Shown: piece by piece, positions 1 through 64,000 of the stretch
Layout: the number at the start of each line of letters is the position of its first letter
Position numbering within the stretch: the stretch's first letter is position 1
Source of the DNA: Candidatus Manganitrophaceae bacterium
GTDB taxonomy: Bacteria > Nitrospirota > Nitrospiria > SBBL01 > Manganitrophaceae
Assembly (NCBI GenBank): GCA_016200325.1
Contig: JACQEZ010000001.1
Location: 124,001 to 188,000, forward strand
Length of the DNA: 64,000 nucleotides
Reading direction: 5' to 3'
Notes under the pieces: generated by a model
Told to the model about the DNA's origin: nothing
Databases searched by the model: none
The model's input: only the letters and a program-made list of their open reading frames with translations
Made by a program: the position numbers and the translations under genes

Positions 1-1
1 C

Positions 2-139
2 TATATCTTTTCCCAATTCGAGGCGGGAAATATCGAAGCGGCCAACGCGGTGGCGGCGGTCCTCGCGATTTTCTCGTTCGTGATCTTTTTTATCCTCCTC
101 CGGGTGACGGAGGTGGAGGCGTCGGAGGAGAATGGATGA
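2..139 (+). CDS. Sulfate-type ABC transporter permease (CysW-like), C-terminal end
   Basis: This is the last 45 codons of a gene that enters from the left edge. The visible peptide has a YIFSQFEAGN stretch, an alanine-rich segment and one hydrophobic helix followed by a charged tail. This matches the end of CysW/ModB-type inner-membrane permeases of sulfate or molybdate importers. The next gene, 66 bp downstream on the same strand, encodes an ATP-binding subunit of the same transporter class, which supports the call. The start and most of the protein lie outside the window, so the exact substrate cannot be read from here. Confidence 0.6.
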   Translation, partial: YIFSQFEAGNIEAANAVAAVLAIFSFVIFFILLRVTEVEASEENG

Positions 140-205
140 AGCCTCCGGTCCGCGGCTTGAGGGTCGAACCGTTTTATCAATCGAAGGGAAGCGCGAAGGG
201 AAGCG

Positions 206-2086
206 ATGTCGATCACCCTTAAAGATATCCTCAAAAAATATGGGGAGCAGACAATCGTCGAAAATGTCACGCTGGAGATCTTTCCCGGCGAGCTCTTTGT
301 CCTGCTCGGCGCCAGCGGCAGCGGCAAGACGACGCTGCTGAGAATGATCGCAGGGCTGGTCCACCCCGATCGCGGGGAGATCTTCCTGCAGGGGACAATG
401 GTCAATGATATGACCCCGCAGGAGCGGAACGTCGGCTTCGTCTTTCAAAATTATTCCCTCTTCCGCCACATGACGATCGCCGAGAATATCGGCTTCGGGC
501 TTCGCTTGCGGCGGATCCCCAAGAAAAGCCGCGACGAGAAGATCCGGCACCTGCTCGATCTGATCGGGCTGCCCGGTTTCGGCGGCCGTTTCCCCTCGCA
601 GCTCTCCGGAGGCCAGCAGCAGCGGGTGGCGGTGGCACGGGCGCTCGCCTATGAGCCCCAGGTGCTGTTGTTAGACGAGCCGTTCGGTGCGCTCGATCTG
701 AAAACGAGGGTACAGCTTCGACAAAGCTTCAAGCAGATCCAGCGGCAGCTCGGCGTGACAACGGTGCTGGTGACGCACGATCAGACCGACGCGTTCGAGC
801 TTGGCGATCGGATCGGGATCATGGACCGTGGAAAGCTCCTCGCCCTCGGCGCCCCGACCGAGGTCTACAAGCGTCCCAAATCGGAATATGTCGCCCAATT
901 TCTCGGCGCCTCGAATTTTTTCACAGGTGTGATGCAGGAGCGGAATATCCAAATTGGATCGGCCTTTCTCCCCCTGCCGGAGGGGATGGCCCCTCCCGAC
1001 AAAGGGGAGCGGGTCCAGGTGTTGATCCGGCCGGAAGAGTTCGAATTGGCGACCCAGCGGGACGAGATTCGGGGCTCCTTTTTGGGAGAGGGGGAGGTCC
1101 GCGAGTGTCTCTTTGTCGGCGCCCATTATCGAATGACGGTGCACGTTCCGGGAATCGTCCGCTCCATCACCGGCGGCTTCGGCGACAACGACCCGACCTC
1201 GCTGTTTGTCCAGATGGGCCTGGGCCAGAGCCAGAGCGGCTGTCCCAACCAACCGGGGGAGAAGGTGGTCGTGGGGGTCCGCGCTTTTCACATTCTCCCT
1301 TATCAAGGGCTGCGTATTTTGGTGGCGATCGATGGGTCGGAGCATGGCGAGTATGCGCTGCACTTCGCCGTCTATTTGGCGAAGAAAACGCAAGGGGCAT
1401 TGACGATTGTCGGGGTGGCGGAGCGTTTTCTCGAGGAGACGAAGGCGCGGGAGGGGCTGACCCAGGCCAATCAGCGGGTCCAGAAGGAGCTGCAGGAGGT
1501 GACGACCGCCTACCGTCGGGGGCATCCCGCCGAGGAGATTCTCAACGAGACGGAGCAGAACCGCTACGACTTGGTTATTCTGGGAACGCGCGGCCGCCAC
1601 GCGCCAAGCCGATTTCTCGGATCGACCGCCGCGCGGGTCTCGGTCAATTCACCAACCCCGGCGCTGATCACGCCGACCCCTTTTCAGGAGATCAAAAAGA
1701 TCCTGATCTGTATCGCCGGGGAGCGGGTTCGCAAGTCGGATGTCCGGTTCATCGGGAGGATCGCTCGGAGCACCGGCGCCGCCGTTACCCTCTTTCATGT
1801 TCATTCCGACAACGAAGGGAAAGATGAGAAAGATGTGACCCGTTATCTTCAGGATGTCATGCGAATTCTGCAGAGCCTCGGCCTGCCGGTGGAGATGAAG
1901 ATGGGGGAGGGAGAAATTGTCGGCATGATTTTACATGAGGCGGTGGAGGGGAACCATGATCTGTTGATCCTCGGCACCCGCGTCGGCAACCTCCGCGAAG
2001 CCTTCATGACCAACAGCATCACCAACCAGGTGCTGTCACAGGTCGACCGTCCGGTATTGATTCTCCACATTCGCCCGCCGATGTAA
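206..2086 (+). CDS. ABC transporter ATPase (CysA/PotA type) fused to two universal stress protein domains
   Basis: A 626-residue protein. Residues 1-235 form an ABC ATPase with Walker [10 protein letters not shown] (35-43), signature LSGGQ (133-137), Walker B LLLDEP (154-159) and switch His191. Residues about 240-365 look like a TOBE-type regulatory region, as in sulfate, molybdate or polyamine importers. Typical family members stop there at about 350 residues. This one continues with a Usp domain (369-490; ILVAIDGS start and a [14 protein letters not shown] nucleotide-binding loop close to the G-2X-G-9X-G(S/T) motif) and a second, more degenerate Usp domain (about 497-624). The partner permease ends just upstream. 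The ATPase presumably energises anion uptake at the inner membrane; the Usp tail may sense ATP or stress, which is inference. Start chosen at ATG 206 behind a purine-rich GGGAAG. The gene ends convergently against pseudogene remnants. Confidence 0.88.
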
Positions 2087-2099
2087 GTGAACAGGACCG

Positions 2100-2209
2100 C
2101 CTTAAAGTGGAACGCCATGATAAGCAAGTGCATACGCGTCAACAATGAGGTAATCAACATGATGTGTTGAACAATGCGAGCAATTCTTTGAAGTCGGGCT
2201 CGCCTCCAT
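2100..2209 (-). pseudogene. Remnant of a nucleotidyltransferase gene (AbiEii/DUF6036-like N-terminus)
   Basis: On the minus strand a strong Shine-Dalgarno (GAGGAGG) precedes ATG at 2209. Reading on, and allowing a one-base shift, gives [10 protein letters not shown] followed by [19 protein letters not shown]. This is the characteristic start of small nucleotidyltransferases whose full versions continue with a DLD/DID metal site. Here the similarity ends at about 2100 and no catalytic aspartates follow. I read it as the stump of a deleted gene whose 3' part was lost when the adjoining kinase gene was also truncated. Family assignment rests on motif memory only. Confidence 0.5.
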
Positions 2210-2289
2210 GATATTGCCTCCTCAATGGTTCGACCGTGGAAGCGCGCGCGGTGCGCCTTCAAAGAGACAGCGGCGATCTTTCCCCCCTT

Positions 2290-3320
2290 CAAAAGTGAGG
2301 CGTAGCCGATGATCGCATTGAGCGGCGTTCTGATTTCGTGGGAGGCCATCGACAGAAATTCGGATTTGACGCGGCTTGCCGCTTCGGCCTCCTCTGTTTT
2401 CTGCTTCAGCACCTCTCCACCCGGACCCGCTCCGAGATATCGACCATTAATCCCCGCAGGCAAACGGGCTGATCCCCTTCCTCCAAGAGGCTGGCGAGAT
2501 TTCGAATCCAGGTCGTCCGTCCGTCGGCCGCGATCATTCGATATTCCAAATCAACCCCTGTTTTTTCAGAGACCCCCTTTTCCCACTGGGAGATTGCGTT
2601 TTCCAAATCGTCGGGGAAAATATGATCTTTCCAAAAATTGGGATCGTCCAGCCAGAGGTCGACCGGGTAGCCCAAGAGCCGCTCCGCCTGCTTACTGACG
2701 AAGCGGAAGCGGAATGTCTCGGCTTCCGCTTCCCAAACGATTCCTTCAATCGAATTGACCAGGGCGTGATATCGCTCTTGAGATCGCTTAATCGCTTCGG
2801 CCGCCTCCCTTTGCGCGGTCATGTCGACCGAGAGGCCGCGGAACATCGCCGTTCCCCCTATTTCACGGATGGGGCGGATGCCGGTATGAAACCAGACGGT
2901 CCGGCCGTCCGCCGCGATCATCCGATGGTCACACCGCTGGTCGGTTCCCTCTTCCAGGGCGTTTTCAAATAGGCCGAGGACCCGTTGGCAGTCTTCCGGA
3001 TGGAGCTTGTCTTGCCAAAATTTTGGATCGGTGTACCACTCCTGGAGCGGATAGCCGAGCAAGAGCTCCGCTCGTCGACTGACGAAGGTAAATTGGAAGC
3101 TCTCCGCCCCCATCTCCCAGACCATCGTGCTGTCCAACCCCTCGACGATGTCGCGATAGCGTTGCTCGGCCTGCTCCGCTTGCGTACACGCGCGGCGCTC
3201 CTTCTCCAACGGAGTGGTGGAGTCAGACCGATCTTTTGGAGGTTTTTTCAAAGGCCTGGCCGTGCGCCGTGGCGTCTTTTTCTTGTTTGCTTTATTTCTA
3301 TCGCCGGGGGTCATACTCAC
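2290..3320 (-). pseudogene. PAS-PAS-HisKA sensor histidine kinase, frameshifted and truncated
   Basis: The first frame (GTG at 3320) encodes a basic, Lys/Pro-rich leader, then two PAS/PAC modules (about residues 50-175 and 180-300), each with a YP..W..DP.FW..  core and a [12 protein letters not shown] signature. It stops at 2406 right after [12 protein letters not shown]. One base away, a second frame continues smoothly with [19 protein letters not shown] and the phosphoacceptor H-box [21 protein letters not shown]. Homology then ends near 2290, so the rest of HisKA and the whole ATPase domain are missing. One indel plus loss of the catalytic half makes a functional kinase implausible. No response regulator lies nearby. 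Confidence 0.8.
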
Positions 3321-3455
3321 TTTTATAGAGCGCGCGCGCTGAATAACGCAACGAAAGAACCATTATGGGAATAATTTGAGGGTTGAATCGATGAAGTTGA
3401 AGCAGAAGATTTAACGAAAAATTTACGCCGGTTGAATACCGAAACGGCGAAGGGA

Positions 3456-3464
3456 TGGTATTAT
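3456..3464 (+). promoter_or_regulatory. Candidate extended -10 promoter for the 75-residue membrane protein
   Basis: TGGTATTAT reads as an extended -10 element (TG-N-TATTAT), with a poor -35. It lies about 70 bp before the ATG at 3535. The rest of the 3321-3534 gap holds no recognisable gene. Confidence 0.35.
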
Positions 3465-3534
3465 AGTCGTGGCGAAGAACTCCGCCCTCTCATGAAGAGA
3501 GCATTAAAAACCAATAAATAAGGAGAAAGAGAGA

Positions 3535-3762
3535 ATGAATGAGCAGTTTTTACATTATGCCTTTCCAATTATGATTGTTTTGGCTTTTGTCAATTTTCTC
3601 TGGGCCTGGATGTTGACGGCGGTGGCACCGCCCCGGCCCGCGGAAGAGCATCGTATTTCGGGTCAGGCCAATCCTGAATGGCGCGCGCTCGATGCCGGGC
3701 CTGAGGGGATTCGAATCAACCTGATCGAGAAGGTGAACCAACAAACCGAGGCAGTTCAATAA
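3535..3762 (+). CDS. Small single-pass membrane protein, unknown function
   Basis: 75 residues. One hydrophobic segment spans about residues 9-30 (FPIMIVLAFVNFLWAWML), followed by a proline-rich linker and a soluble charged tail that contains a PEWRALDAGPEG stretch. The start at 3535 has a good ribosome site (AAGGAG, 10 bases upstream). No family is recognised. The protein resembles small integral proteins found near periplasmic redox enzymes, and the leftward gene facing it encodes a molybdopterin oxidoreductase, but a functional link is only suggested by position. Confidence 0.65.
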   Translation: MNEQFLHYAFPIMIVLAFVNFLWAWMLTAVAPPRPAEEHRISGQANPEWRALDAGPEGIRINLIEKVNQQTEAVQ

Positions 3763-3786
3763 AAATGAAAATTCAAAAGCGTCTTT

Positions 3787-3821
3787 GGAGATCAAGCCAG
3801 CCTCTCAGCGGCTTGATCTCC
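3787..3821 (-). terminator. Rho-independent terminator of the leftward oxidoreductase operon
   Basis: A perfect 12-bp stem (GGAGATCAAGCC / GGCTTGATCTCC) encloses an 11-base loop. On the minus strand it is followed by a T-rich tract (the complement of AAAATGAAAATTCAAAAG). It lies 80 bp past the end of the leftward gene at 3902. It could also stop rightward readthrough from 3762, but no T-run follows on that side. Confidence 0.75.
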
Positions 3822-3901
3822 TCCAGACATCGGATTCCACTTGCCGCGCTCCTCGACCCCACCTCCGGCTGCTTCTTGTGCCGTGGTGCACGCTTCATCT
3901 G

Positions 3902-4636
3902 CTAATCGAAAATTTCTCCGCCATCGATTCTTCGCTTCACCTTCCCGCGGTCTAAGGGATGATCCTCGCCGGGGAGAATGGTCCCGTCGACCGAATACGG
4001 TCCGATCTCGCTCCAGGTCCCTTTCTTCGGGGTGTCGACATATTCCATCCCGAGGATCGCCTTGGCGCTTTTGTAGCCGTATTTAAAAGGGATGATGAGC
4101 CGGAGTGGAAAGCCGTGCTCGTCGGAGAGCGGCCGGCCGTTCATGGTGTGGACGAGGAGGACCCGCTCCTGAAGAAGCTCTGCGCGCGAGAGGTATTCGG
4201 TGTAGCCGTCGCCGCAGCGGAAGAGAATGCCGACCGCTTCGGGCCCGGGGTGAGCGAGCTTTTCCAGCTCCGACAGATGAAACCCGCTCCATTCGGCTTT
4301 GTTCGACCAGCACTCCACACATTTGATCCGCGAGACCTGCGATGTTCCCGGTAACGCTTTGACTTCTCCAAGGGTGAGCGTCTGGGGCGCTTCGCAGCGC
4401 CCGCCGACCTTCAGCCGCCACGCCGCCCCGTCGATCCGCTTGAACGATTTATAATACTGGATATAGAAGTCTTTATACTCCCCCTCGCGGGTTTTGCCGA
4501 CATAGTCGGAGTTGCTCCAGAAGGTGATCGCCTCGGCCCGTCCGCGTGAGGTGACGAGCGAGAGTACAAAGCCGGCCGTGCCGAGCAGGGCCTTCTTGAG
4601 AAAAGCTCTTCGGCCAAACGGCCTCAGCGCGCGCAT
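3902..4636 (-). CDS. Tat-exported molybdopterin-dependent oxidoreductase (sulfite oxidase / MsrP family)
   Basis: A 244-residue protein with a twin-arginine leader (GRRAFLKKALLG, residues 8-19, then a hydrophobic stretch and an AEA cleavage site near 36). The body carries the Mo-cofactor domain of the sulfite oxidase/YedY group. Cys106 in RIKCVECWS is placed as the molybdenum thiolate ligand, and the later DEHGFPLRLIIP and YGYKSAKAI segments are family hallmarks. It would fold with its cofactor in the cytoplasm and act in the periplasm; the substrate is unknown. Its start overlaps the upstream FGE-like gene by 13 bp, so the two are translationally coupled. A tatA-tatC locus is present at 56.6-57.7 kb. 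Confidence 0.82.
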   Translation of the reverse strand: MRALRPFGRRAFLKKALLGTAGFVLSLVTSRGRAEAITFWSNSDYVGKTREGEYKDFYIQYYKSFKRIDGAAWRLKVGGRCEAPQTLTLGEVKALPGTSQVSRIKCVECWSNKAEWSGFHLSELEKLAHPGPEAVGILFRCGDGYTEYLSRAELLQERVLLVHTMNGRPLSDEHGFPLRLIIPFKYGYKSAKAILGMEYVDTPKKGTWSEIGPYSVDGTILPGEDHPLDRGKVKRRIDGGEIFD

Positions 4637-5268
4637 CGGAATCCCAAAAAGATATAACGGTTTTCCGGATCAATGATGATCCGATCGAATACCTTGCTGT
4701 ATTCATAGTCGAGGTGAAGGTTCCAGAGCCCGCCGTGCGCCACCTTCTTTCCACCTTCCTCTCCCGCCGTCCACTCCCAAACCGAGGAGGCCATCTCCAA
4801 CACGCCGTATGGAGAGCGGTCTTTGTAATTGAACCCGACCTTCCTTTTGATCATGCCGGAGATCGACGGATGCGCCGCCGTCCGGAGCGGCGTGTTCCCC
4901 CAGGGATAGATCCGCCCGTCGGTCCCGCTGGCCGCCTTTTCCCACTCCGCTTCGGTCGGAAGGCGTTTCTCTAATTGTCGACAATACGCAGTTGCCTCCT
5001 CCCAGCTGACGGAGCTCACCGGATGGTCGTCGGCCCCGCTCGGATAGGTGTGCGCCGGGAAGCGTTTTTGAAAATCCCGATTGCTCACTTCGACCCGGTC
5101 GATAAAGAAGGCATCGATCGCCCTCTCGCGATCGGTTCCGCCGGACGCAGCGCCCTCTCCGAAAAGAAAAGGGCCGGCCGGGATTTGGATCATCTCCTCG
5201 GCATGAAGACCGTGCGTCGGGAGAAGGAGCAAAAAACCGAAAATAAAAACGAAAAGGGATCTCTTCAT
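4624..5268 (-). CDS. Secreted formylglycine-generating-enzyme-like (SUMF1/FGE-sulfatase domain) protein
   Basis: About 214 residues from ATG 5268, chosen because GGAG sits 8 bases upstream and the first residues (MKRSLFVFIFGFLLLL...LHAEE) make a clean Sec signal. An in-frame upstream start at 5292 would spoil it. The mature part shows the FGE fold signatures: IPAGPFLFG, FFIDRVEVSNRDF, HPVSSVSWEEATAYC, RLPTEAEWEKAA, YPWGN and a final GFRCAR. Such domains often act as non-enzymatic or maturation partners in respiratory and sulfur loci. Overlap with the downstream molybdoenzyme gene suggests a dedicated partner. It is shorter than true FGE (about 280 residues), so sulfatase activation is not implied. 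Confidence 0.8.
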   Translation of the reverse strand: MKRSLFVFIFGFLLLLPTHGLHAEEMIQIPAGPFLFGEGAASGGTDRERAIDAFFIDRVEVSNRDFQKRFPAHTYPSGADDHPVSSVSWEEATAYCRQLEKRLPTEAEWEKAASGTDGRIYPWGNTPLRTAAHPSISGMIKRKVGFNYKDRSPYGVLEMASSVWEWTAGEEGGKKVAHGGLWNLHLDYEYSKVFDRIIIDPENRYIFLGFRCAR

Positions 5269-5371
5269 CAACCGATCTCCGCGCCTGATCATATCATTTT
5301 TGATCCAAATTTATAAGTTCTGCCCCTTCCATGGTTTGAACGGTTTGCTACTGTTTCGGAATAAAAAGTGA

Positions 5372-5401
5372 TTGCAACGGCCATTATTAATAAGGTATAC
5401 A
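5372..5401 (+). promoter_or_regulatory. Candidate sigma-70 promoter for the ATP-grasp gene
   Basis: TTGCAA, an 18-bp spacer, then TATACA, 55 bp before the start codon at 5456. Both hexamers are close to consensus. Confidence 0.5.
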
Positions 5402-5455
5402 GAATGTTAGCTGGCGTGTCCGCTCTAGGGAGGAAATCAAAAGGGAGGGGCAAAC

Positions 5456-6655
5456 ATGGGAGGCATCTCTACAGCGCTTGTTTTCGGAGAAATCGGTCTG
5501 GTCCGGAGCCTCGGCGAGGCCGGGATAAAGGTGATCGCAGCCGGAACCGATGCGTACCGGGCGGCTTATGCCTCCCGCTATGTCGATGAGGCCATGGTTT
5601 TCCCCTCCTATGCGTCGCCGGCGTTTGTCGAGAAGCTGCTCCAAGTAGGGCGAAAATTTAAGGAGAAACCGGTCCTTTTGACCGACAACGACAAGCCGAT
5701 TCTCGCCTTCTCCCGGCATCGGAAAGACCTCTCGGAGTTTTACCGCTTTCTCCTCCCCGATGAAGCGCTCATTGAAGATCTCGTCGATAAGCGGCGCTTT
5801 TCCCTCTTGGCCGAAAGACACCCCCTGCCGGTCCCCCGCACCTTTCTTCCCGCGACGGTGGAAGATCTGAAAGAGATCGCCGATCGGATCGCCTATCCCT
5901 GTATCCTCAAGCCGGCCCATCAAGATATCTGGAAAAACGATGCGATCGTGAATCGGCTGTTCAAGGGCCGCTACAAAAAAGCCATCCGCTTTAACGATCC
6001 GGCGGCGCTGGTTGCGCTTTATGAGCAGCTCCATCCGATTTCGCCGGAGATGATCGTGCAGGAGTTTGTAGAAGGGCGCGACGAGCAGCTTTATGACGTC
6101 CATGCGTATCTCAATGAGCATTCGGAGGTGCTCGCCTGTTTCGTCGGACGGAAGCTTCGGACCAGTCCGATCCATTTCGGCATGGGCTGTTACACGGTCG
6201 GCGTGATCGACAAAGAGATCGAAACGGTCGCTTTAGCGGCGTTGCGCCGCATCGGGTACAAAGGGATCGCGGCGATGAATTTGAAGCGGGATCCGAGGAA
6301 CGGTGCGATCAAAATTCTGGAGATCAATCCCCGCTGCAGTCTGTGGAACTATTTGGCTTCCCGCAGCGGCGTCAACATCCCCGCGCTCGCCTGTGCAGAC
6401 TCCATAGGACAGTCTTGGAAAATCCAAAATCCCCATCGGGTGGGGCTGCATTGGTGGAATATGAAGGAAGATCTAAAGTCGATGATGGAGTATCGGCGGG
6501 TCGGAGAGTGGACGATGGGGCGGTGGGTCCGGTCCCTTCTAGACAAAAAGGTCTGCCATGTTTTTTCCTGGCGAGACCCGGCGCCGGCGCTTTATAGTTT
6601 TTTGGAGTTTATGCGAAGTCGTTTAAAACATTTTATCAAAATAAACAGAATGTAA
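5456..6655 (+). CDS. ATP-grasp ligase, substrate unknown
   Basis: A 399-residue soluble protein with a strong ribosome site (GGGAGGGG, 5 bases before ATG). The N-terminal part (1-110) is a pre-ATP-grasp Rossmann-like region beginning with ALVFGEIGLVRSLGEAGI. The central part has YPCILKPAHQD (the ATP-binding Lys region, near 160) and MIVQEFVEGRDEQLYDV. The C-terminal part has the metal-binding signature KILEINPRCSLWN (near 285-297). This matches the carbamoyl-phosphate-synthase-like ATP-grasp proteins often annotated as carboxylate-amine ligases and found in cell-surface or capsule loci. It is transcribed alone, divergently from the FGE-like operon. No acceptor or donor substrate can be read from the context. 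Confidence 0.8.
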   Translation: MGGISTALVFGEIGLVRSLGEAGIKVIAAGTDAYRAAYASRYVDEAMVFPSYASPAFVEKLLQVGRKFKEKPVLLTDNDKPILAFSRHRKDLSEFYRFLLPDEALIEDLVDKRRFSLLAERHPLPVPRTFLPATVEDLKEIADRIAYPCILKPAHQDIWKNDAIVNRLFKGRYKKAIRFNDPAALVALYEQLHPISPEMIVQEFVEGRDEQLYDVHAYLNEHSEVLACFVGRKLRTSPIHFGMGCYTVGVIDKEIETVALAALRRIGYKGIAAMNLKRDPRNGAIKILEINPRCSLWNYLASRSGVNIPALACADSIGQSWKIQNPHRVGLHWWNMKEDLKSMMEYRRVGEWTMGRWVRSLLDKKVCHVFSWRDPAPALYSFLEFMRSRLKHFIKINRM

Positions 6656-6692
6656 ATAGTATCTCCCTCCAGAAAAATAGATCGCTCTAAAA

Positions 6693-8159
6693 TTAAATCC
6701 GATAGAGGGCCTGAGCCTGCGTCAACATCTGATTCCAGCGCCGGCAAAGCGCCTCTCGTTTGGTCCCTTTGATTTGAGGAAAAAAGGTTTCTTTGATGAG
6801 AGCGACTTGAAAGTATTTTTGATTGACCCCGTCACGGGCTTTGTCCGTCAGAAGCGCGGCACCCCGAATGGTTGAGTCAGGATCATTGGTAACCGTAATC
6901 GGTTTTCCAAAAAGGTCGGCCTGCATCTGAAGCAAACGCTTGATCTGAGAGCCGCCGCCACTGGCGATGATCTTCCGAATCGGAATCGATTTGTCTTTTT
7001 GGATGAGGGTGAAAATGTCGGTCATCAAAAAGGCGATCCCTTCGACCGCGCCGCGAACCAGGTCTTCCTTGCGGCAGGCGCCGGTCAAGCCGAAGAGGGT
7101 GGTCTGAACCGTGTTGTCCCAATGCGGCGCGCCCAGGCCGATTAAGGCCGGGAGGAAAAAGATCCGCTCGCGCGATTTGGCGCAGGCGGCGTCGATTTCT
7201 TTTTCCGATCGAATCAGCCCCAGCGTGCGAAGCCAGGTGAAGAGCGGGCCGATCCCGTTGACGGTCCCTTCCACGAGATAGGTTGTCTCCTTCTCGCTCG
7301 ACCAGGCGACGCTGGAGAGAAGCCCCGGCACCGTCGCGCGGCGGGTGCCGGTGTTGACCAGAAAGAAACCGCCGGTGCCGTAGTTGACGTTTGCCGCCCC
7401 GCGTGTCAGCCCACCCAATCCCGCAAGCGAGGCCTGCTGATCGCCGATGCTGCAGGTGATCGGAAGGCGCACGCCATCCATCACCGCCTCCCCAAAATCC
7501 GATTGCGTCGGGGCAACCTCCGGGAGAATCTCCCGCGGGATGCGGAAGTGGTAAAGAAGATCGTCGTCCCAATCGCCCTCATCCAAATTATAAAGCAGCA
7601 TCCGCGCGGCGTTGGTCGGATCGGTCCGATGGACGGCGCCTCCGGTGAGATGCCAGATTAAAAAAGTATTGACGGTTCCACAGACGAGATTTTTGATCGA
7701 CCGCCGCTCTTTTTTCATCTGCCGCAACACCGCGGCGAGCTTGGTGGCGGCGTAGTAGGGGGTCAGCGGAAGGCCGGTCTTTTTGATAAAGTCGGGGCGG
7801 GCGAAGTCGGCGAGCCGGTCGCCGGCGCGTCGGTCTTGCCAGCTGATCGCGGGAGAGAGGGGCGCGCCGCTTTGGCGGTCCCAGCAGAGGAACGTGGACC
7901 GCTGGTTTGCAATCCCGAGGGCGATCGGGGGGCTCTTCAGACGGATTGCTTCGCGGACGATTTTTCGGAGAACACGCTGAGTCGTCTTCCAAATCTCGGT
8001 CGGATCATGCTCGATCCAGCCGGGCCGGGGTGAGAAGGTTTGGATCGGCGCGTCGGCGCGGGCGAGGATCTTTCCGTGAGGGTCGAAGAGGGCGGCGCGG
8101 GTACGGCTGCTTCCCTGGTCGAGCGCGGCGATCGCCCAACGCGCGGGGGCTTTCCTCAT
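6693..8159 (-). CDS. glpK: FGGY-family carbohydrate kinase, probably glycerol kinase
   Basis: 488 residues, near the 500 usual for GlpK. It starts with AIAALDQGSSRTRAALFD (the ATP/phosphate-binding motif of the actin-like fold). It has GIANQRSTFLCWD and ISWQDRRA in domain I, IGDQQASLAGLGG (the catalytic Asp region typical of glycerol kinases) and a late IIASGGGSQIKRLLQMQADLFG adenosine motif. It would phosphorylate glycerol or a related polyol in the cytoplasm. The ATG overlaps the stop of the upstream mscS-like gene by four bases (ATGA), so it is the last gene of a coupled leftward operon with a channel and a TPR protein. No glycerol facilitator or glycerol-3-phosphate dehydrogenase is nearby. 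Confidence 0.8.
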   Translation of the reverse strand: MRKAPARWAIAALDQGSSRTRAALFDPHGKILARADAPIQTFSPRPGWIEHDPTEIWKTTQRVLRKIVREAIRLKSPPIALGIANQRSTFLCWDRQSGAPLSPAISWQDRRAGDRLADFARPDFIKKTGLPLTPYYAATKLAAVLRQMKKERRSIKNLVCGTVNTFLIWHLTGGAVHRTDPTNAARMLLYNLDEGDWDDDLLYHFRIPREILPEVAPTQSDFGEAVMDGVRLPITCSIGDQQASLAGLGGLTRGAANVNYGTGGFFLVNTGTRRATVPGLLSSVAWSSEKETTYLVEGTVNGIGPLFTWLRTLGLIRSEKEIDAACAKSRERIFFLPALIGLGAPHWDNTVQTTLFGLTGACRKEDLVRGAVEGIAFLMTDIFTLIQKDKSIPIRKIIASGGGSQIKRLLQMQADLFGKPITVTNDPDSTIRGAALLTDKARDGVNQKYFQVALIKETFFPQIKGTKREALCRRWNQMLTQAQALYRI

Positions 8160-9058
8160 TTGGAGCCCGGCTCTGATCGGGCGCCGTCTCCGGGGGCCAG
8201 GCCCTTCACGTGGATTTCCCGCTGTGGGAAAGGCATCTCGATTCCGTTTTCCTGAAAGAGTCGGTGGATCTGATAACGGAGGTCGCTTAAAGAGCGGGGG
8301 CCGCTCTTCGGCTCCTCAACCCAAAAAGAGAGCTGAAATTGAAGGGCCGAGTCGCCGAAGGCATGAAAGGTGACCTCCGGCTCCGGATGTTGGAGGACCT
8401 GCCGATTGACCCGCGCCGCCTGGAGGAGAAGCGAGGTGACCCGCGTCACGTCCGAACGATAGGCGACGCCGACGATCAAATGAAGCCGGACGCGCGGGTC
8501 TTCGTACGACCAGTTGATCACCCGGCTGGCGACGAAGTCGGAGTTCGGAACGATGATGGCGATGTTGTCGGGGGTGAGGATCGTCGTCGAGCGGATCTTG
8601 ATCTGATAAACGTCGCCGGTGATGTCGCCGACCGAGATCCGGTCGCCGATCTTGATCGGCCGCTCGAAGAGAAGGATGATCCCGGCGACGAAGTTGGAGG
8701 CGATGTTCTGAAGGCCGAACCCGATCCCGACGCTGAGCAGCCCGGCGATGAACGCGAAGCTCGACAGGTCGAGCCCGATGAACTGCAGCCCCAGCACGAG
8801 GCCGACGAACATCAGGAAGTAGTGCGTCAGGCGGATGAAAGTATATTGAAGCCCTTCGGCGATCTTGAAGCGGGGGAAGATCCGTTTGCGAAGGGTTCGT
8901 TGCAGGAACCGGGAGAAGAGGTAGGCGGAGAGGATGAAGAGGGTTGTCCCGAGAAAAGAGATCAGGGTGACCGGGGTCTTCTGAACGTGAAAGAGCGGGG
9001 TGTGGAGGATCTCCGAGAGCTCACGCATCGAATAGCGCAGTGTCTGGTCGCTCGTCAC
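8156..9058 (-). CDS. MscS-family mechanosensitive ion channel
   Basis: 300 residues. There are three membrane helices (about 30-50, 70-95, 100-120), the pore-lining TM3 with the Gly/Ala pattern SVGIGFGLQNIASNFVAGIILL, then the cytoplasmic beta domain starting FERPIKIGDRISVGDITGDV and the line VPNSDFVASRVINWS, all diagnostic for MscS. The size fits the short MscS type. It would open under hypo-osmotic stress at the inner membrane. The start is GTG 9058, overlapping the upstream TPR gene by four bases (GTGA), and the end overlaps the kinase gene. A c-di-AMP turnover pair is transcribed divergently 1 kb away, which is suggestive because c-di-AMP controls osmotic balance in other bacteria. Confidence 0.9.
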   Translation of the reverse strand: MTSDQTLRYSMRELSEILHTPLFHVQKTPVTLISFLGTTLFILSAYLFSRFLQRTLRKRIFPRFKIAEGLQYTFIRLTHYFLMFVGLVLGLQFIGLDLSSFAFIAGLLSVGIGFGLQNIASNFVAGIILLFERPIKIGDRISVGDITGDVYQIKIRSTTILTPDNIAIIVPNSDFVASRVINWSYEDPRVRLHLIVGVAYRSDVTRVTSLLLQAARVNRQVLQHPEPEVTFHAFGDSALQFQLSFWVEEPKSGPRSLSDLRYQIHRLFQENGIEMPFPQREIHVKGLAPGDGARSEPGSK

Positions 9059-9756
9059 CGCGCCCCCGAGGCGAGTCGTGTCTTTCCAAGATGGAAGCGC
9101 GCTTTGTAAGCCCAGAGGCGGTCTTGTCTCCGTTTGAACGACGGCGAGAGCTTGAAGACCTCAATCGCCTTCCGGAAGCTCTCCACGGCGCGGGAGACAT
9201 TGCCGATCTGGAGCTGGAAGAGGCCGAACTTATAATATCCCTCGGGACTGGAAGAGTGGATCGAGAAGAAACGGTCGAAATAATCTTGCGCCTCGTTGTT
9301 CCGTCCCCGGGCGGCATAATATTCGGCCAGCCGCAGCGCCGGCTCGCCGTAGCGGAACTTCGGATTCTTCTGCAGCGCCTTCAGAATCAGCGCCTCGCCC
9401 CGGGGCTCATCGCCTGAAGCGATCGAAGCGAGCCCCAAATAGTAGGTGGTCTCTTCCGAATCGGAGAGACGCTCATAAGCCCGCTCCAGATAAGGAAGCC
9501 CCTGTCGTCCCTTCCCCCGCATCACCAGAAGGCGGCCGAGGTCGCTCAACGAAGCGACATTGTGGGGGTTGAGCGCGATCTCCCGTTTGAGCCCGGAGAT
9601 TTCCGATTCGAGCCGGAAGATCTCCACCCCCCGCCGAAAAAAACCGGTGAACTGATAATCGAGGGCAAAATAAAGGCCGACGATCACCAGGATGGCGAGC
9701 AGCGGGCTGCCGGTCAGAAGGGTAATAATATAAAAAATAAAAAAACGGGAGAGCAT
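9055..9756 (-). CDS. Membrane-anchored TPR protein
   Basis: 233 residues. One N-terminal membrane helix (about 5-33, IITLLTGSPLLAILVIVGLYFAL) is followed by a short coiled segment (EIFRLESEISGLKREIALNP) and at least three TPR motifs, with NVASLSDLGRLLVMRGKGRQGLPYLERAY and related helices up to residue 210. TPR proteins act as protein-interaction scaffolds. As the first gene of the operon with mscS and the FGGY kinase it may organise a membrane complex, but that is inference. A good sigma-70 promoter lies 35-63 bp upstream. Confidence 0.75.
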   Translation of the reverse strand: MLSRFFIFYIITLLTGSPLLAILVIVGLYFALDYQFTGFFRRGVEIFRLESEISGLKREIALNPHNVASLSDLGRLLVMRGKGRQGLPYLERAYERLSDSEETTYYLGLASIASGDEPRGEALILKALQKNPKFRYGEPALRLAEYYAARGRNNEAQDYFDRFFSIHSSSPEGYYKFGLFQLQIGNVSRAVESFRKAIEVFKLSPSFKRRQDRLWAYKARFHLGKTRLASGAR

Positions 9757-9790
9757 GACCCGGCCGACTCCAAATTAGACGATGTCCCTA

Positions 9791-9819
9791 ATACTATTCA
9801 ATAAAAAGCGGTTTGTCAA
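9791..9819 (-). promoter_or_regulatory. Sigma-70 promoter for the TPR-mscS-kinase operon
   Basis: Minus strand: TTGACA, exactly 17 bp, TAGTAT, upstream of the start at 9756. The remainder of the 9757-10032 gap shows no gene; a 79-codon minus-strand frame there looks spurious. Confidence 0.6.
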
Positions 9820-10032
9820 AGAGGCGGCTCGCCTGATTGCATCCAGAACGCCGACACGGCGTGAGACCGAAAGGGCGGCCCGTCGCATCCCGAATCAGAT
9901 CGGCCCCTAAAGTGAACTCCAATGAAAACTCGACCCGATCATCAATTAAGCGTAAGGGTTCAAGTGGAAGATTGAACTCGGTATTGATTTCAGGTACGAT
10001 GGAGTGTGGCATCGAAGGAGAGTCATAAAGCA

Positions 10033-11415
10033 ATGCGGTATATCGTCGTCTGCGACGACCTTTTCTTCTATGACGTCTTAAAGAGCGTCAGCCAGGTGGA
10101 AGCGGCCTGGCTTTTTCTTGTTCAAGAGCCGGTGCTCGCCAAACAGCTGGAGGTGAGGGGGGTCCCGGTCCTTCAGGGGACCTTTTCAAACGGCGCGATC
10201 TTTAAGAAAGCGAAGATCGATCCCGACGACTGGGTGCTGATTGCAATGGCCGACATCCGGTCGCTTCAACGGGTGAACCGCTCGCTCGCCTCGGAAGGGG
10301 TTCAGCCCTCGCTTGTCCTGACCCGGGAGGCGATCGGCAAGCCGCTCGCCGACCTGAGGACGGTCTCCTGCGGCGAGCTCCTCTCCTCGTCGTTGATGTG
10401 GGAGCTGCATGCCGTCACGCTGCGCGATAAGACCCGAAAGATCCGCCGGCTCCTTGAAGAGGCCGGCTGCATTGTCATCCTGATTCAGGACGATCCCGAC
10501 CCCGACGCCATCGCCTCCGCCGTCGCGCTCCGGACGCTCCTCGGACGGAATAAACTGACGGCGCCGATCGCGTCGTTCGGTGTGGTCGACCGGCCGGAGA
10601 ACATCGCCATGGTCAAGCGGCTGGAGATCGAGGTCGAGCAGATCGATGCCGCGCGGCTGCACGACTTCGACCGCTTCTGCTTCGTCGACACCCAGCCGAG
10701 CCGCTTTCGGGTCAAGTTTCCGCGGGTCGACGTGGTGATCGACCATCATCCGGAAGAAAAAGGATACCCCGCGGCGTTCCGTGACATCCGGCCGAACAAA
10801 GGGGCGACCTCCACCCTCCTGACGGAGTATCTGCGGGCCGACGATGTGAAGATCAGCCAGCGGCTGGCGACGGCGCTTCTCTATGGCATCGGGACCGACA
10901 CCGCGTTCTTGGAGCGGGGGACCCATCCGGCCGATGTCGAGGCCTTCTCTTTTCTCTACCCGCTTGCCAACCATGCGCTGATCCGGCAGATCGAGCGGCC
11001 GGAATTTCCGCAGGAGGAGGCCCGCTTCGTCCAGAAGGCGATTCGGCGCTGGCGGATCGAGCGCAAAATTCTCGTCTCGCATGTCGGACGGGTCCCGCGG
11101 CAGGACATCGTCCCGCGGCTCGCCGATTTTTGCACGCAGGTGGAGGGGGTCGATTGGTCGATCATCTCCGGCATCGTCTCGGGGAACCTCATCGTCTCGG
11201 CGCGGAACATGGGAAATACCGGAAATGCCGGCGGCCTCTTAAAAGAAGCCTTCGGGCGGCTCGGCCAGGCCGGCGGGCATCGATTCATGGCGAAGGCAAC
11301 GATCCCCCTGACGGCCTTCCGCGCCGCCTTCCGAAAGACCGACGAGCGATTCGTCCGCGACAAGCTCTTCGATCTGCTCCTCGAGGTCGCCCGGCGCGGG
11401 ACGATCACCCCATGA
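10033..11415 (+). CDS. RCK/TrkA-N-like domain plus DHH-DHHA1 phosphoesterase (likely c-di-AMP or nano-RNA phosphodiesterase)
   Basis: 460 residues from ATG 10033 (AAGGAG about 13 bases upstream). Residues 1-115 form a Rossmann/RCK-like domain (IVVCDDLFFYDVLKSV, VLQGTFSNGAIFKKAKIDPDDWVLIAM). Residues 145-330 are the DHH domain, with DDPDPDAIASAVAL (153-166), the Asp of CFVDTQPSR (219), DHHP (237-240) and GIGTDTAFL (286-294). The C-terminal DHHA1 domain ends with GQAGGHRFMA (about 420-430). The fold hydrolyses c-di-AMP, pApA or short RNAs in other bacteria. The ATGA overlap with a diadenylate cyclase gene points to c-di-AMP. The RCK-like front end, a ligand-binding domain of K+ channels, is a suggestive regulatory addition. 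Confidence 0.85.
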   Translation: MRYIVVCDDLFFYDVLKSVSQVEAAWLFLVQEPVLAKQLEVRGVPVLQGTFSNGAIFKKAKIDPDDWVLIAMADIRSLQRVNRSLASEGVQPSLVLTREAIGKPLADLRTVSCGELLSSSLMWELHAVTLRDKTRKIRRLLEEAGCIVILIQDDPDPDAIASAVALRTLLGRNKLTAPIASFGVVDRPENIAMVKRLEIEVEQIDAARLHDFDRFCFVDTQPSRFRVKFPRVDVVIDHHPEEKGYPAAFRDIRPNKGATSTLLTEYLRADDVKISQRLATALLYGIGTDTAFLERGTHPADVEAFSFLYPLANHALIRQIERPEFPQEEARFVQKAIRRWRIERKILVSHVGRVPRQDIVPRLADFCTQVEGVDWSIISGIVSGNLIVSARNMGNTGNAGGLLKEAFGRLGQAGGHRFMAKATIPLTAFRAAFRKTDERFVRDKLFDLLLEVARRGTITP

Positions 11416-12359
11416 AGCGGGATGGGAAACGGGACGTCAAGAGGGTTCGATCGATCGCAAAAAAACCGAGTCATGAAATGAATAACATCCTCCTCTCGGC
11501 GGCGGCTGAGGTCAGCTCGAAGGTGGGGGCGCAGGCGATCCTTCTCTACGCCGATTTGGTGAAGGAGGTCGCGCCGCTCAAGGCGCTCGCCAAGGAGATC
11601 GCGCTGGTCCTGGTCACCCGGGGCGAGCGCTCGTTTAAGGAGATGCAGCGCTCTTTCGAGCAGGTCGTCCGGGTGCCTCAAATCGATCTGACCCGGATGG
11701 GGCAGGTGAAGCTCGGCGTCATGATGGCCCTCTCCGCCGGAAAGGTCCAGATGGGGGATCGGATCGTCTGTCTCTCCGGCATTCGGCGGTTCGGATTTCT
11801 CGACAGCATCGTCGTCCTCGACATCGGAAAAGAATTTGAGGTCCTCACCTCCGCCGAGCTCTCCGACCTGACCCGCGAGATCCGCTATGATCTTTTCGAG
11901 GCGATCCTCAATCTGGCGTTGGAGCTGGCGTACCAGGGGCGGGCGGGGAAGATGGTCGGGGCGCTCTTTGTCCTCGGCGACCATGAGCGGGTCTTGCAGC
12001 TCTCCCGGCAGATGATCATCAACCCCTTCCACGGCTATCCTGAGGAGGAGCGGAATGTGCTCGATCCGAAGCTGAAGGAGACGTTGAAAGAGTTTGCGGC
12101 GATCGACGGCGCGTTCATCATCCGGGAAGACGGGGTAATCCTCTCCGCCGGGCGGCATCTCGACGCCGCATTCGAAGGGCGGGATCTTCTCCACGGGCTC
12201 GGAAGCCGGCATCTGGCGGCGGCGGGAATCACGGCGGTGACGCAGGCGCTGGCGGTCGTCGTCTCCGAGTCGAGCGGCGCCGTCCGGATCTTCAAAGGAG
12301 GAGAGACGATTCTGGAATTGGAAAAGGCGGTTCATCGAGAGCGGGAAGAGTCGGTCTGA
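11412..12359 (+). CDS. Diadenylate cyclase (DisA-N/DAC domain, DacZ-like architecture)
   Basis: 315 residues; the ATG overlaps the stop of the phosphodiesterase gene (ATGA). Residues about 24-135 resemble a pyruvate-kinase C-terminal-like domain (AAAEVSSKVGAQAILLYAD, IALVLVTRG). Residues 155-305 form the DAC domain with the two active-site motifs DGA (232-234) and RHLAA (266-270). This domain order matches the archaeal DacZ type rather than DisA (no helix-hairpin-helix DNA-binding tail) or CdaA (no membrane helices). It should make c-di-AMP from two ATP in the cytoplasm. The pairing with its probable hydrolase in one overlapping unit implies coordinated synthesis and breakdown. Another ATG at 11478 is possible but would remove the coupling. 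Confidence 0.85.
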   Translation: MKRDGKRDVKRVRSIAKKPSHEMNNILLSAAAEVSSKVGAQAILLYADLVKEVAPLKALAKEIALVLVTRGERSFKEMQRSFEQVVRVPQIDLTRMGQVKLGVMMALSAGKVQMGDRIVCLSGIRRFGFLDSIVVLDIGKEFEVLTSAELSDLTREIRYDLFEAILNLALELAYQGRAGKMVGALFVLGDHERVLQLSRQMIINPFHGYPEEERNVLDPKLKETLKEFAAIDGAFIIREDGVILSAGRHLDAAFEGRDLLHGLGSRHLAAAGITAVTQALAVVVSESSGAVRIFKGGETILELEKAVHREREESV

Positions 12360-12426
12360 GTTTTCCGTCGGCGTGGCTTTACACGGGTGCGGGTATCGGG
12401 CGGAGAGGGAATCGGTCGTCTAGAGT

Positions 12427-13497
12427 ATGACGGAAACAAGACGGGAAGCGCGGTGGGGATGGCTGACGATCCTGTTGCTGGGAATCGGCCTGGTCTATTT
12501 GGCGAAAAGCGTCCTGATCCCTTTTGTTATCGCCCTGCTGTTGGCCTACGCTTTCGATCCGGTCGTCGGTTATTTAGAGCGGCGGCGGGTTCCCCGCTTT
12601 GTCGCCATCTGGACGATTTTGGCGGTGATCGTCGGGTTGTTCGTCCTCTTCCTGCTCGTCGTCATTCCGGTGATTCAATCGGAGCTGACCCGCGCCCTGG
12701 AAGAGCTCCCGGTCTACCTCGAGCGGGTGCAAAAAGAGCTGGTTCCCTATCTGGAGGGCCGATTCGGATTCCATATTCCGAACACCTTTGAGGAGATGAG
12801 CGCGGTGATCGTCCCGCGCTTGAAGGAGCAGGCGCCGAGCATCTTCGAGCCGGTCACGGCGATTCTCCTTTCCTTCTTCTCGAATACCGCGCATCTCCTC
12901 TTCGCGATTGCCAATCTGATCGTTATCCCATTCGCATTTTATTATTTTTTAAAAGATTTTGATCGGCTGAAGCAACGGATCGGCGAATATATTCCCCCCC
13001 GACATCGGCCGGAGGTGCACCGCTGGCTTCACGAGCTCGATCAATCGTTGAGCGGGTTCATCCGGGGGCAGCTCTTGATCGTTTTGATTTTGGCGGGGGC
13101 CTACTCCGCCGGATTGACCCTGATCGGCGTCGAGCTCGCTTTTGTGTTGGGGATCATCGCCGCCTTCGGTGAGATCGTCCCCTACGTCGGCTTCACCGTC
13201 GGCCTCTCTCTTTCCGTCTTGGTCGCCTTTCTCCAATTTCAAGACCTGCTTCACCCTTTTTATGTTCTGCTCCTCTTCGCAGCGATCCAGTCGGTCCAGG
13301 GATTGGTGGTCGCCCCGTTGGTGATGGGGCAGCAGGTGGGGCTTCACCCGTTGGTGGTGATTGCGGCGGTCTACATCGGCGGGGATCTCTTCGGTTTTAT
13401 CGGGATTCTGCTGGCGGTGCCGGGGGCGGCGGTGATGGTCGTTCTCTTCAAAGCGCTGACGGAGCGGTATCGAAAGTCGGTCCTTTATCGCACCTAG
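12427..13497 (+). CDS. AI-2E family transporter (PerM/YdiK-like permease)
   Basis: 356 residues with about seven or eight membrane helices. The pattern is typical: two N-terminal helices (GIGLVYLAKSVLIPFVIALLLAYAFDPVVGYLERR), a soluble amphipathic central section, then the C-terminal signature helices with LGIIAAFGEIVPYVG, SVQGLVVAPLVMGQQVGLHPLVVIAAVYIGG and LFGFIGILLAVPGAA. Family members include autoinducer exporters and Na+(K+)/H+ antiporters. Placed 67 bp after the c-di-AMP pair on the same strand, a role in ion homeostasis is plausible but unproven. The ribosome site before ATG 12427 is weak. Confidence 0.88.
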   Translation: MTETRREARWGWLTILLLGIGLVYLAKSVLIPFVIALLLAYAFDPVVGYLERRRVPRFVAIWTILAVIVGLFVLFLLVVIPVIQSELTRALEELPVYLERVQKELVPYLEGRFGFHIPNTFEEMSAVIVPRLKEQAPSIFEPVTAILLSFFSNTAHLLFAIANLIVIPFAFYYFLKDFDRLKQRIGEYIPPRHRPEVHRWLHELDQSLSGFIRGQLLIVLILAGAYSAGLTLIGVELAFVLGIIAAFGEIVPYVGFTVGLSLSVLVAFLQFQDLLHPFYVLLLFAAIQSVQGLVVAPLVMGQQVGLHPLVVIAAVYIGGDLFGFIGILLAVPGAAVMVVLFKALTERYRKSVLYRT

Positions 13498-13530
13498 TCG
13501 CGAACATAATTGCGAACGTGGTCCCTTATC

Positions 13531-14484
13531 CTAATTCGGAATATATTCCGCGACCCCCCAGGCCCGTTCTTCCGTCTCGCCGGTTTTCAGCACCCCTTCG
13601 ATCGCCATTAAATAATAACCGCCCCAGACCCAGTTCTTGGAAGCATTTTTTCGTGACCAAGCGTAGAGGGTGCCGACGGTGGGGGCATCGACCTTCCAAC
13701 GTTGGGGAACAGGATAGAAGGCAAAGGGGGGATGGATGCTGTTGAGGAGGCGGAGCGGGATCGGCGGCTTGAAGAAGTAGGCCGGCTGCTTGGCCGATCG
13801 GATAAATCCTCCCTCGGGAAGGAGGGTCTCGGTGAAGTGATACCGATCGAGGAACTCCTGCCCGCTGGCGCTGTTCCGGTGGAGGTAGATCTCGCGCCCT
13901 CGCTCGGTGATGAGATAGAACGCTTGGTATTCTTTATAGAGCCCTTTATAGCGCTTGAGGCCGTTGAAGCCGCTCCAGACGACCGGCTCGTGGATCAACT
14001 CTCCCCAGTATTCTTTTCCCCGGAGGGTAAGAACCGCTTCGGCGGCGCCGATCTGTCGTTGAAGGGTTTTTCCGGCATCGGAGGCATACAGCGTCTGGAC
14101 CGGCCCGCTGGCGACATTGATGGTGAAGTCCCCTCCGTCATAGCGAAGTTTGAATCCGGAGGTGCGGGAGCCCTCCGCTTTGGCAAAGTAAGAAGGTTGA
14201 ATCGTCTTCAGATCGCCCGGCTTGTAGAGGTATTTGTCATTTCCCTCCAAGAAGGACCATTCATTGTGGACGAAGATCGCCCCGAAGAATTCCCCGTAAA
14301 ATTTATCGTCTTCTTGTCCCCGGCTGAAGGTGAAGACAGCGAGCACCAGGTTGTCGATCTCTCTTCCGCGAAAAATGAAACGATCGGAGTAGTAGCGCGT
14401 CTCCGGCTCGGCGGAAGAAGCGAGGGTGACAAAGAGAAAGGGGAGGAGGACAAAGGTCAGAAGGATGGCGCGCCGGAGTCTCAT
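13531..14484 (-). CDS. Secreted protein of unknown function
   Basis: 317 residues from ATG 14484, preferred over a TTG 12 codons earlier because it gives a clean Sec signal (MRLRRAILLTFVLLPFLFVTLASSAEP). The mature protein is rich in aromatic residues and beta-strand patterns (YYSDRFIFRGREIDNLVLAVFTFSR; VVWSGFNGLKRYKGLYKEYQAFYLIT; WGGYYLMAIEGVLKTG). It has no cysteine pairs or obvious catalytic motif. The overall feel is of a lipocalin or AttH-like barrel, but I cannot assign it. It is convergent with the AI-2E permease (34-bp gap) and lies 90 bp downstream of the giant surface protein on the same strand. Confidence 0.65.
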   Translation of the reverse strand: MRLRRAILLTFVLLPFLFVTLASSAEPETRYYSDRFIFRGREIDNLVLAVFTFSRGQEDDKFYGEFFGAIFVHNEWSFLEGNDKYLYKPGDLKTIQPSYFAKAEGSRTSGFKLRYDGGDFTINVASGPVQTLYASDAGKTLQRQIGAAEAVLTLRGKEYWGELIHEPVVWSGFNGLKRYKGLYKEYQAFYLITERGREIYLHRNSASGQEFLDRYHFTETLLPEGGFIRSAKQPAYFFKPPIPLRLLNSIHPPFAFYPVPQRWKVDAPTVGTLYAWSRKNASKNWVWGGYYLMAIEGVLKTGETEERAWGVAEYIPN

Positions 14485-14577
14485 GCGATGATGTTGCCAC
14501 TGGAGGGAGGACGATGTCAACTGGCTGTCCTCCTCTATCGGTGCTTTATCGGTGAAAAAGCGCCTCTCGCCCTGTTT

Positions 14578-17500
14578 CTATAAGTGATTCTTCCGCACGC
14601 CGCGGGCTGTGACAATCAGAGCCAAGAAGACGACCCCGCCCCAGGGATAGGCAATCAGGAAAATCAGCGGGGTCAGCGCCCATCGGACCGCCGTCCTCAA
14701 CGGCTCATGGGCCCGGATGACGTCGGCGATCGGCGGGGAGTAGCGGTAGTAGGTTTGAACAAAAAGTTGTCCCGGAAGATTCGTCAAGAGATAGCGGTCC
14801 CTAAACTGACGAAGGACCATGACATGCGGGTCGAGATAACTTCCATAAGCCGCGGTGGCGATGAAGCAGCCGCCTCCCCCGCCCCCTCCGCTGCTGCCGG
14901 AAGCGACTGGCGCCGGCTTGGTGGCGGGGCCGGCGATCGTCTCAATGACCCCGTTGGCGGTATGGTCGCTGTCTCCGACATCGCCATCTTTTAACTTGAG
15001 GGTCACTGTATTTCCCCCGGAGAGGAGCGATCCGGTTGCGTCGGCCGACACCATCTGGTTGACGCCGCTGTCATACCGCAGCCAGAGGACCTGCCCGGTG
15101 ATCGGCGCCGGGAAGGTGGCGCTGACGACTGTTTCTGCACCGGGGGTGAGTCCTTTGATTTTTAACGAAAGGACACCGACGGGGAAAGTCAGATCGCCGG
15201 GGATCGTGGTCAACGTGGCGGGATCGATGATCTCTGCCTTCTCGAAGGCTCCCGCGGAGATGGAAAGGATGACCGATCCATTTCCGCGCGGGTTTGCCAC
15301 GGTGATCGTATCCGACGCGCCGACCTGCGGACCGGCCAACGGAACGGTCGGCGTCGGCACCGAGGGAGAGGCGATCGCCTGCAATCCGGTGGCATCGAGG
15401 GCGTCGAAGTAATACGTGTAGTCGGCCCCTTCCGGAAGCGGGTTGTTGTAGCTATAGAGAATGCCGCCGACCGGATCTCCCTTTTCAAGCGACATCGCGA
15501 ATGGACTTCCGGTGACCTCTTTTCCCCCTTTGAGGAGATGCAGCCGCGGGGTGCCGGCGAGCGGGAGATCTCCGTCGGCGTCTTTGTAGGTCACGCGGAA
15601 TTTAAACGGAGTGTCGGCGGTGCCGGTCTCGGGATCGAGGCCGTCGGTCTGATAATTGGCCTCCCCGGTCCATTGCAGCGTGGGGGCGGTCCCAGTCGAT
15701 TTCGGGGTGCTTAAGTGCGACTCGATCACCTGGTATGGGAGGGTGCTCGACGACCAATTCAGCTGCAGGGAGGCCGTTCCTGTATTTTCGAAATATTCCA
15801 ATTTGAGATTGTGCGAGCCGGCGGTGAGCGCCACCCCCTTCTCCAATGAAACCAAGCCGTCGGTCTCCTTCCACTGGTCGATCAAAATCGCCCCGTCGAT
15901 CCAGAGACGGACCCCATCGGTCGTAACGACGTTGAAGACATAGGTGTCATCCGTATCGATCTGAATCTGTCCGGTCCAGCGGACCGAGAAGGTGTCGGGA
16001 GCAATCGCTGGGGCAGACGGTCCAAGGTCAGGCGCTCCGGTTCCCCAGGAGAAATCGATCTTCGGATCGGTTTGGGTTGAAACAAACTCGGTAAAATCAG
16101 GATTATTGTAGTAGTCCCCTTTTAAGCCGGGACAGCCGACCGTCAAGGTGAGATTGACCGATTGCGTGACCGGGCCGCTGCTTGCAATCACCGTTAAGGG
16201 ATAATCGTGACAGTCGACCGTCTTGCCTACATTGAGGGTCAATGTTGACTTGGCCGAGCCGCCTGCGGGCGGGGTGACCGAAGCGGGGGAGAACGTTCCA
16301 GTGATTCCGTTAGGGAGAGGAGCCCCGCCGAGCTGGAAGGAGACAGCCTGAGTGAATCCTTGCGTTCCCTGGACATTCAGCGAGACCGATCCCGAGCCCC
16401 CTTGCGGAATGGAAACCGAAGCGCTTTCCGCAGAGAGGCTGAATCCGCTCGAGAAGACGGCATTGACGAACTTATTTTTATCCATCGTCAGGCTGCAGGT
16501 GGTCTGGCTGCCGCTGCAGTCGCCGCTCCACCCGAGGAAAGGGGCGCCCGGTCTGGGGGTGGCGAGCAAGGTGACAGAGGCGCTGGGCTTGAGTGGACCG
16601 GAGGTGCAGATGTCTCCGCAGTTGATCCCGCTCATCCCGTCCGGATCGGTGCTCGTGACGATCCCATTTCCAGTTTTATTCACGGTCACGGTGAAGCTGT
16701 TCGGCGGGTTGAAGGTGGCAGTGATTTCCTGTGCTCCGTCTAAAGTCACGACACAGGTTCCAGTTCCGCTGCAGTTTCCACCGGACCAGCCGGCAAAGGT
16801 CGAACCGCTCGCCGGGGTGGCCGTCAATGTAATTGAGGTGCCGACCGTAAATGAGGCCGAGCAGGTACCGCCGCAGCTGATCCCGGCGGGGCTGGAGCCG
16901 ATCGTTCCGGTTCCGGGTCCTGCCTTCTTTACCGTCAGACTAAAGGTTTTCAAGGTAAAGGTGGCAGTGACGTTCTTAATTCCATCCATCGTCACAGAAC
17001 AGGTCCCCGTTCCACTACAGCCACCCGACCAGCCAGCAAAGTCGGAATTTGTAGAGGGATTTGCCGTCAGCGTAACCGTTGCCCCGCTGTTGAAGGAAGC
17101 CGAACAGGTTCCCCCGCAGGTAATACCGGTGGGGGAAGAAGTCACCGTTCCTGCACCGGTACCGGCTTTGGTCACAATGATATTGAAGGTCTTGAGAGTA
17201 AAGATGGCGGTCACGCTCTTGGCGCCATCGATGATGACGACGCAACTTCCTGTTCCGCTGCAGGCCCCCGACCAGCCCGTAAAGAGAGAGTCCGTATCGG
17301 CGGTGGCGGTTAATGTGACCGAGGTGCCCGAATTATAGGAAGCCGAGCAGGTCGCGCCGCAATTGATCCCTGTAGGGGCGGAGGTGATGGTTCCCGTTCC
17401 ATTGCCGGACTTGGTAACGGTAAGGCCAAGCGTCTTCACCGTAAAGGTGGCGGTTACCGTCTTGGCGGCATCCACTGTGACGACGCAATCTCCAGTGCCG

Positions 17501-20500
17501 GTACAGCCGCTGCCGCCCCATCCGGTGAAGGTCGAATTGCTGTCCGGATGGGCAGATAAGGTCACTACCTTTCCGGCGCTGAAGAAGAGGGAGCAGGTAG
17601 GACTGCAGTCGATTCCCGCAGGAGCGGAAGAAATGCTGCCGGTTCCATTCCCCGCCTTGACCACCGTAAGAGAGAAGGTCTGGGTGCCGAAGTTGGCAGT
17701 AATGGACTTATTGGAATCAACCGTCACGCTGCAAGAGGTTCCTGTGCTGCTGTTGCAGCCGGACCAACCCGAAAAGGTGGCATTCGGATCTGGGGATGCC
17801 GTCAGAGTGACCGTCGTGCCAATCGTATAGGAGGCCGAACAGCTGCTTCCGCAACTGATTCCTGAAGGGGCGGAGGTTACGGTACCATTGCCGGCCGTGG
17901 TAACCGAGAGGGTGAAGCTCTTTAGCGCAAACGTCGCGGTAACACTCTTTGCCGCGTCTACGGTGATCACGCAATTTCCCGTTCCGCTGCAGGCGCCTGA
18001 CCAGCCGGTGAAGGTGGAGTCAGAAGCAGGGCTTGCGGTCAGCGTTACTGAAGCCCCGCTGTTGAAGGAAGCCGAGCAGGTTCCGCCGCAATCAATACCG
18101 CCAGGAGAGGAAGTGACCGTTCCCGTTCCGGCGCCTGCTTTACTGACGGTCATGCTGAAGGTGCGGAGAGTAAAGGTGGCGGTCACGCTCTTGGCGCCAT
18201 CAATGGTGACGACGCAGCTCCCCGTTCCGCTGCAGGCCCCCGACCAGCCCGTAAAGAGAGAGTTTGCATCGGCGGTGGCGGTTAATGTGACCGAGGTGCC
18301 TGAATTGTAGGAGGCCGAACAGGTCGCGCCGCAATTAATCCCGGCGGGGGAAGAGGCAACGGTCCCTGTTCCTGACCCGGTCTTGGCGACGGAGAGACTA
18401 AAGGTCTTTAGGGTAAAGGTCGCCGTGACACTCCTCGCTGCATCCATTGTCACGGTGCAGGGGCCGGTTCCGGTGCAGGCGCCCGACCAGCCGGTGAAGT
18501 CGGAGTTGGCTGAGGGGGTCGCGGTCAGGGTGACGTTCGCTCCGAAGTTGAAGTTCGCGGTGCAGGTGGCGCCGCAGTCGATTCCGGTTGGGGAGGAGGT
18601 GACGGCTCCGCTCCCGGTGCCGCCCTTGGTCACGTTCAGAGCGAAGTTTTGAACATTAAATGTGGCGGTCACAGACTTTGTGGCGTTCATCGTCACGGTA
18701 CAAGTGTTTCCAGAAGTGCTATCGCAGCCCGACCAGCCGGCGAAGGTGGCGTTCGATGCCGGGCTGGCCGTCAAGGTGACCGAGGTTCCGATATTAAACG
18801 AGGCCGAACAGGTGGTCCCGCAGCTGATTCCCCCCGGCGCAGAGGTAAGGGTTCCGCTCCCGGCCCCCGATTTTGCTGCGGTGAGGGAGAAGGTCTTGAG
18901 GGTGAATGTGGCCGTCACCGATTTTGCAGCACTCATTGTCACGGAGCAGGAAGCGCCTGTGGCCGTGTCGCAGCCGGTCCAGCCGGAAAAGTTGGAGTCA
19001 GCGACCGGTGCGGCGGTGAGGGTGACGGAGGTGCCGGTGTTGAAGAAGCCGGAGCAGTCGGTTCCGCAGCTCACGCCGGCCGGCAAGGAGGTGACTGTCC
19101 CGGAGCCGTTGCCGTCTTTCAAGACAGTCAGGGCGACAGTCTGAATGCCAAAGCTGGCGGCAGCCGATCGGTCGGTATTCATCGCGAGGGTGCAGCTGCT
19201 TCCCGAAGCGCTGTCGCAGCCCGACCAACCGGAGAAGGTGGCGCCGCCGGCGGGGGTGGCGGTTAGCGTCACGGAGGTACCGACGGTCAGCGTGGCGGTG
19301 CAGACATTCCCATTGGCGCCGCAGTTAATTCCGCCGACATTGCTGGTCACCGTTCCATTCCCGGAGGTGGCAACCGAGAGGGTAAAGGCTTTCAGGGTGA
19401 ACGTCGCGGTGACGCTTTTTGCCGCATCCACGGTGACGACGCAGCTGCCGGTCCCACTGCAAGCGCCCGACCAGCCGGCGAAGGTCGAATTGGAGGCGGG
19501 GCTGGCGGTCAGCGTGACCGAAGTTGAAATATTGAAAGAAGCCGAGCAGGCGGCACCGCAATCAATCCCGACAGGAGAAGAGGTCACCGTTCCTGCACCA
19601 GTCCCTGCTTTCGTAACCGAGAGGGTAAATGTCTTGAGGGTAAAGGTGGCGGTGACATTCTTTGTCCCATCGATGGTCACAGAACAGGTTCCGCTCCCGC
19701 TGCAGGCGCCCGACCAGCCGGCGAAATCGGAGCTGGCCGAGGCGGTCGCCGTTAAGGTGACGGCGGTGCCGGAATTGAAGCTGGATGAACAGGTTGCCCC
19801 GCAATCGATGCCGGTTGGAGAAGACGTCACCGTTCCGCTCCCGGTGCCGCTCTTGGTCACGTTCAGTGCAAACGTTTGAATGTTGAATGTGGCCGTCACC
19901 GATTTTGCAGCACCCATCGTCACGGTGCAGGAGGTGCCGGCGGTACTGTCGCAGCCGGACCAGCCGATAAAGTTGGAGTTGGACGACGGGCTGGCGGTTA
20001 ACGTCACGACCGTTGCCGCGTTAAAAGTGGCAGAGCAGGTGGCCCCGCAGTTGATTCCCGCGGGAGCGGAGGTGACCGTTCCGGTTCCGGTCCCCCCCTT
20101 CGCGACCGTTAAGGCAAAGGTCTGGAGGGTAAAAGAGGCGGTGACCGATTTGGCGGCGCTCATTGTGACCGAACAGGTCGTTGACAGTGTGCTGTTACAC
20201 CCGGTCCATCCGGTAAAGGTCGAATTCGTTCCGGGGATTGCGGTGAGCGTCACCACCGTCTGGAGGTTGAAGGAGGCCGAACAGGTCGCCCCGCAATCGA
20301 TCCCGGCCGGGGCGGAGATGACGGTGCCTGCCCCGGTGCCGGTCTTGGTCACCGACAGGGTGACCGGCGGCTGGTAAATGATCTCCGCATAGAGCTCGGT
20401 AATCCGATAGTCTGTCGAACGCTCGGTATCGTCCACCAGCGCGTTCAGGGCAGTGATGTCGGCCCAGGTCCAAGCGGTGCCGGTGCTTGGATTGATCGGA

Positions 20501-20913
20501 TAGAGGATGCCGGAATAGCCTTGGTAGGAGCTGCTGCTGGTAATGCTGCTGCTCCAGAAATCGGTTCCGTTGGTTTGGAGGCCGATCCGGAATTGGTCGC
20601 TGCCAAAACTAAAGCTGCTATCGGTCCTGAGAACTGTTTTGATTTGGACTGAAACGATCGTTCCTAAATCTGACGCATTGTCCAACGCAAGGCGCGCCGT
20701 ATCATTGCTTCGGAGGAGTCCATAAGAAGTGTTTCCGTCATTGGTATCGAGCGCGGTCGCGGCGGTGCCGCCGACATATTGGCTTATCTGATCGTTGGTG
20801 GCGGAGCCGGCGGGATGAAGAAGGAGGGTGTCGGCATAGGCGGAGCTGTTCCAAGAAAAAAGCGTTGCCCAGGCGAGCAGCGCCACGGTTGCCAGAAAAT
20901 GCGGTTGTTTCAT
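14578..20913 (-). CDS. Giant secreted surface protein with 16 Cys-rich InlB-B-like repeats, PA14 domain and CFI-box C-terminus
   Basis: 2111 residues. A Sec signal (1-28, ending AYADT) precedes a 150-residue beta-rich N-terminal domain. Sixteen tandem repeats of about 81 residues follow (divergent InlB B-repeat type), each with CGATC or similar, FxGWSGxC and SVTATF cores and usually four cysteines. Next come an Ig-like domain ([14 protein letters not shown]), a PA14-type domain ([42 protein letters not shown]), two further beta modules, and a glycine run leading into [16 protein letters not shown] (the CFI-box C-terminal motif), finishing with a membrane helix and basic tail. PA14 domains often bind carbohydrate; the long repeat stalk suggests an adhesin or matrix protein. 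Start ATG 20913 has a GAGGGGGG ribosome site. Confidence 0.88.
16455..20365 (-). repeat. Array of 16 in-frame coding repeats of about 244 bp
   Basis: The repeats encode the stalk of the giant surface protein. Each unit translates to a segment starting like LTVTKxGxGxGTVTSxPxGIxCG and ending like [11 protein letters not shown]. Units vary from about 78 to 83 codons and most differ from each other at many positions. Repeats 9 (near 18200-18380) and 13 (near 17220-17400), counted from the protein start, share long identical DNA stretches, showing recent duplication or conversion. Repeats 5 and 11 are the shorter variant lacking two residues before the glycine turn. Confidence 0.88.
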
Positions 20914-21528
20914 CCCCCCTCTTGGTCCCCTTTGTATTCTTCCGCAGCCTCTTTAATATTATGAAGCTTGCAGGAGAGTGAAGTGATTGGTGATTAAAGC
21001 GTGAATGCTCCTCATTCCAAAATGGAATGCTAGTTTATGGCATATCCTTGGGCTCGGCAATACCCTCAGAAGAGGGGGTTGACCTGTTTTTGCTTTGGGG
21101 TTTCGAACAGACAGAGAACTAAGCAAGAAAAGATTGAATCGAATGAGCGGGGAATGGCTTAGAAGCAAGGTCGTCGAAGGAGTGCCGGACCACCAGAACC
21201 CTGGACGGATATGTAGTTAAGGGCGCGCGTTACCTCCTGTCGACCGGTGTTGAGGGCATTCAATAAGGAATAAAATATAAAAAATATACCTCAGAGATCT
21301 TATGTAGATTTGTAAGCTATTTTGGGTTCGATTGCAACGAAAAAATCGTGATTATTAAATTCCACACCGCTCGAGGGGCTAGTGATCGATCGGTTAAGCC
21401 TTCACCCCGGGAAAATGAAGCCGAAGGGTTGCTACGCGCGGGGGTGGGCAGGTCGATTCGGCCTGCCGAAGCAGACCCCGGCGCCTCTTCGTTTGACAAC
21501 TTCATACTTCAGATCTATTCTTTGATTG
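20914..21528. other. Long gap without a supported gene
   Basis: This gap lies between the divergently transcribed surface-protein gene and a small membrane-protein gene. It holds a short palindrome (CATTCC-AAAA-GGAATG-like, near 21014-21031), an AT-rich block at 21250-21360 with several possible -10 elements, and a GC-rich structured block at 21380-21490. Short open frames in it have no ribosome sites or recognisable content. It may carry the regulatory region of the surface protein or an unrecognised RNA. Confidence 0.5.
21447..21467 (+). other. Strong stem-loop in the leader of the small membrane-protein gene
   Basis: GGCAGGTC, loop GATTC, GGCCTGCC: an 8-bp stem (one G-T pair in RNA) in a GC-rich stretch 60 bp before the start at 21529. 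No T-run follows, so it is not a simple terminator. It is perhaps part of a structured 5' leader. Confidence 0.4.
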
Positions 21529-21786
21529 ATGAAGATCACCGAATGGGTCTATCAATTTATCTTAAGTCAGACGCAGCTTTCGCCGGTGGCGCTGAAGTGG
21601 ATCGGCGTGGCGCTGCTGCTCCTCTTCCTTTTATATGCCGTCCGCCAGCCGGGCCGATTTCTGAAGCTTGTGGTTGTCATCGCCCTTTTTGTCGCCCTCG
21701 GCTATGCCGCCTATGATGTGGTTCAACTCGGCGTCGAACGGGGTCACCAGCTCGAAAAAACCCAACCCGGATTTATCAACGAATAA
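21529..21786 (+). CDS. Small two-helix membrane protein, unknown function
   Basis: 85 residues from ATG 21529 (an overlapping TTG one codon earlier is possible). Two hydrophobic segments are visible (about 22-38, WIGVALLLLFLLYAV; and 44-62, LKLVVVIALFVALGYAAYDVV), with a short basic turn between them and a charged, soluble tail. No recognised family. It is followed after about 90 bp by another small membrane protein with its own -10 element, so the two are probably separate transcripts. Confidence 0.55.
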   Translation: MKITEWVYQFILSQTQLSPVALKWIGVALLLLFLLYAVRQPGRFLKLVVVIALFVALGYAAYDVVQLGVERGHQLEKTQPGFINE

Positions 21787-21848
21787 ACCTCAATTTAGAG
21801 AATTTCCGCCCGATAGCACAGGACATGGCTTTTACCGGGCGCATCTGA

Positions 21849-21854
21849 TATAAT
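21849..21854 (+). promoter_or_regulatory. Extended -10 element (TGA-TATAAT)
   Basis: A consensus TATAAT preceded by TG one base upstream, 25 bp before the ATG at 21880. The -35 is unrecognisable, as is common with extended -10 promoters. The transcript would have a very short leader. Confidence 0.5.
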
Positions 21855-21879
21855 CCTCCTCCGAAAAAAGAGGCGCTGC

Positions 21880-22164
21880 ATGTGGAGCGGGCAATTCTTA
21901 TTCGGCGGGATTTTCGTTCTCTTCTCGGCTTTTTTAAGGGCATTGGCACGGGTTCACCTTCGACATCCGGTTTATACACGGCCTCGTGCTTTTCAGAGCC
22001 GGCGCTTTCTCTCGCTCCTCTCTCTGGTGGCCAACGTCTTCTTTGTCCTCGGTTTCCTCACCCTTTTTCTGATCCATCTTTTGGTCGGGGTGATTGCACT
22101 TTTTCTCTACCCCTTTTTCGTTCTTCCCGGTTTTGTTTTTCTCCTCGGGAAAATTTATACATAA
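21880..22164 (+). CDS. Small hydrophobic membrane protein, unknown function
   Basis: 94 residues. Three hydrophobic stretches are apparent (about 5-20; 46-66, LSLVANVFFVLGFLTLFLI; 67-92, LVGVIALFLYPFFVLPGFVFLL), with a basic loop rich in Arg between the first and second. A competing frame at 21882-22172 lacks hydrophobic periodicity. This frame is preferred because it makes a coherent membrane protein and has GAGG upstream of its ATG. It ends 12 bp before the next gene, so the two are likely co-transcribed. No family recognised. Confidence 0.5.
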   Translation: MWSGQFLFGGIFVLFSAFLRALARVHLRHPVYTRPRAFQSRRFLSLLSLVANVFFVLGFLTLFLIHLLVGVIALFLYPFFVLPGFVFLLGKIYT

Positions 22165-22176
22165 AGCGGTGAGCGG

Positions 22177-22545
22177 ATGTTTAGAGACCCTGAACGATTC
22201 ATCCAAGAAAAACTCTCCAAGAAGATGCTCTCGGCCAACACGGTGCGGGATGCGATGATGGCCTCCTTTATTCTCACCCTCCAAAAGCGGGAGGCCGCGG
22301 CCGGCGCTGCCATGCCCGACCCGGTCGCCTGGCGCGAGGCAAAAGCCCGTGAGATGCGCGCGGCTGCGGCCGCCGCCTTTGCCGCGATCGGCGCCCCCTT
22401 CGAATATCCGACCCTTCCCCAAATGGAGAAGGTGAAAGAAGCGATCGAGCGGACGTACCATTGGGATCACCTTTCCGCTGATCTGCGCGAAGCGCATGAA
22501 GGGCATTGCCGGCAGCTTTTCTCAAAGTTCGAAGAACCGTTCTGA
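22177..22545 (+). CDS. Conserved-looking small alpha-helical protein, unknown function
   Basis: 122 residues, soluble and strongly helical, with an alanine-rich middle (REMRAAAAAAFAAIGAPFEYPTLPQMEKVKEAIERTYHWDHL) and many Arg/Glu pairs. No cysteine motif and no signal peptide. ATG 22177 follows GTGAGCGG, a weak ribosome site, 12 bp after the preceding gene. I do not recognise the family. Directly after its stop lies a short run of GATTGCGGATT-type repeats (22546-22575). Confidence 0.55.
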   Translation: MFRDPERFIQEKLSKKMLSANTVRDAMMASFILTLQKREAAAGAAMPDPVAWREAKAREMRAAAAAAFAAIGAPFEYPTLPQMEKVKEAIERTYHWDHLSADLREAHEGHCRQLFSKFEEPF

Positions 22546-22670
22546 TTGCGGATTGGCGATTACGGATTGCGGAGTTCAATAAATAAAGGAAAGTTCACCC
22601 GGAGATTTTTTAATCCGCATCCCGCAATCGACCATCGGCTCTCCTCTTGCGCCCTCCCTTGAAATCGAAT

Positions 22671-24134
22671 ATGATCGATTTCAATATGGAGACGAATCGA
22701 TCCAATAGGGAAGAAGCTGCTCCAAATCCGATCAGCAGCCGGGAGATGCTCTACGAAGGGCTGGCCCTCCTGGCCGATCCGATCCACAATTACATCAGCT
22801 TTACCGTCCCTTTCGGGAGACGCGAGGAGGCGACCGAGAAAGATCTGATCGACTCCCGTTGGATGCAGCGGCTTCGCTACATCAACCAGCTTCAATCGGC
22901 CCGTTGGGTCTATCCCTCGGCGGAGCATTCCCGGTTCGTCCACTCGCTGGGGGCGATGCATGTGGCGGGGCGGTTTGCGCGGCATCTCTATCCGTCGCTG
23001 AAAGAGGTCGTTCCGGTTTGCCCTTCTTTTTGCTATATCGAGTCGCTCCTCCGTGTTTCAGTGTTGGTCCATGATATCGGTCATGGGCCGTTTTGCCACT
23101 TCTTCGATGATAACTTTCTCGACGAATTTAACCTCACCCACGAGAAGCTCGGCCAATCGATCATCCGGCAGGAGCTTGCCCAGATCATTCGGCAGACCCG
23201 AAGAAGTCCGAGCGGGGAGTTCGCCCCCGGTGAGACGCTCGATCCCGACCATGTCGCCTTTCTCATTCATAAAGATAAAAACTATAAGACGCCGGAGGAA
23301 TATCCCCGCTGGCTGGTGATGCTCAAGCCGCTCTTCTCAGGGATTTTTACCGCCGATAACCTCGATTACGTCTTGCGCGACTCCTACATGTGTGGCGTTG
23401 CGATTGGGCCGGTCGATCTCGATCGGCTCATGCACTACACCTTTTTTACCGACCAGGGGCTCACGCTGCACAAGGCGGGGCTGCCGGCGTTGACGATGTT
23501 TTTGAATGCCCGTTCCTATCTTTATTTCAACGTCTATTACCATCGGACGACCCGATCGCTCGACATGCATCTGAAGGATATCTTTCGCGAGACCCTCAAA
23601 GAGATCTTTCCCTACAATCCGCTCGACCGGCTCGACGCCTATGTCGATCTGACCGACTGGTCGCTTCTCTTGGAGGTGAAGTCGTGGAAGAATTCTCCGG
23701 CGAAAGAAAGACGACGCCTCTATGAAGAGTGGGAGAAGATTCTGCTGAGGGACGTCAAATGGAAAATGGCCTATGACACGACCTTTTCGATAGATAAAGC
23801 CGAAAAGGAGAAGTGGATCTTAGACCCTACGGAGCTGGAGCGAGAGATGAGAAAACGGCTTCCGGCGGGGCGGAAGGATCTTCCCTTCCGGGTCGATATG
23901 GCCATTCAGGATCCCCGGCCGATCGATCCGCTTCGGATGGGGGAGCGGCAGATTTATGTCTTCAACCCTTCCACCCGGGTCGTCTCAAAGGAGGCGCTGA
24001 CGGAATTTGTCGATCCGATCCCGGCGACCCTGATCCAGTGCCGCGTTTTTGCCCTTACCCACGATCACGATGTCCTCTTGTCGCGAATTGCGGAGGAAGC
24101 GTTGGCCGGCTATCCCACCGGTGCTGCTTCTTAA
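22671..24134 (+). CDS. HD-domain phosphohydrolase (dGTPase-like)
   Basis: 487 residues from ATG 22671; a start at 22686 is equally possible because neither has a good ribosome site, and a TTG at 22647 is also in frame. The N-terminal half holds the HD motif set: SRFVHSLGAMHVA, then VLVHDIGHGPFCHFFD (the His-Asp pair with GHGPFCH), followed by the HEKLG segment and DYVLRDSYMCG. These match dNTP triphosphohydrolase-related HD proteins such as the SAMHD1/YwfO group. The C-terminal 250 residues are family-specific and helical. It probably hydrolyses a nucleotide in the cytoplasm; the substrate is unknown. Single-gene unit. Confidence 0.8.
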   Translation: MIDFNMETNRSNREEAAPNPISSREMLYEGLALLADPIHNYISFTVPFGRREEATEKDLIDSRWMQRLRYINQLQSARWVYPSAEHSRFVHSLGAMHVAGRFARHLYPSLKEVVPVCPSFCYIESLLRVSVLVHDIGHGPFCHFFDDNFLDEFNLTHEKLGQSIIRQELAQIIRQTRRSPSGEFAPGETLDPDHVAFLIHKDKNYKTPEEYPRWLVMLKPLFSGIFTADNLDYVLRDSYMCGVAIGPVDLDRLMHYTFFTDQGLTLHKAGLPALTMFLNARSYLYFNVYYHRTTRSLDMHLKDIFRETLKEIFPYNPLDRLDAYVDLTDWSLLLEVKSWKNSPAKERRRLYEEWEKILLRDVKWKMAYDTTFSIDKAEKEKWILDPTELEREMRKRLPAGRKDLPFRVDMAIQDPRPIDPLRMGERQIYVFNPSTRVVSKEALTEFVDPIPATLIQCRVFALTHDHDVLLSRIAEEALAGYPTGAAS

Positions 24135-24216
24135 AAAGAGAAAGTCTCCTCCTCGTCGTCCCGATCTGACACCCCAATCTCATACACCCATCGGGTGCGA
24201 ATCCCCTCATCGAACA

Positions 24217-24245
24217 TTGACAAAAAGGGGGATATCCACTATTCT
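24217..24245 (+). promoter_or_regulatory. Sigma-70 promoter for the lytic transglycosylase gene
   Basis: TTGACA, exactly 17 bp, TATTCT, 65 bp before the chosen start at 24310. Five of six -10 bases and all -35 bases match consensus. Confidence 0.65.
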
Positions 24246-24309
24246 ATTTTTAATTTTTTAGCGTCTCGCCGAGCAAGGAAGCAGCGGCGCCGGCTTGAAA
24301 GGGGGATGG

Positions 24310-25371
24310 TTGGAAAGCCGAAGGATCTTTTTGAAATCGCTCTTTCCGAGAGCCGTCGGATGGGGCGCCCTTCTCTCGCTCGATCTCTCCTGGACCGATC
24401 GTGTTTTTGCTCAATCCGCGGGTCCGAATTCGGTCAAAATTAATTTGAACGATCCCAAATATGTCGCTCTGATCAAAGAGATTACGCAGCGACATGCCTT
24501 TACCGCCGCGGAGCTCAAAGTCCTTTTTGGGAAAGCGGTTCTTCAGCCCGAGATCATCGAAAAGTTCGAGCGCCCCGCCGAGATCCTTCCTTATTATGAA
24601 TATCGAAAGCGGTTTATTAAAGAAGAGCTGGTTGCCGCCGGACGAAACTACATCCAAGAGAACCTGATGCTGCTTTTAAAGATCGAAGAGGCGTTCGGCG
24701 TTCCGAAGGAGGTCGTCTGCAGCATCCTCGGGATCGAGACGAAGTTCGGTCAGCGCGGGATCGAGAAGTACCGCGTTTTTGACATTCTGAATACCGCTTA
24801 TTCCCTCTACCCGCGACGGGAGAAGTTTTATCGCGACGAGCTGATCGCCTATCTTCTGCTCTGCCGAGAGGAAGGGGTCGATCCCTTTTCAATCCATGGC
24901 TCTTATGCGGGGGCATTCGGCGTTCCGCAATTCATGCCGACGAGTTTTCGAAAGTATGCGGTTGATTTCGACCAGGATGGAAAGAAGGATCTCTGGAGCT
25001 CTAAGGCCGACATTTTCGGCAGCGTGGCCAATTATTTGAAGACCTTTGGTTGGAAGAAAAATGGGTTGACCTATCTTCCGGCGAATCTGGCAAGCGATTC
25101 CCCCGACGCCATGAAAACGGTCGGGGTCGGAATTCGAAAGACGATGCCGCTCAGCCGCGCGGCGGAGCTCGGGATCCAGATCCCGCTTCTGGCGTCCAGC
25201 CAGAAAGACGAGGAGGTCTCGTTCGCCATTTATCAGCCGCAGGAGGGAACAGAGGCGCTCCTCGCCCTTTTTGAAAACTTCCGCTCGATCACCTCCTACA
25301 ATTATTCGCTCAATTACGGCCTGGTGGTCGCTGATTTCTCGGAGCTGCTCTCCAAAAAGGGAAATTCGTGA
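24310..25371 (+). CDS. mltB: Lytic murein transglycosylase (MltB/SLT_2 family) with a Tat-like signal
   Basis: 353 residues from TTG 24310, which has AAGGGGG five bases upstream and yields the leader MESRRIFLKSL; a TTG five codons earlier is less well placed. SRRIFLK is a textbook twin-arginine motif, followed by a hydrophobic stretch and FAQS. The enzyme domain carries ILGIETKFGQ (catalytic Glu), SYAGAFGVPQFMPTSFRKYAVDFDQDGKKDLW and the DIFGSVANYLKTFGW block of the MltB family. It would cleave peptidoglycan glycan strands in the periplasm. E. coli MltB is a lipoprotein; Tat targeting is unusual here. It overlaps the following TPR gene by four bases (GTGA). Confidence 0.85.
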   Translation: MESRRIFLKSLFPRAVGWGALLSLDLSWTDRVFAQSAGPNSVKINLNDPKYVALIKEITQRHAFTAAELKVLFGKAVLQPEIIEKFERPAEILPYYEYRKRFIKEELVAAGRNYIQENLMLLLKIEEAFGVPKEVVCSILGIETKFGQRGIEKYRVFDILNTAYSLYPRREKFYRDELIAYLLLCREEGVDPFSIHGSYAGAFGVPQFMPTSFRKYAVDFDQDGKKDLWSSKADIFGSVANYLKTFGWKKNGLTYLPANLASDSPDAMKTVGVGIRKTMPLSRAAELGIQIPLLASSQKDEEVSFAIYQPQEGTEALLALFENFRSITSYNYSLNYGLVVADFSELLSKKGNS

Positions 25372-26117
25372 AGAGAGGCATCGCCTTTCTTTTTCTTCTC
25401 CTGCTTTTACCCGGCTTCCTCTTTGCGCAAGATCCTCCCCCCATCGACCCCGCTGCGCTGCTGGCGGAGGGGGATCGGATGTATGAGAGCCGGGATGAGC
25501 CGGGCCATGCCGACAAAGCGATTGAATTATACAAAAAAACAATCGATACTTCTCCAAAGAATGACGCCGCTCTTTGGCGGCTCGCCCGGTCGTTCCGCTG
25601 GCGCGGCGATATTGCCGATGACGAGCGTGAAAAACTGGCCGACTACAAAGAGATGGAACGGTGGGCGAAAAAAGCGATCGAGGCCGATCCGAACAGCGTC
25701 GGCGGCCATCTGATGCTCGGCATCGCCTATGGCCGGATCGGGGAGACCCAGGGGGTGATGAAATCGCTCTCCCTTATCTCGCCGATTAAAAGTGAAATGA
25801 ACGCCGTTTTGGCGCAGGAGCCTCAGAATGATCTGGCGCACCATGTCTTGGGGGTCTTGTACCGGAAGGTTCCCGGGTTGATGGGGGGATCGATCAAAAA
25901 ATCGATCGAGGCATTGGAAGCGGCGGTTCAGTCGAACCCAAACAGCACAACCCACTATCTCGAGCTTGCCAAGAGCTGCCTGGAGAAGGGGAAAAAGGAT
26001 CAAGCCAAAGGAGCGCTGGAGAGACTCCTTGCGATCTCCGCCCCCTCGGATCGGGTTCAATCGAAAAACGATCGAATCGAAGCGCAAGAACTCCTCGCCG
26101 ACCTCCAATCACCGTAG
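25368..26117 (+). CDS. Secreted TPR protein
   Basis: 249 residues; GTG 25368 overlaps the transglycosylase stop. A Sec signal (about 1-21, FLFLLLLLPGFLFAQD) is followed by TPR-like helices: ALLAEGDRMYESRDEPGHADKAIELYKKTIDTSP, DAALWRLARSFRWRGD, VGGHLMLGIAYGRIGE, NDLAHHVLGVLYRKVPG and TTHYLELAKSCLEKGKK. The YRKVPGLMGGSIKKSIEALEAA segment resembles TPR proteins of the RMD/TRAP-associated type. Probably a periplasmic scaffold. The overlap with mltB suggests it partners the transglycosylase in cell-wall remodelling, which is inference. Confidence 0.75.
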   Translation: MKRGIAFLFLLLLLPGFLFAQDPPPIDPAALLAEGDRMYESRDEPGHADKAIELYKKTIDTSPKNDAALWRLARSFRWRGDIADDEREKLADYKEMERWAKKAIEADPNSVGGHLMLGIAYGRIGETQGVMKSLSLISPIKSEMNAVLAQEPQNDLAHHVLGVLYRKVPGLMGGSIKKSIEALEAAVQSNPNSTTHYLELAKSCLEKGKKDQAKGALERLLAISAPSDRVQSKNDRIEAQELLADLQSP

Positions 26118-26123
26118 TTTTGC

Positions 26124-26152
26124 TTGCATCACCCTCCGTTTTTGGGTACAAT
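26124..26152 (+). promoter_or_regulatory. Sigma-70 promoter for mdh
   Basis: TTGCAT, 17 bp, TACAAT, 46 bp before the GTG at 26198. Confidence 0.55.
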
Positions 26153-26197
26153 AACACCACTTTAGCCGTGCTTTCACTGTGGGTGGGGTAAATCGCC

Positions 26198-27136
26198 GTG
26201 AAAAGAAAGAGCAAAATTACGATCGTCGGCGCCGGTCAGGTCGGCGGGACGACCGCGCAACGATTGGCCGAAAAGGCGTTCGCCGATGTGGTGTTGGTCG
26301 ACATCAATGCCGATCTGCCGCAGGCCAAGGCGCTCGATCTCCTGGAGTCGGCCCCCATCTACGGCTACGACACCCGAGTGATTGGGACCGCCAATTATGA
26401 GGAGACGGCGAATTCCGACATCGTGATCATCACCTCCGGTGTTCCGAGGAAACCGGGGATGAGCCGAGATGACCTTCTGCGGGTCAATGTCGGGATCGTC
26501 AAAGGGGTGACCGAGCAGGTGGTCCAGCGCTCTCCCGACACCATTCTTCTGATCGTTTCCAATCCGCTCGATGCGATGACCTACGTAGCACACAAGATCA
26601 GTCAATTTCCGCGAGAGCGGGTGATCGGGATGGCGGGGGCGCTCGATTCGGCTCGTTTCCGTGCCTTTATCTCGATGGAGCTGGGGGTCTCGGTGGAGAA
26701 TGTTCATGCCTTTGTCTTAGGCGGCCACGGGGACAGCATGGTGCCGCTGCCGCGCTATACCACCGTCGCCGGGATTCCACTGACGGAATTGCTCCCGAAA
26801 GATCGGCTCGATGCATTAATTCAAAGGACCCGCGACGGCGGCGCCGAGATTGTAAAACTGCTCAAGACGGGATCGGCGTTTTATGCCCCTTCTGCGGCGG
26901 TGGTCGAGATGGCCGAAGCGATTGTGAAAGATAAGAAAAAGATCCTTCCCTGCGCCGCCCTTTGTCAGGGAGAGTATAAAATTGATAATCTATTCGTCGG
27001 CGTCCCGGTGAAGCTGGGGCAAAAAGGGATCGAGGAGATCATTCAGATCAAGCTCACGCCGGAAGAAGAGACCAATCTCAACCGCTCCGCAGCGGCCGTC
27101 AGGGAGCTGTGCGAGGCGGTCGATAAAATCATTTGA
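26198..27136 (+). CDS. mdh: Malate dehydrogenase (LDH-like type)
   Basis: 312 residues. NAD-binding GAGQVGG (11-17) and VVLVDIN; active-site loop [11 protein letters not shown], where the Arg after PRKPGMS region marks malate rather than lactate specificity; [14 protein letters not shown]; the catalytic His in [12 protein letters not shown]. It oxidises malate to oxaloacetate in the TCA cycle, or works in reverse in a reductive cycle. GTG start at 26198 with GGTGGGG seven bases upstream. It is followed, after 90 bp, by a sigma-54 regulator with its own Rossmann domain, an association that may link this dehydrogenase to redox control. Confidence 0.93.
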
Positions 27137-27226
27137 TCACCTTCTCCATTCCGCCCGATTTCTTTCCGACCATAAGGTATCTCTCTTAAGCATCAGGGGA
27201 AACACGTTCCATCGAGGTTTTTCATC

Positions 27227-28537
27227 ATGACCAGGGTCGCCGTGATCGGGGCGGGGAAGGGAGGAACCGCCTTAATCGAGATCTTACATAAAGATCCTCT
27301 TGTGAAAGTCGTCGGGATCGCCGACACCAACCCCGACGCTCCCGGCATGGACCTGGCGAGACGCCTTAAAATTCCGACGACGACCGATTACCGAAAATTG
27401 ATTCGAGACGGGACCGATCTGGTGATCGACGTGACCGGGAGCAAGGCGGTGCGCGAAGGGCTGGAGAAGAATGCCGGCCAGGTCGAGGTGATCGGCGGTC
27501 TTTCTGCAAAGTTCATGTGGCAATTGATCGAAGAGCGGATCAAGAGCAAGGCGATGGCGGAGGTCTTGCGGTCCCGATACTCCTTCGAGAACATTATCGG
27601 TCAGAGCGAAAAGATGCAGGAGATGTATCGCCTCATCCCGAAGATCGCGAAGACTAATTCGACGGTCCTCATCGAGGGGGAAAGCGGCACCGGCAAGGAG
27701 TTGATCGCCCATTCGATCCACCAATTCAGCCAACGGGAGGACAAACCGTTCATCCGGGTCAACTGCGGCGCACTGGCCGAGGGGCTTCTCGAGAGCGAGC
27801 TGTTCGGCCATGTGAAGGGGGCCTTCACCGGCGCTGTTGCTCATAAGCTCGGGCGATTTGAACTGGCAGACGGCGGGACGATTTTCCTCGATGAGATCGG
27901 TGACATCAGCCCGACCACCCAAGTGAAGCTTCTCCGTGTGGTTCAGGAAGGGGAGATCGAGAAGGTCGGTGATTCGCGCCGCATCAAGGTCGATGTCCGG
28001 ATTATCGCCGCGACGAACAAAGATCTGAAAAAGGCCGTCGAGATGCGCGAGTTCCGCCAAGATCTCTATTATCGGCTCCGGGTGGTTCCCATCCATCTTC
28101 CGCCGCTTCGGGAGAGAAAAGACGATATCCCGCTTCTGGTTACTCATTTCATCGACCGATTTAACAAGGAGATGGGAAAGAAGATTACGCAGGTCTCTCC
28201 GGACGCGATGGAGATCCTGATGGAATATGACTATCCTGGAAATATCCGCGAGCTTGAGAATATTATCGAGCATGTCATGGTGTTTTGTACCGGCGAGGTG
28301 CTTCAGGCAGAGCATCTTTTGAAGGATATTCAGACATCCCGTGGTGACATCATTGGCAAAGTAATCGAGCAGGACGACCCTCTAAGGGCAATGGAGCAGG
28401 AGCTGATTTTAAAGGCGCTCAATCAGGCGGGATGGAATTATAAGAAAACGGCGGAGAAATTAAAAATGAGCCGGACCACCTTGTGGCGAAAACTCAAAGA
28501 GTATGGGCTTGTCAAGCCCAATATTGTTTCAATATAG
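27227..28537 (+). CDS. Sigma-54-dependent activator with N-terminal NAD(P)-binding Rossmann domain
   Basis: 436 residues. Residues 1-110 are a dinucleotide-binding fold (VAVIGAGKGGTALIEIL with G8, G10, G12; VVGIADTNPDAPGM; DLVIDVTGSKAVREG), like homoserine or dihydrodipicolinate dehydrogenase N-termini, in the place of the usual REC, PAS or GAF sensor. Residues 122-350 are the AAA+ domain: Walker A GESGTGKE (151-158), the sigma-54 contact loop GAFTGA (198-203), Walker B GGTIFLDEIGD (216-226). The C-terminus has a Fis-type helix-turn-helix (NYKKTAEKLKMSRTTLWRKLKEYGL). A sigma-54 promoter lies 170 bp downstream. Binding of NAD(H) or a metabolite as the input signal is inference. Confidence 0.9.
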   Translation: MTRVAVIGAGKGGTALIEILHKDPLVKVVGIADTNPDAPGMDLARRLKIPTTTDYRKLIRDGTDLVIDVTGSKAVREGLEKNAGQVEVIGGLSAKFMWQLIEERIKSKAMAEVLRSRYSFENIIGQSEKMQEMYRLIPKIAKTNSTVLIEGESGTGKELIAHSIHQFSQREDKPFIRVNCGALAEGLLESELFGHVKGAFTGAVAHKLGRFELADGGTIFLDEIGDISPTTQVKLLRVVQEGEIEKVGDSRRIKVDVRIIAATNKDLKKAVEMREFRQDLYYRLRVVPIHLPPLRERKDDIPLLVTHFIDRFNKEMGKKITQVSPDAMEILMEYDYPGNIRELENIIEHVMVFCTGEVLQAEHLLKDIQTSRGDIIGKVIEQDDPLRAMEQELILKALNQAGWNYKKTAEKLKMSRTTLWRKLKEYGLVKPNIVSI

Positions 28538-28632
28538 AACATGTTTAAATATGAAACAAATGTTTTAAGATATTGAAATTGCTAGTATAAATTATAATTT
28601 TATGGAAATAATTAAAATTATTTGTTTCAAAT
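28523..28632 (+). promoter_or_regulatory. Cluster of TTTGTTTCA-type sites, candidate activator-binding sites
   Basis: Three copies of a motif sharing TTGTTTCA occur in an AT-rich region: ATTGTTTCAAT (28523-28533, inside the end of the regulator gene), its reverse as ATGAAACAAATG (28551-28562) and TTTGTTTCAAAT (28621-28632). They lie 70-180 bp upstream of a sigma-54 promoter, the normal distance for enhancer-binding proteins, and the adjacent gene encodes one. Confidence 0.45.
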
Positions 28633-28704
28633 GTGAACGATGCCTTTACGGGATGTAATCGGTAATCTTATTGATTTATATGGGGAAAATTTAAAAAAAG
28701 CATC

Positions 28705-28720
28705 TGGCATTCATGTTGCA
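28705..28720 (+). promoter_or_regulatory. Sigma-54 (-24/-12) promoter
   Basis: TGGCATTCATGTTGCA fits the 16-base consensus TGGCAC-N5-TTGCA with a single mismatch (T for C) and exact GG-to-GC spacing. Transcription would start near 28731, giving a leader of about 30 bases before the zinc-ribbon gene at 28761. Confidence 0.75.
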
Positions 28721-28760
28721 ATTTTTAGGTTAGCAAATGAACCTAAACGAGGAGGTCACC

Positions 28761-28961
28761 ATGGATTGTCCCAGATGTAGCGGAAGTATGATTTCGCAGA
28801 TCTTTGAAGATATCAAGGACGATACCGGTCATATCTCTTTTTATGGCTACCGATGTCTCATCTGTGGTGAGATTGTCGATCCGGTCATCATGGCCAACCG
28901 GCAGAACCGTCCCCATCTTCAGGCAAGAAATCGAAAGTTGATGGCCTCCTCCAGGGCATAA
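28761..28961 (+). CDS. Small zinc-ribbon protein
   Basis: 66 residues from ATG 28761, which has an ideal GAGGAGGT ribosome site; an upstream in-frame ATG at 28737 has none and includes it. Two CxxC knuckles (CPRC at 3-6 and CLIC at about 32-35), separated by an acidic FEDIKDDTGHISFYGYR stretch, form a treble-clef or zinc-ribbon fold. The tail is basic. It is the first gene after the sigma-54 promoter and lies 40 bp before the NuoF-like gene, so the pair should be co-expressed. A regulatory or assembly role is possible; no function is known to me. Confidence 0.75.
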   Translation: MDCPRCSGSMISQIFEDIKDDTGHISFYGYRCLICGEIVDPVIMANRQNRPHLQARNRKLMASSRA

Positions 28962-29001
28962 CGCGCTGACAAGAAGGCTCATCCTGAGAAGGAATCAGTT
29001 C

Positions 29002-30297
29002 GTGCAAAGTCGGCATGTACTCACCGATCGTGATCTGCTTCTCGAACATCTGCCGACGGTCCGTCCGATGGGCTATCAGGAATATGTGGCCCGCCGGGGC
29101 TATGCCGGGTTATCGAAAGCATTGCGCATCGGTCCCGCGGCGATTCTGGAGACGATTAGGCAATCCGGTCTTCGCGGCCGTGGCGGCGCCGGCTTTCCCA
29201 CGGCGAAAAAGTGGGAGATGGTCGTCCAACGAAACGAACCGAAAAAATACCTTTGTTGTAATGCCGCCGAGGATGAGCCCGGCACCTTTAAAGACCGCTA
29301 CCTTCTCCGGTTTAACCCCCACCAATTAATCGAAGGCGCCCTGATCGCCGGTTACGCGGTCGGTGCAGAAGAGGTTTACCTTTATATAAACGGCCATTAC
29401 ACTGAAGAGATCGAGTTCATGGAGCAGGCGCTCCAGGAAGCTAAAGAGAAAGGGCATTGGGGACGGCCGATTGAAGGTTCTTCCCGCCGGCTCGAACTCA
29501 TCCTTTGTAAAAGCCCTGGAACCTACGTTGCGGGGGAGGAGACAGCTCTGCTGGAGGTGATTGAAGGCCGCGCCGCGAGACCTCGGCAGAAGCCCCCTTA
29601 TTATCCCGCCGTCCGTGGGCTCTTTGGCATGCCGACCGTCGTCAACAACGCTGAAACCCTCTCGAATGTCTCCCACATTCTCAGAGAAGGGGCCGATTGG
29701 TTTCGATCCCGTGGGACAGCGACTTCTCCAGGCACTTTGGTCTTTACGTTGACGGGGGATGTCAACCGTCCCGGTCTGTATGAGCTTCCGCTGGGAACCT
29801 CTCTGCGCGAGTTAATTGAAGTTCATGGAGAAGGAATCAAGGGGGGAAAGCAGCTCAAGGCGGTTTTCCCGGGGGGACCGTCGAATACGATCATTGGGAT
29901 CGATAAACTAGACACGGCGCTCGATTTTGATGCGTTGAAGGCTGTTGGGACCGGTTTGGGGACCGGCGCGGTGATTGTGATGTCGGAAGAGGTCTGTATG
30001 GTCCAGTCCGCGATTCAGTATGCCCGGTTCTTTGGAAGAGAGAGTTGCGGCCAGTGTCCCCCCTGTAAGCTGGGAACGGTGCATATCTCTGAAATTCTTG
30101 AGAAGATAGAGTCTGGCCGGGGGGATGAAAAGGACCTCCAACAGATCGAGCAGGTCTGCGGTATGATTAAAGGGAGGGGATATTGTTATCTATTAACGGG
30201 GGCTTCTATCGCCGTTGAGAGCATCTACCGCCGCTTTAAGGAAGAATATGCCGCCCACGTTCGAGAGGGAGCTTGTCCTTTTGTCGGGGCCGCTTGA
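29002..30297 (+). CDS. nuoF: NuoF-type NADH-binding flavoprotein subunit (stand-alone)
   Basis: 431 residues from GTG 29002 (AAGGA nine bases upstream). FMN site GLRGRGGAGFPTAKKW (56-71) and CNAAEDEPGTFKDR; NADH-site loop GTYVAGEETALLEVIEG (173-189); a 4Fe-4S cluster formed by C349, C352, C355 (ESCGQCPPCKLG) and C395. This is the complete 51-kDa-type subunit of complex I, NAD-reducing hydrogenases and formate dehydrogenases. No NuoE or NuoG partner is adjacent. It is preceded by a zinc-ribbon gene under a sigma-54 promoter. It could be an electron input module shared with an enzyme encoded elsewhere, so the exact complex is uncertain though the domain assignment is firm. Confidence 0.88.
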   Translation: MQSRHVLTDRDLLLEHLPTVRPMGYQEYVARRGYAGLSKALRIGPAAILETIRQSGLRGRGGAGFPTAKKWEMVVQRNEPKKYLCCNAAEDEPGTFKDRYLLRFNPHQLIEGALIAGYAVGAEEVYLYINGHYTEEIEFMEQALQEAKEKGHWGRPIEGSSRRLELILCKSPGTYVAGEETALLEVIEGRAARPRQKPPYYPAVRGLFGMPTVVNNAETLSNVSHILREGADWFRSRGTATSPGTLVFTLTGDVNRPGLYELPLGTSLRELIEVHGEGIKGGKQLKAVFPGGPSNTIIGIDKLDTALDFDALKAVGTGLGTGAVIVMSEEVCMVQSAIQYARFFGRESCGQCPPCKLGTVHISEILEKIESGRGDEKDLQQIEQVCGMIKGRGYCYLLTGASIAVESIYRRFKEEYAAHVREGACPFVGAA

Positions 30298-30338
30298 ATC
30301 AGGGCGAAATCAGGATTATATAAAACGTAGAAGAATTT

Positions 30339-30347
30339 TGCTATAAT
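30339..30347 (+). promoter_or_regulatory. Extended -10 promoter for erpA
   Basis: TGCTATAAT: consensus -10 with the TG extension, 30 bp before the erpA start at 30377. Confidence 0.55.
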
Positions 30348-30376
30348 GAACTAAATTGCGTGACGAGGAGGAAGCG

Positions 30377-30700
30377 ATGGTCATCATAACGGAAAAGGCC
30401 GGAACCAAAGTAAAAGAGATCATGGAAGCGGAACAGAAAGCCGGCTATGGACTACGGGTTTATGTCACCGGAGGGGGCTGTTCCGGCTACCAATATGGAA
30501 TGGCCTTTGAAGAGAAAGCCACCGATGAGGACAGCGTGCTCGAAATGCACGGTGTGAAGCTCTTTGTCGATCCCTACAGCGCGCCGATGCTCCAAGGAAC
30601 GGAAGTCGACTATGTCGATAATCTGCAGGGAGCGGGGTTCGCGATTAAAAATCCGAATGCCAAATCGACCTGCGGTTGCGGCCAGTCGTTCAGCGCCTAG
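30377..30700 (+). CDS. erpA: Iron-sulfur cluster insertion protein (ErpA/HesB/IscA family)
   Basis: 107 residues from ATG 30377 (GAGGAGG seven bases upstream; an in-frame GTG/ATG earlier would engulf the ribosome site). The A-type carrier signature is complete: GGGCSGYQYGM with the first cysteine and STCGCGQSF with the last two. It transfers Fe-S clusters to apoproteins in the cytoplasm. The upstream gene encodes an Fe-S flavoprotein (NuoF-like), an obvious possible client. A terminator follows at 30736. Confidence 0.92.
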   Translation: MVIITEKAGTKVKEIMEAEQKAGYGLRVYVTGGGCSGYQYGMAFEEKATDEDSVLEMHGVKLFVDPYSAPMLQGTEVDYVDNLQGAGFAIKNPNAKSTCGCGQSFSA

Positions 30701-30735
30701 GCGCGTCCGAAGGGTTCAGGAATTGATCGAATTAG

Positions 30736-30770
30736 AAAAGGGCCGGTTCTTTAGATCGGCCCTTTTTTTT
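30736..30770 (+). terminator. Rho-independent terminator after erpA
   Basis: AAAAGGGCCG, an 11-base loop, CGGCCCTTTT continuing into a run of eight T. Strong and canonical. Confidence 0.9.
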
Positions 30771-30824
30771 GGCTGGAGGGCGATCCGATCATTTTAGATT
30801 GTCGCTAGATTGTTCGGAGTTTGC

Positions 30825-30853
30825 TTGACAGCCGGGGCCTTGTCCCATATAAT
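30825..30853 (+). promoter_or_regulatory. Consensus sigma-70 promoter of the lipid-synthesis cluster
   Basis: TTGACA, exactly 17 bp, TATAAT: both hexamers are perfect. It lies 30 bp upstream of the yceD-like gene that opens the rpmF-plsX-fabH cluster. Confidence 0.85.
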
Positions 30854-30883
30854 CCAACTTTTTGAAATAGATAGGGTATTGAG

Positions 30884-31417
30884 ATGGAAATTAAAATTAA
30901 TGATATTCCACCCGAAGGGCTTCTTCTCACCTATGAAGAAGGTCCTGAGGAATTTGACCTCTCGAAAAGCGGGTTTGCGATCAAAGGCAACATTCATGTC
31001 TTGGTAAAAGCAATCAAGCACAACGAGGAGGACGTGTATGTTCGAGGGGCGATCACGGCCGAGATCGTCTCGGAATGCAGCCGCTGTTTGAAGCCGCTGA
31101 CCAACACGATTGAGTCCGACTTCCAAGTCGAATATGTCCCTCGAACATCGGTCCCCGAAGGGGAGCAGGAGTTGGTGCAAGAGGAGCTTGATCTCCTTTT
31201 CTATGACGGAGAGACGATCAACATTCGCGAAGAGGTTGAAGGGCAGCTGATCTTGTCGACGCCGATGCGGCCGCTCTGCAGGGAAGATTGCCGCGGCCTC
31301 TGTCCGCAGTGCGGCCAGGATTTAAATGTCAGGCAATGCAACTGTGTGGTCGAAGCGCCCGATCCCCGCTGGGCAGGTTTAAAAGAAATTTTTGAGAACA
31401 AGAAAAAATCATCATAA
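30884..31417 (+). CDS. DUF177/YceD family protein with zinc-binding cysteines
   Basis: 177 residues. N-terminal beta-rich region (ISLxIPPEG-like start), then VSECSRCLKPL near residue 65 and a C-terminal cluster CREDCRGLCPQCGQDLNVRQCNC. This is typical of the YceD/DUF177 proteins encoded directly upstream of rpmF across bacteria and linked to 23S rRNA or ribosome assembly. Placement right before rpmF confirms the family. It is transcribed from a consensus promoter and separated from rpmF by 27 bp. Confidence 0.88.
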   Translation: MEIKINDIPPEGLLLTYEEGPEEFDLSKSGFAIKGNIHVLVKAIKHNEEDVYVRGAITAEIVSECSRCLKPLTNTIESDFQVEYVPRTSVPEGEQELVQEELDLLFYDGETINIREEVEGQLILSTPMRPLCREDCRGLCPQCGQDLNVRQCNCVVEAPDPRWAGLKEIFENKKKSS

Positions 31418-31444
31418 TATTCTGTAAATTCTGAAGGAGAAGAG

Positions 31445-31627
31445 ATGCCGAATCCAAAACACAAAATATCCAGGGCGCGACGGGACAGCCGACGGACCCA
31501 CAAGAAGCTTCAGACCCCCGTCTATGTCCTCTGCCCGCAGTGTCATGAACCGAAGCTCCCCCACCATGCCTGCCTCAGCTGCGGCAGCTATAAGGGACGT
31601 GAGGCAATCGCCGTCGAAGAGGTCTAG
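31445..31627 (+). CDS. rpmF: 50S ribosomal protein L32
   Basis: 60 residues beginning MPNPKHKISRARRDSRR, the standard L32 start, and carrying CPQC and CLSC zinc knuckles (positions 30-33 and 43-46), as in the zinc-binding form of L32. Ribosome site GAAGGAGA before ATG 31445. It sits between yceD and plsX, the usual arrangement that couples ribosome and membrane-lipid synthesis. Confidence 0.95.
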   Translation: MPNPKHKISRARRDSRRTHKKLQTPVYVLCPQCHEPKLPHHACLSCGSYKGREAIAVEEV

Positions 31628-31655
31628 TTGATCGCCGATTGCCGATAGAGGTCCT

Positions 31656-32687
31656 ATGAAGATTGCCCTGGATGCCATGGGAGGAGACGACGCCCCTGCC
31701 GCCGTCGTCGAAGGGGCCGTGATGGCGGCCCGTGAGCTCGACGTCGAGATCGTTCTCGTCGGCGACGAAAAAGAAGTTCAAAAAGAACTCTCCCGACATG
31801 CCATTCAAGGCCTGCCCCTCTCCGTGCATCACGCCCCCCAGCGGGTTGAGATGCATGAATCTCCTTCCTCCGTCGTCCGAAAGAAACGGGACTCGTCGAT
31901 TTGGATCGCCACTGAATTGGTAAAGAGTTCAGAGGCGGTTGCAGTCATCAGCGCCGGCAATACCGGCGCCAGCATGGCAACGGCCCTCTTTATCCTCGGC
32001 CCGTTAACCGGCGTTGAGCGGCCGGCGATCGCAACCCCCCTCCCGACCCTGAAGGGAACCTCGATCCTCATCGATGTCGGGGCAAACGTCGACTGCAAGC
32101 CGCAGCACCTCTTTCAGTTCGCGATCATGGGACATATTTACGCCAAGGAGATCCTCGGCGCGGCCGAGCCGAAGATCGGCCTCCTGAGCATCGGGGAGGA
32201 AGACACCAAGGGGAATGAGCTGACCAAAGAGGTTTTTAAACTGCTCAAGGCGAGTCCGCTCCGGTTTATCGGGAATGTCGAGGGAAGAGATGTCTATGCC
32301 GGCGAGGCCGACGTCGTCGTCTGCGACGGTTTTATCGGAAACGTTGCCTTGAAGATTTCCGAAGGGCTCTCGGATGCGATCATCCAATTCTTGAAGCGGG
32401 AGATCACCGCCTCGCCGTTGGCGAAGCTCGGCTATTTTTTGTTAAAGCCGGCCTTCTCTAATTTTCGAAAGAAGGTCGATTACGCCGAATATGGGGGGGC
32501 CCCGCTCTTGGGGGTCAATGGCATCAGCATCATCTGCCACGGTCGCTCTTCCGGAAAGGCGATTAAAAACGCCGTTCGGGTCGCCAAGGAATCCTACAGC
32601 CGCGGGGTGAATCGGCTGATCAAAGAGCAGATCGAGGCCCAGATGGGATCGGTTTCCACCAAGGAAGAAGGGGTGCCGCGTCCATGA
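31656..32687 (+). CDS. plsX: Phosphate acyltransferase PlsX
   Basis: 343 residues. MKIALDAMGGDDAP at the start, SSVVRKKRDSS, SAGNTGASMATALFILG and the later FIGNVEGRDV and VVCDGFIGNVALK blocks are diagnostic for PlsX. It converts acyl-ACP to acyl-phosphate for phospholipid synthesis (with PlsY) at the membrane surface. AGAGGT precedes ATG 31656; the stop overlaps the fabH ATG (ATGA). Length and motifs are normal. Confidence 0.96.
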   Translation: MKIALDAMGGDDAPAAVVEGAVMAARELDVEIVLVGDEKEVQKELSRHAIQGLPLSVHHAPQRVEMHESPSSVVRKKRDSSIWIATELVKSSEAVAVISAGNTGASMATALFILGPLTGVERPAIATPLPTLKGTSILIDVGANVDCKPQHLFQFAIMGHIYAKEILGAAEPKIGLLSIGEEDTKGNELTKEVFKLLKASPLRFIGNVEGRDVYAGEADVVVCDGFIGNVALKISEGLSDAIIQFLKREITASPLAKLGYFLLKPAFSNFRKKVDYAEYGGAPLLGVNGISIICHGRSSGKAIKNAVRVAKESYSRGVNRLIKEQIEAQMGSVSTKEEGVPRP

Positions 32688-33694
32688 GCCTTGGAAAGCC
32701 GGAAGGCGCGCCGAAGATGCGGGCCCGCATCGTCTCGACCGGATCGTATGTCCCCGAGGGGCGTCTGACCAACAAGGACCTTGAAGCCAAGGTCGACACG
32801 ACCGACGAGTGGATCTTCGAGCGGACCGGGATTCGCGAGCGACGGATCGCCGCGAAGGACCAGGCGACCTCCGATCTGGCGCTCATCGCGGCGCAGCGGG
32901 CGCTCGAAGCGGCGAGAATTGCTCCGGAGGAGATCGACTTGATCGTCCTGGCGACCTCCACCCCGGACATGTTTTTCCCCTCGACCGCCTGCATCGTTCA
33001 AGACCGGCTGAAAGCGACGCGGGCCGCCGCCTTCGACCTCTCCGCCGCCTGCTCCGGTTTTGTCTATGCCTTGTCGGTCGGAGAACAATTTATCCGAAGC
33101 GGGACCTATCACAAGGTGCTCGTCATCGGCGCTGAAGTGATGACCCGCCTGCTCGATTGGACCGATCGAAGGACCTGCGTTCTCTTCGGCGACGGCGCCG
33201 GCGCGGTCTTGCTCTCGGCGGCCGAAGCGGATGAGGGAATTCTCTCCACCCATCTTCATTCGGACGGCTCGCTGTGGGATTTGATCTGTGTTCCCGGCGG
33301 CGGCGCGGCGGCCCCCCCTTCGGAAAAGGTCTTGGCGGAGCATCTCAATACAATCAAAATGAAGGGGAACGAGACGTTCAAGGCGGCTGTCCGTAATTTG
33401 GAAGAGGTGGCCTGGGAAGCGCTTCGTGCAAACGGTTTCCTCCCCTCCGATCTCGCTTTTGTCGTTCCGCATCAGGCCAATCTTCGAATTCTCGGAGCGG
33501 TGGCCGATCGGCTCGGGGTCGGGATGGAACAGGTGATCACGAATCTCGACCGTTTTGGAAATACCTCTGCGGCATCTATTCCCCTGGCGCTCGATGAGGC
33601 GGTTCGAGCCGGTCGGATTAAAAAGGGATCACTGCTTCTGTTCTTAGCCTTCGGAGGCGGGCTGACCTGGGCCTCCTCATTGGTACGGTGGTAA
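32684..33694 (+). CDS. fabH: 3-oxoacyl-ACP synthase III (KAS III)
   Basis: 336 residues with the Cys-His-Asn triad: C123 in DLSAACSGFVYAL, H263 in VPHQANLRI and N293 in FGNTSAASIP. It condenses acetyl-CoA (or another primer) with malonyl-ACP to start fatty-acid synthesis. Start overlaps plsX by four bases. The N-terminal 10 residues before MRARIVSTGSYVPE are extra compared with E. coli FabH, so an internal ATG at 32717 could also serve, but the overlap favours 32684. Confidence 0.95.
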   Translation: MSLGKPEGAPKMRARIVSTGSYVPEGRLTNKDLEAKVDTTDEWIFERTGIRERRIAAKDQATSDLALIAAQRALEAARIAPEEIDLIVLATSTPDMFFPSTACIVQDRLKATRAAAFDLSAACSGFVYALSVGEQFIRSGTYHKVLVIGAEVMTRLLDWTDRRTCVLFGDGAGAVLLSAAEADEGILSTHLHSDGSLWDLICVPGGGAAAPPSEKVLAEHLNTIKMKGNETFKAAVRNLEEVAWEALRANGFLPSDLAFVVPHQANLRILGAVADRLGVGMEQVITNLDRFGNTSAASIPLALDEAVRAGRIKKGSLLLFLAFGGGLTWASSLVRW

Positions 33695-33824
33695 ATAAAC
33701 GGATCCAGTTCGGAATGCGGGTGCGGACGCCCGAAGTAAAAGAGCCAAATTAGTCAGACTTTCCTTTGGTTTTAACTTCGTTATCGAATTCGACACGCTG
33801 CATGACATTTCATAGGAGGAGAGA

Positions 33825-34625
33825 GTGAATCAACAATTTCTAAATGGATGGGCGCTGATTCTCGGAGCCTCCAGCGGTTTCGGCGAAGCATGCGCGTTGG
33901 AGTTGGCTTCGTTCGGCATGGATATCTTCGGCGTCCACCTCGACCGTAAGGGAACGATCGCCAATGTCGATCGGATCACCTCCGAGATTAAAGCGAAGGG
34001 ACGCCAGGCGATTTTCTTCAACGTCAATGCCGCCGACGCCGAAAAGCGAAAAGGGGTCCTTGACGAAATGGAGAAGACATTGTCGGCGGGGGGAGCAGGC
34101 GTTCGGGTCCTGATTCACTCGCTGGCATTCGGAACGCTCAAGCCGTTCATCGCTGGCTCTCCCAACGAAGCGATCGCGCAGCCGCAGATGGAGATGACGC
34201 TCGATGTAATGGCCAACAGCCTCGTCTACTGGACGCAAGATCTCGTCGCGCGCGGCGTTCTATCCGAAGGGGGACGGGTCTTCGCCATGACCTCCGCCGG
34301 CGGCGCCCGCGTTTGGAGAAGTTACGGCGCCGTTTCAGCGGCCAAGGCGGCGCTGGAGTCCCATGTCCGCCAGCTGGCGCTCGAGCTCGGTCCGAAGGGG
34401 GTGGCGGTCAACGCCATCCGGGCGGGGGTGACCGACACCCCGGCGCTTCGCAAGATCCCGGGCCACGAGGAGATGATCAAGATGGCGAGTGCCCGAAACC
34501 CGATGGGCCGCCTGACCACCCCGGAGGACGTTGCGGGGGCGATCGCCCTCTTCTCCCACCCGAAGGCGCAGTGGATCACCGGGAATGTGATCGGCGTCGA
34601 CGGTGGAGAATTCATCGTCGATTAA
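33825..34625 (+). CDS. Short-chain dehydrogenase, probable FabL-type enoyl-ACP reductase
   Basis: 266 residues. Nucleotide-binding GASSGFG (15-21) follows the classical SDR form seen in FabL rather than the split FabI motif. The active-site spacing Tyr167-x6-Lys174 (SYGAVSAAKAAL) is that of enoyl-ACP reductases (FabI and FabL), not the Tyr-x3-Lys of FabG. LIHSLAFGTLKPF also resembles the FabI/FabL substrate loop. Being inserted between fabH and fabD in an otherwise standard cluster, it most likely performs the last reduction of the elongation cycle. GGAGGAGAGA precedes GTG 33825. Confidence 0.8.
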   Translation: MNQQFLNGWALILGASSGFGEACALELASFGMDIFGVHLDRKGTIANVDRITSEIKAKGRQAIFFNVNAADAEKRKGVLDEMEKTLSAGGAGVRVLIHSLAFGTLKPFIAGSPNEAIAQPQMEMTLDVMANSLVYWTQDLVARGVLSEGGRVFAMTSAGGARVWRSYGAVSAAKAALESHVRQLALELGPKGVAVNAIRAGVTDTPALRKIPGHEEMIKMASARNPMGRLTTPEDVAGAIALFSHPKAQWITGNVIGVDGGEFIVD

Positions 34626-34787
34626 TCATCCGCTTCCCCGATATTTCCTGGAAAATTTTTGTTGACTTCATGTTTTTTTTTGATCAATATCATTTGGAAT
34701 CTTTGGGCGGAAATGGTTTTTTTGGTCTTATACTGCGAAGGGGATCTTCCCTTCCGGATCGGCTTGAGTTCTCAAGGAGAGAGATAA

Positions 34788-35723
34788 GTGGCGATCGCAT
34801 TTCTCTTTCCGGGCCAAGGCTCGCAATATGTCGGAATGGGGAAAGCGCTCTTCGAGCATTTCGACGCCGCCCGCGCCACCTATGCCGAGGCTGATCGGGC
34901 GCTCGGCTGGGAGATCAGCCGGCTCAGCTTCGAGGGACCGGAAGAGCGGCTGAACCAGACGGAATATACCCAGCCGGCGCTGCTCGTCGCCAGCATCGCC
35001 GCATGGCGCACCTTGGGAGCGCCGATCGATAAAGGGGCCTTGGTCGCGGGACACAGCCTCGGCGAGTATACGGCGTTGGTTGCCGCCGGCGCGCTTCCTT
35101 TTACAGAAGCGGTCCGGCTGGTCCAACAACGCGGACGCTTCATGCAGGAGGCGGTTCCCCAGGGGCAAGGCGGGATGGCGGCGATCGTCGGGCTCGATCG
35201 AAAGACGATCGGTGAGATCTGCGAGCAAGCGTCGAGCGGGAGCGGACGGGTCACCGCCGCGAATTACAACGCCCCCGACCAGATCGTGATCGCCGGCGAA
35301 GCGGGCGCGGTTCAGCGGGGTGCAACACTGGCCCAAGCGCGCGGGGCGAAGCGGGTGGTTCCGCTGGCGGTCAGCGTTCCCTCGCACTCTCCGATGATGG
35401 GGGAGGCGTGTCGCCGTCTGGCGGCCGAGCTGGAAAAGATCGGCGGAGAAGATTTAAAGATTCCTCTCATCAATAATCTGCAAGCGAAGAGAATCACGAC
35501 TTGGCAGGAGGCCAAGGCCGGTCTGATCGATCAGCTCTCCTCCCCGCTGCTTTGGGAAGAGACGATCGGGCAGATGCGGGATTCGGGAATCGATCTCTTC
35601 ATCGAAGTCGGACCCGGCCGGGTTTTGTCCGGTTTGCTGAAGCGGATTGACCGGAAGCTCGCGACGATGAATGCCGAAGACGCCGCCGGGGTGGAGAAGG
35701 TCAAAGCGGCGCTGGAGAAATAA
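34788..35723 (+). CDS. fabD: Malonyl-CoA:ACP transacylase
   Basis: 311 residues. FLFPGQGSQYVGMG at the start, nucleophile Ser90 in AGHSLGEYTALVAAG and His200 in SVPSHSPMM. It loads malonyl groups on ACP. GTG start at 34788 (AAGGAGAGAG upstream). It ends directly against fabG with no intervening base, suggesting tight co-expression. Confidence 0.96.
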   Translation: MAIAFLFPGQGSQYVGMGKALFEHFDAARATYAEADRALGWEISRLSFEGPEERLNQTEYTQPALLVASIAAWRTLGAPIDKGALVAGHSLGEYTALVAAGALPFTEAVRLVQQRGRFMQEAVPQGQGGMAAIVGLDRKTIGEICEQASSGSGRVTAANYNAPDQIVIAGEAGAVQRGATLAQARGAKRVVPLAVSVPSHSPMMGEACRRLAAELEKIGGEDLKIPLINNLQAKRITTWQEAKAGLIDQLSSPLLWEETIGQMRDSGIDLFIEVGPGRVLSGLLKRIDRKLATMNAEDAAGVEKVKAALEK

Positions 35724-36482
35724 ATGGGTGGAACGATCGATTTAAAAGGGAATGTAGCGCTCGTCACCGGCGGCGCCCAGGGGATTGGAAAAGCGATTGC
35801 AACCCTTCTTGCGGACTGCGGGGCGAGTGTGGTAGTCTCCGACGTAAATCGCGAAACGGCTGAGAAGACGGTTGCAGAGCTCGCCGCGCAGGGGAAAGAG
35901 GCGATGCCGGCGCAAGCCAACGTGGCACGCGCGGAAGAGGTCAAGGCGATGGTCGATTCGGTCATCTCGCAATGGGGAAAGGTCGACATCCTCGTCAACA
36001 ACGCCGGGATCACCCGAGATACCCTGCTGCTCCGGATGAAGGATGAAGATTGGGACGCGGTTCTCTCCGTGAACCTCAAAGGGACCTACCACTGTATGAA
36101 GGCGGTGCTTCCCTCGATGAGCCGGCAGCGCCGCGGGAAGATCGTTAATATCTCATCGATTGTCGGCGTCATCGGAAATGCCGGTCAGGCGAATTATGCC
36201 GCGTCCAAGGCGGCGGTCATCGGCCTGACGAAGACCGTGGCGCGCGAGTACGCCAGCCGCGGCATCACGGTGAATGCCGTCGCCCCCGGTTTTATCGATA
36301 CCGCCATGACCGCATCGCTTCCCGCCGACGTCAAAGAAAATTTACTAAAGCAGATCCCGTTGGCCCGTCTGGGGTCTCCGTCGGACATCGCCAACGCGGT
36401 CGTCTTTTTGGCTTCGGACCGCGCCGACTATATGACCGGCCAGGTGCTTCATGTCAACGGCGGCATGTATATGGGAGGATAA
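35724..36482 (+). CDS. fabG: 3-oxoacyl-ACP reductase
   Basis: 252 residues. TGGAQGIG (15-22) NADPH motif, NNAG (92-95), Ser-Tyr158-Lys162 catalytic set in ANYAASKAAVIGL and the C-terminal FLASDRADYMTGQVLHVNGGMYM, typical of FabG. It reduces 3-oxoacyl-ACP. The ATG immediately follows the fabD stop (TAAATG), with GGAG in the end of fabD as ribosome site. Confidence 0.96.
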   Translation: MGGTIDLKGNVALVTGGAQGIGKAIATLLADCGASVVVSDVNRETAEKTVAELAAQGKEAMPAQANVARAEEVKAMVDSVISQWGKVDILVNNAGITRDTLLLRMKDEDWDAVLSVNLKGTYHCMKAVLPSMSRQRRGKIVNISSIVGVIGNAGQANYAASKAAVIGLTKTVAREYASRGITVNAVAPGFIDTAMTASLPADVKENLLKQIPLARLGSPSDIANAVVFLASDRADYMTGQVLHVNGGMYMGG

Positions 36483-36534
36483 GGCGGTTCCATCCGTTGG
36501 AGTGAAACAGGGAATTTCCAATGAACGTTTTCAC

Positions 36535-36553
36535 TAAAAAGGCCGGCCTTTTT
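36535..36553 (+). terminator. Possible attenuator between fabG and acpP
   Basis: AAAAAGGCCGGCCTTTTTT is a short perfect palindrome ending in a T-run. It has no proper loop as DNA, but RNA could form a small hairpin with a GCCGGC core. It may tune readthrough into acpP. Confidence 0.4.
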
Positions 36554-36607
36554 TGAGGCGGCAGGTTTCATCTGTTTAACTTTATCTTTAAGGGGAGGTG
36601 AGAAGCG

Positions 36608-36838
36608 TTGGCAGTAGAAGAGCGCGTTAAAAAGATCATTTCGGAGCAGTTGGGCTTGGAAGAAGAGGATGTCACCCCGGAAGCCTCCTTCGTGGAGGAT
36701 CTCGGCGCCGACTCCTTGGATACCGTGGAGCTGGTCATGGCGTTCGAGGAAGAGTTCGGGATAGAGATCCCGGATGAGGATGCAGAGAAGATCCTCACCG
36801 TCCAGAATGCAATCGACTACATTAAGGAAAAGGTGTAG
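36608..36838 (+). CDS. acpP: Acyl carrier protein
   Basis: 76 residues, strongly acidic, with the phosphopantetheine-bearing Ser36 in [15 protein letters not shown] start at 36608 behind a strong GGGGAGGTG site; no ATG fits the full-length family start. The 36483-36607 gap contains a GC-rich inverted stretch around AAAAAGGCCGGCCTTTTTT (36535-36553), which may act as an internal attenuator or terminator. High expression of acpP relative to its neighbours would fit. Confidence 0.95.
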
Positions 36839-36914
36839 CGATTCGTCCGCTTTGTACCGGCCTGTTCCGCCGGCCGGTACCGATCGGTTCTGTCTTAAGT
36901 AAGGGGGTGGTTTT

Positions 36915-38156
36915 CTGAAACGAAGGGTTGTTGTTACCGGCCTGGGGGCAATCACGCCGCTCGGGATAGGAGTAGAGAAGACATGGAAGGCGCTCTGCGC
37001 AGGTGAGTCGGGGGTCGATCGGATCACCCGTTTCGATCCGACGGACTATCCCTGTCAGATTGCAGCCCAGGTCAACGATTTCGCCCCGGCCGATTTTATC
37101 GACGCCAAAGAAATCAAAAAAATGGACACCTTCATCCACTACGCCGTTGCCGCAGCCCAGATGGCGATGGATGATTCCGGATTGAAGGTGACCCCCGAGA
37201 ATGCGGAGCGGATCGGCGTGTATGTCGGCTCCGGCATCGGGGGGCTTCAGGCCATTGAGCAGTGGCACAAGGTTCTCCTCGAAAAAGGACCGAAACGGGT
37301 CAGCCCCTTCTTCATTCCGATGTCCATTATCAATCTCGCCCCCGGCCAAATCGGCATCCGGTTCGGCGCCAAAGGACCCAACTCCTGCGCGGTCACGGCG
37401 TGCGCCACCGGAAACAACTGCATCGGGGACGCCTTCCGCATCATTCAACGGGGGGAGGCCGATGCAATGATTGCCGGGGGAACCGAGGCGGCAATCACCC
37501 CGCTGGGGGTCGCCGGATTTTCCGCCTCGCGCGCGCTCTCCACACGAAATGATGATCCGAAGCATGCCAGCCGCCCCTTTGATAAAGATCGAGACGGCTT
37601 TGTCTTGGGAGAAGGGGCCGGCATTCTTGTTTTAGAAGAGCTCGAGAGTGCCCGGGCGCGGGGCGCCCGCATTTATGCCGAGGTCCTCGGATATGGGATG
37701 TCTGCCGACGCCTACCATATCACCGCGCCGTCGGAAGAGGGAGAGGGGGCGGCGCGCTGCATGCAGCTTGCCTTGAAAGATGCCGGCATCCGACCTGACG
37801 AGGTCGGCTACATCAACGCCCACGCCACCTCCACCATGGCCGACGCCATCGAAACGAAGGCGATGAAGACGGTCTTCGGCGAGGCGATCCGGCAGATCCC
37901 GATCAGTGCGACCAAGTCGATGACCGGACACCTGTTGGGGGCGGCCGGAGGGATCGAAGCGGTCTTCAGCATTCTTACCATTCGAGACAGCCTGATCGCT
38001 CCGACGATTAACCTTGACCATCCCGATCCGCAGTGCGATCTCGACTACACGCCCAACCAGGCCCGAAAGGCTTCGGTCGATATCGCTCTTTCCAATTCGT
38101 TCGGTTTCGGCGGCACGAATGCCACCGTCCTTTTCAAGAAGGTTCGGAACGTGTAA
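36915..38156 (+). CDS. fabF: 3-oxoacyl-ACP synthase II, apparently initiating at CTG
   Basis: 413 residues if started at CTG 36915, giving (M/L)[16 protein letters not shown], the expected FabF N-terminus. Upstream in frame are only TTT, GGT, GGT, GGG and then TAA at 36900, and no ATG, GTG or TTG occurs before 37122, which would remove 69 residues of the core fold. An AAGGGGG ribosome site sits seven bases before the CTG. The catalytic Cys163 (TACATG) is present, as are [14 protein letters not shown] and [15 protein letters not shown] with the two histidines. It elongates acyl-ACP. It is followed by rnc, the usual neighbour. Confidence 0.9.
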
Positions 38157-38192
38157 CCCCTTTTGCCATGGATTGGGTATGCCACTTCCATC

Positions 38193-38912
38193 ATGTTGCC
38201 TTCGGATCTGACCCTCCTCCAGAAACGGCTCTCCTATTCTTTCAAGGCGCCGCTGCGCCTCCGCCAAGCGGTTACCCACAAATCGTACCTCAACGAATCA
38301 AAGGATAAGACGGTCGACGACAATGAGCGCTTCGAGTTCCTGGGCGATGCCGTCCTCGACCTGATCATCAGCGAAGTCTTGATCGAACGCTTCCCCCAAG
38401 CGCCGGAGGGGGATCTCTCTAAGTTAAAAGCCCGGGTGGTCAGCGAGGGAACGCTCGCCCGGGTTGCTAAAGAGATCGGCCTCGGCCAGTACCTCTATCT
38501 GGGAAAGGGGGAGGAGCGGACCCTCGGCCGAGAGAAGAGCTCGCTCCTTGCCAATGCGATGGAGGCGGTGATCGCCGCCCTCTATCTCGACGGCGGTCTT
38601 GCGGCGGCGCGGGAGGGGGTGATGCGGGAGTTCGAGCCGTTCCTGCGGGAGCTGACCCGCCCTGAGATCACCGTCGACTACAAGACCGAGCTCCAAGAGC
38701 TCTGCCAAAAAGAGTTCGAATCGCTCCCCACCTACCACGTTATCGGAGAGTCGGGTCCGGACCACCAAAAGCGCTTCGAAGTCGAAATCCGAATCCGAAA
38801 CACCCCCTATGCCACCGCCGGCGGGAAGAGCAAAAAAGAGGCGGAGCAGCGGGCGGCACAGATCACGCTGGAGCGGTTGAAAAGAGGAGAACGGGCTCCG
38901 CAGATTGAGTAG
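38193..38912 (+). CDS. rnc: Ribonuclease III
   Basis: 239 residues from ATG 38193; a TTG at 38163 is in frame but neither has a clear ribosome site. RNase III signature NERFEFLGDAVL (44-55) with the metal-binding Glu and Asp, a second acidic block (NAMEAVIAALYLDGG), then a C-terminal double-stranded RNA-binding domain (TELQELCQKEFESLPTYHVIGESGPDHQKRFEVEI...KSKKEAEQRAAQ). It processes rRNA precursors. The fabF-rnc adjacency is conserved in many bacteria. Confidence 0.93.
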   Translation: MLPSDLTLLQKRLSYSFKAPLRLRQAVTHKSYLNESKDKTVDDNERFEFLGDAVLDLIISEVLIERFPQAPEGDLSKLKARVVSEGTLARVAKEIGLGQYLYLGKGEERTLGREKSSLLANAMEAVIAALYLDGGLAAAREGVMREFEPFLRELTRPEITVDYKTELQELCQKEFESLPTYHVIGESGPDHQKRFEVEIRIRNTPYATAGGKSKKEAEQRAAQITLERLKRGERAPQIE

Positions 38913-39002
38913 CGCTCCTCGACTTGCCGTTATCTTTTTGACGCACCCTTCTTAATTTGACAGCTCAAACCAGCCTTCTTGCACTCTTCTTGATCGCAGT
39001 GT

Positions 39003-39247
39003 TTTGGAGCCGCGTTCGGCCTGGGAAGACATATCCGGTGAAGTGGTTATAGAACAAGGCCGGCGGTTCTCTATCGTGGTCTTCCCCACGGCGCAGCTTT
39101 TCTCGGCATCCCGGCGACCGGTCGTCCGATCGATCTGGAAGTCATTGACATTCTCCGGATCAAAATGGGCAGATCACCGATCACGGGGTCCTTGATCAAC
39201 TCCGCCTTCTGACCCAATTAGGAGCAATCTTGCCTTCCGGCCGCTAG
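39003..39247 (+). pseudogene. SnoaL-like / ester-cyclase family gene, broken by at least two frameshifts
   Basis: Three reading frames must be joined to recover the protein: SAWEDISGEVVIEQG (frame of 39004), then HGAAFLGIPATGRPIDLEVIDILRIK, then NGQITDHGVLDQLRLLTQLGAI ending at TAG 39247. Together they match the C-terminal half of SnoaL-like polyketide-cyclase proteins (FxGIPxTGRxIxxxxIDIxRIxxGxIxEHWGVxDxL). The N-terminal half and any start are absent. This accounts for most of the otherwise gene-free 38913-39320 interval. Confidence 0.75.
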
Positions 39248-39320
39248 AGTTGCTGCAAAAAGTGTCGTATACTTTGCTCTTGCAGTTTTTTTATTGTCAC
39301 GGGAATTCAGCGGAGCAATC

Positions 39321-39923
39321 GTGAGAGCCACCCGCACGACCAGACATCTTTTAATTCTCTTTTATAGCGTCTTCGCCGTTTCCATCGCAGGCTGTGCGAC
39401 GCGCCCCTCCACCCCTCCCACGCGCGCGTGGTCGGCTCCGTGTGATACCTGCATGGCGGGGGTTGAGAATTTTGGGAAGGTCACGCCGCTCCTCTGGCGG
39501 GGAGAGCAGCCGACGAAAGAGGGGTTTCGTCATCTGGAGGCGGCGGGGGTGAAGACCGTCATCAGTCTTCGGGAGTTTCACGACGACCTGCCGCTGCTGA
39601 AGGGGACGAAGCTGAAGTATCTGCGGATTCCGATGGATCCGTGGCGTCCTGAAGAGGAGGAGCTGATTCAATTTTTAAAAGCGGTCGACGCCGCGCTCAA
39701 AGATCCTGACGGCGCGCCGGTGTTTGTCCATTGCTCGCTCGGGAGGGATCGCACCGGCTATAGCATCGCCTCGTACCGGATGGTTTTTGAGCATTGGGCG
39801 GCGGAAGATGCGATCCACGAGATGTTCGACTTTCGCTTCAACGCGATCTTTTTCTACAATCCCCGGTTTCTTAAAAAAATGGATGTCGAGCGCCTGCGCA
39901 CGCTTGTACAATTCAAGCCGTAA
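39321..39923 (+). CDS. Lipoprotein dual-specificity/tyrosine phosphatase-like protein
   Basis: 200 residues from GTG 39321 (GCGGAGC upstream), preferred because it places the lipobox SIAGC (Cys25) right after a single hydrophobic stretch; a TTG nine codons earlier is the alternative. The phosphatase domain has LWRGEQPTKEGFRHLEAAGVKTVISLRE and the signature HCSLGRDRTGY with catalytic Cys138 and Arg144 (C-x5-R). It would sit on the periplasmic face as a lipoprotein. Bacterial relatives include secreted tyrosine phosphatases and phytase-like enzymes. The substrate is unknown. Confidence 0.82.
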   Translation: MRATRTTRHLLILFYSVFAVSIAGCATRPSTPPTRAWSAPCDTCMAGVENFGKVTPLLWRGEQPTKEGFRHLEAAGVKTVISLREFHDDLPLLKGTKLKYLRIPMDPWRPEEEELIQFLKAVDAALKDPDGAPVFVHCSLGRDRTGYSIASYRMVFEHWAAEDAIHEMFDFRFNAIFFYNPRFLKKMDVERLRTLVQFKP

Positions 39924-39936
39924 TCCGAACGTTGCG

Positions 39937-39963
39937 TGACCGGCTCAAAGAGCCAAGCGGTCA
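39937..39963. terminator. Hairpin between convergent genes
   Basis: TGACCGGCTC-AAA-GAGC-CAAG-CGGTCA forms a 10-bp interrupted stem, sitting 14 bp after one stop and overlapping the stop codon of the facing gene. No T-run, so termination activity is uncertain. Confidence 0.4.
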
Positions 39964-42003
39964 GGTGACTTCAACGCCCCACCGTTCGTCTTCGTCCGAG
40001 TCTCTCAATTCTTTTAAATGTCGGCGGGCCTCGACCAGCTCGGGATTGATTTTTATGACCTGTCGGTACTCCTCCCGCGCTTCCTTTTTCCGGCCGAGCA
40101 GAAGATAGGTATTCCCGAGGTTGTTGTGCGCCTTGTCGTAGTCCGGCTCGAGTTCCACCGCCTTTTGATAGGCGCCGAGCGCTTTTTCCATCTCTCCCAC
40201 GGCGGCGTAGGAGACGCCGAGGTTATTGTAGACTCGGGGAAGATCCGGGTCGAACTTCGGAAGGTCGATGTCGAACTTTAAGGCTTTTTCATATGTGTCA
40301 ATCGCCTCCGCCCAGCGCTGCCATTTCGCATAGGTATTGCCGATATTAAAGTAGATCTCTCCTAGATCGTCTTCGGAGGAGAGGAGCAGCGCTTTTTGAT
40401 AAAAGGTGATGGCTTCCTCAAGATGGCCCTCCTTCTCATAGACGACACCGATATTGTAGTAGGACCGATAGAGCGCCGGGTTGATCCGGATTGCTCCTTG
40501 ATATGCTTCAATCGCTTTCGCAATCTGCCCATGGTTTTTGTATACGTTTCCCAAGTTGTTGAGGGCATTCGCATCGTCCGGCTTCAGGGCGATCGATTTC
40601 TCAAAGGCCGCTTCCGCTTCATCGAATCGCTTGTGCTTGGCATAGGCAATGCCAAGGTTGTTGTAACCGCGTGCTTTTGCCGGACTCTTCTTTACGACAT
40701 CTCCCCACAAGGTCATTTCATCCTTCCAGATTCCGTTTCGCTGATAAGTCGCAATCGATAAACAAAGGACCGCAACGGCGATGCCCCCGAAACCCCAGCG
40801 GAGCGGAAGCACCCTCTTGAAGGTGATTGGACCGGCGAGCAGCACGGCGCTGACCGAGATGAAAAGTCCGATGCTCGGAAGATAGAGCCGATGCTCGAAA
40901 AGAGTCTCGATGATCCGAAGCGCAGAGAGGGTCGATGTCACCGAGATCGTTAAAAAGAACCAGAGAATTCCGAATGCGACCAGCCGCGCGGCGGAATTTT
41001 TGCGCTGTCGGGTAAGGAGAAAGAAAGCGACCGAAAAAAGTCCTACAATGACGAGAAGCGAAAGGAAGACGGCGGGATCGAACAGCGAGTGGTAAACCGG
41101 GTAGTCGTAGTCGAGGTTTTGATTGACCGGCCAAATCAGAAGCCGAAGGTAAGTCATGAGCGCCCGCAGCTGTGTGAAGAAATAATCAAGCCGGCTCACC
41201 TGGATCGGATGGCGGGAAAGTCTCTCTTCTATTTCACTGAGAAAATGAATACTCGACAGCGGAATCAGGATCAGCGAACTAAGAAAGGGGAGCAAGGAGA
41301 GCCAGCGCATTTTTCTTGGGCGCTCGAAAAAAAGGAATTCGATTAAGATGAACATCAGCGGAATCGTGAAGCTCACCTCCTTCGTCCGCATTGCCAGCAG
41401 GGTGGAAAGAAGCGAGCCGAGATACCAGGCATATTTTCGCTTCGTGGAAGGGGCTGCGATCCGCCAGTAGATGTAGCAGACGAGAGCAAGAAGATAAAAC
41501 GTGACGACCAGCGAGGCAAAGCGCTGAACGATGTAGGTCACCGCCTCTGTTTGAAGCGGGTGGGCCGCGAAAAGAAGCGCCGCAGAAAACGCAATCCACG
41601 GCGCGCGGTCGCAGGGGTACCTTTCTGTGGAGGTCATTAGGGGGGTGCGGAAGAGCTGAAGGACAAACGTATAGACGAGAAAGGTATTCAAGAGATGGAT
41701 GGCGACATTGACCAGGTGATAGCCGAAGACATCCAGTCCTCCAAAATGGTAATTGAGGGCGAAGGTCATGAAGCCCACCCATCGACGCTCTTCGACGTTC
41801 CAAAACTGTTTCAAATAATGTAAGGATCGAACCCGGGGGTCGTCGATGATGTTGGAATAGTCATCAAAATGAAAGGAAGAGGAGAAGATATTCGAATAAA
41901 TTAGGAGAATGACGAATGACAGGAAGACGAAAACGATCGGCGTTCGAGCCCTGGAGATCCAAATTGAAGCGGTTGGTTTTTGAGGCGGGGGCCACTTTTT
42001 CAT
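39961..42003 (-). CDS. Multi-pass membrane protein with C-terminal TPR array (TMTC/DUF1736-like)
   Basis: About 680 residues from ATG 42003; the frame is open to 42090 and the start is uncertain. The N-terminal half has about ten membrane helices, with the GT-C-like loop SSSFHFDDYSNIIDDPRV after helix one and later YIVQRFASLVVTFYLLALVCYIYWR and LYLPSIGLFISVSAVLLAG. The C-terminal half holds about seven TPRs, starting ARGYNNLGIAYAKHKRFDEAEAAFEKSIALKP and repeating NNLGNxY..A...Y..A. This layout matches TMTC-type proteins (O-mannosyltransferases in animals). A bacterial role in protein or surface glycosylation is inferred, not shown. Confidence 0.8.
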   Translation of the reverse strand: MKKWPPPQKPTASIWISRARTPIVFVFLSFVILLIYSNIFSSSFHFDDYSNIIDDPRVRSLHYLKQFWNVEERRWVGFMTFALNYHFGGLDVFGYHLVNVAIHLLNTFLVYTFVLQLFRTPLMTSTERYPCDRAPWIAFSAALLFAAHPLQTEAVTYIVQRFASLVVTFYLLALVCYIYWRIAAPSTKRKYAWYLGSLLSTLLAMRTKEVSFTIPLMFILIEFLFFERPRKMRWLSLLPFLSSLILIPLSSIHFLSEIEERLSRHPIQVSRLDYFFTQLRALMTYLRLLIWPVNQNLDYDYPVYHSLFDPAVFLSLLVIVGLFSVAFFLLTRQRKNSAARLVAFGILWFFLTISVTSTLSALRIIETLFEHRLYLPSIGLFISVSAVLLAGPITFKRVLPLRWGFGGIAVAVLCLSIATYQRNGIWKDEMTLWGDVVKKSPAKARGYNNLGIAYAKHKRFDEAEAAFEKSIALKPDDANALNNLGNVYKNHGQIAKAIEAYQGAIRINPALYRSYYNIGVVYEKEGHLEEAITFYQKALLLSSEDDLGEIYFNIGNTYAKWQRWAEAIDTYEKALKFDIDLPKFDPDLPRVYNNLGVSYAAVGEMEKALGAYQKAVELEPDYDKAHNNLGNTYLLLGRKKEAREEYRQVIKINPELVEARRHLKELRDSDEDERWGVEVT

Positions 42004-42149
42004 GAAATCGCTTACCAAGTACTTTCGGTCGGATAGATGCTGTAAGAAAGCGTATCTCCACTTAGAAAAATCGTCAATCTGATCATCCACACGTTAGAGG
42101 TAACGATCCTGTTCCGGTGAACGCAGGGGCGAATGCAATCGGATGCAAG

Positions 42150-42178
42150 TTGACACGTGACTCCTCTTCCGCTACAGT
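42150..42178 (+). promoter_or_regulatory. Sigma-70 promoter upstream of a 39-codon gene
   Basis: TTGACA, 17 bp, TACAGT. Transcription would start near 42185, giving a leader of about 110 bases before the ATG at 42295. Confidence 0.55.
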
Positions 42179-42294
42179 AGGACGATGTTTTTCTCTCAAC
42201 GGATCGGTCCCCCGGGGAGCGCCGCAAGCGGAATGATATTCGAAAAATTCTGTCATCCGGGGACGGATAAAATTTCTGAGGTTTAGAGGTTTAA

Positions 42295-42414
42295 ATGAAA
42301 GAATTTCTCAAATACTGCCTTCTTTTTGCTGTAATGACCATTGCTGCAATCTATATCTACTACCTCGTTATCTTACTCTCCCCCGCAACAGACATCTTTG
42401 CCCCGGTGAAGTAA
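42295..42414 (+). CDS. 39-residue single-pass membrane peptide
   Basis: A short frame with good coding features: AGAGGT six bases before the ATG, a Lys-rich start (MKEFLKY), one hydrophobic helix (about 8-31, CLLFAVMTIAAIYIYYLVILLS) and a short polar tail ending FAPVK. A plausible sigma-70 promoter lies upstream. Tyr-rich membrane peptides of this size occur beside respiratory and transport complexes, but nothing here shows a partner: the next gene is a dead acyl-CoA ligase 80 bp away. Confidence 0.55.
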   Translation: MKEFLKYCLLFAVMTIAAIYIYYLVILLSPATDIFAPVK

Positions 42415-42494
42415 GAGAAAATGGAACCCCGGAAGATCTTCCACTCTGAGTGGAGCTTCTACGCGGGAGGGATCGGTCCGGATTCGCGACTTCA

Positions 42495-43718
42495 ATGACA
42501 CTCTCCGACTTTTGTTCGATTTCCTCTCTACTTCGCCTGCAAGCGGAGCGCTTTCCTAATAAAGTGTTCCTCTTCTTCAAAGAACAAGAAGTCACTTACC
42601 GGCAATTGGATGAACGAACAGAGCGGATTGCTGAAAACCTGGCCCGTTTTAAAGTTCAGCCGGGAGAGAAAGTTGCGCTACTCCTTCCGAACATTCCGGA
42701 GTTTCTTTTCGCCTTCTTTGGGGTGTTAAAGCACGGCGCGGTGGTGGTGCCGATGAACCCGGGGTTGAGAGGGGAGGAGGTCGCGCGCCTCCTCGAACAT
42801 TCCGAAAGCCGCGTCTTGGTGACCACACCGACCCTGTATTCAATGATCGCGCCGAAACGGACCGAGCTGTCGCGGCTTCAATTGCTTTTCTTGGTCGGTG
42901 AACGCGGCGGGGTCGGAAAGGTTTTCTCCTCCCTTTATGTCGCCGGCGGACCGCGGCGGCCGGAAGAGATCGGTCCCAATGATCCCGCCGCATTGATCTA
43001 TACCTCGGGGACAACCGGATGGCCGAAGGGGGTCGTTTTAACCGATCACAACTATCTCTTCAGCGCGGCGCAATTTTCTCGAGCCATGGAGTTATCCGAA
43101 CAGGATCGCCTGCTTGGCGTCCTTCCTCTTTCTGAGGTCGGCAGCCAGGTCATTTTATTGCTGGCCTCTCTTTTTTCGGGCGGGAGCCTGGTTCTGATGG
43201 AGCGATTTTCGCCGGCGGAGGTTTTTATGACGTTGGAGCGATTTCGCGTGACCGCCTTCGCCGGTATGTTCTAGACCTATGAGGGGCTGCTCCAGTTTGA
43301 TGCGCTGCACAAACCCGATCTCTCCTCACTCCGGTTTTGCCTCAGTCAGGGATCGCCGATACCGATCGCGCTCCTTCAAAAATTCGAGGAGCGATTCCGG
43401 ACGCCCATTCTCGAAGGATATGGTCTAGCGGAGGGGACCGGAATCGTTTCAGTCAATCGGGTCAGCGGCCGGTGGAAATCCGGATCGGTCGGCGTTCCCC
43501 TGTCGGGCCTGGAGATGAAGATTTTGAATGATCGGGACGAGGCGCTCACCGACCGGGAGATCGGCGAGGTCGTCCTGCGCGGTGAGAACATCATGGCCGG
43601 CTACTTTAAGGCTCCGGTGGGGGAGGAGGCGATCCGCGGCGGCTGGCTCCATACCGGCGATGCCGGTTATCGGGATGACGACGGCACTTTTTTTATCGTC
43701 GGCCGAAAAAAGAGGTAA
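42495..43718 (+). pseudogene. AMP-forming acyl-CoA ligase, interrupted by an in-frame TAG and truncated
   Basis: One continuous frame encodes an adenylate-forming enzyme: VTYRQLDERTERIAENL, the P-loop YTSGTTGWPKGVVLTDHNYLF, EGYGLAEGTGIVSVN and the hinge-proximal GGWLHTGDAGYRDDDGTFFIVGRKK. It is broken by an amber codon at 43272-43274 (AGMF*TYEGLLQFD) and ends four residues after the A7 motif at 43716-43718. It therefore lacks the C-terminal domain with the catalytic Lys, about 110 residues. No frame continuing the C-terminal domain is visible downstream. The intact part shows no other damage, so inactivation looks recent. Confidence 0.85.
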
Positions 43719-43743
43719 TCCCTCCTTCAGAGGGATGGTTTTT
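43718..43743. terminator. Weak bidirectional terminator
   Basis: ATCCCT, loop, AGGGAT followed by GGTTTTT on the plus strand and by TACCTCTTTTTT on the minus strand. It lies between the end of the broken ligase and the end of the leftward gene at 43786. Confidence 0.5.
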
Positions 43744-43785
43744 GCTATATCTGGAGCCAGATTGGAAAATCGACTTAAATGCGGT

Positions 43786-44295
43786 TTAGATTGCATCCTC
43801 GACGATCCAGAAAACATGGTTCGGCAAAATTTGGGCGAGGAAGAGGTTTTTGTCTTTATCATGATCGAAAGTTCTTCGATCGAGCGACTGTTTTGCGAAG
43901 CGATTGTGAAAGATCCGAAGCCGCTCTTGGCCGGGCCGGCCTTCCAGGAGGGCGATTGCGCTGAGTTCAGGATAGTGTCCTTCCTGCAGCGCCTCCTGAA
44001 TGTAGCGGTGTTCGAGGCCGGGGAGTCCCCCTTTATAAAGGACCGGTAAGAACGGCAGCTTCCCTTTTTTATACGGCTGCGCTCTTTTCCGGGCGACCTT
44101 CAGTGTCTCTTGAATCTCCGCCGATGTGGCATACTCCAGAACGACGGCAATCAGGGCGCCCTGCGGACTCTCGATTAGATAATCGGGGGCACTTTTTTTG
44201 GATTTGTCCGCTGCTTTATAGCGGCGTTTGAAACGTTTCAGATATTCCCGGAAAGAGGCCTCACCTCTCTTTTTTTCTTTGACTTCCTGCATCAT
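43786..44295 (-). CDS. Hypothetical protein downstream of lexA
   Basis: About 169 residues. The start (ATG 44295, or 44292 one codon later with AGGA at better spacing) lies inside the end of lexA, a 35-bp overlap, so it is co-transcribed with the repressor. The sequence is Lys/Arg-rich at the N-terminus (FREYLKRFKRRYKAADKSKKSAPDYLI) and has a central ALIAVVLEYATSAEIQETLKVARKR segment. No signal peptide or membrane helix. I do not recognise a family. Its position suggests it is part of the SOS response, which is inference. Confidence 0.6.
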   Translation of the reverse strand: MMQEVKEKKRGEASFREYLKRFKRRYKAADKSKKSAPDYLIESPQGALIAVVLEYATSAEIQETLKVARKRAQPYKKGKLPFLPVLYKGGLPGLEHRYIQEALQEGHYPELSAIALLEGRPGQERLRIFHNRFAKQSLDRRTFDHDKDKNLFLAQILPNHVFWIVEDAI

Positions 44296-44899
44296 ACATC
44301 CTGACGACGGCAATGACCTTTCCCAAGACCTCGACCGAGCGATCTTTCTCGATGACGATCGGTCTCATCTGGGGATGGGCGGGGGATAAAATGACCACCC
44401 CTTGTTTCTTCGAAAAATATTTAAGCGTTGTTTCGCCATCCACTAAGACGACGGCGATCTCTCCATTTTGGACCATCGGTCGCTTTTGGACCACCACGTA
44501 ATCCCCCTCCATGATATGGGCGCCGATCATGCTCTCTCCCTTTACACGAAGGAGAAACGCCGCCTCCCCGGGTGCAATCGCGGGATCGACCCAGAGCTGT
44601 CCGTCGATATTTTCCTCGGACAGAAGGGGGAGCCCGGCGCGAACCGTGCCGAGGATCGGCAGCAGCCGGCCTTTCGGGACGGGGGTGCCTGCGATCCGTA
44701 TCGCGCGCGACCGTCCAGGGAGGCGCTGGATGATTCCCTTTCGGACGAGTGCATCTAAATGCTTCTTGGCCCCCTTCGGGTCGGCCATCTTAAAATGATG
44801 TGCAATTTCACGGAGGCTCGGCGGGAAACCTTGCTCATCGAGATAGCGTTTTAAAAATTCAAGGACCGCTTGTTGTCGGAGGGTCAGCACCGCTTCCAT
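44261..44899 (-). CDS. lexA: LexA repressor
   Basis: 212 residues. The N-terminal winged helix (RQQAVLEFLKRYLDEQGFPPSLREIAHHF) binds DNA. The autocleavage site Ala88-Gly89 (GTVRAGLPL) is followed by catalytic Ser123 (VKGESMIGAHIMEGD) and Lys160 (GETTLKYF). All residues needed for RecA-stimulated self-cleavage are present. The region between helices reads FKMADPKGAKKHLDAL rather than the E. coli LexA recognition helix, so the operator may differ from the classic CTG-N10-CAG. A consensus-spaced promoter and a palindrome lie directly upstream. Confidence 0.93.
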   Translation of the reverse strand: MEAVLTLRQQAVLEFLKRYLDEQGFPPSLREIAHHFKMADPKGAKKHLDALVRKGIIQRLPGRSRAIRIAGTPVPKGRLLPILGTVRAGLPLLSEENIDGQLWVDPAIAPGEAAFLLRVKGESMIGAHIMEGDYVVVQKRPMVQNGEIAVVLVDGETTLKYFSKKQGVVILSPAHPQMRPIVIEKDRSVEVLGKVIAVVRMYDAGSQRKKER

Positions 44900-44918
44900 C
44901 GCTTTTCTCCCGGAAGGT

Positions 44919-44930
44919 CCACAGATGTGG
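44919..44930 (-). promoter_or_regulatory. Palindrome in the lexA leader, candidate operator
   Basis: CCACAGATGTGG, perfect 5-bp arms around GA/AT, lies between the predicted lexA transcription start (about 44942) and its ATG. A further half-site (TTGTGG) follows at about 44938-44943. This is a sensible place for autorepression; no classic SOS box was seen. Confidence 0.35.
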
Positions 44931-44948
44931 CCCTACCCTTGTGGCCTC

Positions 44949-44977
44949 ATTCTAGAGCTTTTTATTCTCTTTGTCAA
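44949..44977 (-). promoter_or_regulatory. Sigma-70 promoter for lexA
   Basis: Minus strand: TTGACA, exactly 17 bp, TAGAAT, 50 bp before the lexA start. Confidence 0.65.
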
Positions 44978-45045
44978 TGCGTTCTTAAGTGGAAACGCTG
45001 GATTTAAAAGGAATTCCGGTCAGGCATCCTTGCCCGCTGGTTTTA

Positions 45046-45073
45046 TTGACAAAGCTTCCTTTTATGTTATCCT
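45046..45073 (+). promoter_or_regulatory. Sigma-70 promoter for the response regulator
   Basis: TTGACA, 16 bp, TATCCT. It lies only 20 bp before the ATG at 45093, giving a very short leader. Confidence 0.5.
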
Positions 45074-45092
45074 TTTTCCACCGGAGAAGCCG

Positions 45093-45464
45093 ATGTTGAA
45101 GAAGATCCTGATTGCCGACGATGAAATCCCGATCCGACTTTTGATTCACAGCACGTTGGAGAGCGAAGAATATGAGATCCTGGAAGCGGTTAACGGTCCC
45201 GACACGATTGAAAAGTGTCTGGAGCAGAAACCGAACCTTCTCATCCTCGATCTGATGATGCCGGGGCTCAGCGGCGAGGAAGTCTGCAAGAAGATTCGGT
45301 CCGATCCTCGGACGGGATCGATTCCGATTATTATCTTGACCGGTCGGGGAAAGCTCACCCACGATGAAGCAAAACGCTTCGATGCGGATATCTATTTAAC
45401 CAAGCCATTCAGCCCCCTGGAATTGCTCGATTGCGTCAGCCGGGTCTTAAGCCGACAGGGCTAG
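45093..45464 (+). CDS. Single-domain response regulator (CheY-like)
   Basis: 123 residues from ATG 45093 (GGAGAAG seven bases upstream; the frame is open further but only this start gives a proper REC domain). Acidic pair Asp9-Asp10, phosphoacceptor Asp53 (LLILDLMMPGLSG), Thr83 (IIILTGRGK) and Lys104 (YLTKPFSP). No output domain. The next gene, 28 bp downstream, encodes an HD-GYP protein, so phosphorylation probably feeds into c-di-GMP breakdown. No histidine kinase is adjacent. Confidence 0.9.
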   Translation: MLKKILIADDEIPIRLLIHSTLESEEYEILEAVNGPDTIEKCLEQKPNLLILDLMMPGLSGEEVCKKIRSDPRTGSIPIIILTGRGKLTHDEAKRFDADIYLTKPFSPLELLDCVSRVLSRQG

Positions 45465-45492
45465 CTTTTCAACCTCGCCATTTGGAAACTGC

Positions 45493-46335
45493 ATGGGTTT
45501 ATCTTACGTCGATCGAGAGTTAGAGCGGTATCTTCGAGAGGAATTCGGCTATTCCGGCACCCAGCTCGCCTACGTGCTCCGCGATTTGAAGATCCTTCTT
45601 AAAAGAGAAAAGCTCAAGGCCCAAGAGTTAGAGACCGCATATCAACAGATGCTCCGCTATGCTGAGGATCTCCGCAAGAGCTATCTACAGGAGCGGCAGC
45701 AGACGGAGCGGTTGATTCAGAGCCAAAGAGCCACCGCGATCACCCTTGCAAAAGCGATCGAAAAACGTGATTGCTATACGGGGGGCCATACCGATCGGGT
45801 GACCGGATATGCCGTGTTGACGGCGAAGCAGCTGCACTGGTCGAATGAGCAATTGGCGGTGCTGGAATTGGCGGGACACCTCCACGATGTCGGAAAGATC
45901 GGCGTCCCCGATGCCATTCTCAACAAGCCGGGCAAGTTGACGGTCGAAGAGTTCGAGGTAATGAAAGCCCATCCTGAAATTGGAGAGCAGATCATCCGCG
46001 GCATCGATTTTTTCGAATCGTTGGTTCCCTATGTCCTCTATCATCATGAGCGGTTCGACGGACAGGGTTATCCGAAGGGGCTGGCGGGAGAGGACATTCC
46101 GATCGAAGGGAGACTGCTCGCCGTCTCCGACACGTTCGATGCCATGACGAGCAGCCGCCCCTATCGAAAACAGCTTGATCCCGAGCAAGCGATCAAGGAA
46201 ATTAGGCGTTGTTCGGGATCACAGTTCGATCCGAAGATCGTCAATGTCTTCCTCGAAATTTGGGGGGCCGGACTGCTCGACCCGATCCTCTTTGGAGAAG
46301 CCGACGGTCCTTCCCCATCCTCCCACCACGGTTGA
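45493..46335 (+). CDS. HD-GYP domain phosphodiesterase
   Basis: 280 residues. Residues 30-80 form a coiled segment (LKREKLKAQELETAYQQMLRYAEDLRKSYLQERQQ). Residues 85-270 are an HD-GYP domain with HD at 131-132 (AGHLHDVGKIGVPDAILNKPG), HHERFDGQGYPKG (184-196, containing the GYP signature) and SDTFDAMTSSRPYRK. Such enzymes hydrolyse c-di-GMP to GMP. The protein has no receiver domain of its own; the stand-alone REC protein 28 bp upstream probably supplies it. Cytoplasmic. Confidence 0.9.
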   Translation: MGLSYVDRELERYLREEFGYSGTQLAYVLRDLKILLKREKLKAQELETAYQQMLRYAEDLRKSYLQERQQTERLIQSQRATAITLAKAIEKRDCYTGGHTDRVTGYAVLTAKQLHWSNEQLAVLELAGHLHDVGKIGVPDAILNKPGKLTVEEFEVMKAHPEIGEQIIRGIDFFESLVPYVLYHHERFDGQGYPKGLAGEDIPIEGRLLAVSDTFDAMTSSRPYRKQLDPEQAIKEIRRCSGSQFDPKIVNVFLEIWGAGLLDPILFGEADGPSPSSHHG

Positions 46336-46399
46336 ACTTTACGGCTCCATGTCACCCCGCTTGTATCCCATCAAGGTACGCTTTCACAGGGCAAATTTC

Positions 46400-46428
46400 T
46401 TGACAATTCGAACGGCAACCTGTTAACC
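46400..46428 (+). promoter_or_regulatory. Sigma-70 promoter for the folate operon
   Basis: TTGACA, exactly 17 bp, TTAACC, 26 bp before the start at 46454. Confidence 0.5.
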
Positions 46429-46453
46429 TGAAAAACGGATAGAGGTGACCCGT

Positions 46454-47062
46454 TTGAATCTTCCCTCCGACAAGAGGGCGATCCGCGCCCGTCTTCTGCT
46501 TCAGAGAAGAACCCTGTCCCCTGAGGAGCGGCGGACGAAGTGCGAGGCGATCGCAAGGCGATTGCTTACCTCTTCGGAATTCAGAGCGGCAGAGACGGTT
46601 CATAGCTATTTGGCCTCCAAGGCCGAGGTTCAGACGCAGGAAATAATCGAAGAGGCGCTTCGACTCAAGAAGCGGGTCGTGGTTCCTATTGTTGAACCTA
46701 AGACGAATGGATTGACCCTCTCGGTCCTGACCGATTCTCATCTCTCCCAATTGCAGCCCGGTCCCTTCGGTATCTTAGAACTCCGACCCGAATTTCGGAA
46801 AGCGATCGATCCCAAAGAGGTCGATCTCTGGTTGATTCCGGGGGTCGCTTTTGACGAGGCTGGGAATCGGCTCGGTTTTGGAGGGGGATACTACGATCGT
46901 CTCCTCTCCGGTACTTCCGGGAGGAAGATCGGGTTGGCCTTTGAATTCCAGATCGTGCATCGGCTTCCGATTGAGCCGACCGATCATCCGATCGATCTGA
47001 TCATCACCGAAACAAGAACCATTGATTGCAAAGGAGAGGATGGTGCCGGCAAAGCGGATTGA
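46454..47062 (+). CDS. 5-formyltetrahydrofolate cyclo-ligase
   Basis: 202 residues from TTG 46454 (AGAGGTG six bases upstream; a GTG three codons earlier is alternative). Basic N-terminus DKRAIRARLLLQRRTLSPEERR, ATP/folate-binding region VDLWLIPGVAFDEAGNRLGFGGGYYDRLL, and PTDHPIDLIITE near the end, all standard for the MTHFS/YgfA family. It converts 5-formyl-THF to 5,10-methenyl-THF using ATP. It overlaps folD by 23 bp and heads a one-carbon operon. Confidence 0.92.
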   Translation: MNLPSDKRAIRARLLLQRRTLSPEERRTKCEAIARRLLTSSEFRAAETVHSYLASKAEVQTQEIIEEALRLKKRVVVPIVEPKTNGLTLSVLTDSHLSQLQPGPFGILELRPEFRKAIDPKEVDLWLIPGVAFDEAGNRLGFGGGYYDRLLSGTSGRKIGLAFEFQIVHRLPIEPTDHPIDLIITETRTIDCKGEDGAGKAD

Positions 47063-47915
47063 TGGAAAAATGATCGCGCAGAAAGTCCGCGCGCGTGTGA
47101 AGGAAGTGGTCGACCAGCTGGAACCCGACCATCGGCCCGGATTGGCGGCGGTGCTCGTCGGCGAAAATCCGGCCTCGAAGATTTATGTACGCAACAAGCG
47201 GAAGGCGTGCGAAGAGGTTGGGATCTACTCCGAAGAGCACACCCTCCCCGACAGCGCCACAGAGAAAGAGGTTCTCTCCCTGGTCGACCGGCTGAACCGC
47301 GATCCGAAGATCGACGGCATTTTGGTCCAGCTCCCTCTGCCGAAACAGATCAATGAGCGGCGCGTTCTCGACGCCGTCTCGCCGGAGAAAGATGTCGACG
47401 GCTTTCACTACCTCAACGTCGGGAAGCTGGTGGCGAATGAACCGGGGTTTGTTCCCTGCACCCCGCTCGGCATCATCGAGCTCCTCATTGCAACCGGGGT
47501 TGAGATCGCCGGCGCCCATGCCGTCGTCCTCGGACGGAGCAACATCGTCGGAAAACCGGCGGCGCTGCTGCTGCTTCACCGCCACGCCACCGTGACCGTC
47601 TGCCACTCGAAAACAAAAAATTTGGAAGAGGTCTGCCGGCAGGCCGATATCCTCGTCGCTGCAATCGGCAAGCCGCAGTTCGTTCAGAAAGAGATGGTCA
47701 AGGAAGGGGCGGTGGTGATCGATGTCGGAATCAACCGTCTTCCCGACGGGAAGATCGTCGGGGATGTCGACTTTGAGCCGGTTCAGGAGCGGGCCGGCGC
47801 GATCACGCCGGTGCCGGGCGGGGTCGGCCCGATGACGATCGCCATGCTTCTTTCGAACACCCTTCAGTCGGCGAAATGGGCCGCCGCGCGCCGCCGCGGA
47901 GATGGTCCGAAATGA
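47040..47915 (+). CDS. folD: Bifunctional methylenetetrahydrofolate dehydrogenase / methenyltetrahydrofolate cyclohydrolase
   Basis: 291 residues from ATG 47040, right behind AAGGAGAGG (a GTG one codon later has better spacing). Catalytic Lys in YVRNKRKACEEVGI, DGILVQLPLPKQI, the PGG-type motif TPVPGGVGPMT and the NADP site VVLGRSNIVGKPAALLL. It interconverts 5,10-methylene-, methenyl- and 10-formyl-THF in the cytoplasm. Four-base overlap with metF. Confidence 0.96.
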   Translation: MVPAKRIDGKMIAQKVRARVKEVVDQLEPDHRPGLAAVLVGENPASKIYVRNKRKACEEVGIYSEEHTLPDSATEKEVLSLVDRLNRDPKIDGILVQLPLPKQINERRVLDAVSPEKDVDGFHYLNVGKLVANEPGFVPCTPLGIIELLIATGVEIAGAHAVVLGRSNIVGKPAALLLLHRHATVTVCHSKTKNLEEVCRQADILVAAIGKPQFVQKEMVKEGAVVIDVGINRLPDGKIVGDVDFEPVQERAGAITPVPGGVGPMTIAMLLSNTLQSAKWAAARRRGDGPK

Positions 47916-48847
47916 AGACCCTTCGGGAGGCCTGCGCGTCGGGCGAGTTTCTTCTGACAGCGGAGTGTGTCCCGCCGAAGGGGAGCGACATTTCCCGGTT
48001 CTCCGAACAGGGCCAACGGTTGTTGGGAAAAGTCCATGCGGTGAATGTAAACGACAATCCCGCCGCGATCATGCATGCAAGTCCCTTGGCGCTCAGCAAA
48101 GTGCTTCTCGAGATGGGACATGATCCAATTTGCCAGATTACGGGGCGCGATCGAAATCGATTGGCGATTCAGTCCGACCTGCTCGGCCTTCAGATTCTCG
48201 GCATCCGCAATGTGCTCTGCTTGCGGGGCGATGATGTGACCGTCGGCAACCAAAAAGAGACCAAACCGGTCTTCGATCTGGCGTCGGTCGGTATCCTTAA
48301 GACGGTGACAGATCTGAACCAAGGAAGGGACCTGGGCGGCCACCCGCTGGAGGGGGCGACCGATCTCTTTGCCGGTGCGGCCGTCTCTCCTCTGAGCGAT
48401 TTCTCCGGCCCCGGTCTGATCCAATTTAAAAATAAGGTCGAGGCCGGCGCCCGCTTTCTCCAGACGCAGGCGGTTTTCGATCCGGAGCCGTTCAAGCAGT
48501 TTATGGAGATGGCGCGTCAATCGAGTGTGAAGGTGATTGCGGGGGTTCTCTTTCTCCGTTCCGTTAAAATGGCCGAGTATGTCAACGCGCACATCCCCGG
48601 GATTCGCGTTCCGGATCATTTTATCGAACGGCTGGCGCGGGCCGGAAAAGAAGGGGCGGTCGCTGCCGGAATCGACATTACGTTAGAGGTCATCACGTCG
48701 GTGCGGGGCCTGTGCGACGGGGTCCATCTGATGGCGATCGGCGCGGAGGAGCAGATCCCGACGATTTTGGAGCGGGCGGGGCTGACCGACTCCGGAAAAG
48801 GGTTTTTGGGCGGCGCCGACCGGGCGGTCGCCGGAGGGTCTCGATAA
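47912..48847 (+). CDS. metF: Methylenetetrahydrofolate reductase
   Basis: 311 residues from ATG 47912, overlapping folD (ATGA). TIM-barrel FAD enzyme: [14 protein letters not shown] at the first strand, [39 protein letters not shown] in the middle, [20 protein letters not shown] and IAGVLFLRS. The Arg-Gly-Asp-Asp (RGDD) and substrate Gln in LQTQAVFD are family marks. It makes 5-methyl-THF for methionine synthesis. It shares one base with panB (TAATG). Some bacteria need a MetV partner; none is next to it. Confidence 0.9.
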
Positions 48848-49647
48848 TGGATAAGGTTACCGTTCCCCGAATTCTCGAGAAAAAGGAGCGGGGGGAAAAG
48901 ATCAGTGTTTTGACGGCGTATGATTATCCTTTCGCCAAATTGATCGATGAGGCGGGGATCGATATCTTATTGGTCGGCGATACGGTGGGGGTGGTCGTTC
49001 AGGGAGAGGAGAGCACGCTGCCGGTGACCCTCGATCAGATGATCTATCACACCCGCATGGTCTCACGCGCCGCCCGGCGGGCGCTGGTTGTCGGCGACAT
49101 GCCGTTTATGTCGTATCAAGCGAGCCTGGAGGAGACGATCCGGAATGCCGGCCGGTTCCTCAAAGAAGGAGGCGCCGCCGCGGTGAAGCTGGAAGGGGGA
49201 GCGCGGGTGGCCGATCGGATCGAAGCGCTGACACAGCACGACATCCCGGTGATGGCGCATATCGGGCTGACCCCGCAATCGGTCCATCGGATGGGAGGGT
49301 ACAAGGTCCAAGGAAGGGAGAGCCTTCAAGCGAAGCAGCTCCTCGCCGATGCGAAGCGGGTCGAAGCGGCGGGCGCTTTCTCGTTGGTCCTCGAAGGAAT
49401 CCCGATCTCGCTTGCAAAGAAGATCACAAAATCGATTCAGATTCCGACGATCGGGATCGGCGCCGGCCCGCACTGCGACGGTCAGGTGCTGGTCCTCCAC
49501 GATCTCCTCGGCCTCTTCACCCGGTTTCATCCGAAATTCGTCCGCCAGTATGCCGACCTCACCCCGCTGATCACCGACGCGGTCCGACGTTACAAGTCGG
49601 ATGTGGCGTCGGGCAAGTTCCCAACCGAAGCAGAGGGATACGAGTAG
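48847..49647 (+). CDS. panB: 3-methyl-2-oxobutanoate hydroxymethyltransferase
   Basis: 266 residues. Characteristic blocks: [74 protein letters not shown] and [25 protein letters not shown]. It transfers a hydroxymethyl group from 5,10-methylene-THF to 2-oxoisovalerate in pantothenate synthesis. Being last in a folate operon fits its need for methylene-THF supplied by FolD. Confidence 0.96.
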
Positions 49648-49686
49648 CCTCGCGCCTCCACCGATTCGAATCAGTCGTTTCAGACC

Positions 49687-51126
49687 CTATTTTTTTGTAA
49701 AGACCACTTCGAGGTTTCCGAGGGTGGCATCTTCCCAGGTGGTGAAAAGGGTGTTGCTGGAGGCGGTAATGGAGGGGTTTGCCGCGGAGCCCGATCCTTG
49801 GATGTTGACGGCGGGGCTGAAGGTGGCGCCGTTATCGGTCGATTTTCGATAGACGAGGCCCGCCAGCCCAGGGGTATTGTCCATCCAGACAACATGGATC
49901 GACCCGTCTGAAACAGCGATCTTCCCGTCGTTGGAGCTACAGGCATTGTTGGAGAGATTGGTCTGAGGAAGATCGTCGGTGGAGGTGAAGGTAGCCCCTT
50001 GATTCAGCGATCGGATCAGGAGGATCTCCGAGTTGGGGGCGGAGCCGCCCAACACCGGACAGGTATTAGACTCTTCGGGAAAAGGAAAGCCTTCCCATAG
50101 GAGATAGACCCGGTCTCCCTCCGCCGCAAGCTCGGGACGATTGGAGCCGTTGATCGATCCGGAGAGAATGGTCGGATCTTGGCTGAGCGGCGGGGTGAAG
50201 CTCCCGGTCGGATCAGGGAGTCTTCGGAAGAGAACCTTCGACTTTGGGCGGGTGCAATCTTCCCACGCGATATAGAGGTGGCCGTCGGCTGCGGCGAGGG
50301 TTGGATTCAATGAGGGGGTTTGCGGCGCATCGGCCCCGCAAATTGAGCTGGGCTTCGGTCCGGAGATCACGGCGGGGGATGGAGTAAAATCGGCGCCCCG
50401 GTTGGTGGAGTGGGTGAACAGAATTTCAGAATTTAAAAGGGTGAATTGAGTGGCCGACTGGCCGACCGTGACCGGCGAGATCAGGTAGTCGGTCGCTTCT
50501 CCCCAGGCGACAAAGACATTGTCCCCGAAGGCAACCACGGCCGGCTCTTGAGAGGGGCAGGGACCGGTCTTGTTTCCCGGCGTGCCGCAGACCGGCGGGG
50601 AGAGGGAGAGGTTCTTCCCCGGCGCGTCGAGCGGGGGGGCCCAAACGAACGATCCGTTTTGGTCCTCCGCCTCTCTGAAAAAGATGTCGGTATCGTTCCG
50701 GTCCGAGACGAATTCTTCCCAGACGACATAAATCAAATTTCCCGAGACGGCGATCTTCGGATTTCCTGAGAAAGAGGACGATTGAGAGACATTGATCGGC
50801 GCGTCGAAGGTCGTCCCACCGTCTCCGGAGCGGGAGAGGAAGACCTCCATGTTTTGCCCGCCGGTATGTTCCTGCCAGACGACATAAACCGAATTCCCGG
50901 AGAGGGCGATCTGGGGACCGATTGAAAGGGCCGTGCTTTTTGAGAGATTCATTACCCCATCCGGAAGGTGCGGCGGGGAGGGGGTGCTGTTTCCTTGGCA
51001 TCCGAAAAAGAGAAGAGACCCGAATAAAAAGAAGGCGAAGGGTGAAAAGAGCCGGCGCGCTGTTCGGGAGGCGGCGTTGATGACGGGAGGTTGATCATTC
51101 CGCGATCCGCGATCCGCAATTCGCAT
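49687..51126 (-). CDS. Lipoprotein with BNR/sialidase-like beta-propeller repeats
   Basis: 479 residues. ATG 51126 (AGGA eight bases upstream) opens with an unusual polar MRIADRGSRND stretch encoded by GATTGCGGATCGCGG-type repeats, then a hydrophobic signal ending in the lipobox LLFFGC. The mature protein shows repeating blades: ALSGNSVYVVWQEHTGG, AVSGNLIYVVWEEFVSD, AFGDNVFVAWGEATD, AAADGHLYIAWEDCTRP, AEGDRVYLLWEGF, AVSDGSIHVVWMDN and ASSNTLFTTWEDA, with SxDGGxTF Asp-box-like elements. No sialidase FRIP motif is seen, so hydrolase activity is doubtful. It is convergent with panB. Confidence 0.75.
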   Translation of the reverse strand: MRIADRGSRNDQPPVINAASRTARRLFSPFAFFLFGSLLFFGCQGNSTPSPPHLPDGVMNLSKSTALSIGPQIALSGNSVYVVWQEHTGGQNMEVFLSRSGDGGTTFDAPINVSQSSSFSGNPKIAVSGNLIYVVWEEFVSDRNDTDIFFREAEDQNGSFVWAPPLDAPGKNLSLSPPVCGTPGNKTGPCPSQEPAVVAFGDNVFVAWGEATDYLISPVTVGQSATQFTLLNSEILFTHSTNRGADFTPSPAVISGPKPSSICGADAPQTPSLNPTLAAADGHLYIAWEDCTRPKSKVLFRRLPDPTGSFTPPLSQDPTILSGSINGSNRPELAAEGDRVYLLWEGFPFPEESNTCPVLGGSAPNSEILLIRSLNQGATFTSTDDLPQTNLSNNACSSNDGKIAVSDGSIHVVWMDNTPGLAGLVYRKSTDNGATFSPAVNIQGSGSAANPSITASSNTLFTTWEDATLGNLEVVFTKK

Positions 51127-51136
51127 TCGGTCGGTC

Positions 51137-52630
51137 CTATTCTTTGTCGATCTGTGCTCGCTGCAGCCGTCCGGAGAAGTCGCGATAGATCACCTTCCAC
51201 TGGGTATAGAGGTCGAGGGCACCGCCGCGTCCGCCGGCCTCGCGGGGACCGAGGCCGGTCCGTTTGGTCCCGCCGAACGGCAGTTGGATCTCAGCGCCGA
51301 TCGTCGAGGCGTTGATGTAAACCAATCCGGTATCGAGGTCGCGCTCGGCGACGGCGGTCTGATTGACATCCTGCGAGTAGAAGGCGGCGGAGAGGCCGAA
51401 GGGGACATCGTTGGCAATGTCGATCGCCTCATTTAAATTGCGTGCGCGAAGCACGGCGACGACGGGACCGAAGATCTCCTCCCGGGCGATTCGCATCGAC
51501 CGGGTGACCTCGGTAAAGATCGTCGGCTCGATAAAGTATCCTTGGGCCAGTTTTCCCTTTTTAAGGGCATTGCCGCCGAGGATCAGCTTCGCACCCTCTT
51601 TCTTTCCGATCTCAATGTAGTCGAGGATCCTTCGGTACTGGGTCTCGCTGACCACCGGGCCGATCTCGATTTTCTTATCCGATCCGGGGCCGACCCTCAG
51701 CCGTGCCGCCCGCTCGCTGAACAATCTGACAAACCGGTCATGGACCGCCTCATGGACGATCACCCGGCTCGCCGCGGTGCAGCGCTGGCCGGAGGTTCCG
51801 AAGCCTCCCCAGAGGGCCCCCTCCACCGCAAGGTCGAGGTTCGCGTCGTCCATCACGATGATCGGGTTTTTCCCGCCGGTCTCCATGGTAAAGTGCTTGT
51901 GGCTGCTCCCGCAGACCCCGGCGAGGTATTCGCCGACCGGATTCGATCCGGTAAAGGAGACGGCGTCGACCTCCGGATGACGGACCATCGGCTCGCCGGC
52001 GGTCTCGCCGAAGCCATGGACCAGATTGAGGACCCCCGGCGGAAGGCCGGCTTCAATCAATATCTCGACGAATCGGGTCGCGCAGACCGGTGTTTCCTCC
52101 GCCGGTTTGAAGACCACTGTGTTTCCGGTCACCAGCGCCGGGGTGATTTTCCACGAGGGGATGGCGATCGGAAAATTCCACGGAGTGATCTGGGCGAAGA
52201 CACCGATCGGAACGCGGACCGATTTGGCATCTTTGTTCGGCAATTCGGAGGGGACCGTCTCACCGGAGAGGCGGCGTCCTTCGCCGGCCATGTAATAGGT
52301 CATGTCGATCGCCTCTTGGACATCTCCGAGCGCCTCGGGCATGACCTTCCCCATTTCGCGGCAGACGATCTCTCCGAGTTCCTGTTTTCGCTTCGTCAGG
52401 AGCTCGGCGGCCCGAAAAAGGATTTCACCCCGCTTCGGCGCCGGGGTTTGTGCCCAGGGACGAAAGGCTTTCCGGGCGGCGGAGACCGCTTTATCGACGT
52501 CGGCGGCGTCGGAATCGGCGACGACACCGATGACATCCCGGGTATCGGCCGGGTTGCGGCTCTCGAAGGTTTTCCCCCGTGCGGGGTCGACCCATTTCCC
52601 ATTGATATAATTTCGAATTTTTTTGGCCAT
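51137..52630 (-). CDS. NAD(P)-dependent aldehyde dehydrogenase
   Basis: 497 residues from ATG 52630 (GGAG seven bases upstream; a TTG four codons earlier is in frame). Catalytic Glu250 ([11 protein letters not shown]) and Cys284 ([13 protein letters not shown]), [45 protein letters not shown], and near the end [16 protein letters not shown]. It is most like the ALDH7 and succinate-semialdehyde/benzaldehyde dehydrogenase group (QRC at the nucleophile), so amino-acid-derived aldehydes are possible substrates. It has its own promoter, divergent from radA, and ends 11 bp before the propeller lipoprotein start. Confidence 0.9.
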
Positions 52631-52660
52631 CGGCCACTCCAAAAAAACAATAACGTTTTT

Positions 52661-52689
52661 ATTCTATCTAAAAAGGCTTGAAAAGACAA
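52661..52689 (-). promoter_or_regulatory. Sigma-70 promoter for the aldehyde dehydrogenase
   Basis: Minus strand: TTGTCT, exactly 17 bp, TAGAAT, 31 bp before the start at 52630. Confidence 0.6.
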
Positions 52690-52768
52690 GGTAACCGGTG
52701 ACCGGGACGGACGCGCCGCCGACCCTTTTGGGGGTGAACCGAGGCCGTTTTTTAACGTTTTGTCCGAT

Positions 52769-52797
52769 TTGCTTTTTGATTTTTATTCTATTATGAT
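52769..52797 (+). promoter_or_regulatory. Sigma-70 promoter for radA
   Basis: TTGCTT, 17 bp, TATGAT, 18 bp before the ATG at 52815. Confidence 0.5.
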
Positions 52798-52814
52798 GTG
52801 AAAAAGGTAGAGAA

Positions 52815-54197
52815 ATGGCCAAAATTAAGACCATATTTTATTGTCAGGAGTGTGGCTACCAGTCGCCGAAGTGGCTTGGAAAATGTCCTGACTGCGGCGC
52901 TTGGAATACACTGGTCGAAGAGCGGGTCGAGCCGACCGTCGACAGCCGCTGGCTTGCTTCGGGAGAGGTCGATCGCGCGCTCTGGGCGCCGAAGCCGATC
53001 TCCGAGATCGAGCCGTCCGCCGAAATCCGGGCGAAGACCGGCTCCGCCGAATTCGACCGCGTTTTGGGCGGGGGGGTGGTGGCCGGTTCGGTCATCCTCA
53101 TCGGGGGTGATCCGGGGATCGGGAAATCGACCCTGCTCCTTCATGCTCTGAATCAACTCGGCGCGGGCCGCGGCAAGGTCCTTTATGTCTCCGGGGAAGA
53201 GTCGCCCGCACAGCTGAAGCTGCGGGCCGACCGGCTCCAGATTGCATCCAATCATCTTTATATCCTCGCTGAGACCTCGTTCGAAGAGATCCTCCAACAC
53301 GCGAAAACGGTCCACCCGGTCGCCATCGTCGTCGACTCCATCCAGACCATTTATACGCGCCAGCTGACCTCGGCACCCGGCAGTGTGACGCAGATCCGAG
53401 AGGTCGCCTCACAGCTGATGGTTTACGCCAAGCGATCGGGGGTGGCGGTGCTCATCGTCGGACATGTCACGAAAGAAGGGGCGATCGCCGGACCGCGGGT
53501 GCTGGAGCATATTGTCGATACGGTTCTCTACTTCGAAGGGGACAAAGGGCATCCCTACCGAATTCTTCGCGCCGTGAAGAACCGATTCGGTTCGACGAAT
53601 GAGCTCGGCGTCTTCGAAATGAAGGGGGCGGGCCTGATCGATGTGGAAAATCCGTCCGGTCTCTTTCTGGCGGAGCGGCCGCGCGACGCCTCCGGTTCGG
53701 TGGTGGTGGCGGCGCAGGAAGGAACCCGTCCGATCTTGGTTGAGCTGCAGGCGCTCGTCAGCCCCTCCTATCTGGGGACGGCACGACGGATGGCGCTGGG
53801 GGTCGATCCGAACCGGACGTCGCTTTTATTGGCTGTTTTAGAAAAGCGAGCGGGGCTCCACCTGGCGGGCCAAGATGTTTTCATCAATGTGGTGAGCGGG
53901 ATTCGCATCGACGAGCCGGCGATGGATCTGGGGATTGCGGCGGCCGTCGCCTCGAGCTTCCGTGAGCGGCCGGTCGATCCGGGGACGGTGATCTTCGGCG
54001 AGATCGGTTTGGCCGGCGAGATCCGCGGAATTCAGCAGGCGGCCCTCCGGATTCGGGAGGCGGAGAAGCTCGGATTCAAACGGTGCATTCTCCCAAAACG
54101 GAATGAGGAGGCACTCCGGGAAGAGGGAGAGGTCGGGCAGACCTTGGAGGTGGTCGGCGTCTCCCATGTCGCCGAGGCGCTTGAGCTCATCGGGTGA
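52815..54197 (+). CDS. radA: DNA repair protein RadA (Sms)
   Basis: 460 residues. Zinc finger C10-C13-C24-C27 (CQECGYQSPKWLGKCPDC), RecA-like ATPase with Walker A GGDPGIGKST (97-106), the RadA-specific KNRFGSTNELGVF motif (about residue 255) and a C-terminal Lon-protease-like domain (ISGIRIDEPAMDLGIAAAVASSF). It promotes branch migration during recombination repair. It overlaps the following lipoprotein gene by four bases (GTGA) and is read from its own promoter. Confidence 0.95.
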   Translation: MAKIKTIFYCQECGYQSPKWLGKCPDCGAWNTLVEERVEPTVDSRWLASGEVDRALWAPKPISEIEPSAEIRAKTGSAEFDRVLGGGVVAGSVILIGGDPGIGKSTLLLHALNQLGAGRGKVLYVSGEESPAQLKLRADRLQIASNHLYILAETSFEEILQHAKTVHPVAIVVDSIQTIYTRQLTSAPGSVTQIREVASQLMVYAKRSGVAVLIVGHVTKEGAIAGPRVLEHIVDTVLYFEGDKGHPYRILRAVKNRFGSTNELGVFEMKGAGLIDVENPSGLFLAERPRDASGSVVVAAQEGTRPILVELQALVSPSYLGTARRMALGVDPNRTSLLLAVLEKRAGLHLAGQDVFINVVSGIRIDEPAMDLGIAAAVASSFRERPVDPGTVIFGEIGLAGEIRGIQQAALRIREAEKLGFKRCILPKRNEEALREEGEVGQTLEVVGVSHVAEALELIG

Positions 54198-54955
54198 AGC
54201 GCGGGGGGCTGTTCCATTCCGGGTTGCTGCTGGGATTAATCGGATTGCTGCTTCTCTCGGGCTGCCTCAAAAAGCAGGTCCGCCCCTCGGAAGAGAAGCT
54301 GAAAAAAGATGCTTCGCTGGAAGAGCTCCTCTCTCTGTATCAGCTTCGCCGACAGGAGTGGAGCGGGTTCAAAGGACTCGCCGAAATCACGGCCGAATCG
54401 CGGCGACAGGGACGCCATACAGTTCAAGCGAGTTGGACTGCCCGGAAGGATAGCACCGAGATCCGCGGCTTTAACCTCCTGGGAGGGACCCTCTTCGACC
54501 TTCGGGTAACCGATCCTCTGATTACCCTCCAGATCCCCTCGGAGCGCCGAAAGATTGAGGCAACCCGCGACGCGTTTAAAGAAGAGATCGGTGCTGCCAT
54601 TCCGATTGGATCGCTTGACCTCATCGATTGGGTCAGCGAGGGGGCCGTTCCCAAAGGGGTTCCTCCGCTTTTTCCCGCCTTGGAAAAGGGGGAAGATTTT
54701 TTCATTCTCTCCCTGTTGAGGGTGTTGCCTGAAAAGGCGGTTTTGGTGGAGAAGATCTGGATTGAGCGGACGGCGTTCCAAGTGACGCGCGTGGCGATAT
54801 TTGATTTTACCGGCGCACCGCGCGCCGAGCTCACCTTTGGCGACTATCGAAAGGTCGGTGGGCGCGAGTTGCCGTTTGAGGTCCAGGCCGAGGGTCATGG
54901 AGAAAAGGTTCTGCTCCACTTCAAGGAGCTCCGGCCGCTCAGTCCATCATCATAA
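54194..54955 (+). CDS. Outer-membrane-type lipoprotein (DUF4292/LolB-like)
   Basis: 253 residues; GTG 54194 overlaps the radA stop. Signal and lipobox LLLLSGC (Cys near 25) followed by a charged linker. The mature domain has a LolB/LolA-like beta pattern: GFKGLAEITAESRRQGRHTVQASWTARKDSTEIRGFNLLGGTLFDLRVTDP and AIFDFTGAPRAELTFGDYRKVGG. DUF4292 proteins of this type are thought to bind lipid or assist lipoprotein sorting. It lies in an operon with radA, tsaB and rimI with no obvious mechanistic link. Confidence 0.75.
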   Translation: MKRGGLFHSGLLLGLIGLLLLSGCLKKQVRPSEEKLKKDASLEELLSLYQLRRQEWSGFKGLAEITAESRRQGRHTVQASWTARKDSTEIRGFNLLGGTLFDLRVTDPLITLQIPSERRKIEATRDAFKEEIGAAIPIGSLDLIDWVSEGAVPKGVPPLFPALEKGEDFFILSLLRVLPEKAVLVEKIWIERTAFQVTRVAIFDFTGAPRAELTFGDYRKVGGRELPFEVQAEGHGEKVLLHFKELRPLSPSS

Positions 54956-54994
54956 ATAAAGAACGCGTGGGATGTTCCACCGTGAGGTGAATGG

Positions 54995-55714
54995 GTGAAA
55001 GTGTTAGCGATTGAGACCGCCACACTGGCGGGCGGGGTGGCCCTGATGGAGGAAGGGGGCTTGATCGCCGAATATCGCCTCCATGTCGAGATCCGTCATT
55101 CGGAGCGCCTTCTAACCGCCATCGATCGGCTGCTCGTCGACAGCGGCACGACTCTCTCCGATTTAGACGCCATTGCAATCTCCATCGGTCCGGGCTCTTT
55201 TACTGGGTTGCGGGTCGGCCTCTCGACGGCGAAAGGGCTGGCGATGGGATCGGGAAAGCCGCTCGTCGCCGTGCCGACATTGGAAGCGATGGCGGCGCTT
55301 TTTCCCTACTCGTCCGCGCTGATTGTTCCGATGCTCGACGCCCGCCGCAACGAAGTCTATTGGGGATTGTTTGATACACAGGGAGGTGTTCCGGTCCGGA
55401 TTCACTCCGAGACCGCCTCCTCCCCCGAAACGGCGCTGGCAACAATCGGCCCCTTGGACCGGCCGATTCTCGCCGTCGGCGAAGGAGCGGAGCGGTATCG
55501 CGCGCTCCTCAGCACCCACCCTCCAGAGAAAGTTCTTTCCCCCCCGAAGACGCTGCATTTCCCCTCCGCCGCGAGCGTGGCCGAATTGGGCCTTGCGAAG
55601 CTTCGCCGCGGAGAGATCCTCTCGGCCGAAGAGGTCGCCCCGGTCTATTTGCGTGCCTCGACCGCCGAGCTGAAATGGGAAGAGAAGGTTTCACAACAGG
55701 GAGGGGGTGTCTGA
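54995..55714 (+). CDS. tsaB: tRNA N6-threonylcarbamoyladenosine biosynthesis protein TsaB
   Basis: 239 residues from GTG 54995 (GAGGTG five bases upstream). VLAIETATLAGGVAL at the start and GPGSFTGLRVGLSTAKGLAMG in the middle are diagnostic. ASKHA-fold protein that, with TsaD and TsaE, makes t6A37 in ANN-decoding tRNAs. It shares one base with rimI (TGATG), the usual neighbour. Normal length. Confidence 0.93.
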   Translation: MKVLAIETATLAGGVALMEEGGLIAEYRLHVEIRHSERLLTAIDRLLVDSGTTLSDLDAIAISIGPGSFTGLRVGLSTAKGLAMGSGKPLVAVPTLEAMAALFPYSSALIVPMLDARRNEVYWGLFDTQGGVPVRIHSETASSPETALATIGPLDRPILAVGEGAERYRALLSTHPPEKVLSPPKTLHFPSAASVAELGLAKLRRGEILSAEEVAPVYLRASTAELKWEEKVSQQGGGV

Positions 55715-56196
55715 TGGCCAGATCGGCCTCCATTCGACTTTTCTTCGAACGAATGACTGCAAAGGATGTCGAGACGATTGTGGCGATCGAGGAGGTCTCC
55801 TATACCTCCCCCTGGACGCGACGCATGTTCGAGTCCGAGCTTTGGGAAAATCCATTTTCATTTGCCTATGTGGCCCGAGAGGAAGACCATCGCCAAATTG
55901 TCGGCTATACTCTCTTCTGGCTGGTTTATGATGAGCTTCATTTAATGAACGTGGCGGTCGATCCGGCGTGGCGGGGTAAGGGAATCGGCGAGGAACTGGT
56001 CCGCTTTGCGCTGGAGACCGGTAAGCGTCGCCACATCCGGATGGCGACCTTAGAAGTGCGGGCCTCCAATTTTACCGCGCAATCACTTTATCGCAAGCTG
56101 GGGTTCTATCAGGTCGGCGTTCGTCGGAATTATTATCGGGAGCCGAGAGAAGATGCACTCTTGCTCCAGTATGATTTTCCCCCCCAATCCGACTAG
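55714..56196 (+). CDS. rimI: Ribosomal protein S18 alanine N-acetyltransferase RimI
   Basis: 160 residues from ATG 55714, which overlaps the tsaB stop and has GGAGGGGG upstream. GNAT fold: MTAKDVETIVAIEEVSYTSPWTRRMFESELWENPFS, NVAVDPAWRGKGIGEELVRFAL (acetyl-CoA loop) and LEVRASNFTAQSLYRKLGFYQVGVRRNYY, exactly the RimI pattern. Acts in the cytoplasm. Confidence 0.93.
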   Translation: MARSASIRLFFERMTAKDVETIVAIEEVSYTSPWTRRMFESELWENPFSFAYVAREEDHRQIVGYTLFWLVYDELHLMNVAVDPAWRGKGIGEELVRFALETGKRRHIRMATLEVRASNFTAQSLYRKLGFYQVGVRRNYYREPREDALLLQYDFPPQSD

Positions 56197-56245
56197 GACA
56201 GGGCATACTGAAGGTCGTTATTAACCTCATGAGGAGGAGAAATCG

Positions 56246-56524
56246 ATGGAGAGAGAAGACAGGGTCATCGAGATGCTACGACAGAAGAATTGGCAATTTC
56301 GTCACCTCGAGAAGCTGCATGGTCAACTCGATCAATCACTCCAGGAGATGACGCGAAGAAGGGTGTTGACCCCTCAAGAGGAAATCCAAAAGAAAGAGTT
56401 TCAGAAGAAAAAACTGGCTGCTAAAGATGAAATGACAACCATGATTCGCCATTTTCAGATGGGCGAGGGGGCCGATTTAAAATCGGCAAGATCCAATCCC
56501 CCTTTGTCGGCCCGAGGCCATTAA
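56246..56524 (+). CDS. DUF465/YdcH-like small coiled protein
   Basis: 92 residues with a strong GAGGAGG site before ATG 56246. Central helix-turn-helix pair LEKLHGQLDQSLQEMTRRRVLTPQEEIQKKEFQKKKLAAKDEMTTMI fits the DUF465 family (a hairpin of two charged helices with LTP in the turn). An extra tail follows that is not typical. Function unknown in general. It lies 52 bp upstream of tatA on the same strand. Confidence 0.75.
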   Translation: MEREDRVIEMLRQKNWQFRHLEKLHGQLDQSLQEMTRRRVLTPQEEIQKKEFQKKKLAAKDEMTTMIRHFQMGEGADLKSARSNPPLSARGH

Positions 56525-56575
56525 AGGCTCGGTCGGTGTACGGCTCCGGCGCCCGACTTCGATGTTGAGGGATCT

Positions 56576-56815
56576 GTGTTTGGGATTGGTTTTCCAGAGC
56601 TCCTTTTAATTTTAGTGATCGCCCTCGTCGTACTCGGCCCGGAAAAACTTCCGCAGATTGCGCGGATGCTCGGTCGCGGTTTGTATGAGATCCGGCGTGC
56701 GACAGAAGAGGTCCGCGCCGAGATTGAAAGGGGGGGGGCGGTCGAACCGTCTAAAGAGAAGGAAGCCGCTTCCACCCCGAAACCAGAGGACGCCACCCCC
56801 CCTAAAAAGGAATAG
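56576..56815 (+). CDS. tatA: Sec-independent translocase subunit TatA/TatB
   Basis: 79 residues. The start FGIGFPELLLILVIALVVLGPEKLPQIARMLGRGL is the Tat single membrane helix, hinge (GPEKLP) and amphipathic helix; a short acidic-then-basic tail follows. The Glu in PELL and the FGIG start lean to TatB, but a single copy near tatC may serve both roles. GTG start at 56576 with GAGGGAT upstream. At least two proteins in this window (3902-4636 and 24310-25371) carry twin-arginine leaders. Confidence 0.93.
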   Translation: MFGIGFPELLLILVIALVVLGPEKLPQIARMLGRGLYEIRRATEEVRAEIERGGAVEPSKEKEAASTPKPEDATPPKKE

Positions 56816-56953
56816 ACCGCGCCGCTGATGGGCGGTTGTCCACAGTTTCCTCTTGGGTGAAACAGACCTTCCGAGGTGGGGGAGGACTTTGTCTATGAGG
56901 CCGTGTCGGGATCGGTCTTCCTTGAGAGCAGACAGGAAAGGGATTAAAAAAAG

Positions 56954-57721
56954 GTGAAAAAACCGGCCGGAAGCCAGAGCTCGGCAGAAATGCCGATCTC
57001 CGGTCATCTTCAAGAGCTTCGCAGCCGATTGATCAGGGCACTCCTGATTATTTCCATCTTCTTCGGAATCTCCTTTTATTTCTCGGATACGCTTCTCGCA
57101 GTTCTGAAGCGTCCCCTCCATGCCGAGCTCATCTTTCTTTCACCGGCCGAGGCCTTTTGGGCCGATCTCAAGGTGGCGCTCTTCATTGGTTTTCTGGCGG
57201 CCCTTCCGGTGATCCTTTACGAAGTCTGGCAATTCGTTGCCCCCGGTCTTTTACAGAATGAGCGGTCTTCCCTCCTCCCCTTCATCGTTTTATCGACTCT
57301 TTTCTTTTTTATCGGAATGGCCTTCTGTTACTTCATCGCCATGCCTTTCGCGCTCGACTTTCTGATCGACTATGGAGTAAAAAGCGGGATCAAGCCGCAG
57401 ATTTCGATCTCGATGTATATCGATTTCAATTTGAAGTTTCTCCTTGGTTTTGGCCTCGTCTTCGAACTTCCATTAATCATGCTCTTCCTTGCGCGAATGG
57501 GATTGCTGACCCCGGCGCTGTTGACGAAGAACCGAAAATACGCCGTCTTAATGGCTTTTCTGATCGCGGCGATTTTGACGCCGACCCCCGATGTTTTCAA
57601 CCAGTGTGTCATGGCCATTCCCCTGCTCCTTCTTTATGAAATCGGAATCATCGCCATCCGCATCTTCGGAAAGGCCGCCGCCCCGGTTCAAAAACAGGAG
57701 CCGGAGGAGACCGCCCCATGA
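56954..57721 (+). CDS. tatC: Twin-arginine translocase subunit TatC
   Basis: 255 residues, six membrane helices. ISGHLQELRSRLIRALLII at the start and FLSPAEAFWADLKVALFIGFLAALPVILYEVWQFVAPGLLQNER (the substrate-recognition loop and helices 2-3) are diagnostic. GTG start at 56954. Its last four bases overlap the ATG of the following propeller-protein gene (ATGA). TatC is the receptor for twin-arginine signals in the inner membrane. Confidence 0.96.
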   Translation: MKKPAGSQSSAEMPISGHLQELRSRLIRALLIISIFFGISFYFSDTLLAVLKRPLHAELIFLSPAEAFWADLKVALFIGFLAALPVILYEVWQFVAPGLLQNERSSLLPFIVLSTLFFFIGMAFCYFIAMPFALDFLIDYGVKSGIKPQISISMYIDFNLKFLLGFGLVFELPLIMLFLARMGLLTPALLTKNRKYAVLMAFLIAAILTPTPDVFNQCVMAIPLLLLYEIGIIAIRIFGKAAAPVQKQEPEETAP

Positions 57722-59649
57722 CGCGAAAGCAGGCGTTTCTCACCATTATCAGCATCGTTTCCGTCGTCGGATTTTTTTATCTCTCCAGGAAGCCGACGAC
57801 CTCCTCCATCCCTTTCGCAGCGATTATCCAGCGGCGAGCCGATTATCGTCCTCCGATGGAGGGGGTGACCCTTTATCCGACGGAAGGTCCTTATGGGGTC
57901 GGGGTGATTCAGACGATTGCCGCCGGTTCAGGAGAGACCCTTTTTGTCGGCACGTATGGGGAAGGCCTCTTCCGGAGCGATGACGGGGGGAAACATTGGG
58001 CCCCGGCAAACACCGGCCTCGGAGATAAGTTCATTGCCAATCTGACCCATGTGAAAGAAGGAGTTCTTTATGCCGGGACCATTCGGGCCGGCCTCTTCAA
58101 GAGCCGCGATGATGGACGGCACTGGGTTTCTATCAACCGGGGATTGGAGAATGCCGATGTTGAATCGATGATCTCTCTTCCCGGGGGGGTTCTTTATGCG
58201 GGGACCGGCCAAGGGATCTTCATCAGCCGGGATGAGGGGGAGCATTGGGAGCCGTTTAATGATGGGATCGGATCGGTTCTGATCCGGAGTATCGTCGCGA
58301 CGAAAGACCAGACGGTCTATGTCGCCACCCAAGGGAATGGAATTTTTAAGCGCCGGCCGTCGGACCGTCAATGGACGCAGGTCGTCCGGGGATTTGTCTT
58401 CGAGGAGGTGGAGGAGAAGGTGGTTCGGACGCTGGTCCTCGGTCGGGGCGAGGCGCTCTTTGCCGGGACGATGGGAACCGGAATCTTCCGGAGCCGCGAC
58501 GGCGGTGTTCGCTGGGAGCGGGCCAACGCCGGTCTCTCGAACCTCTCGATCCGCTCTTTAACGGCCGATGCGGCGGGAATCCTTTATGCGGGGACCGGGG
58601 AAGGGATCTACTACAGCGACAATGACGGGGCGAGTTGGAATCCGCTCAAGGGGGAGTTGGCCGACGTTCAGGTTCACTCGTTTGTGACCAGCGCCGAAGG
58701 GGACCTGTATGTCGGAACGGGCAGCGGCCTCTTTCACGGGCGAATCCATTCACCGTGGCGTCCGCTTCACGAGGGGTTGCTGGTGGCCCCCATTCGGACC
58801 CTCAATTATGGCAAGGAGGGAATCACGGTCGGGAGCGATGGGAAAGGGGTCTTCGTCGGGAACGGAGAAAGTTGGATCACCGACAACGTCGGGCTGGTGA
58901 ATTTATCCGTCCGGGGAATGGCGCGGGGAAAGACATTTTTATACATCTTTACCGACGAGGGATTTTATCGGCGCCAGCACGGCCGGCATGTCTGGGAGGC
59001 CGTCGAGGGGGCTCTCCCCAGTCCGCTCCGCGCCATCGCGGTGGATGAGGCCGAGCGGGTGTATGCCGGGACCGATACGGGCCTCTTTCGATCAACCGAC
59101 CAGGGTGCGCACTGGTCGCAGTCGGAGGGGATTGAGCCGGGAAAAATCTCCGCGCTGGCGGTCGAGGGGGAATCCATTCTCGTCGTCATAGAAAATACCA
59201 TTTGGTCCAACGGTAATGGGGGGTGGAAGAAGATCATCACAAAAGAGGGGAGCCCCCTCCGCTATCTGAGCTGGAGCAAGGAAGATCGCTTCCTCGCGGC
59301 GAGCGAGCAGAAGCTCTGGGAAGGAAATCGGAACGGCCAGTGGAAGGAGATCAAAGGGAACCTTCCGATCGGACTGAAAATCACTGCACTGGCCATTGAC
59401 ACGCAAGACCGGGGGGTTCTCTACCTCGGCTCCGATCGCGGTCTGTTCTGGAGCGGTGATGGGGGGGCAACCTGGCATCCTGCAAGGCTTTACCAAGGGG
59501 AGCGGTTCGAGAAGCAGGTGAACCAAATCCTTCCCCTCAGCAACGGCTCCATCTGGCTGGCGACCGAAGAGGACGGGGTCCTCCTCGGGGTGAATAAGGT
59601 TCCGCGGGGAAGCCGATGGGTCCAATGGTTTAAGCAACGCCTAGGCTGA
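57718..59649 (+). CDS. Membrane-anchored beta-propeller protein (YCF48/BNR-type repeats)
   Basis: 643 residues. One N-terminal anchor helix (about 5-22, FLTIISIVSVVGFFYLS) and then about 12 blade-like repeats of 40-45 residues: LFVGTYGEGLFRSDDGGKHWAPANTGL, LYAGTIRAGLFKSRDDGRHWVSINRGL, LYAGTGQGIFISRDEGEHWEPFNDG and so on, all with the GTxGxGxFxSxDGGxxW core. These match Ycf48 and glycosidase-type propellers in which each blade carries an Asp-box. It faces the periplasm. Overlap with tatC may mean it is an accessory of the translocon or simply a co-transcribed chaperone-like protein. It ends 9 bp inside the facing JAMM gene. Confidence 0.8.
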   Translation: MTRKQAFLTIISIVSVVGFFYLSRKPTTSSIPFAAIIQRRADYRPPMEGVTLYPTEGPYGVGVIQTIAAGSGETLFVGTYGEGLFRSDDGGKHWAPANTGLGDKFIANLTHVKEGVLYAGTIRAGLFKSRDDGRHWVSINRGLENADVESMISLPGGVLYAGTGQGIFISRDEGEHWEPFNDGIGSVLIRSIVATKDQTVYVATQGNGIFKRRPSDRQWTQVVRGFVFEEVEEKVVRTLVLGRGEALFAGTMGTGIFRSRDGGVRWERANAGLSNLSIRSLTADAAGILYAGTGEGIYYSDNDGASWNPLKGELADVQVHSFVTSAEGDLYVGTGSGLFHGRIHSPWRPLHEGLLVAPIRTLNYGKEGITVGSDGKGVFVGNGESWITDNVGLVNLSVRGMARGKTFLYIFTDEGFYRRQHGRHVWEAVEGALPSPLRAIAVDEAERVYAGTDTGLFRSTDQGAHWSQSEGIEPGKISALAVEGESILVVIENTIWSNGNGGWKKIITKEGSPLRYLSWSKEDRFLAASEQKLWEGNRNGQWKEIKGNLPIGLKITALAIDTQDRGVLYLGSDRGLFWSGDGGATWHPARLYQGERFEKQVNQILPLSNGSIWLATEEDGVLLGVNKVPRGSRWVQWFKQRLG

Positions 59650-60078
59650 TATTTTAATGACCTCTTCCGTAATTTCCTGATCGATAATCCGAAAGGCCCG
59701 AATTTCAGGGCTCCCGCTCTTCAGAGAAATAATCAAGTAATGCGTTTCCGAGTAAAAAGCCAGCCGGACATCGGTAGCCGAAGGGTAGGCGGGGGAGTGC
59801 GGATGTGAATGATAAATGGCCAGGAGTTCGGTCCCCCCTTCTCGCATCTCTTTAAAAGCGCGTAACTGCTCTCTCGGATCCATGACATACCGGAACCGGC
59901 GATCGGGCGGTACCTTCAAATCGGCAATGGCCGGATCATCTGCCGATAGATTGCTGATCTTATATATCTTGGAGATGACGCCCTCCCTTCCCGCGAGCAA
60001 TCCGCAACACTCGTTCGGGGCTTCGGTCCGCGCATGAGAGATCATCTCGTCAAAAATCGACTTCGGGATAGAGAGCAA
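59641..60078 (-). CDS. JAMM/MPN metalloprotease (Mec+/QbsD-like)
   Basis: 145 residues. Complete JAMM zinc site: Glu23 (NECCGLLAG), His90-x-His92 (YHSHPHSPAYPSATD), Ser100 and Asp103. Family members either remove residues blocking the Gly-Gly end of a ThiS-like carrier (QbsD, HcyD) or release an amino acid from its thiocarboxylate (Mec+). A sulfur carrier with a masked C-terminus is encoded 2 kb away in the same direction, and a MoeB-like activator lies between. The intervening rightward PilZ-REC gene separates the transcripts. Confidence 0.88.
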   Translation of the reverse strand: MLSIPKSIFDEMISHARTEAPNECCGLLAGREGVISKIYKISNLSADDPAIADLKVPPDRRFRYVMDPREQLRAFKEMREGGTELLAIYHSHPHSPAYPSATDVRLAFYSETHYLIISLKSGSPEIRAFRIIDQEITEEVIKISA

Positions 60079-60151
60079 TCGTATTTCCTTCGCTGAATGA
60101 GAGGGTCGGCTCCCAACCGTTAAGGCGCCATACTATTGAAATTTAAGAAGA

Positions 60152-60946
60152 ATGTCAATGAAGCCGTTTGACATTTTTCAACCGCATGGTACGATTGGGA
60201 AAGGTGGAAACTGTGACGGTCTTCGTATGACGATGGAAAACGGGGCAAAAAGGAGGAAGAGCAAGCGGGTCCTGGTTGTTCAGGATGTTGCGATCAATGG
60301 CCGGATATGCGGTCAGGCCATCGACCTGAGCATAGAAGGGATGTATATCACCACTCCAGAGAAGTTTGAAAAGAACGCTTTCATCGACTTGAAATTTCAA
60401 CTCGAAGATCAGCTGTTTCAAGTCAAGGCAAAAGTCCTCTACCTCCATGAGGGGCTCGGGTTCGGGGTCCGATTCTTCACCCCCTTGCCGACGGATGTGA
60501 GTCGGCTGAAGGAATATATCGAAAAACTTTCCCTCTCTCGAAGCAACTCGAATCCCCACCTAAAAAAGATTCTCATCATTGATGACACGCAGTTCTATCA
60601 GGCGGTTTATCGCCAGCGCCTTCTCTCGGAGGGATTCTCCGTTCTCGTTGCACAAAATGGCGTCGAAGGTTTGAAGCTGTTGTTACAGGAACGTCCCTCC
60701 CTGATTCTCCTCGATCTGATCATGGATGGGATGGATGGCTTCAAGGTTCTTCAGATCATCCAATCTCAACCTGAGATGAACGATATTCCTATTATTATCA
60801 CTTCCGTCAAGGGGGCGACCCGGGAGATCAGCCGCGCCATGGAGCTCGGCGCCGTTGATTTTCTGGTCAAGGCCACCACCTCACCGAATAAAGTGGTCGA
60901 AAAAATCAAAGAGGTCCTCCGTCACCGGCGGCCGATTAAATCATAA
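60152..60946 (+). CDS. PilZ domain fused to a C-terminal receiver domain
   Basis: 264 residues from ATG 60152 (a second ATG two codons later is equally likely; no strong ribosome site). Residues 30-125 form a PilZ domain with the c-di-GMP motifs RRKSKR (34-39, a variant of RxxxR) and DLSIEG (58-63, DxSxxG). Residues 138-262 are a receiver domain with Asp144-Asp145, phosphoacceptor Asp188 (LILLDLIMDGMDG) and LVKATTSP. Most such fusions place REC first. It may join phosphorelay and c-di-GMP inputs; no DNA-binding output is present. Divergent from the JAMM gene. Confidence 0.88.
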   Translation: MSMKPFDIFQPHGTIGKGGNCDGLRMTMENGAKRRKSKRVLVVQDVAINGRICGQAIDLSIEGMYITTPEKFEKNAFIDLKFQLEDQLFQVKAKVLYLHEGLGFGVRFFTPLPTDVSRLKEYIEKLSLSRSNSNPHLKKILIIDDTQFYQAVYRQRLLSEGFSVLVAQNGVEGLKLLLQERPSLILLDLIMDGMDGFKVLQIIQSQPEMNDIPIIITSVKGATREISRAMELGAVDFLVKATTSPNKVVEKIKEVLRHRRPIKS

Positions 60947-61011
60947 ACGACCGCTCCAGCCGTCGCTGTCCGATTCTTCTCTTTATTCCAATTATTCCTG
61001 TGAGGAGTCTG

Positions 61012-61866
61012 CTATTCCCCAGAAGGGGGCGGCGGGGGGAGGGTGCAGGAGATCTCGTAGTCGAGGAGCTGTGTAATGGTCGGATGCGGACCGCAGAGCT
61101 GGCAGTTCGGATTTTTCGGAACCCGAACGGTGCGGAACGACATCTCGAGTGCATCATAGACAAGCAGTCTTCCGGCGAGGGAGAGCCCGATTCCTAAAAT
61201 CTCCTTGAGCGCCTCGGCAGCTTGAAGCACGCCGATGGTTCCTGCAAGGACCCCAAGCACCCCGGCCTCCTGACAGCTCGGAACCAGTCCGGCGGGGGGA
61301 GGCTCCGGGTAGAGACATCGATAACAAGGTTTCGGCTCACGGTCGTGCGGCTTGAGGGTCGTTAACTGCCCTTCGAATCGAAAGATGCTCCCGGAAATAA
61401 GCGTCTTCTTCAAGAAGAAGCAGGCGTCATTGACGAGGAAACGGGTGGCGAAGTTGTCCGACCCGTCGAGGACGATGTCATAATCTTTGATCAGATCAAG
61501 GATGTTTTCCGAAGAGATTTTCCCAAGGAGCGGGACGATTTTGATGTCGGGGTTCATTTTGGAGAGGGTCTCTTGGGCCGACTCCACCTTCGGGCGGTTG
61601 AGCGTCGTTGTGTTATGGAGGACCTGCCGCTGAAGGTTGGAGAGATCGACCACATCGCTGTCGATGATTCCGAGCGTTCCGACCCCTGCCGCCGCCAAAT
61701 AGAGCGCCGAAGGAGAGCCGAGTCCCCCCGCGCCGATTAAAAAGACCTTTGCGGCGGAAATCTTTTTCTGACCTTTCCCTCCCACTTCCGGCAGGAGGAT
61801 GTGGCGGCTATATCGTTGAAGCTGATCCTCTGTAAATGTCATTTCCGAAGAAACTCCCTTGCTCAT
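61012..61866 (-). CDS. moeB: MoeB/ThiF-type adenylyltransferase
   Basis: 284 residues. ATP site GAGGLGSPSALYLAAAGVGTLGIIDSDVVDLSNLQRQ (about 42-78), conserved HNTTTLNRPKVESA, zinc-binding CYRC and CQLC pairs, and the candidate catalytic Cys region PSCQEAGVLGVLAGTIG. It adenylates the C-terminal glycine of a MoaD/ThiS-like carrier so that it can receive sulfur. No rhodanese tail. It lies three bases downstream of a NIL-domain gene and in one operon with the carrier and threonine synthase. Confidence 0.93.
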   Translation of the reverse strand: MSKGVSSEMTFTEDQLQRYSRHILLPEVGGKGQKKISAAKVFLIGAGGLGSPSALYLAAAGVGTLGIIDSDVVDLSNLQRQVLHNTTTLNRPKVESAQETLSKMNPDIKIVPLLGKISSENILDLIKDYDIVLDGSDNFATRFLVNDACFFLKKTLISGSIFRFEGQLTTLKPHDREPKPCYRCLYPEPPPAGLVPSCQEAGVLGVLAGTIGVLQAAEALKEILGIGLSLAGRLLVYDALEMSFRTVRVPKNPNCQLCGPHPTITQLLDYEISCTLPPPPPSGE

Positions 61867-61869
61867 CTC

Positions 61870-62109
61870 TTATTCAATGATGTTTCGCTCGATCGGGTCA
61901 ACCTTGACCCCTTTTTTCTTCAGGCCGTCGATGGCGCGTTCTATCTCGTTCGGATCGCCCGTCAGCTCTAAATCGACCCATCCGCTTTTGTCGGTCACAT
62001 CGGCGCGGCGAATATTGGTAATTAATTTATAATCTTTGCCGATCTGATAAATGATCGGATCTCGAATCTTCTCTTCCGGAAAAGTAATATGAACCTTCAG
62101 GCTGGCCAA
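61870..62109 (-). CDS. NIL-domain protein
   Basis: 79 residues: LKVHITFPEEKIRDPIIYQIGKDYKLITNIRRADVTDKSGWVDLELTGDPNEIERAIDGLKKKGVKV. This is the ferredoxin-like NIL domain found at the C-terminus of methionine ABC ATPases (MetN) and beside some Fe-S or sulfur-assimilation genes. The stand-alone form is often encoded with a carrier, MoeB and threonine synthase and is implicated in sulfur assimilation into methionine/homocysteine. No ATPase is present here. It may bind a sulfur amino acid. Confidence 0.85.
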   Translation of the reverse strand: MASLKVHITFPEEKIRDPIIYQIGKDYKLITNIRRADVTDKSGWVDLELTGDPNEIERAIDGLKKKGVKVDPIERNIIE

Positions 62110-62140
62110 TGATTCCTCCTTTGCATCGGTTCAGAGACCG

Positions 62141-62419
62141 CTAAAACGATCCCCCTGCGATGGCTGGAACGATTGAGACCTCGTCTCCTTTTTTAACCGA
62201 CGTCTTTATTCCTGCGTGAAATCGAATATCTTCCTCGTTCACATAGATATTCACGAATCGGCGGAGTTCTCCCTGCTCATCGCAAAGACGTTCCTTGAGG
62301 CCGGGATAATCTTTGTCCAGTGTATCGATTAATGCGGCGATGGTCTCTCCGTCGGTGGTGACCTCTCCTTGACCTCCGGTCAGTTTACGGAGCGGGGTCG
62401 GAATGCGAACTTTGATCAT
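62141..62419 (-). CDS. ThiS/MoaD-family sulfur carrier with masked C-terminus (GG-SF)
   Basis: 92 residues from ATG 62419, which overlaps the threonine synthase stop (ATGA). Ubiquitin-like beta-grasp: MIKVRIPTPLRKLTGGQGEVTTDG, LRRFVNIYVNEEDIRF and KKGDEVSIVPAIAGGSF. MoaD and ThiS normally end exactly at Gly-Gly; here Gly89-Gly90 is followed by Ser91-Phe92. In QbsE of Pseudomonas the extra Cys-Phe is removed by the JAMM protease QbsD, and a JAMM protein is encoded nearby. After trimming and MoeB activation it would carry a thiocarboxylate. Confidence 0.9.
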   Translation of the reverse strand: MIKVRIPTPLRKLTGGQGEVTTDGETIAALIDTLDKDYPGLKERLCDEQGELRRFVNIYVNEEDIRFHAGIKTSVKKGDEVSIVPAIAGGSF

Positions 62420-63684
62420 TTTGCTCCTCTTTCTGTCTGTGGGGCCTCGCCTCCCGGAGCCCCTTTCAGCGCTTCTTGAAAGCTGGAGAGACTCGGCGAG
62501 ATATGCCACGGCGCGCCGAGGGCCGGCGCGACCGCTTCCTGTGTCTTGAGGCCGTTCCCGGTAATATAAGCGACGACCGATTCCCCTTTTTTAAAGAGCC
62601 CCTTCTGGGCCAATTTTTTAAGCACACCGACCGTGACCCCGCCGGCGGTCTCGGCAAAGACCCCTTCCGTCCGCGCCAACAGGGTCATCCCTTCGACGAC
62701 TTCTTCATCAGTCACATGCTCGATCTGTCCGCTGCTTCCGAGGACGACTTTCAGTGCATAGAAGCCATCGGCCGGATTACCGATGGCGAGCGATTTGGCG
62801 ATTGTTTTCGGCTTCACCGGTCGGATAAAATCCCGATTTTCTTTAAAAGCGGCGGCCACCGGGGAGCATCCTTCCGCTTGGGCGCCGTGAATCCGCGTCT
62901 TCACGTTTGAGACAAAGCCGAGCTCTTCGAATTCATGAAACCCCTTTGAGATTTTCGTCAGCAGCGATCCCGATGCAATCGGAACGACGACATGGTCCGG
63001 GGTCCGCCAGCCGAGCTGCTCGACCGTTTCATACGCCAACGTTTTGGATCCCTCGGAGTAGTAGGGGCGGATGTTGATGTTGACGAAGGCCCATGGATAT
63101 TCTCCGGCGATCTCGCTGCAGAGCCGATTGACGTCATCATAATTTCCATCCACCGCCACCACATTCGGCTTGTAAATAAGATTTCCCAATACCTTTCCGG
63201 CTTCCAGATCGGACGGGATGAAAACGAAACAGCGAAGCCGCGCCTCGGCGGCGTGTGCCGAGACCGAGTTGGCCAGGTTGCCGGTCGAAGCGCAGGCGAC
63301 CGTGTCGAAGCCGAGCTCTTTCGCGCGGGTCAGAGCGACCGCAACGACCCGGTCTTTGAAGGAGAGGGTCAGGCAGTTGACGGTGTCGTTTTTTAGATAG
63401 AGATAATCGAGCCCTAACTCCGCCCCGAGGTTCTTCGCATGAATCAGCGGCGTGAAGCCGGCGTTTAAGCCGACGGTCGGTTCTCCCTCGATCGGAAGCA
63501 GGTCCTGATATCGCCAGAGGCTCTTTGGTCCACGAAGGATTTTCTCCTTCGAGATTTGTGTCTTGATGACATCGTAATTGTAGGAGACCTCTAACGGTCC
63601 AAAGCAGAATTCACAAACGTGAAGCGCTACAGCGGGATAGGTCTTGCCGCACTCTTTGCACTTCAACCCCTTCATCTTGCTCAT
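62416..63684 (-). CDS. thrC: Threonine synthase with N-terminal zinc ribbon
   Basis: 422 residues from ATG 63684 (TTG 63693 and ATG 63675 are also in frame). N-terminal zinc ribbon C9-C12-C24-C27 (KCKECGKTYPAVALHVCEFC). Fold-type II PLP enzyme with Lys110 in LTLSFKDRVVAVAL, CASTGNLANSVSAHAAEA and PIASGSLLTKI. It converts O-phosphohomoserine to threonine. Heading an operon with a sulfur carrier, NIL protein and MoeB, it could alternatively act on a related substrate with protein-bound sulfide, by analogy to CysM with CysO. The ThrC family call is firm; the alternative is speculation. Confidence 0.9.
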   Translation of the reverse strand: MSKMKGLKCKECGKTYPAVALHVCEFCFGPLEVSYNYDVIKTQISKEKILRGPKSLWRYQDLLPIEGEPTVGLNAGFTPLIHAKNLGAELGLDYLYLKNDTVNCLTLSFKDRVVAVALTRAKELGFDTVACASTGNLANSVSAHAAEARLRCFVFIPSDLEAGKVLGNLIYKPNVVAVDGNYDDVNRLCSEIAGEYPWAFVNINIRPYYSEGSKTLAYETVEQLGWRTPDHVVVPIASGSLLTKISKGFHEFEELGFVSNVKTRIHGAQAEGCSPVAAAFKENRDFIRPVKPKTIAKSLAIGNPADGFYALKVVLGSSGQIEHVTDEEVVEGMTLLARTEGVFAETAGGVTVGVLKKLAQKGLFKKGESVVAYITGNGLKTQEAVAPALGAPWHISPSLSSFQEALKGAPGGEAPQTERGAK

Positions 63685-63705
63685 CGAGATCAACCCTGGT
63701 TCAGG

Positions 63706-63747
63706 CTAAATAAAACAAAACCTCATCGCCGGCAACACCGGCTGAGG
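63706..63747 (-). terminator. Rho-independent terminator after the second moeB-like gene
   Basis: On the minus strand CCTCAGCCGG, loop, CCGGC-GA-TGAGG is followed by TTTTGTTTTATTT. It separates the operon arriving from beyond 64000 from thrC. Confidence 0.75.
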
Positions 63748-63770
63748 GCGAAAGTCGTTTACGTCGGGTT

Positions 63771-64000
63771 CTAGGGATTCATCCCGTGTGATTGGGCTGC
63801 CGCGGCCGGATTGATGTCACAAACAGGCGGCGCCTCCGCTTCCAACGTTTTGAGGGTGGGATCAGTGCCGCAGAGAGGACAATTCGGATTTTTTCGAATC
63901 GGAACCTCCCGGAACTGGGTCCGGAGGGCATCGTATTTCAAAATTCGATCGGTGAGCGGTTTTCCGATCCCGAGAATCAACTTCAGGACTTCGGTTCCTT
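63771..64000 (-). CDS. Second MoeB/ThiF-like protein, C-terminal part only
   Basis: The frame is open to the window edge, so the N-terminus lies beyond it. The visible part, EVLKLILGIGKPLTDRILKYDALRTQFREVPIRKNPNCPLCGTDPTL, aligns with the end of the MoeB at 61012-61866 (LGIGLSLAGRLLVYDALEMSFRTVRVPKNPNCQLCG), with the second half of the zinc site (CPLC) conserved. The tail past that point differs. It is a divergent paralogue, not a copy. A terminator follows. This gives the locus two E1-like activators, perhaps for two carriers. Confidence 0.8.
   Translation of the reverse strand, partial: GTEVLKLILGIGKPLTDRILKYDALRTQFREVPIRKNPNCPLCGTDPTLKTLEAEAPPVCDINPAAAAQSHGMNP

Follow-up and report, generated by a model that had tools for sequence, protein, structure and literature searches.

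The window analyzed here, a stretch of 64,000 nucleotides from the genome of a member of Candidatus Manganitrophaceae (Nitrospirota), a family with manganese oxidizers (PMC9040806), contains two genes on the same strand that share four nucleotides. The upstream gene encodes a phosphoesterase of the DHH-DHHA1 type that carries an RCK_N-like domain at its front and is presumed to be a c-di-AMP/pApA phosphodiesterase (called the hydrolase below), and the downstream gene encodes a DacZ-like diadenylate cyclase. A gene for an AI-2E family transporter follows and is probably the third gene of the operon. Rfam and tRNA scans of the 64-kb window returned no matches. The features of the locus are as follows.

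10033..11415, + strand: gene for the hydrolase (RCK_N-like domain followed by DHH-DHHA1), 460 aa, ATG at 10033 and TGA at 11415 (Pfam, fold, synteny)
10033..10413, + strand: RCK_N/TrkA-N-like Rossmann domain without the Gly-rich nucleotide loop, residues 1 to about 127
10486..10506, + strand: DHH motif I, Q152-D158 (QDDPDPD), with Gln152 in the usual place of His (alignments)
10741..10749, + strand: DHH motif D237 H238 H239, intact
11412..12359, + strand: gene for the DacZ-like diadenylate cyclase, 315 aa, ATG at 11412 and TGA at 12359 (Pfam, NCBIfam, fold)
11412..11415, + strand: ATGA start/stop overlap of the hydrolase and cyclase genes, also in congeners (L056-L060)
11490..11849, + strand: DacZ_P (pyruvate-kinase C-terminal-like) sensor domain of the cyclase, residues 27-146 (Pfam)
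11928..12305, + strand: DAC catalytic domain of the cyclase, residues 173-298, with DGA (232-234) and GSRHL (264-268) (Pfam, alignment)
12427..13497, + strand: AI-2E family transporter gene 3' of the pair (PF01594, 214 bits; synteny)

Conservation and surroundings of the gene pair

The initial annotation had placed a DHH-DHHA1 gene and a diadenylate cyclase gene here, overlapping by ATGA, and on this point it was right: the coordinates are exact and the overlap recurs in congeners. The order hydrolase-dacZ-AI-2E transporter, together with the 4-nucleotide overlap, is common to five congeners (G001-G005). Both frames are intact and under purifying selection in four of them (G001, G002, G003, and G005). 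In the fifth, G004 (L060:8349-8757), order and overlap are kept and the dacZ frame is broken after a homopolymer run of A, probably through a sequencing error in this MAG. A longer hydrolase frame beginning at GTG 10006 is possible; the congener hydrolases align from MRYI, that is, from ATG 10033.

Pairwise dN/dS among the congeners was about 0.04 to 0.36 for the hydrolase and 0.07 to 0.27 for the cyclase, values that mark both genes as encoding maintained proteins. Within the hydrolase, the ratio was lowest in the DHH part (0.04 to 0.16) and reached 0.11 to 0.36 in the N-terminal domain; within the cyclase, it was 0.07 to 0.12 in the DAC half and 0.13 to 0.27 in the DacZ N-terminal half. The fastest-evolving part of the pair is the RCK_N-like domain. 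Because the arrangement recurs in congeners and both genes show such ratios, neither the two open reading frames nor the ATGA can be attributed to chance.

Overlaps of the ATGA type lead to translational coupling of the two genes involved, and they do not fix stoichiometry. The earlier proposal that the overlap locks the ratio of the two proteins was thus too strong: coupling is all that it suggests, and the GGAGG- or GAGAGG-type sequence found before the overlap in the congeners is missing from the window copy.

Several neighboring genes deserve mention. A fusion of an ABC ATPase with universal stress protein (USP) domains, the latter in two stretches (206-2086, + strand), is conserved near the pair in those congeners whose contigs reach that far. 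In KdpD, a USP domain is reported to bind c-di-AMP (PMC4686210), and by analogy the ABC ATPase-USP fusion is a possible candidate target of this messenger. On the minus strand, a 2,111-aa, secreted-looking protein (14578-20913) in which a GI[DN]CGxxCSASF...TLTAxP...FxGWSG module recurs many times is likewise conserved in congeners, and a gene for an MscS-type channel (8156-9058) also lies near the pair. In Haloferax volcanii, dacZ forms an operon with mscS2, whereas the window dacZ stands with the DHH gene; a parallel between the neighboring mscS gene and the haloarchaeal dacZ-mscS2 arrangement was considered and rejected as a conserved link, the channel gene being absent from this place in two congeners (L058 and L059).

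The DacZ-like cyclase and its bacterial relatives

Both parts of the cyclase scored above their Pfam cut-offs, DAC (PF02457) with 80.8 bits against 27 and DacZ_P with 46.2 against 27.4, confirming the DacZ-like architecture (PK_C-like plus DAC) proposed for it. The NCBIfam model for the haloarchaeal DacZ equivalog (NF041371) gave 151 bits against a cut-off of 430, a shortfall which indicates that the protein is a relative of haloarchaeal DacZ and not an equivalog. The fold of the AlphaFold model (pLDDT 80) matches CdaA and DisA, with a globular alpha/beta domain at the N terminus in place of the TM helices of the CdaA type. An alignment of 22 DacZ proteins shows conserved DG (of DGA), RH (of RHR), and SESxG residues; the third position of DGA is A in every row except one, which reads DGS. 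The third RHR position is Leu here and in the genus and I, V, or Q in the related bacterial branch, and this non-Arg residue (I/V/Q/L) extends throughout the Nitrospinota/Desulfobacterota branch, which stays conserved. The window cyclase is the sole DAC of a 99%-complete genome, in which no c-di-AMP riboswitch (RF00379) was found. From its homology, we strongly expect the cyclase to make c-di-AMP.

The same PK_C-like N-terminal domain and C-terminal DAC occur in DacZ of H. volcanii (HVO_1660) and DacY/CdaZ of Methanocaldococcus (PMC6741144), and the likeness includes the DAC catalytic residues and a single DAC per genome. H. volcanii DacZ makes c-di-AMP, with Mn2+ only (PMC6741144). The window protein differs from archaeal DacZ in the Leu at the third RHR position and in its nearest relatives, which are bacterial: they belong to the Nitrospinota, Desulfobacterota (Syntrophales/Smithella), Tectomicrobia, and Nitrospirota, and those of the first three phyla share about 44 to 56% identity over the full length. 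The description of the cyclase as archaeal-type rather than DisA or CdaA therefore holds in its contrast with DisA and CdaA but not in its first half, given these relatives and the bacterial DacZ homologs already reported (PMC6741144).

In a tree of 32 sequences, Manganitrophaceae DacZ grouped with full support with a bacterial branch composed of Nitrospinota, Desulfobacterota, Tectomicrobia, MAGs labeled Deltaproteobacteria, and one Nitrospirota MAG, while a second Nitrospirota DacZ lineage was placed away from it. No DAC was detectable in other members of the same order. In most DAC-bearing Nitrospirota the DAC match scores much higher and lies in a frame of 255 to 340 aa, as expected of CdaA, and these are putative CdaA proteins. 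Horizontal gain and differential loss are both possible origins of the Manganitrophaceae dacZ.

The usual neighbors of dacZ in Desulfobacterota are a divergent sigma-32-like gene on one side and clpB on the other, with the hydrolase gene at a separate place in the genome. The sigma-32-like gene was divergent in 51 of 74 analyzable dacZ loci (L071, L076, L078, and L079 among them), clpB was codirectional at 55 loci in Syntrophales and other Desulfobacterota, and a dnaJ-like gene lies 3' of dacZ in a member of the Tectomicrobia (L077). These neighborhoods suggest that DacZ may be linked to heat-shock and proteostasis genes. A stand-alone DacZ_P protein of 142 aa (L061:1447-1872, minus strand; 48.9 bits), adjoining a PAS-histidine kinase-like gene, indicates that the domain is not restricted to cyclases.

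The hydrolase subfamily and its association with DAC genes

Pfam recognized DHH (39.9 bits, cut-off 28.1) and DHHA1 (28.7 bits, cut-off 25.9) in order in the hydrolase, and its NCBIfam matches were all far below cut-off. By fold, its AlphaFold model (pLDDT 85) came closest to the pApA-bound catalytic domain of GdpP, to TmPDE, and to Rv2837c. With the GdpP catalytic domain and the DhhP-type phosphodiesterases (TmPDE, TM1595; Rv2837c), the protein shares the DHH-DHHA1 fold and the DHH, Asp, and GGH residues; it differs from them in its RCK_N-like front domain, in its motif-I Gln, and in being only about 15 to 21% identical, and from GdpP in having no TM, PAS, or GGDEF part (Pfam found no match to PAS or GGDEF).

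The His of motif I is a presumed metal ligand in DHH enzymes. Of the metal-site set His-x-x-PDxD, D, DHH, D, and GGH, the window hydrolase has everything except this His, and alignments to GdpP, TmPDE, and the genome's own NrnA, which has His there, place Gln152 exactly at its position; the motif was also aligned across 19 homologs. The 20 subfamily members aligned all share D156, D158, D219, D237-H238-H239, D289, and the DHHA1 GGH. Gln is found at motif I in the RCK_N-bearing homologs aligned or read, and short relatives without RCK_N mostly have Tyr, Phe, or other residues there, with HNNPDPD in a few (L177-L179). This Gln, which the initial annotation missed, bears on whether the hydrolase cleaves c-di-AMP. 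The genome encodes three DHH proteins, namely RecJ, a canonical NrnA beside truB, and the window hydrolase, and since NrnA has an intact motif I, the window protein is free for a special role.

The assignment of an RCK/TrkA-N-like front domain, although sub-threshold in Pfam (TrkA_N, 15.4 bits against 23.8), is supported at the level of fold. A profile of 14 N-terminal domains, compared with PDB sequences, had its best match in 3llv, an "exopolyphosphatase-related protein" (E=2e-4), with weak matches to TrkA TM1088B and KtrC, and strands and helices alternate in the AlphaFold model as they do in an RCK_N Rossmann domain. The Gly-rich loop (GxGxxG) is replaced by CDDLFFYDVL in the window protein and is absent in 14 of 14 homologs aligned; the genome's own TrkA keeps it (GGGKVGYNL). 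With the loop gone, NAD binding of the usual kind, which had been suggested for the front domain, is unlikely. The other suggested ligand, c-di-AMP at residues 1-115, fares no better: c-di-AMP binds RCK_C domains, Pfam found no RCK_C/TrkA_C match in the hydrolase, and the DHH domain comes directly after RCK_N, so that the protein lacks the portion with which RCK proteins of potassium channels bind c-di-AMP. TrkA/KtrA RCK proteins thus have the RCK_N fold in common with the hydrolase, which is distinguished from them by the lack of both RCK_C and the Gly-rich loop. The structure 3llv, which probably represents the NAD(P)-binding, RCK_N-like part of a DHH-type protein from Archaeoglobus, suggests that the RCK_N-DHH fusion already exists in archaea; unlike the window hydrolase, it still has a Gly-containing loop (GSEAAGVGL).

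RCK_C was found in five other proteins of the genome, comprising a Na/H exchanger, TrkA, two permeases of the Asp-Al-exchanger type, and one weak match. These are possible c-di-AMP targets, a suggestion weakened by the presence of RCK_C in 13 of 14 control genomes as well.

Among 296 Nitrospirota genomes, 22 were found to carry the hydrolase subfamily; among 247 genomes of Desulfobacterota, the phylum to which a Smithella record belongs, 164 did. A DAC occurs in each of the 15 Nitrospirota carriers of good quality (base rate, 174/325; p=7e-5), and in Desulfobacterota a DAC is present in 156 of 164 carriers and 64 of 83 noncarriers (odds ratio, 5.8; p=5e-5), p values that ignore shared ancestry and rest on genome lists whose overlap was counted by hand. 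The statistical association is with DAC genes in general: the DAC of hydrolase-bearing Nitrospirota is usually of a type other than DacZ, and specificity for DacZ was unsupported inside this phylum (3 of 22 hydrolase genomes with DacZ; p=0.16). Fourteen of 20 genomes of DacZ-bearing relatives carry the subfamily, in no case beside dacZ. A widespread phosphodiesterase-dacZ cassette was also rejected, since in the set of 80 nearest dacZ loci from GTDB genomes the gene is adjacent at only 2, both from Manganitrophaceae; at 60 of the other loci 1.5 kb or more of sequence upstream is available and is hydrolase-free, and 18 have less than 1.5 kb.

Proposed function of the pair

Each protein belongs to a known kind, as a member or a variant, and together the two genes probably form a pair that makes and breaks c-di-AMP. 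In this make-and-break model, the DacZ-like cyclase would condense two ATP into c-di-AMP, with its PK_C-like N-terminal domain acting as a sensor, and the upstream DHH-DHHA1 protein would degrade c-di-AMP and/or pApA, its RCK_N-like domain serving as a regulatory or dimerization module in which the classic NAD loop is no longer used. Cotranscription, and translational coupling through the ATGA, would supply the capacity for synthesis and turnover from one message. What is understood of c-di-AMP biology makes a tie to potassium or osmotic control conceivable.

In favor of this model stand the gene structure, the domain and fold matches, the conservation of the pair, the single DAC of the genome, the separate NrnA, and the statistical association of the subfamily with DAC genes. 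The weak link is the substrate of the hydrolase, given Gln152 and the varied substrates of DHH proteins. Also counting against the model are the restriction of the adjacency to Manganitrophaceae, the missing correlation with DacZ inside Nitrospirota, the Leu at the third RHR position, and the lack of a c-di-AMP riboswitch. DHH-DHHA1 enzymes such as NrnA and DhhP accept pApA and short RNA, and the sequence matches to TmPDE, which takes pApA and c-di-AMP to AMP, are as good as those to GdpP; these points, with the low NCBIfam scores, would suit a genuine cyclase accompanied by a general hydrolase of pApA, nanoRNA, or pAp that is connected to c-di-AMP only through clearing of the linear product. 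We regard this as unlikely in a genome that already has a canonical NrnA, for a gene that overlaps the only DAC gene and belongs to a subfamily that follows DAC genes across two phyla. A catalytically weak or dead DHH protein, which as a sensor or partner would bind c-di-AMP or AMP and regulate the neighboring cyclase, would agree with the His-to-Gln exchange at motif I of the RCK_N-bearing members examined, with the usually regulatory nature of RCK-type domains, and with the start/stop overlap; the invariance of the other motif residues in 20 of 20 subfamily members and the low dN/dS of the DHH part (about 0.04 to 0.16) are, however, what an enzyme would show, and we consider such a protein improbable. 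Doubt can also be cast on the cyclase, in which Leu replaces the third RHR Arg and which scores below the equivalog cut-off, but the DG, RH, and SESxG residues, the strong DAC score, and the conserved Nitrospinota/Desulfobacterota branch in which all members have a non-Arg residue at that position make an inactive enzyme, or one with another product, very improbable.

The make-and-break model can be carried further. It is possible, if doubtful, that RCK_N-DHH-DHHA1 proteins are a distinct type of c-di-AMP hydrolase with a Gln/Tyr metal site, in which the RCK_N relic senses a non-NAD ligand such as AMP/ATP or the reaction product; the type would span Nitrospirota, Nitrospinota, Tectomicrobia, and Desulfobacterota and would be wired directly to the synthase in Manganitrophaceae. 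If so, a relative of potassium-channel domains would gate the breakdown of a potassium-regulating messenger.

Our search of the literature, partial in its coverage, found no description of a synthase/hydrolase overlap, of a loop-less RCK_N domain joined to a Gln-type DHH domain, or of the association between the subfamily and DAC genes, and by title and abstract nothing relevant to an RCK_N-DHH c-di-AMP phosphodiesterase. Little experimental work on c-di-AMP was found for Nitrospirota or Desulfobacterota, phyla with many DAC genes. The compact two-protein system of Manganitrophaceae could show whether a DHH phosphodiesterase of this kind works without the motif-I His and what a loop-less RCK_N domain senses, and the overlap with the synthase gene makes this uncharacterized DHH subfamily a candidate for the hydrolase of numerous genomes in Desulfobacterota and Nitrospirota.
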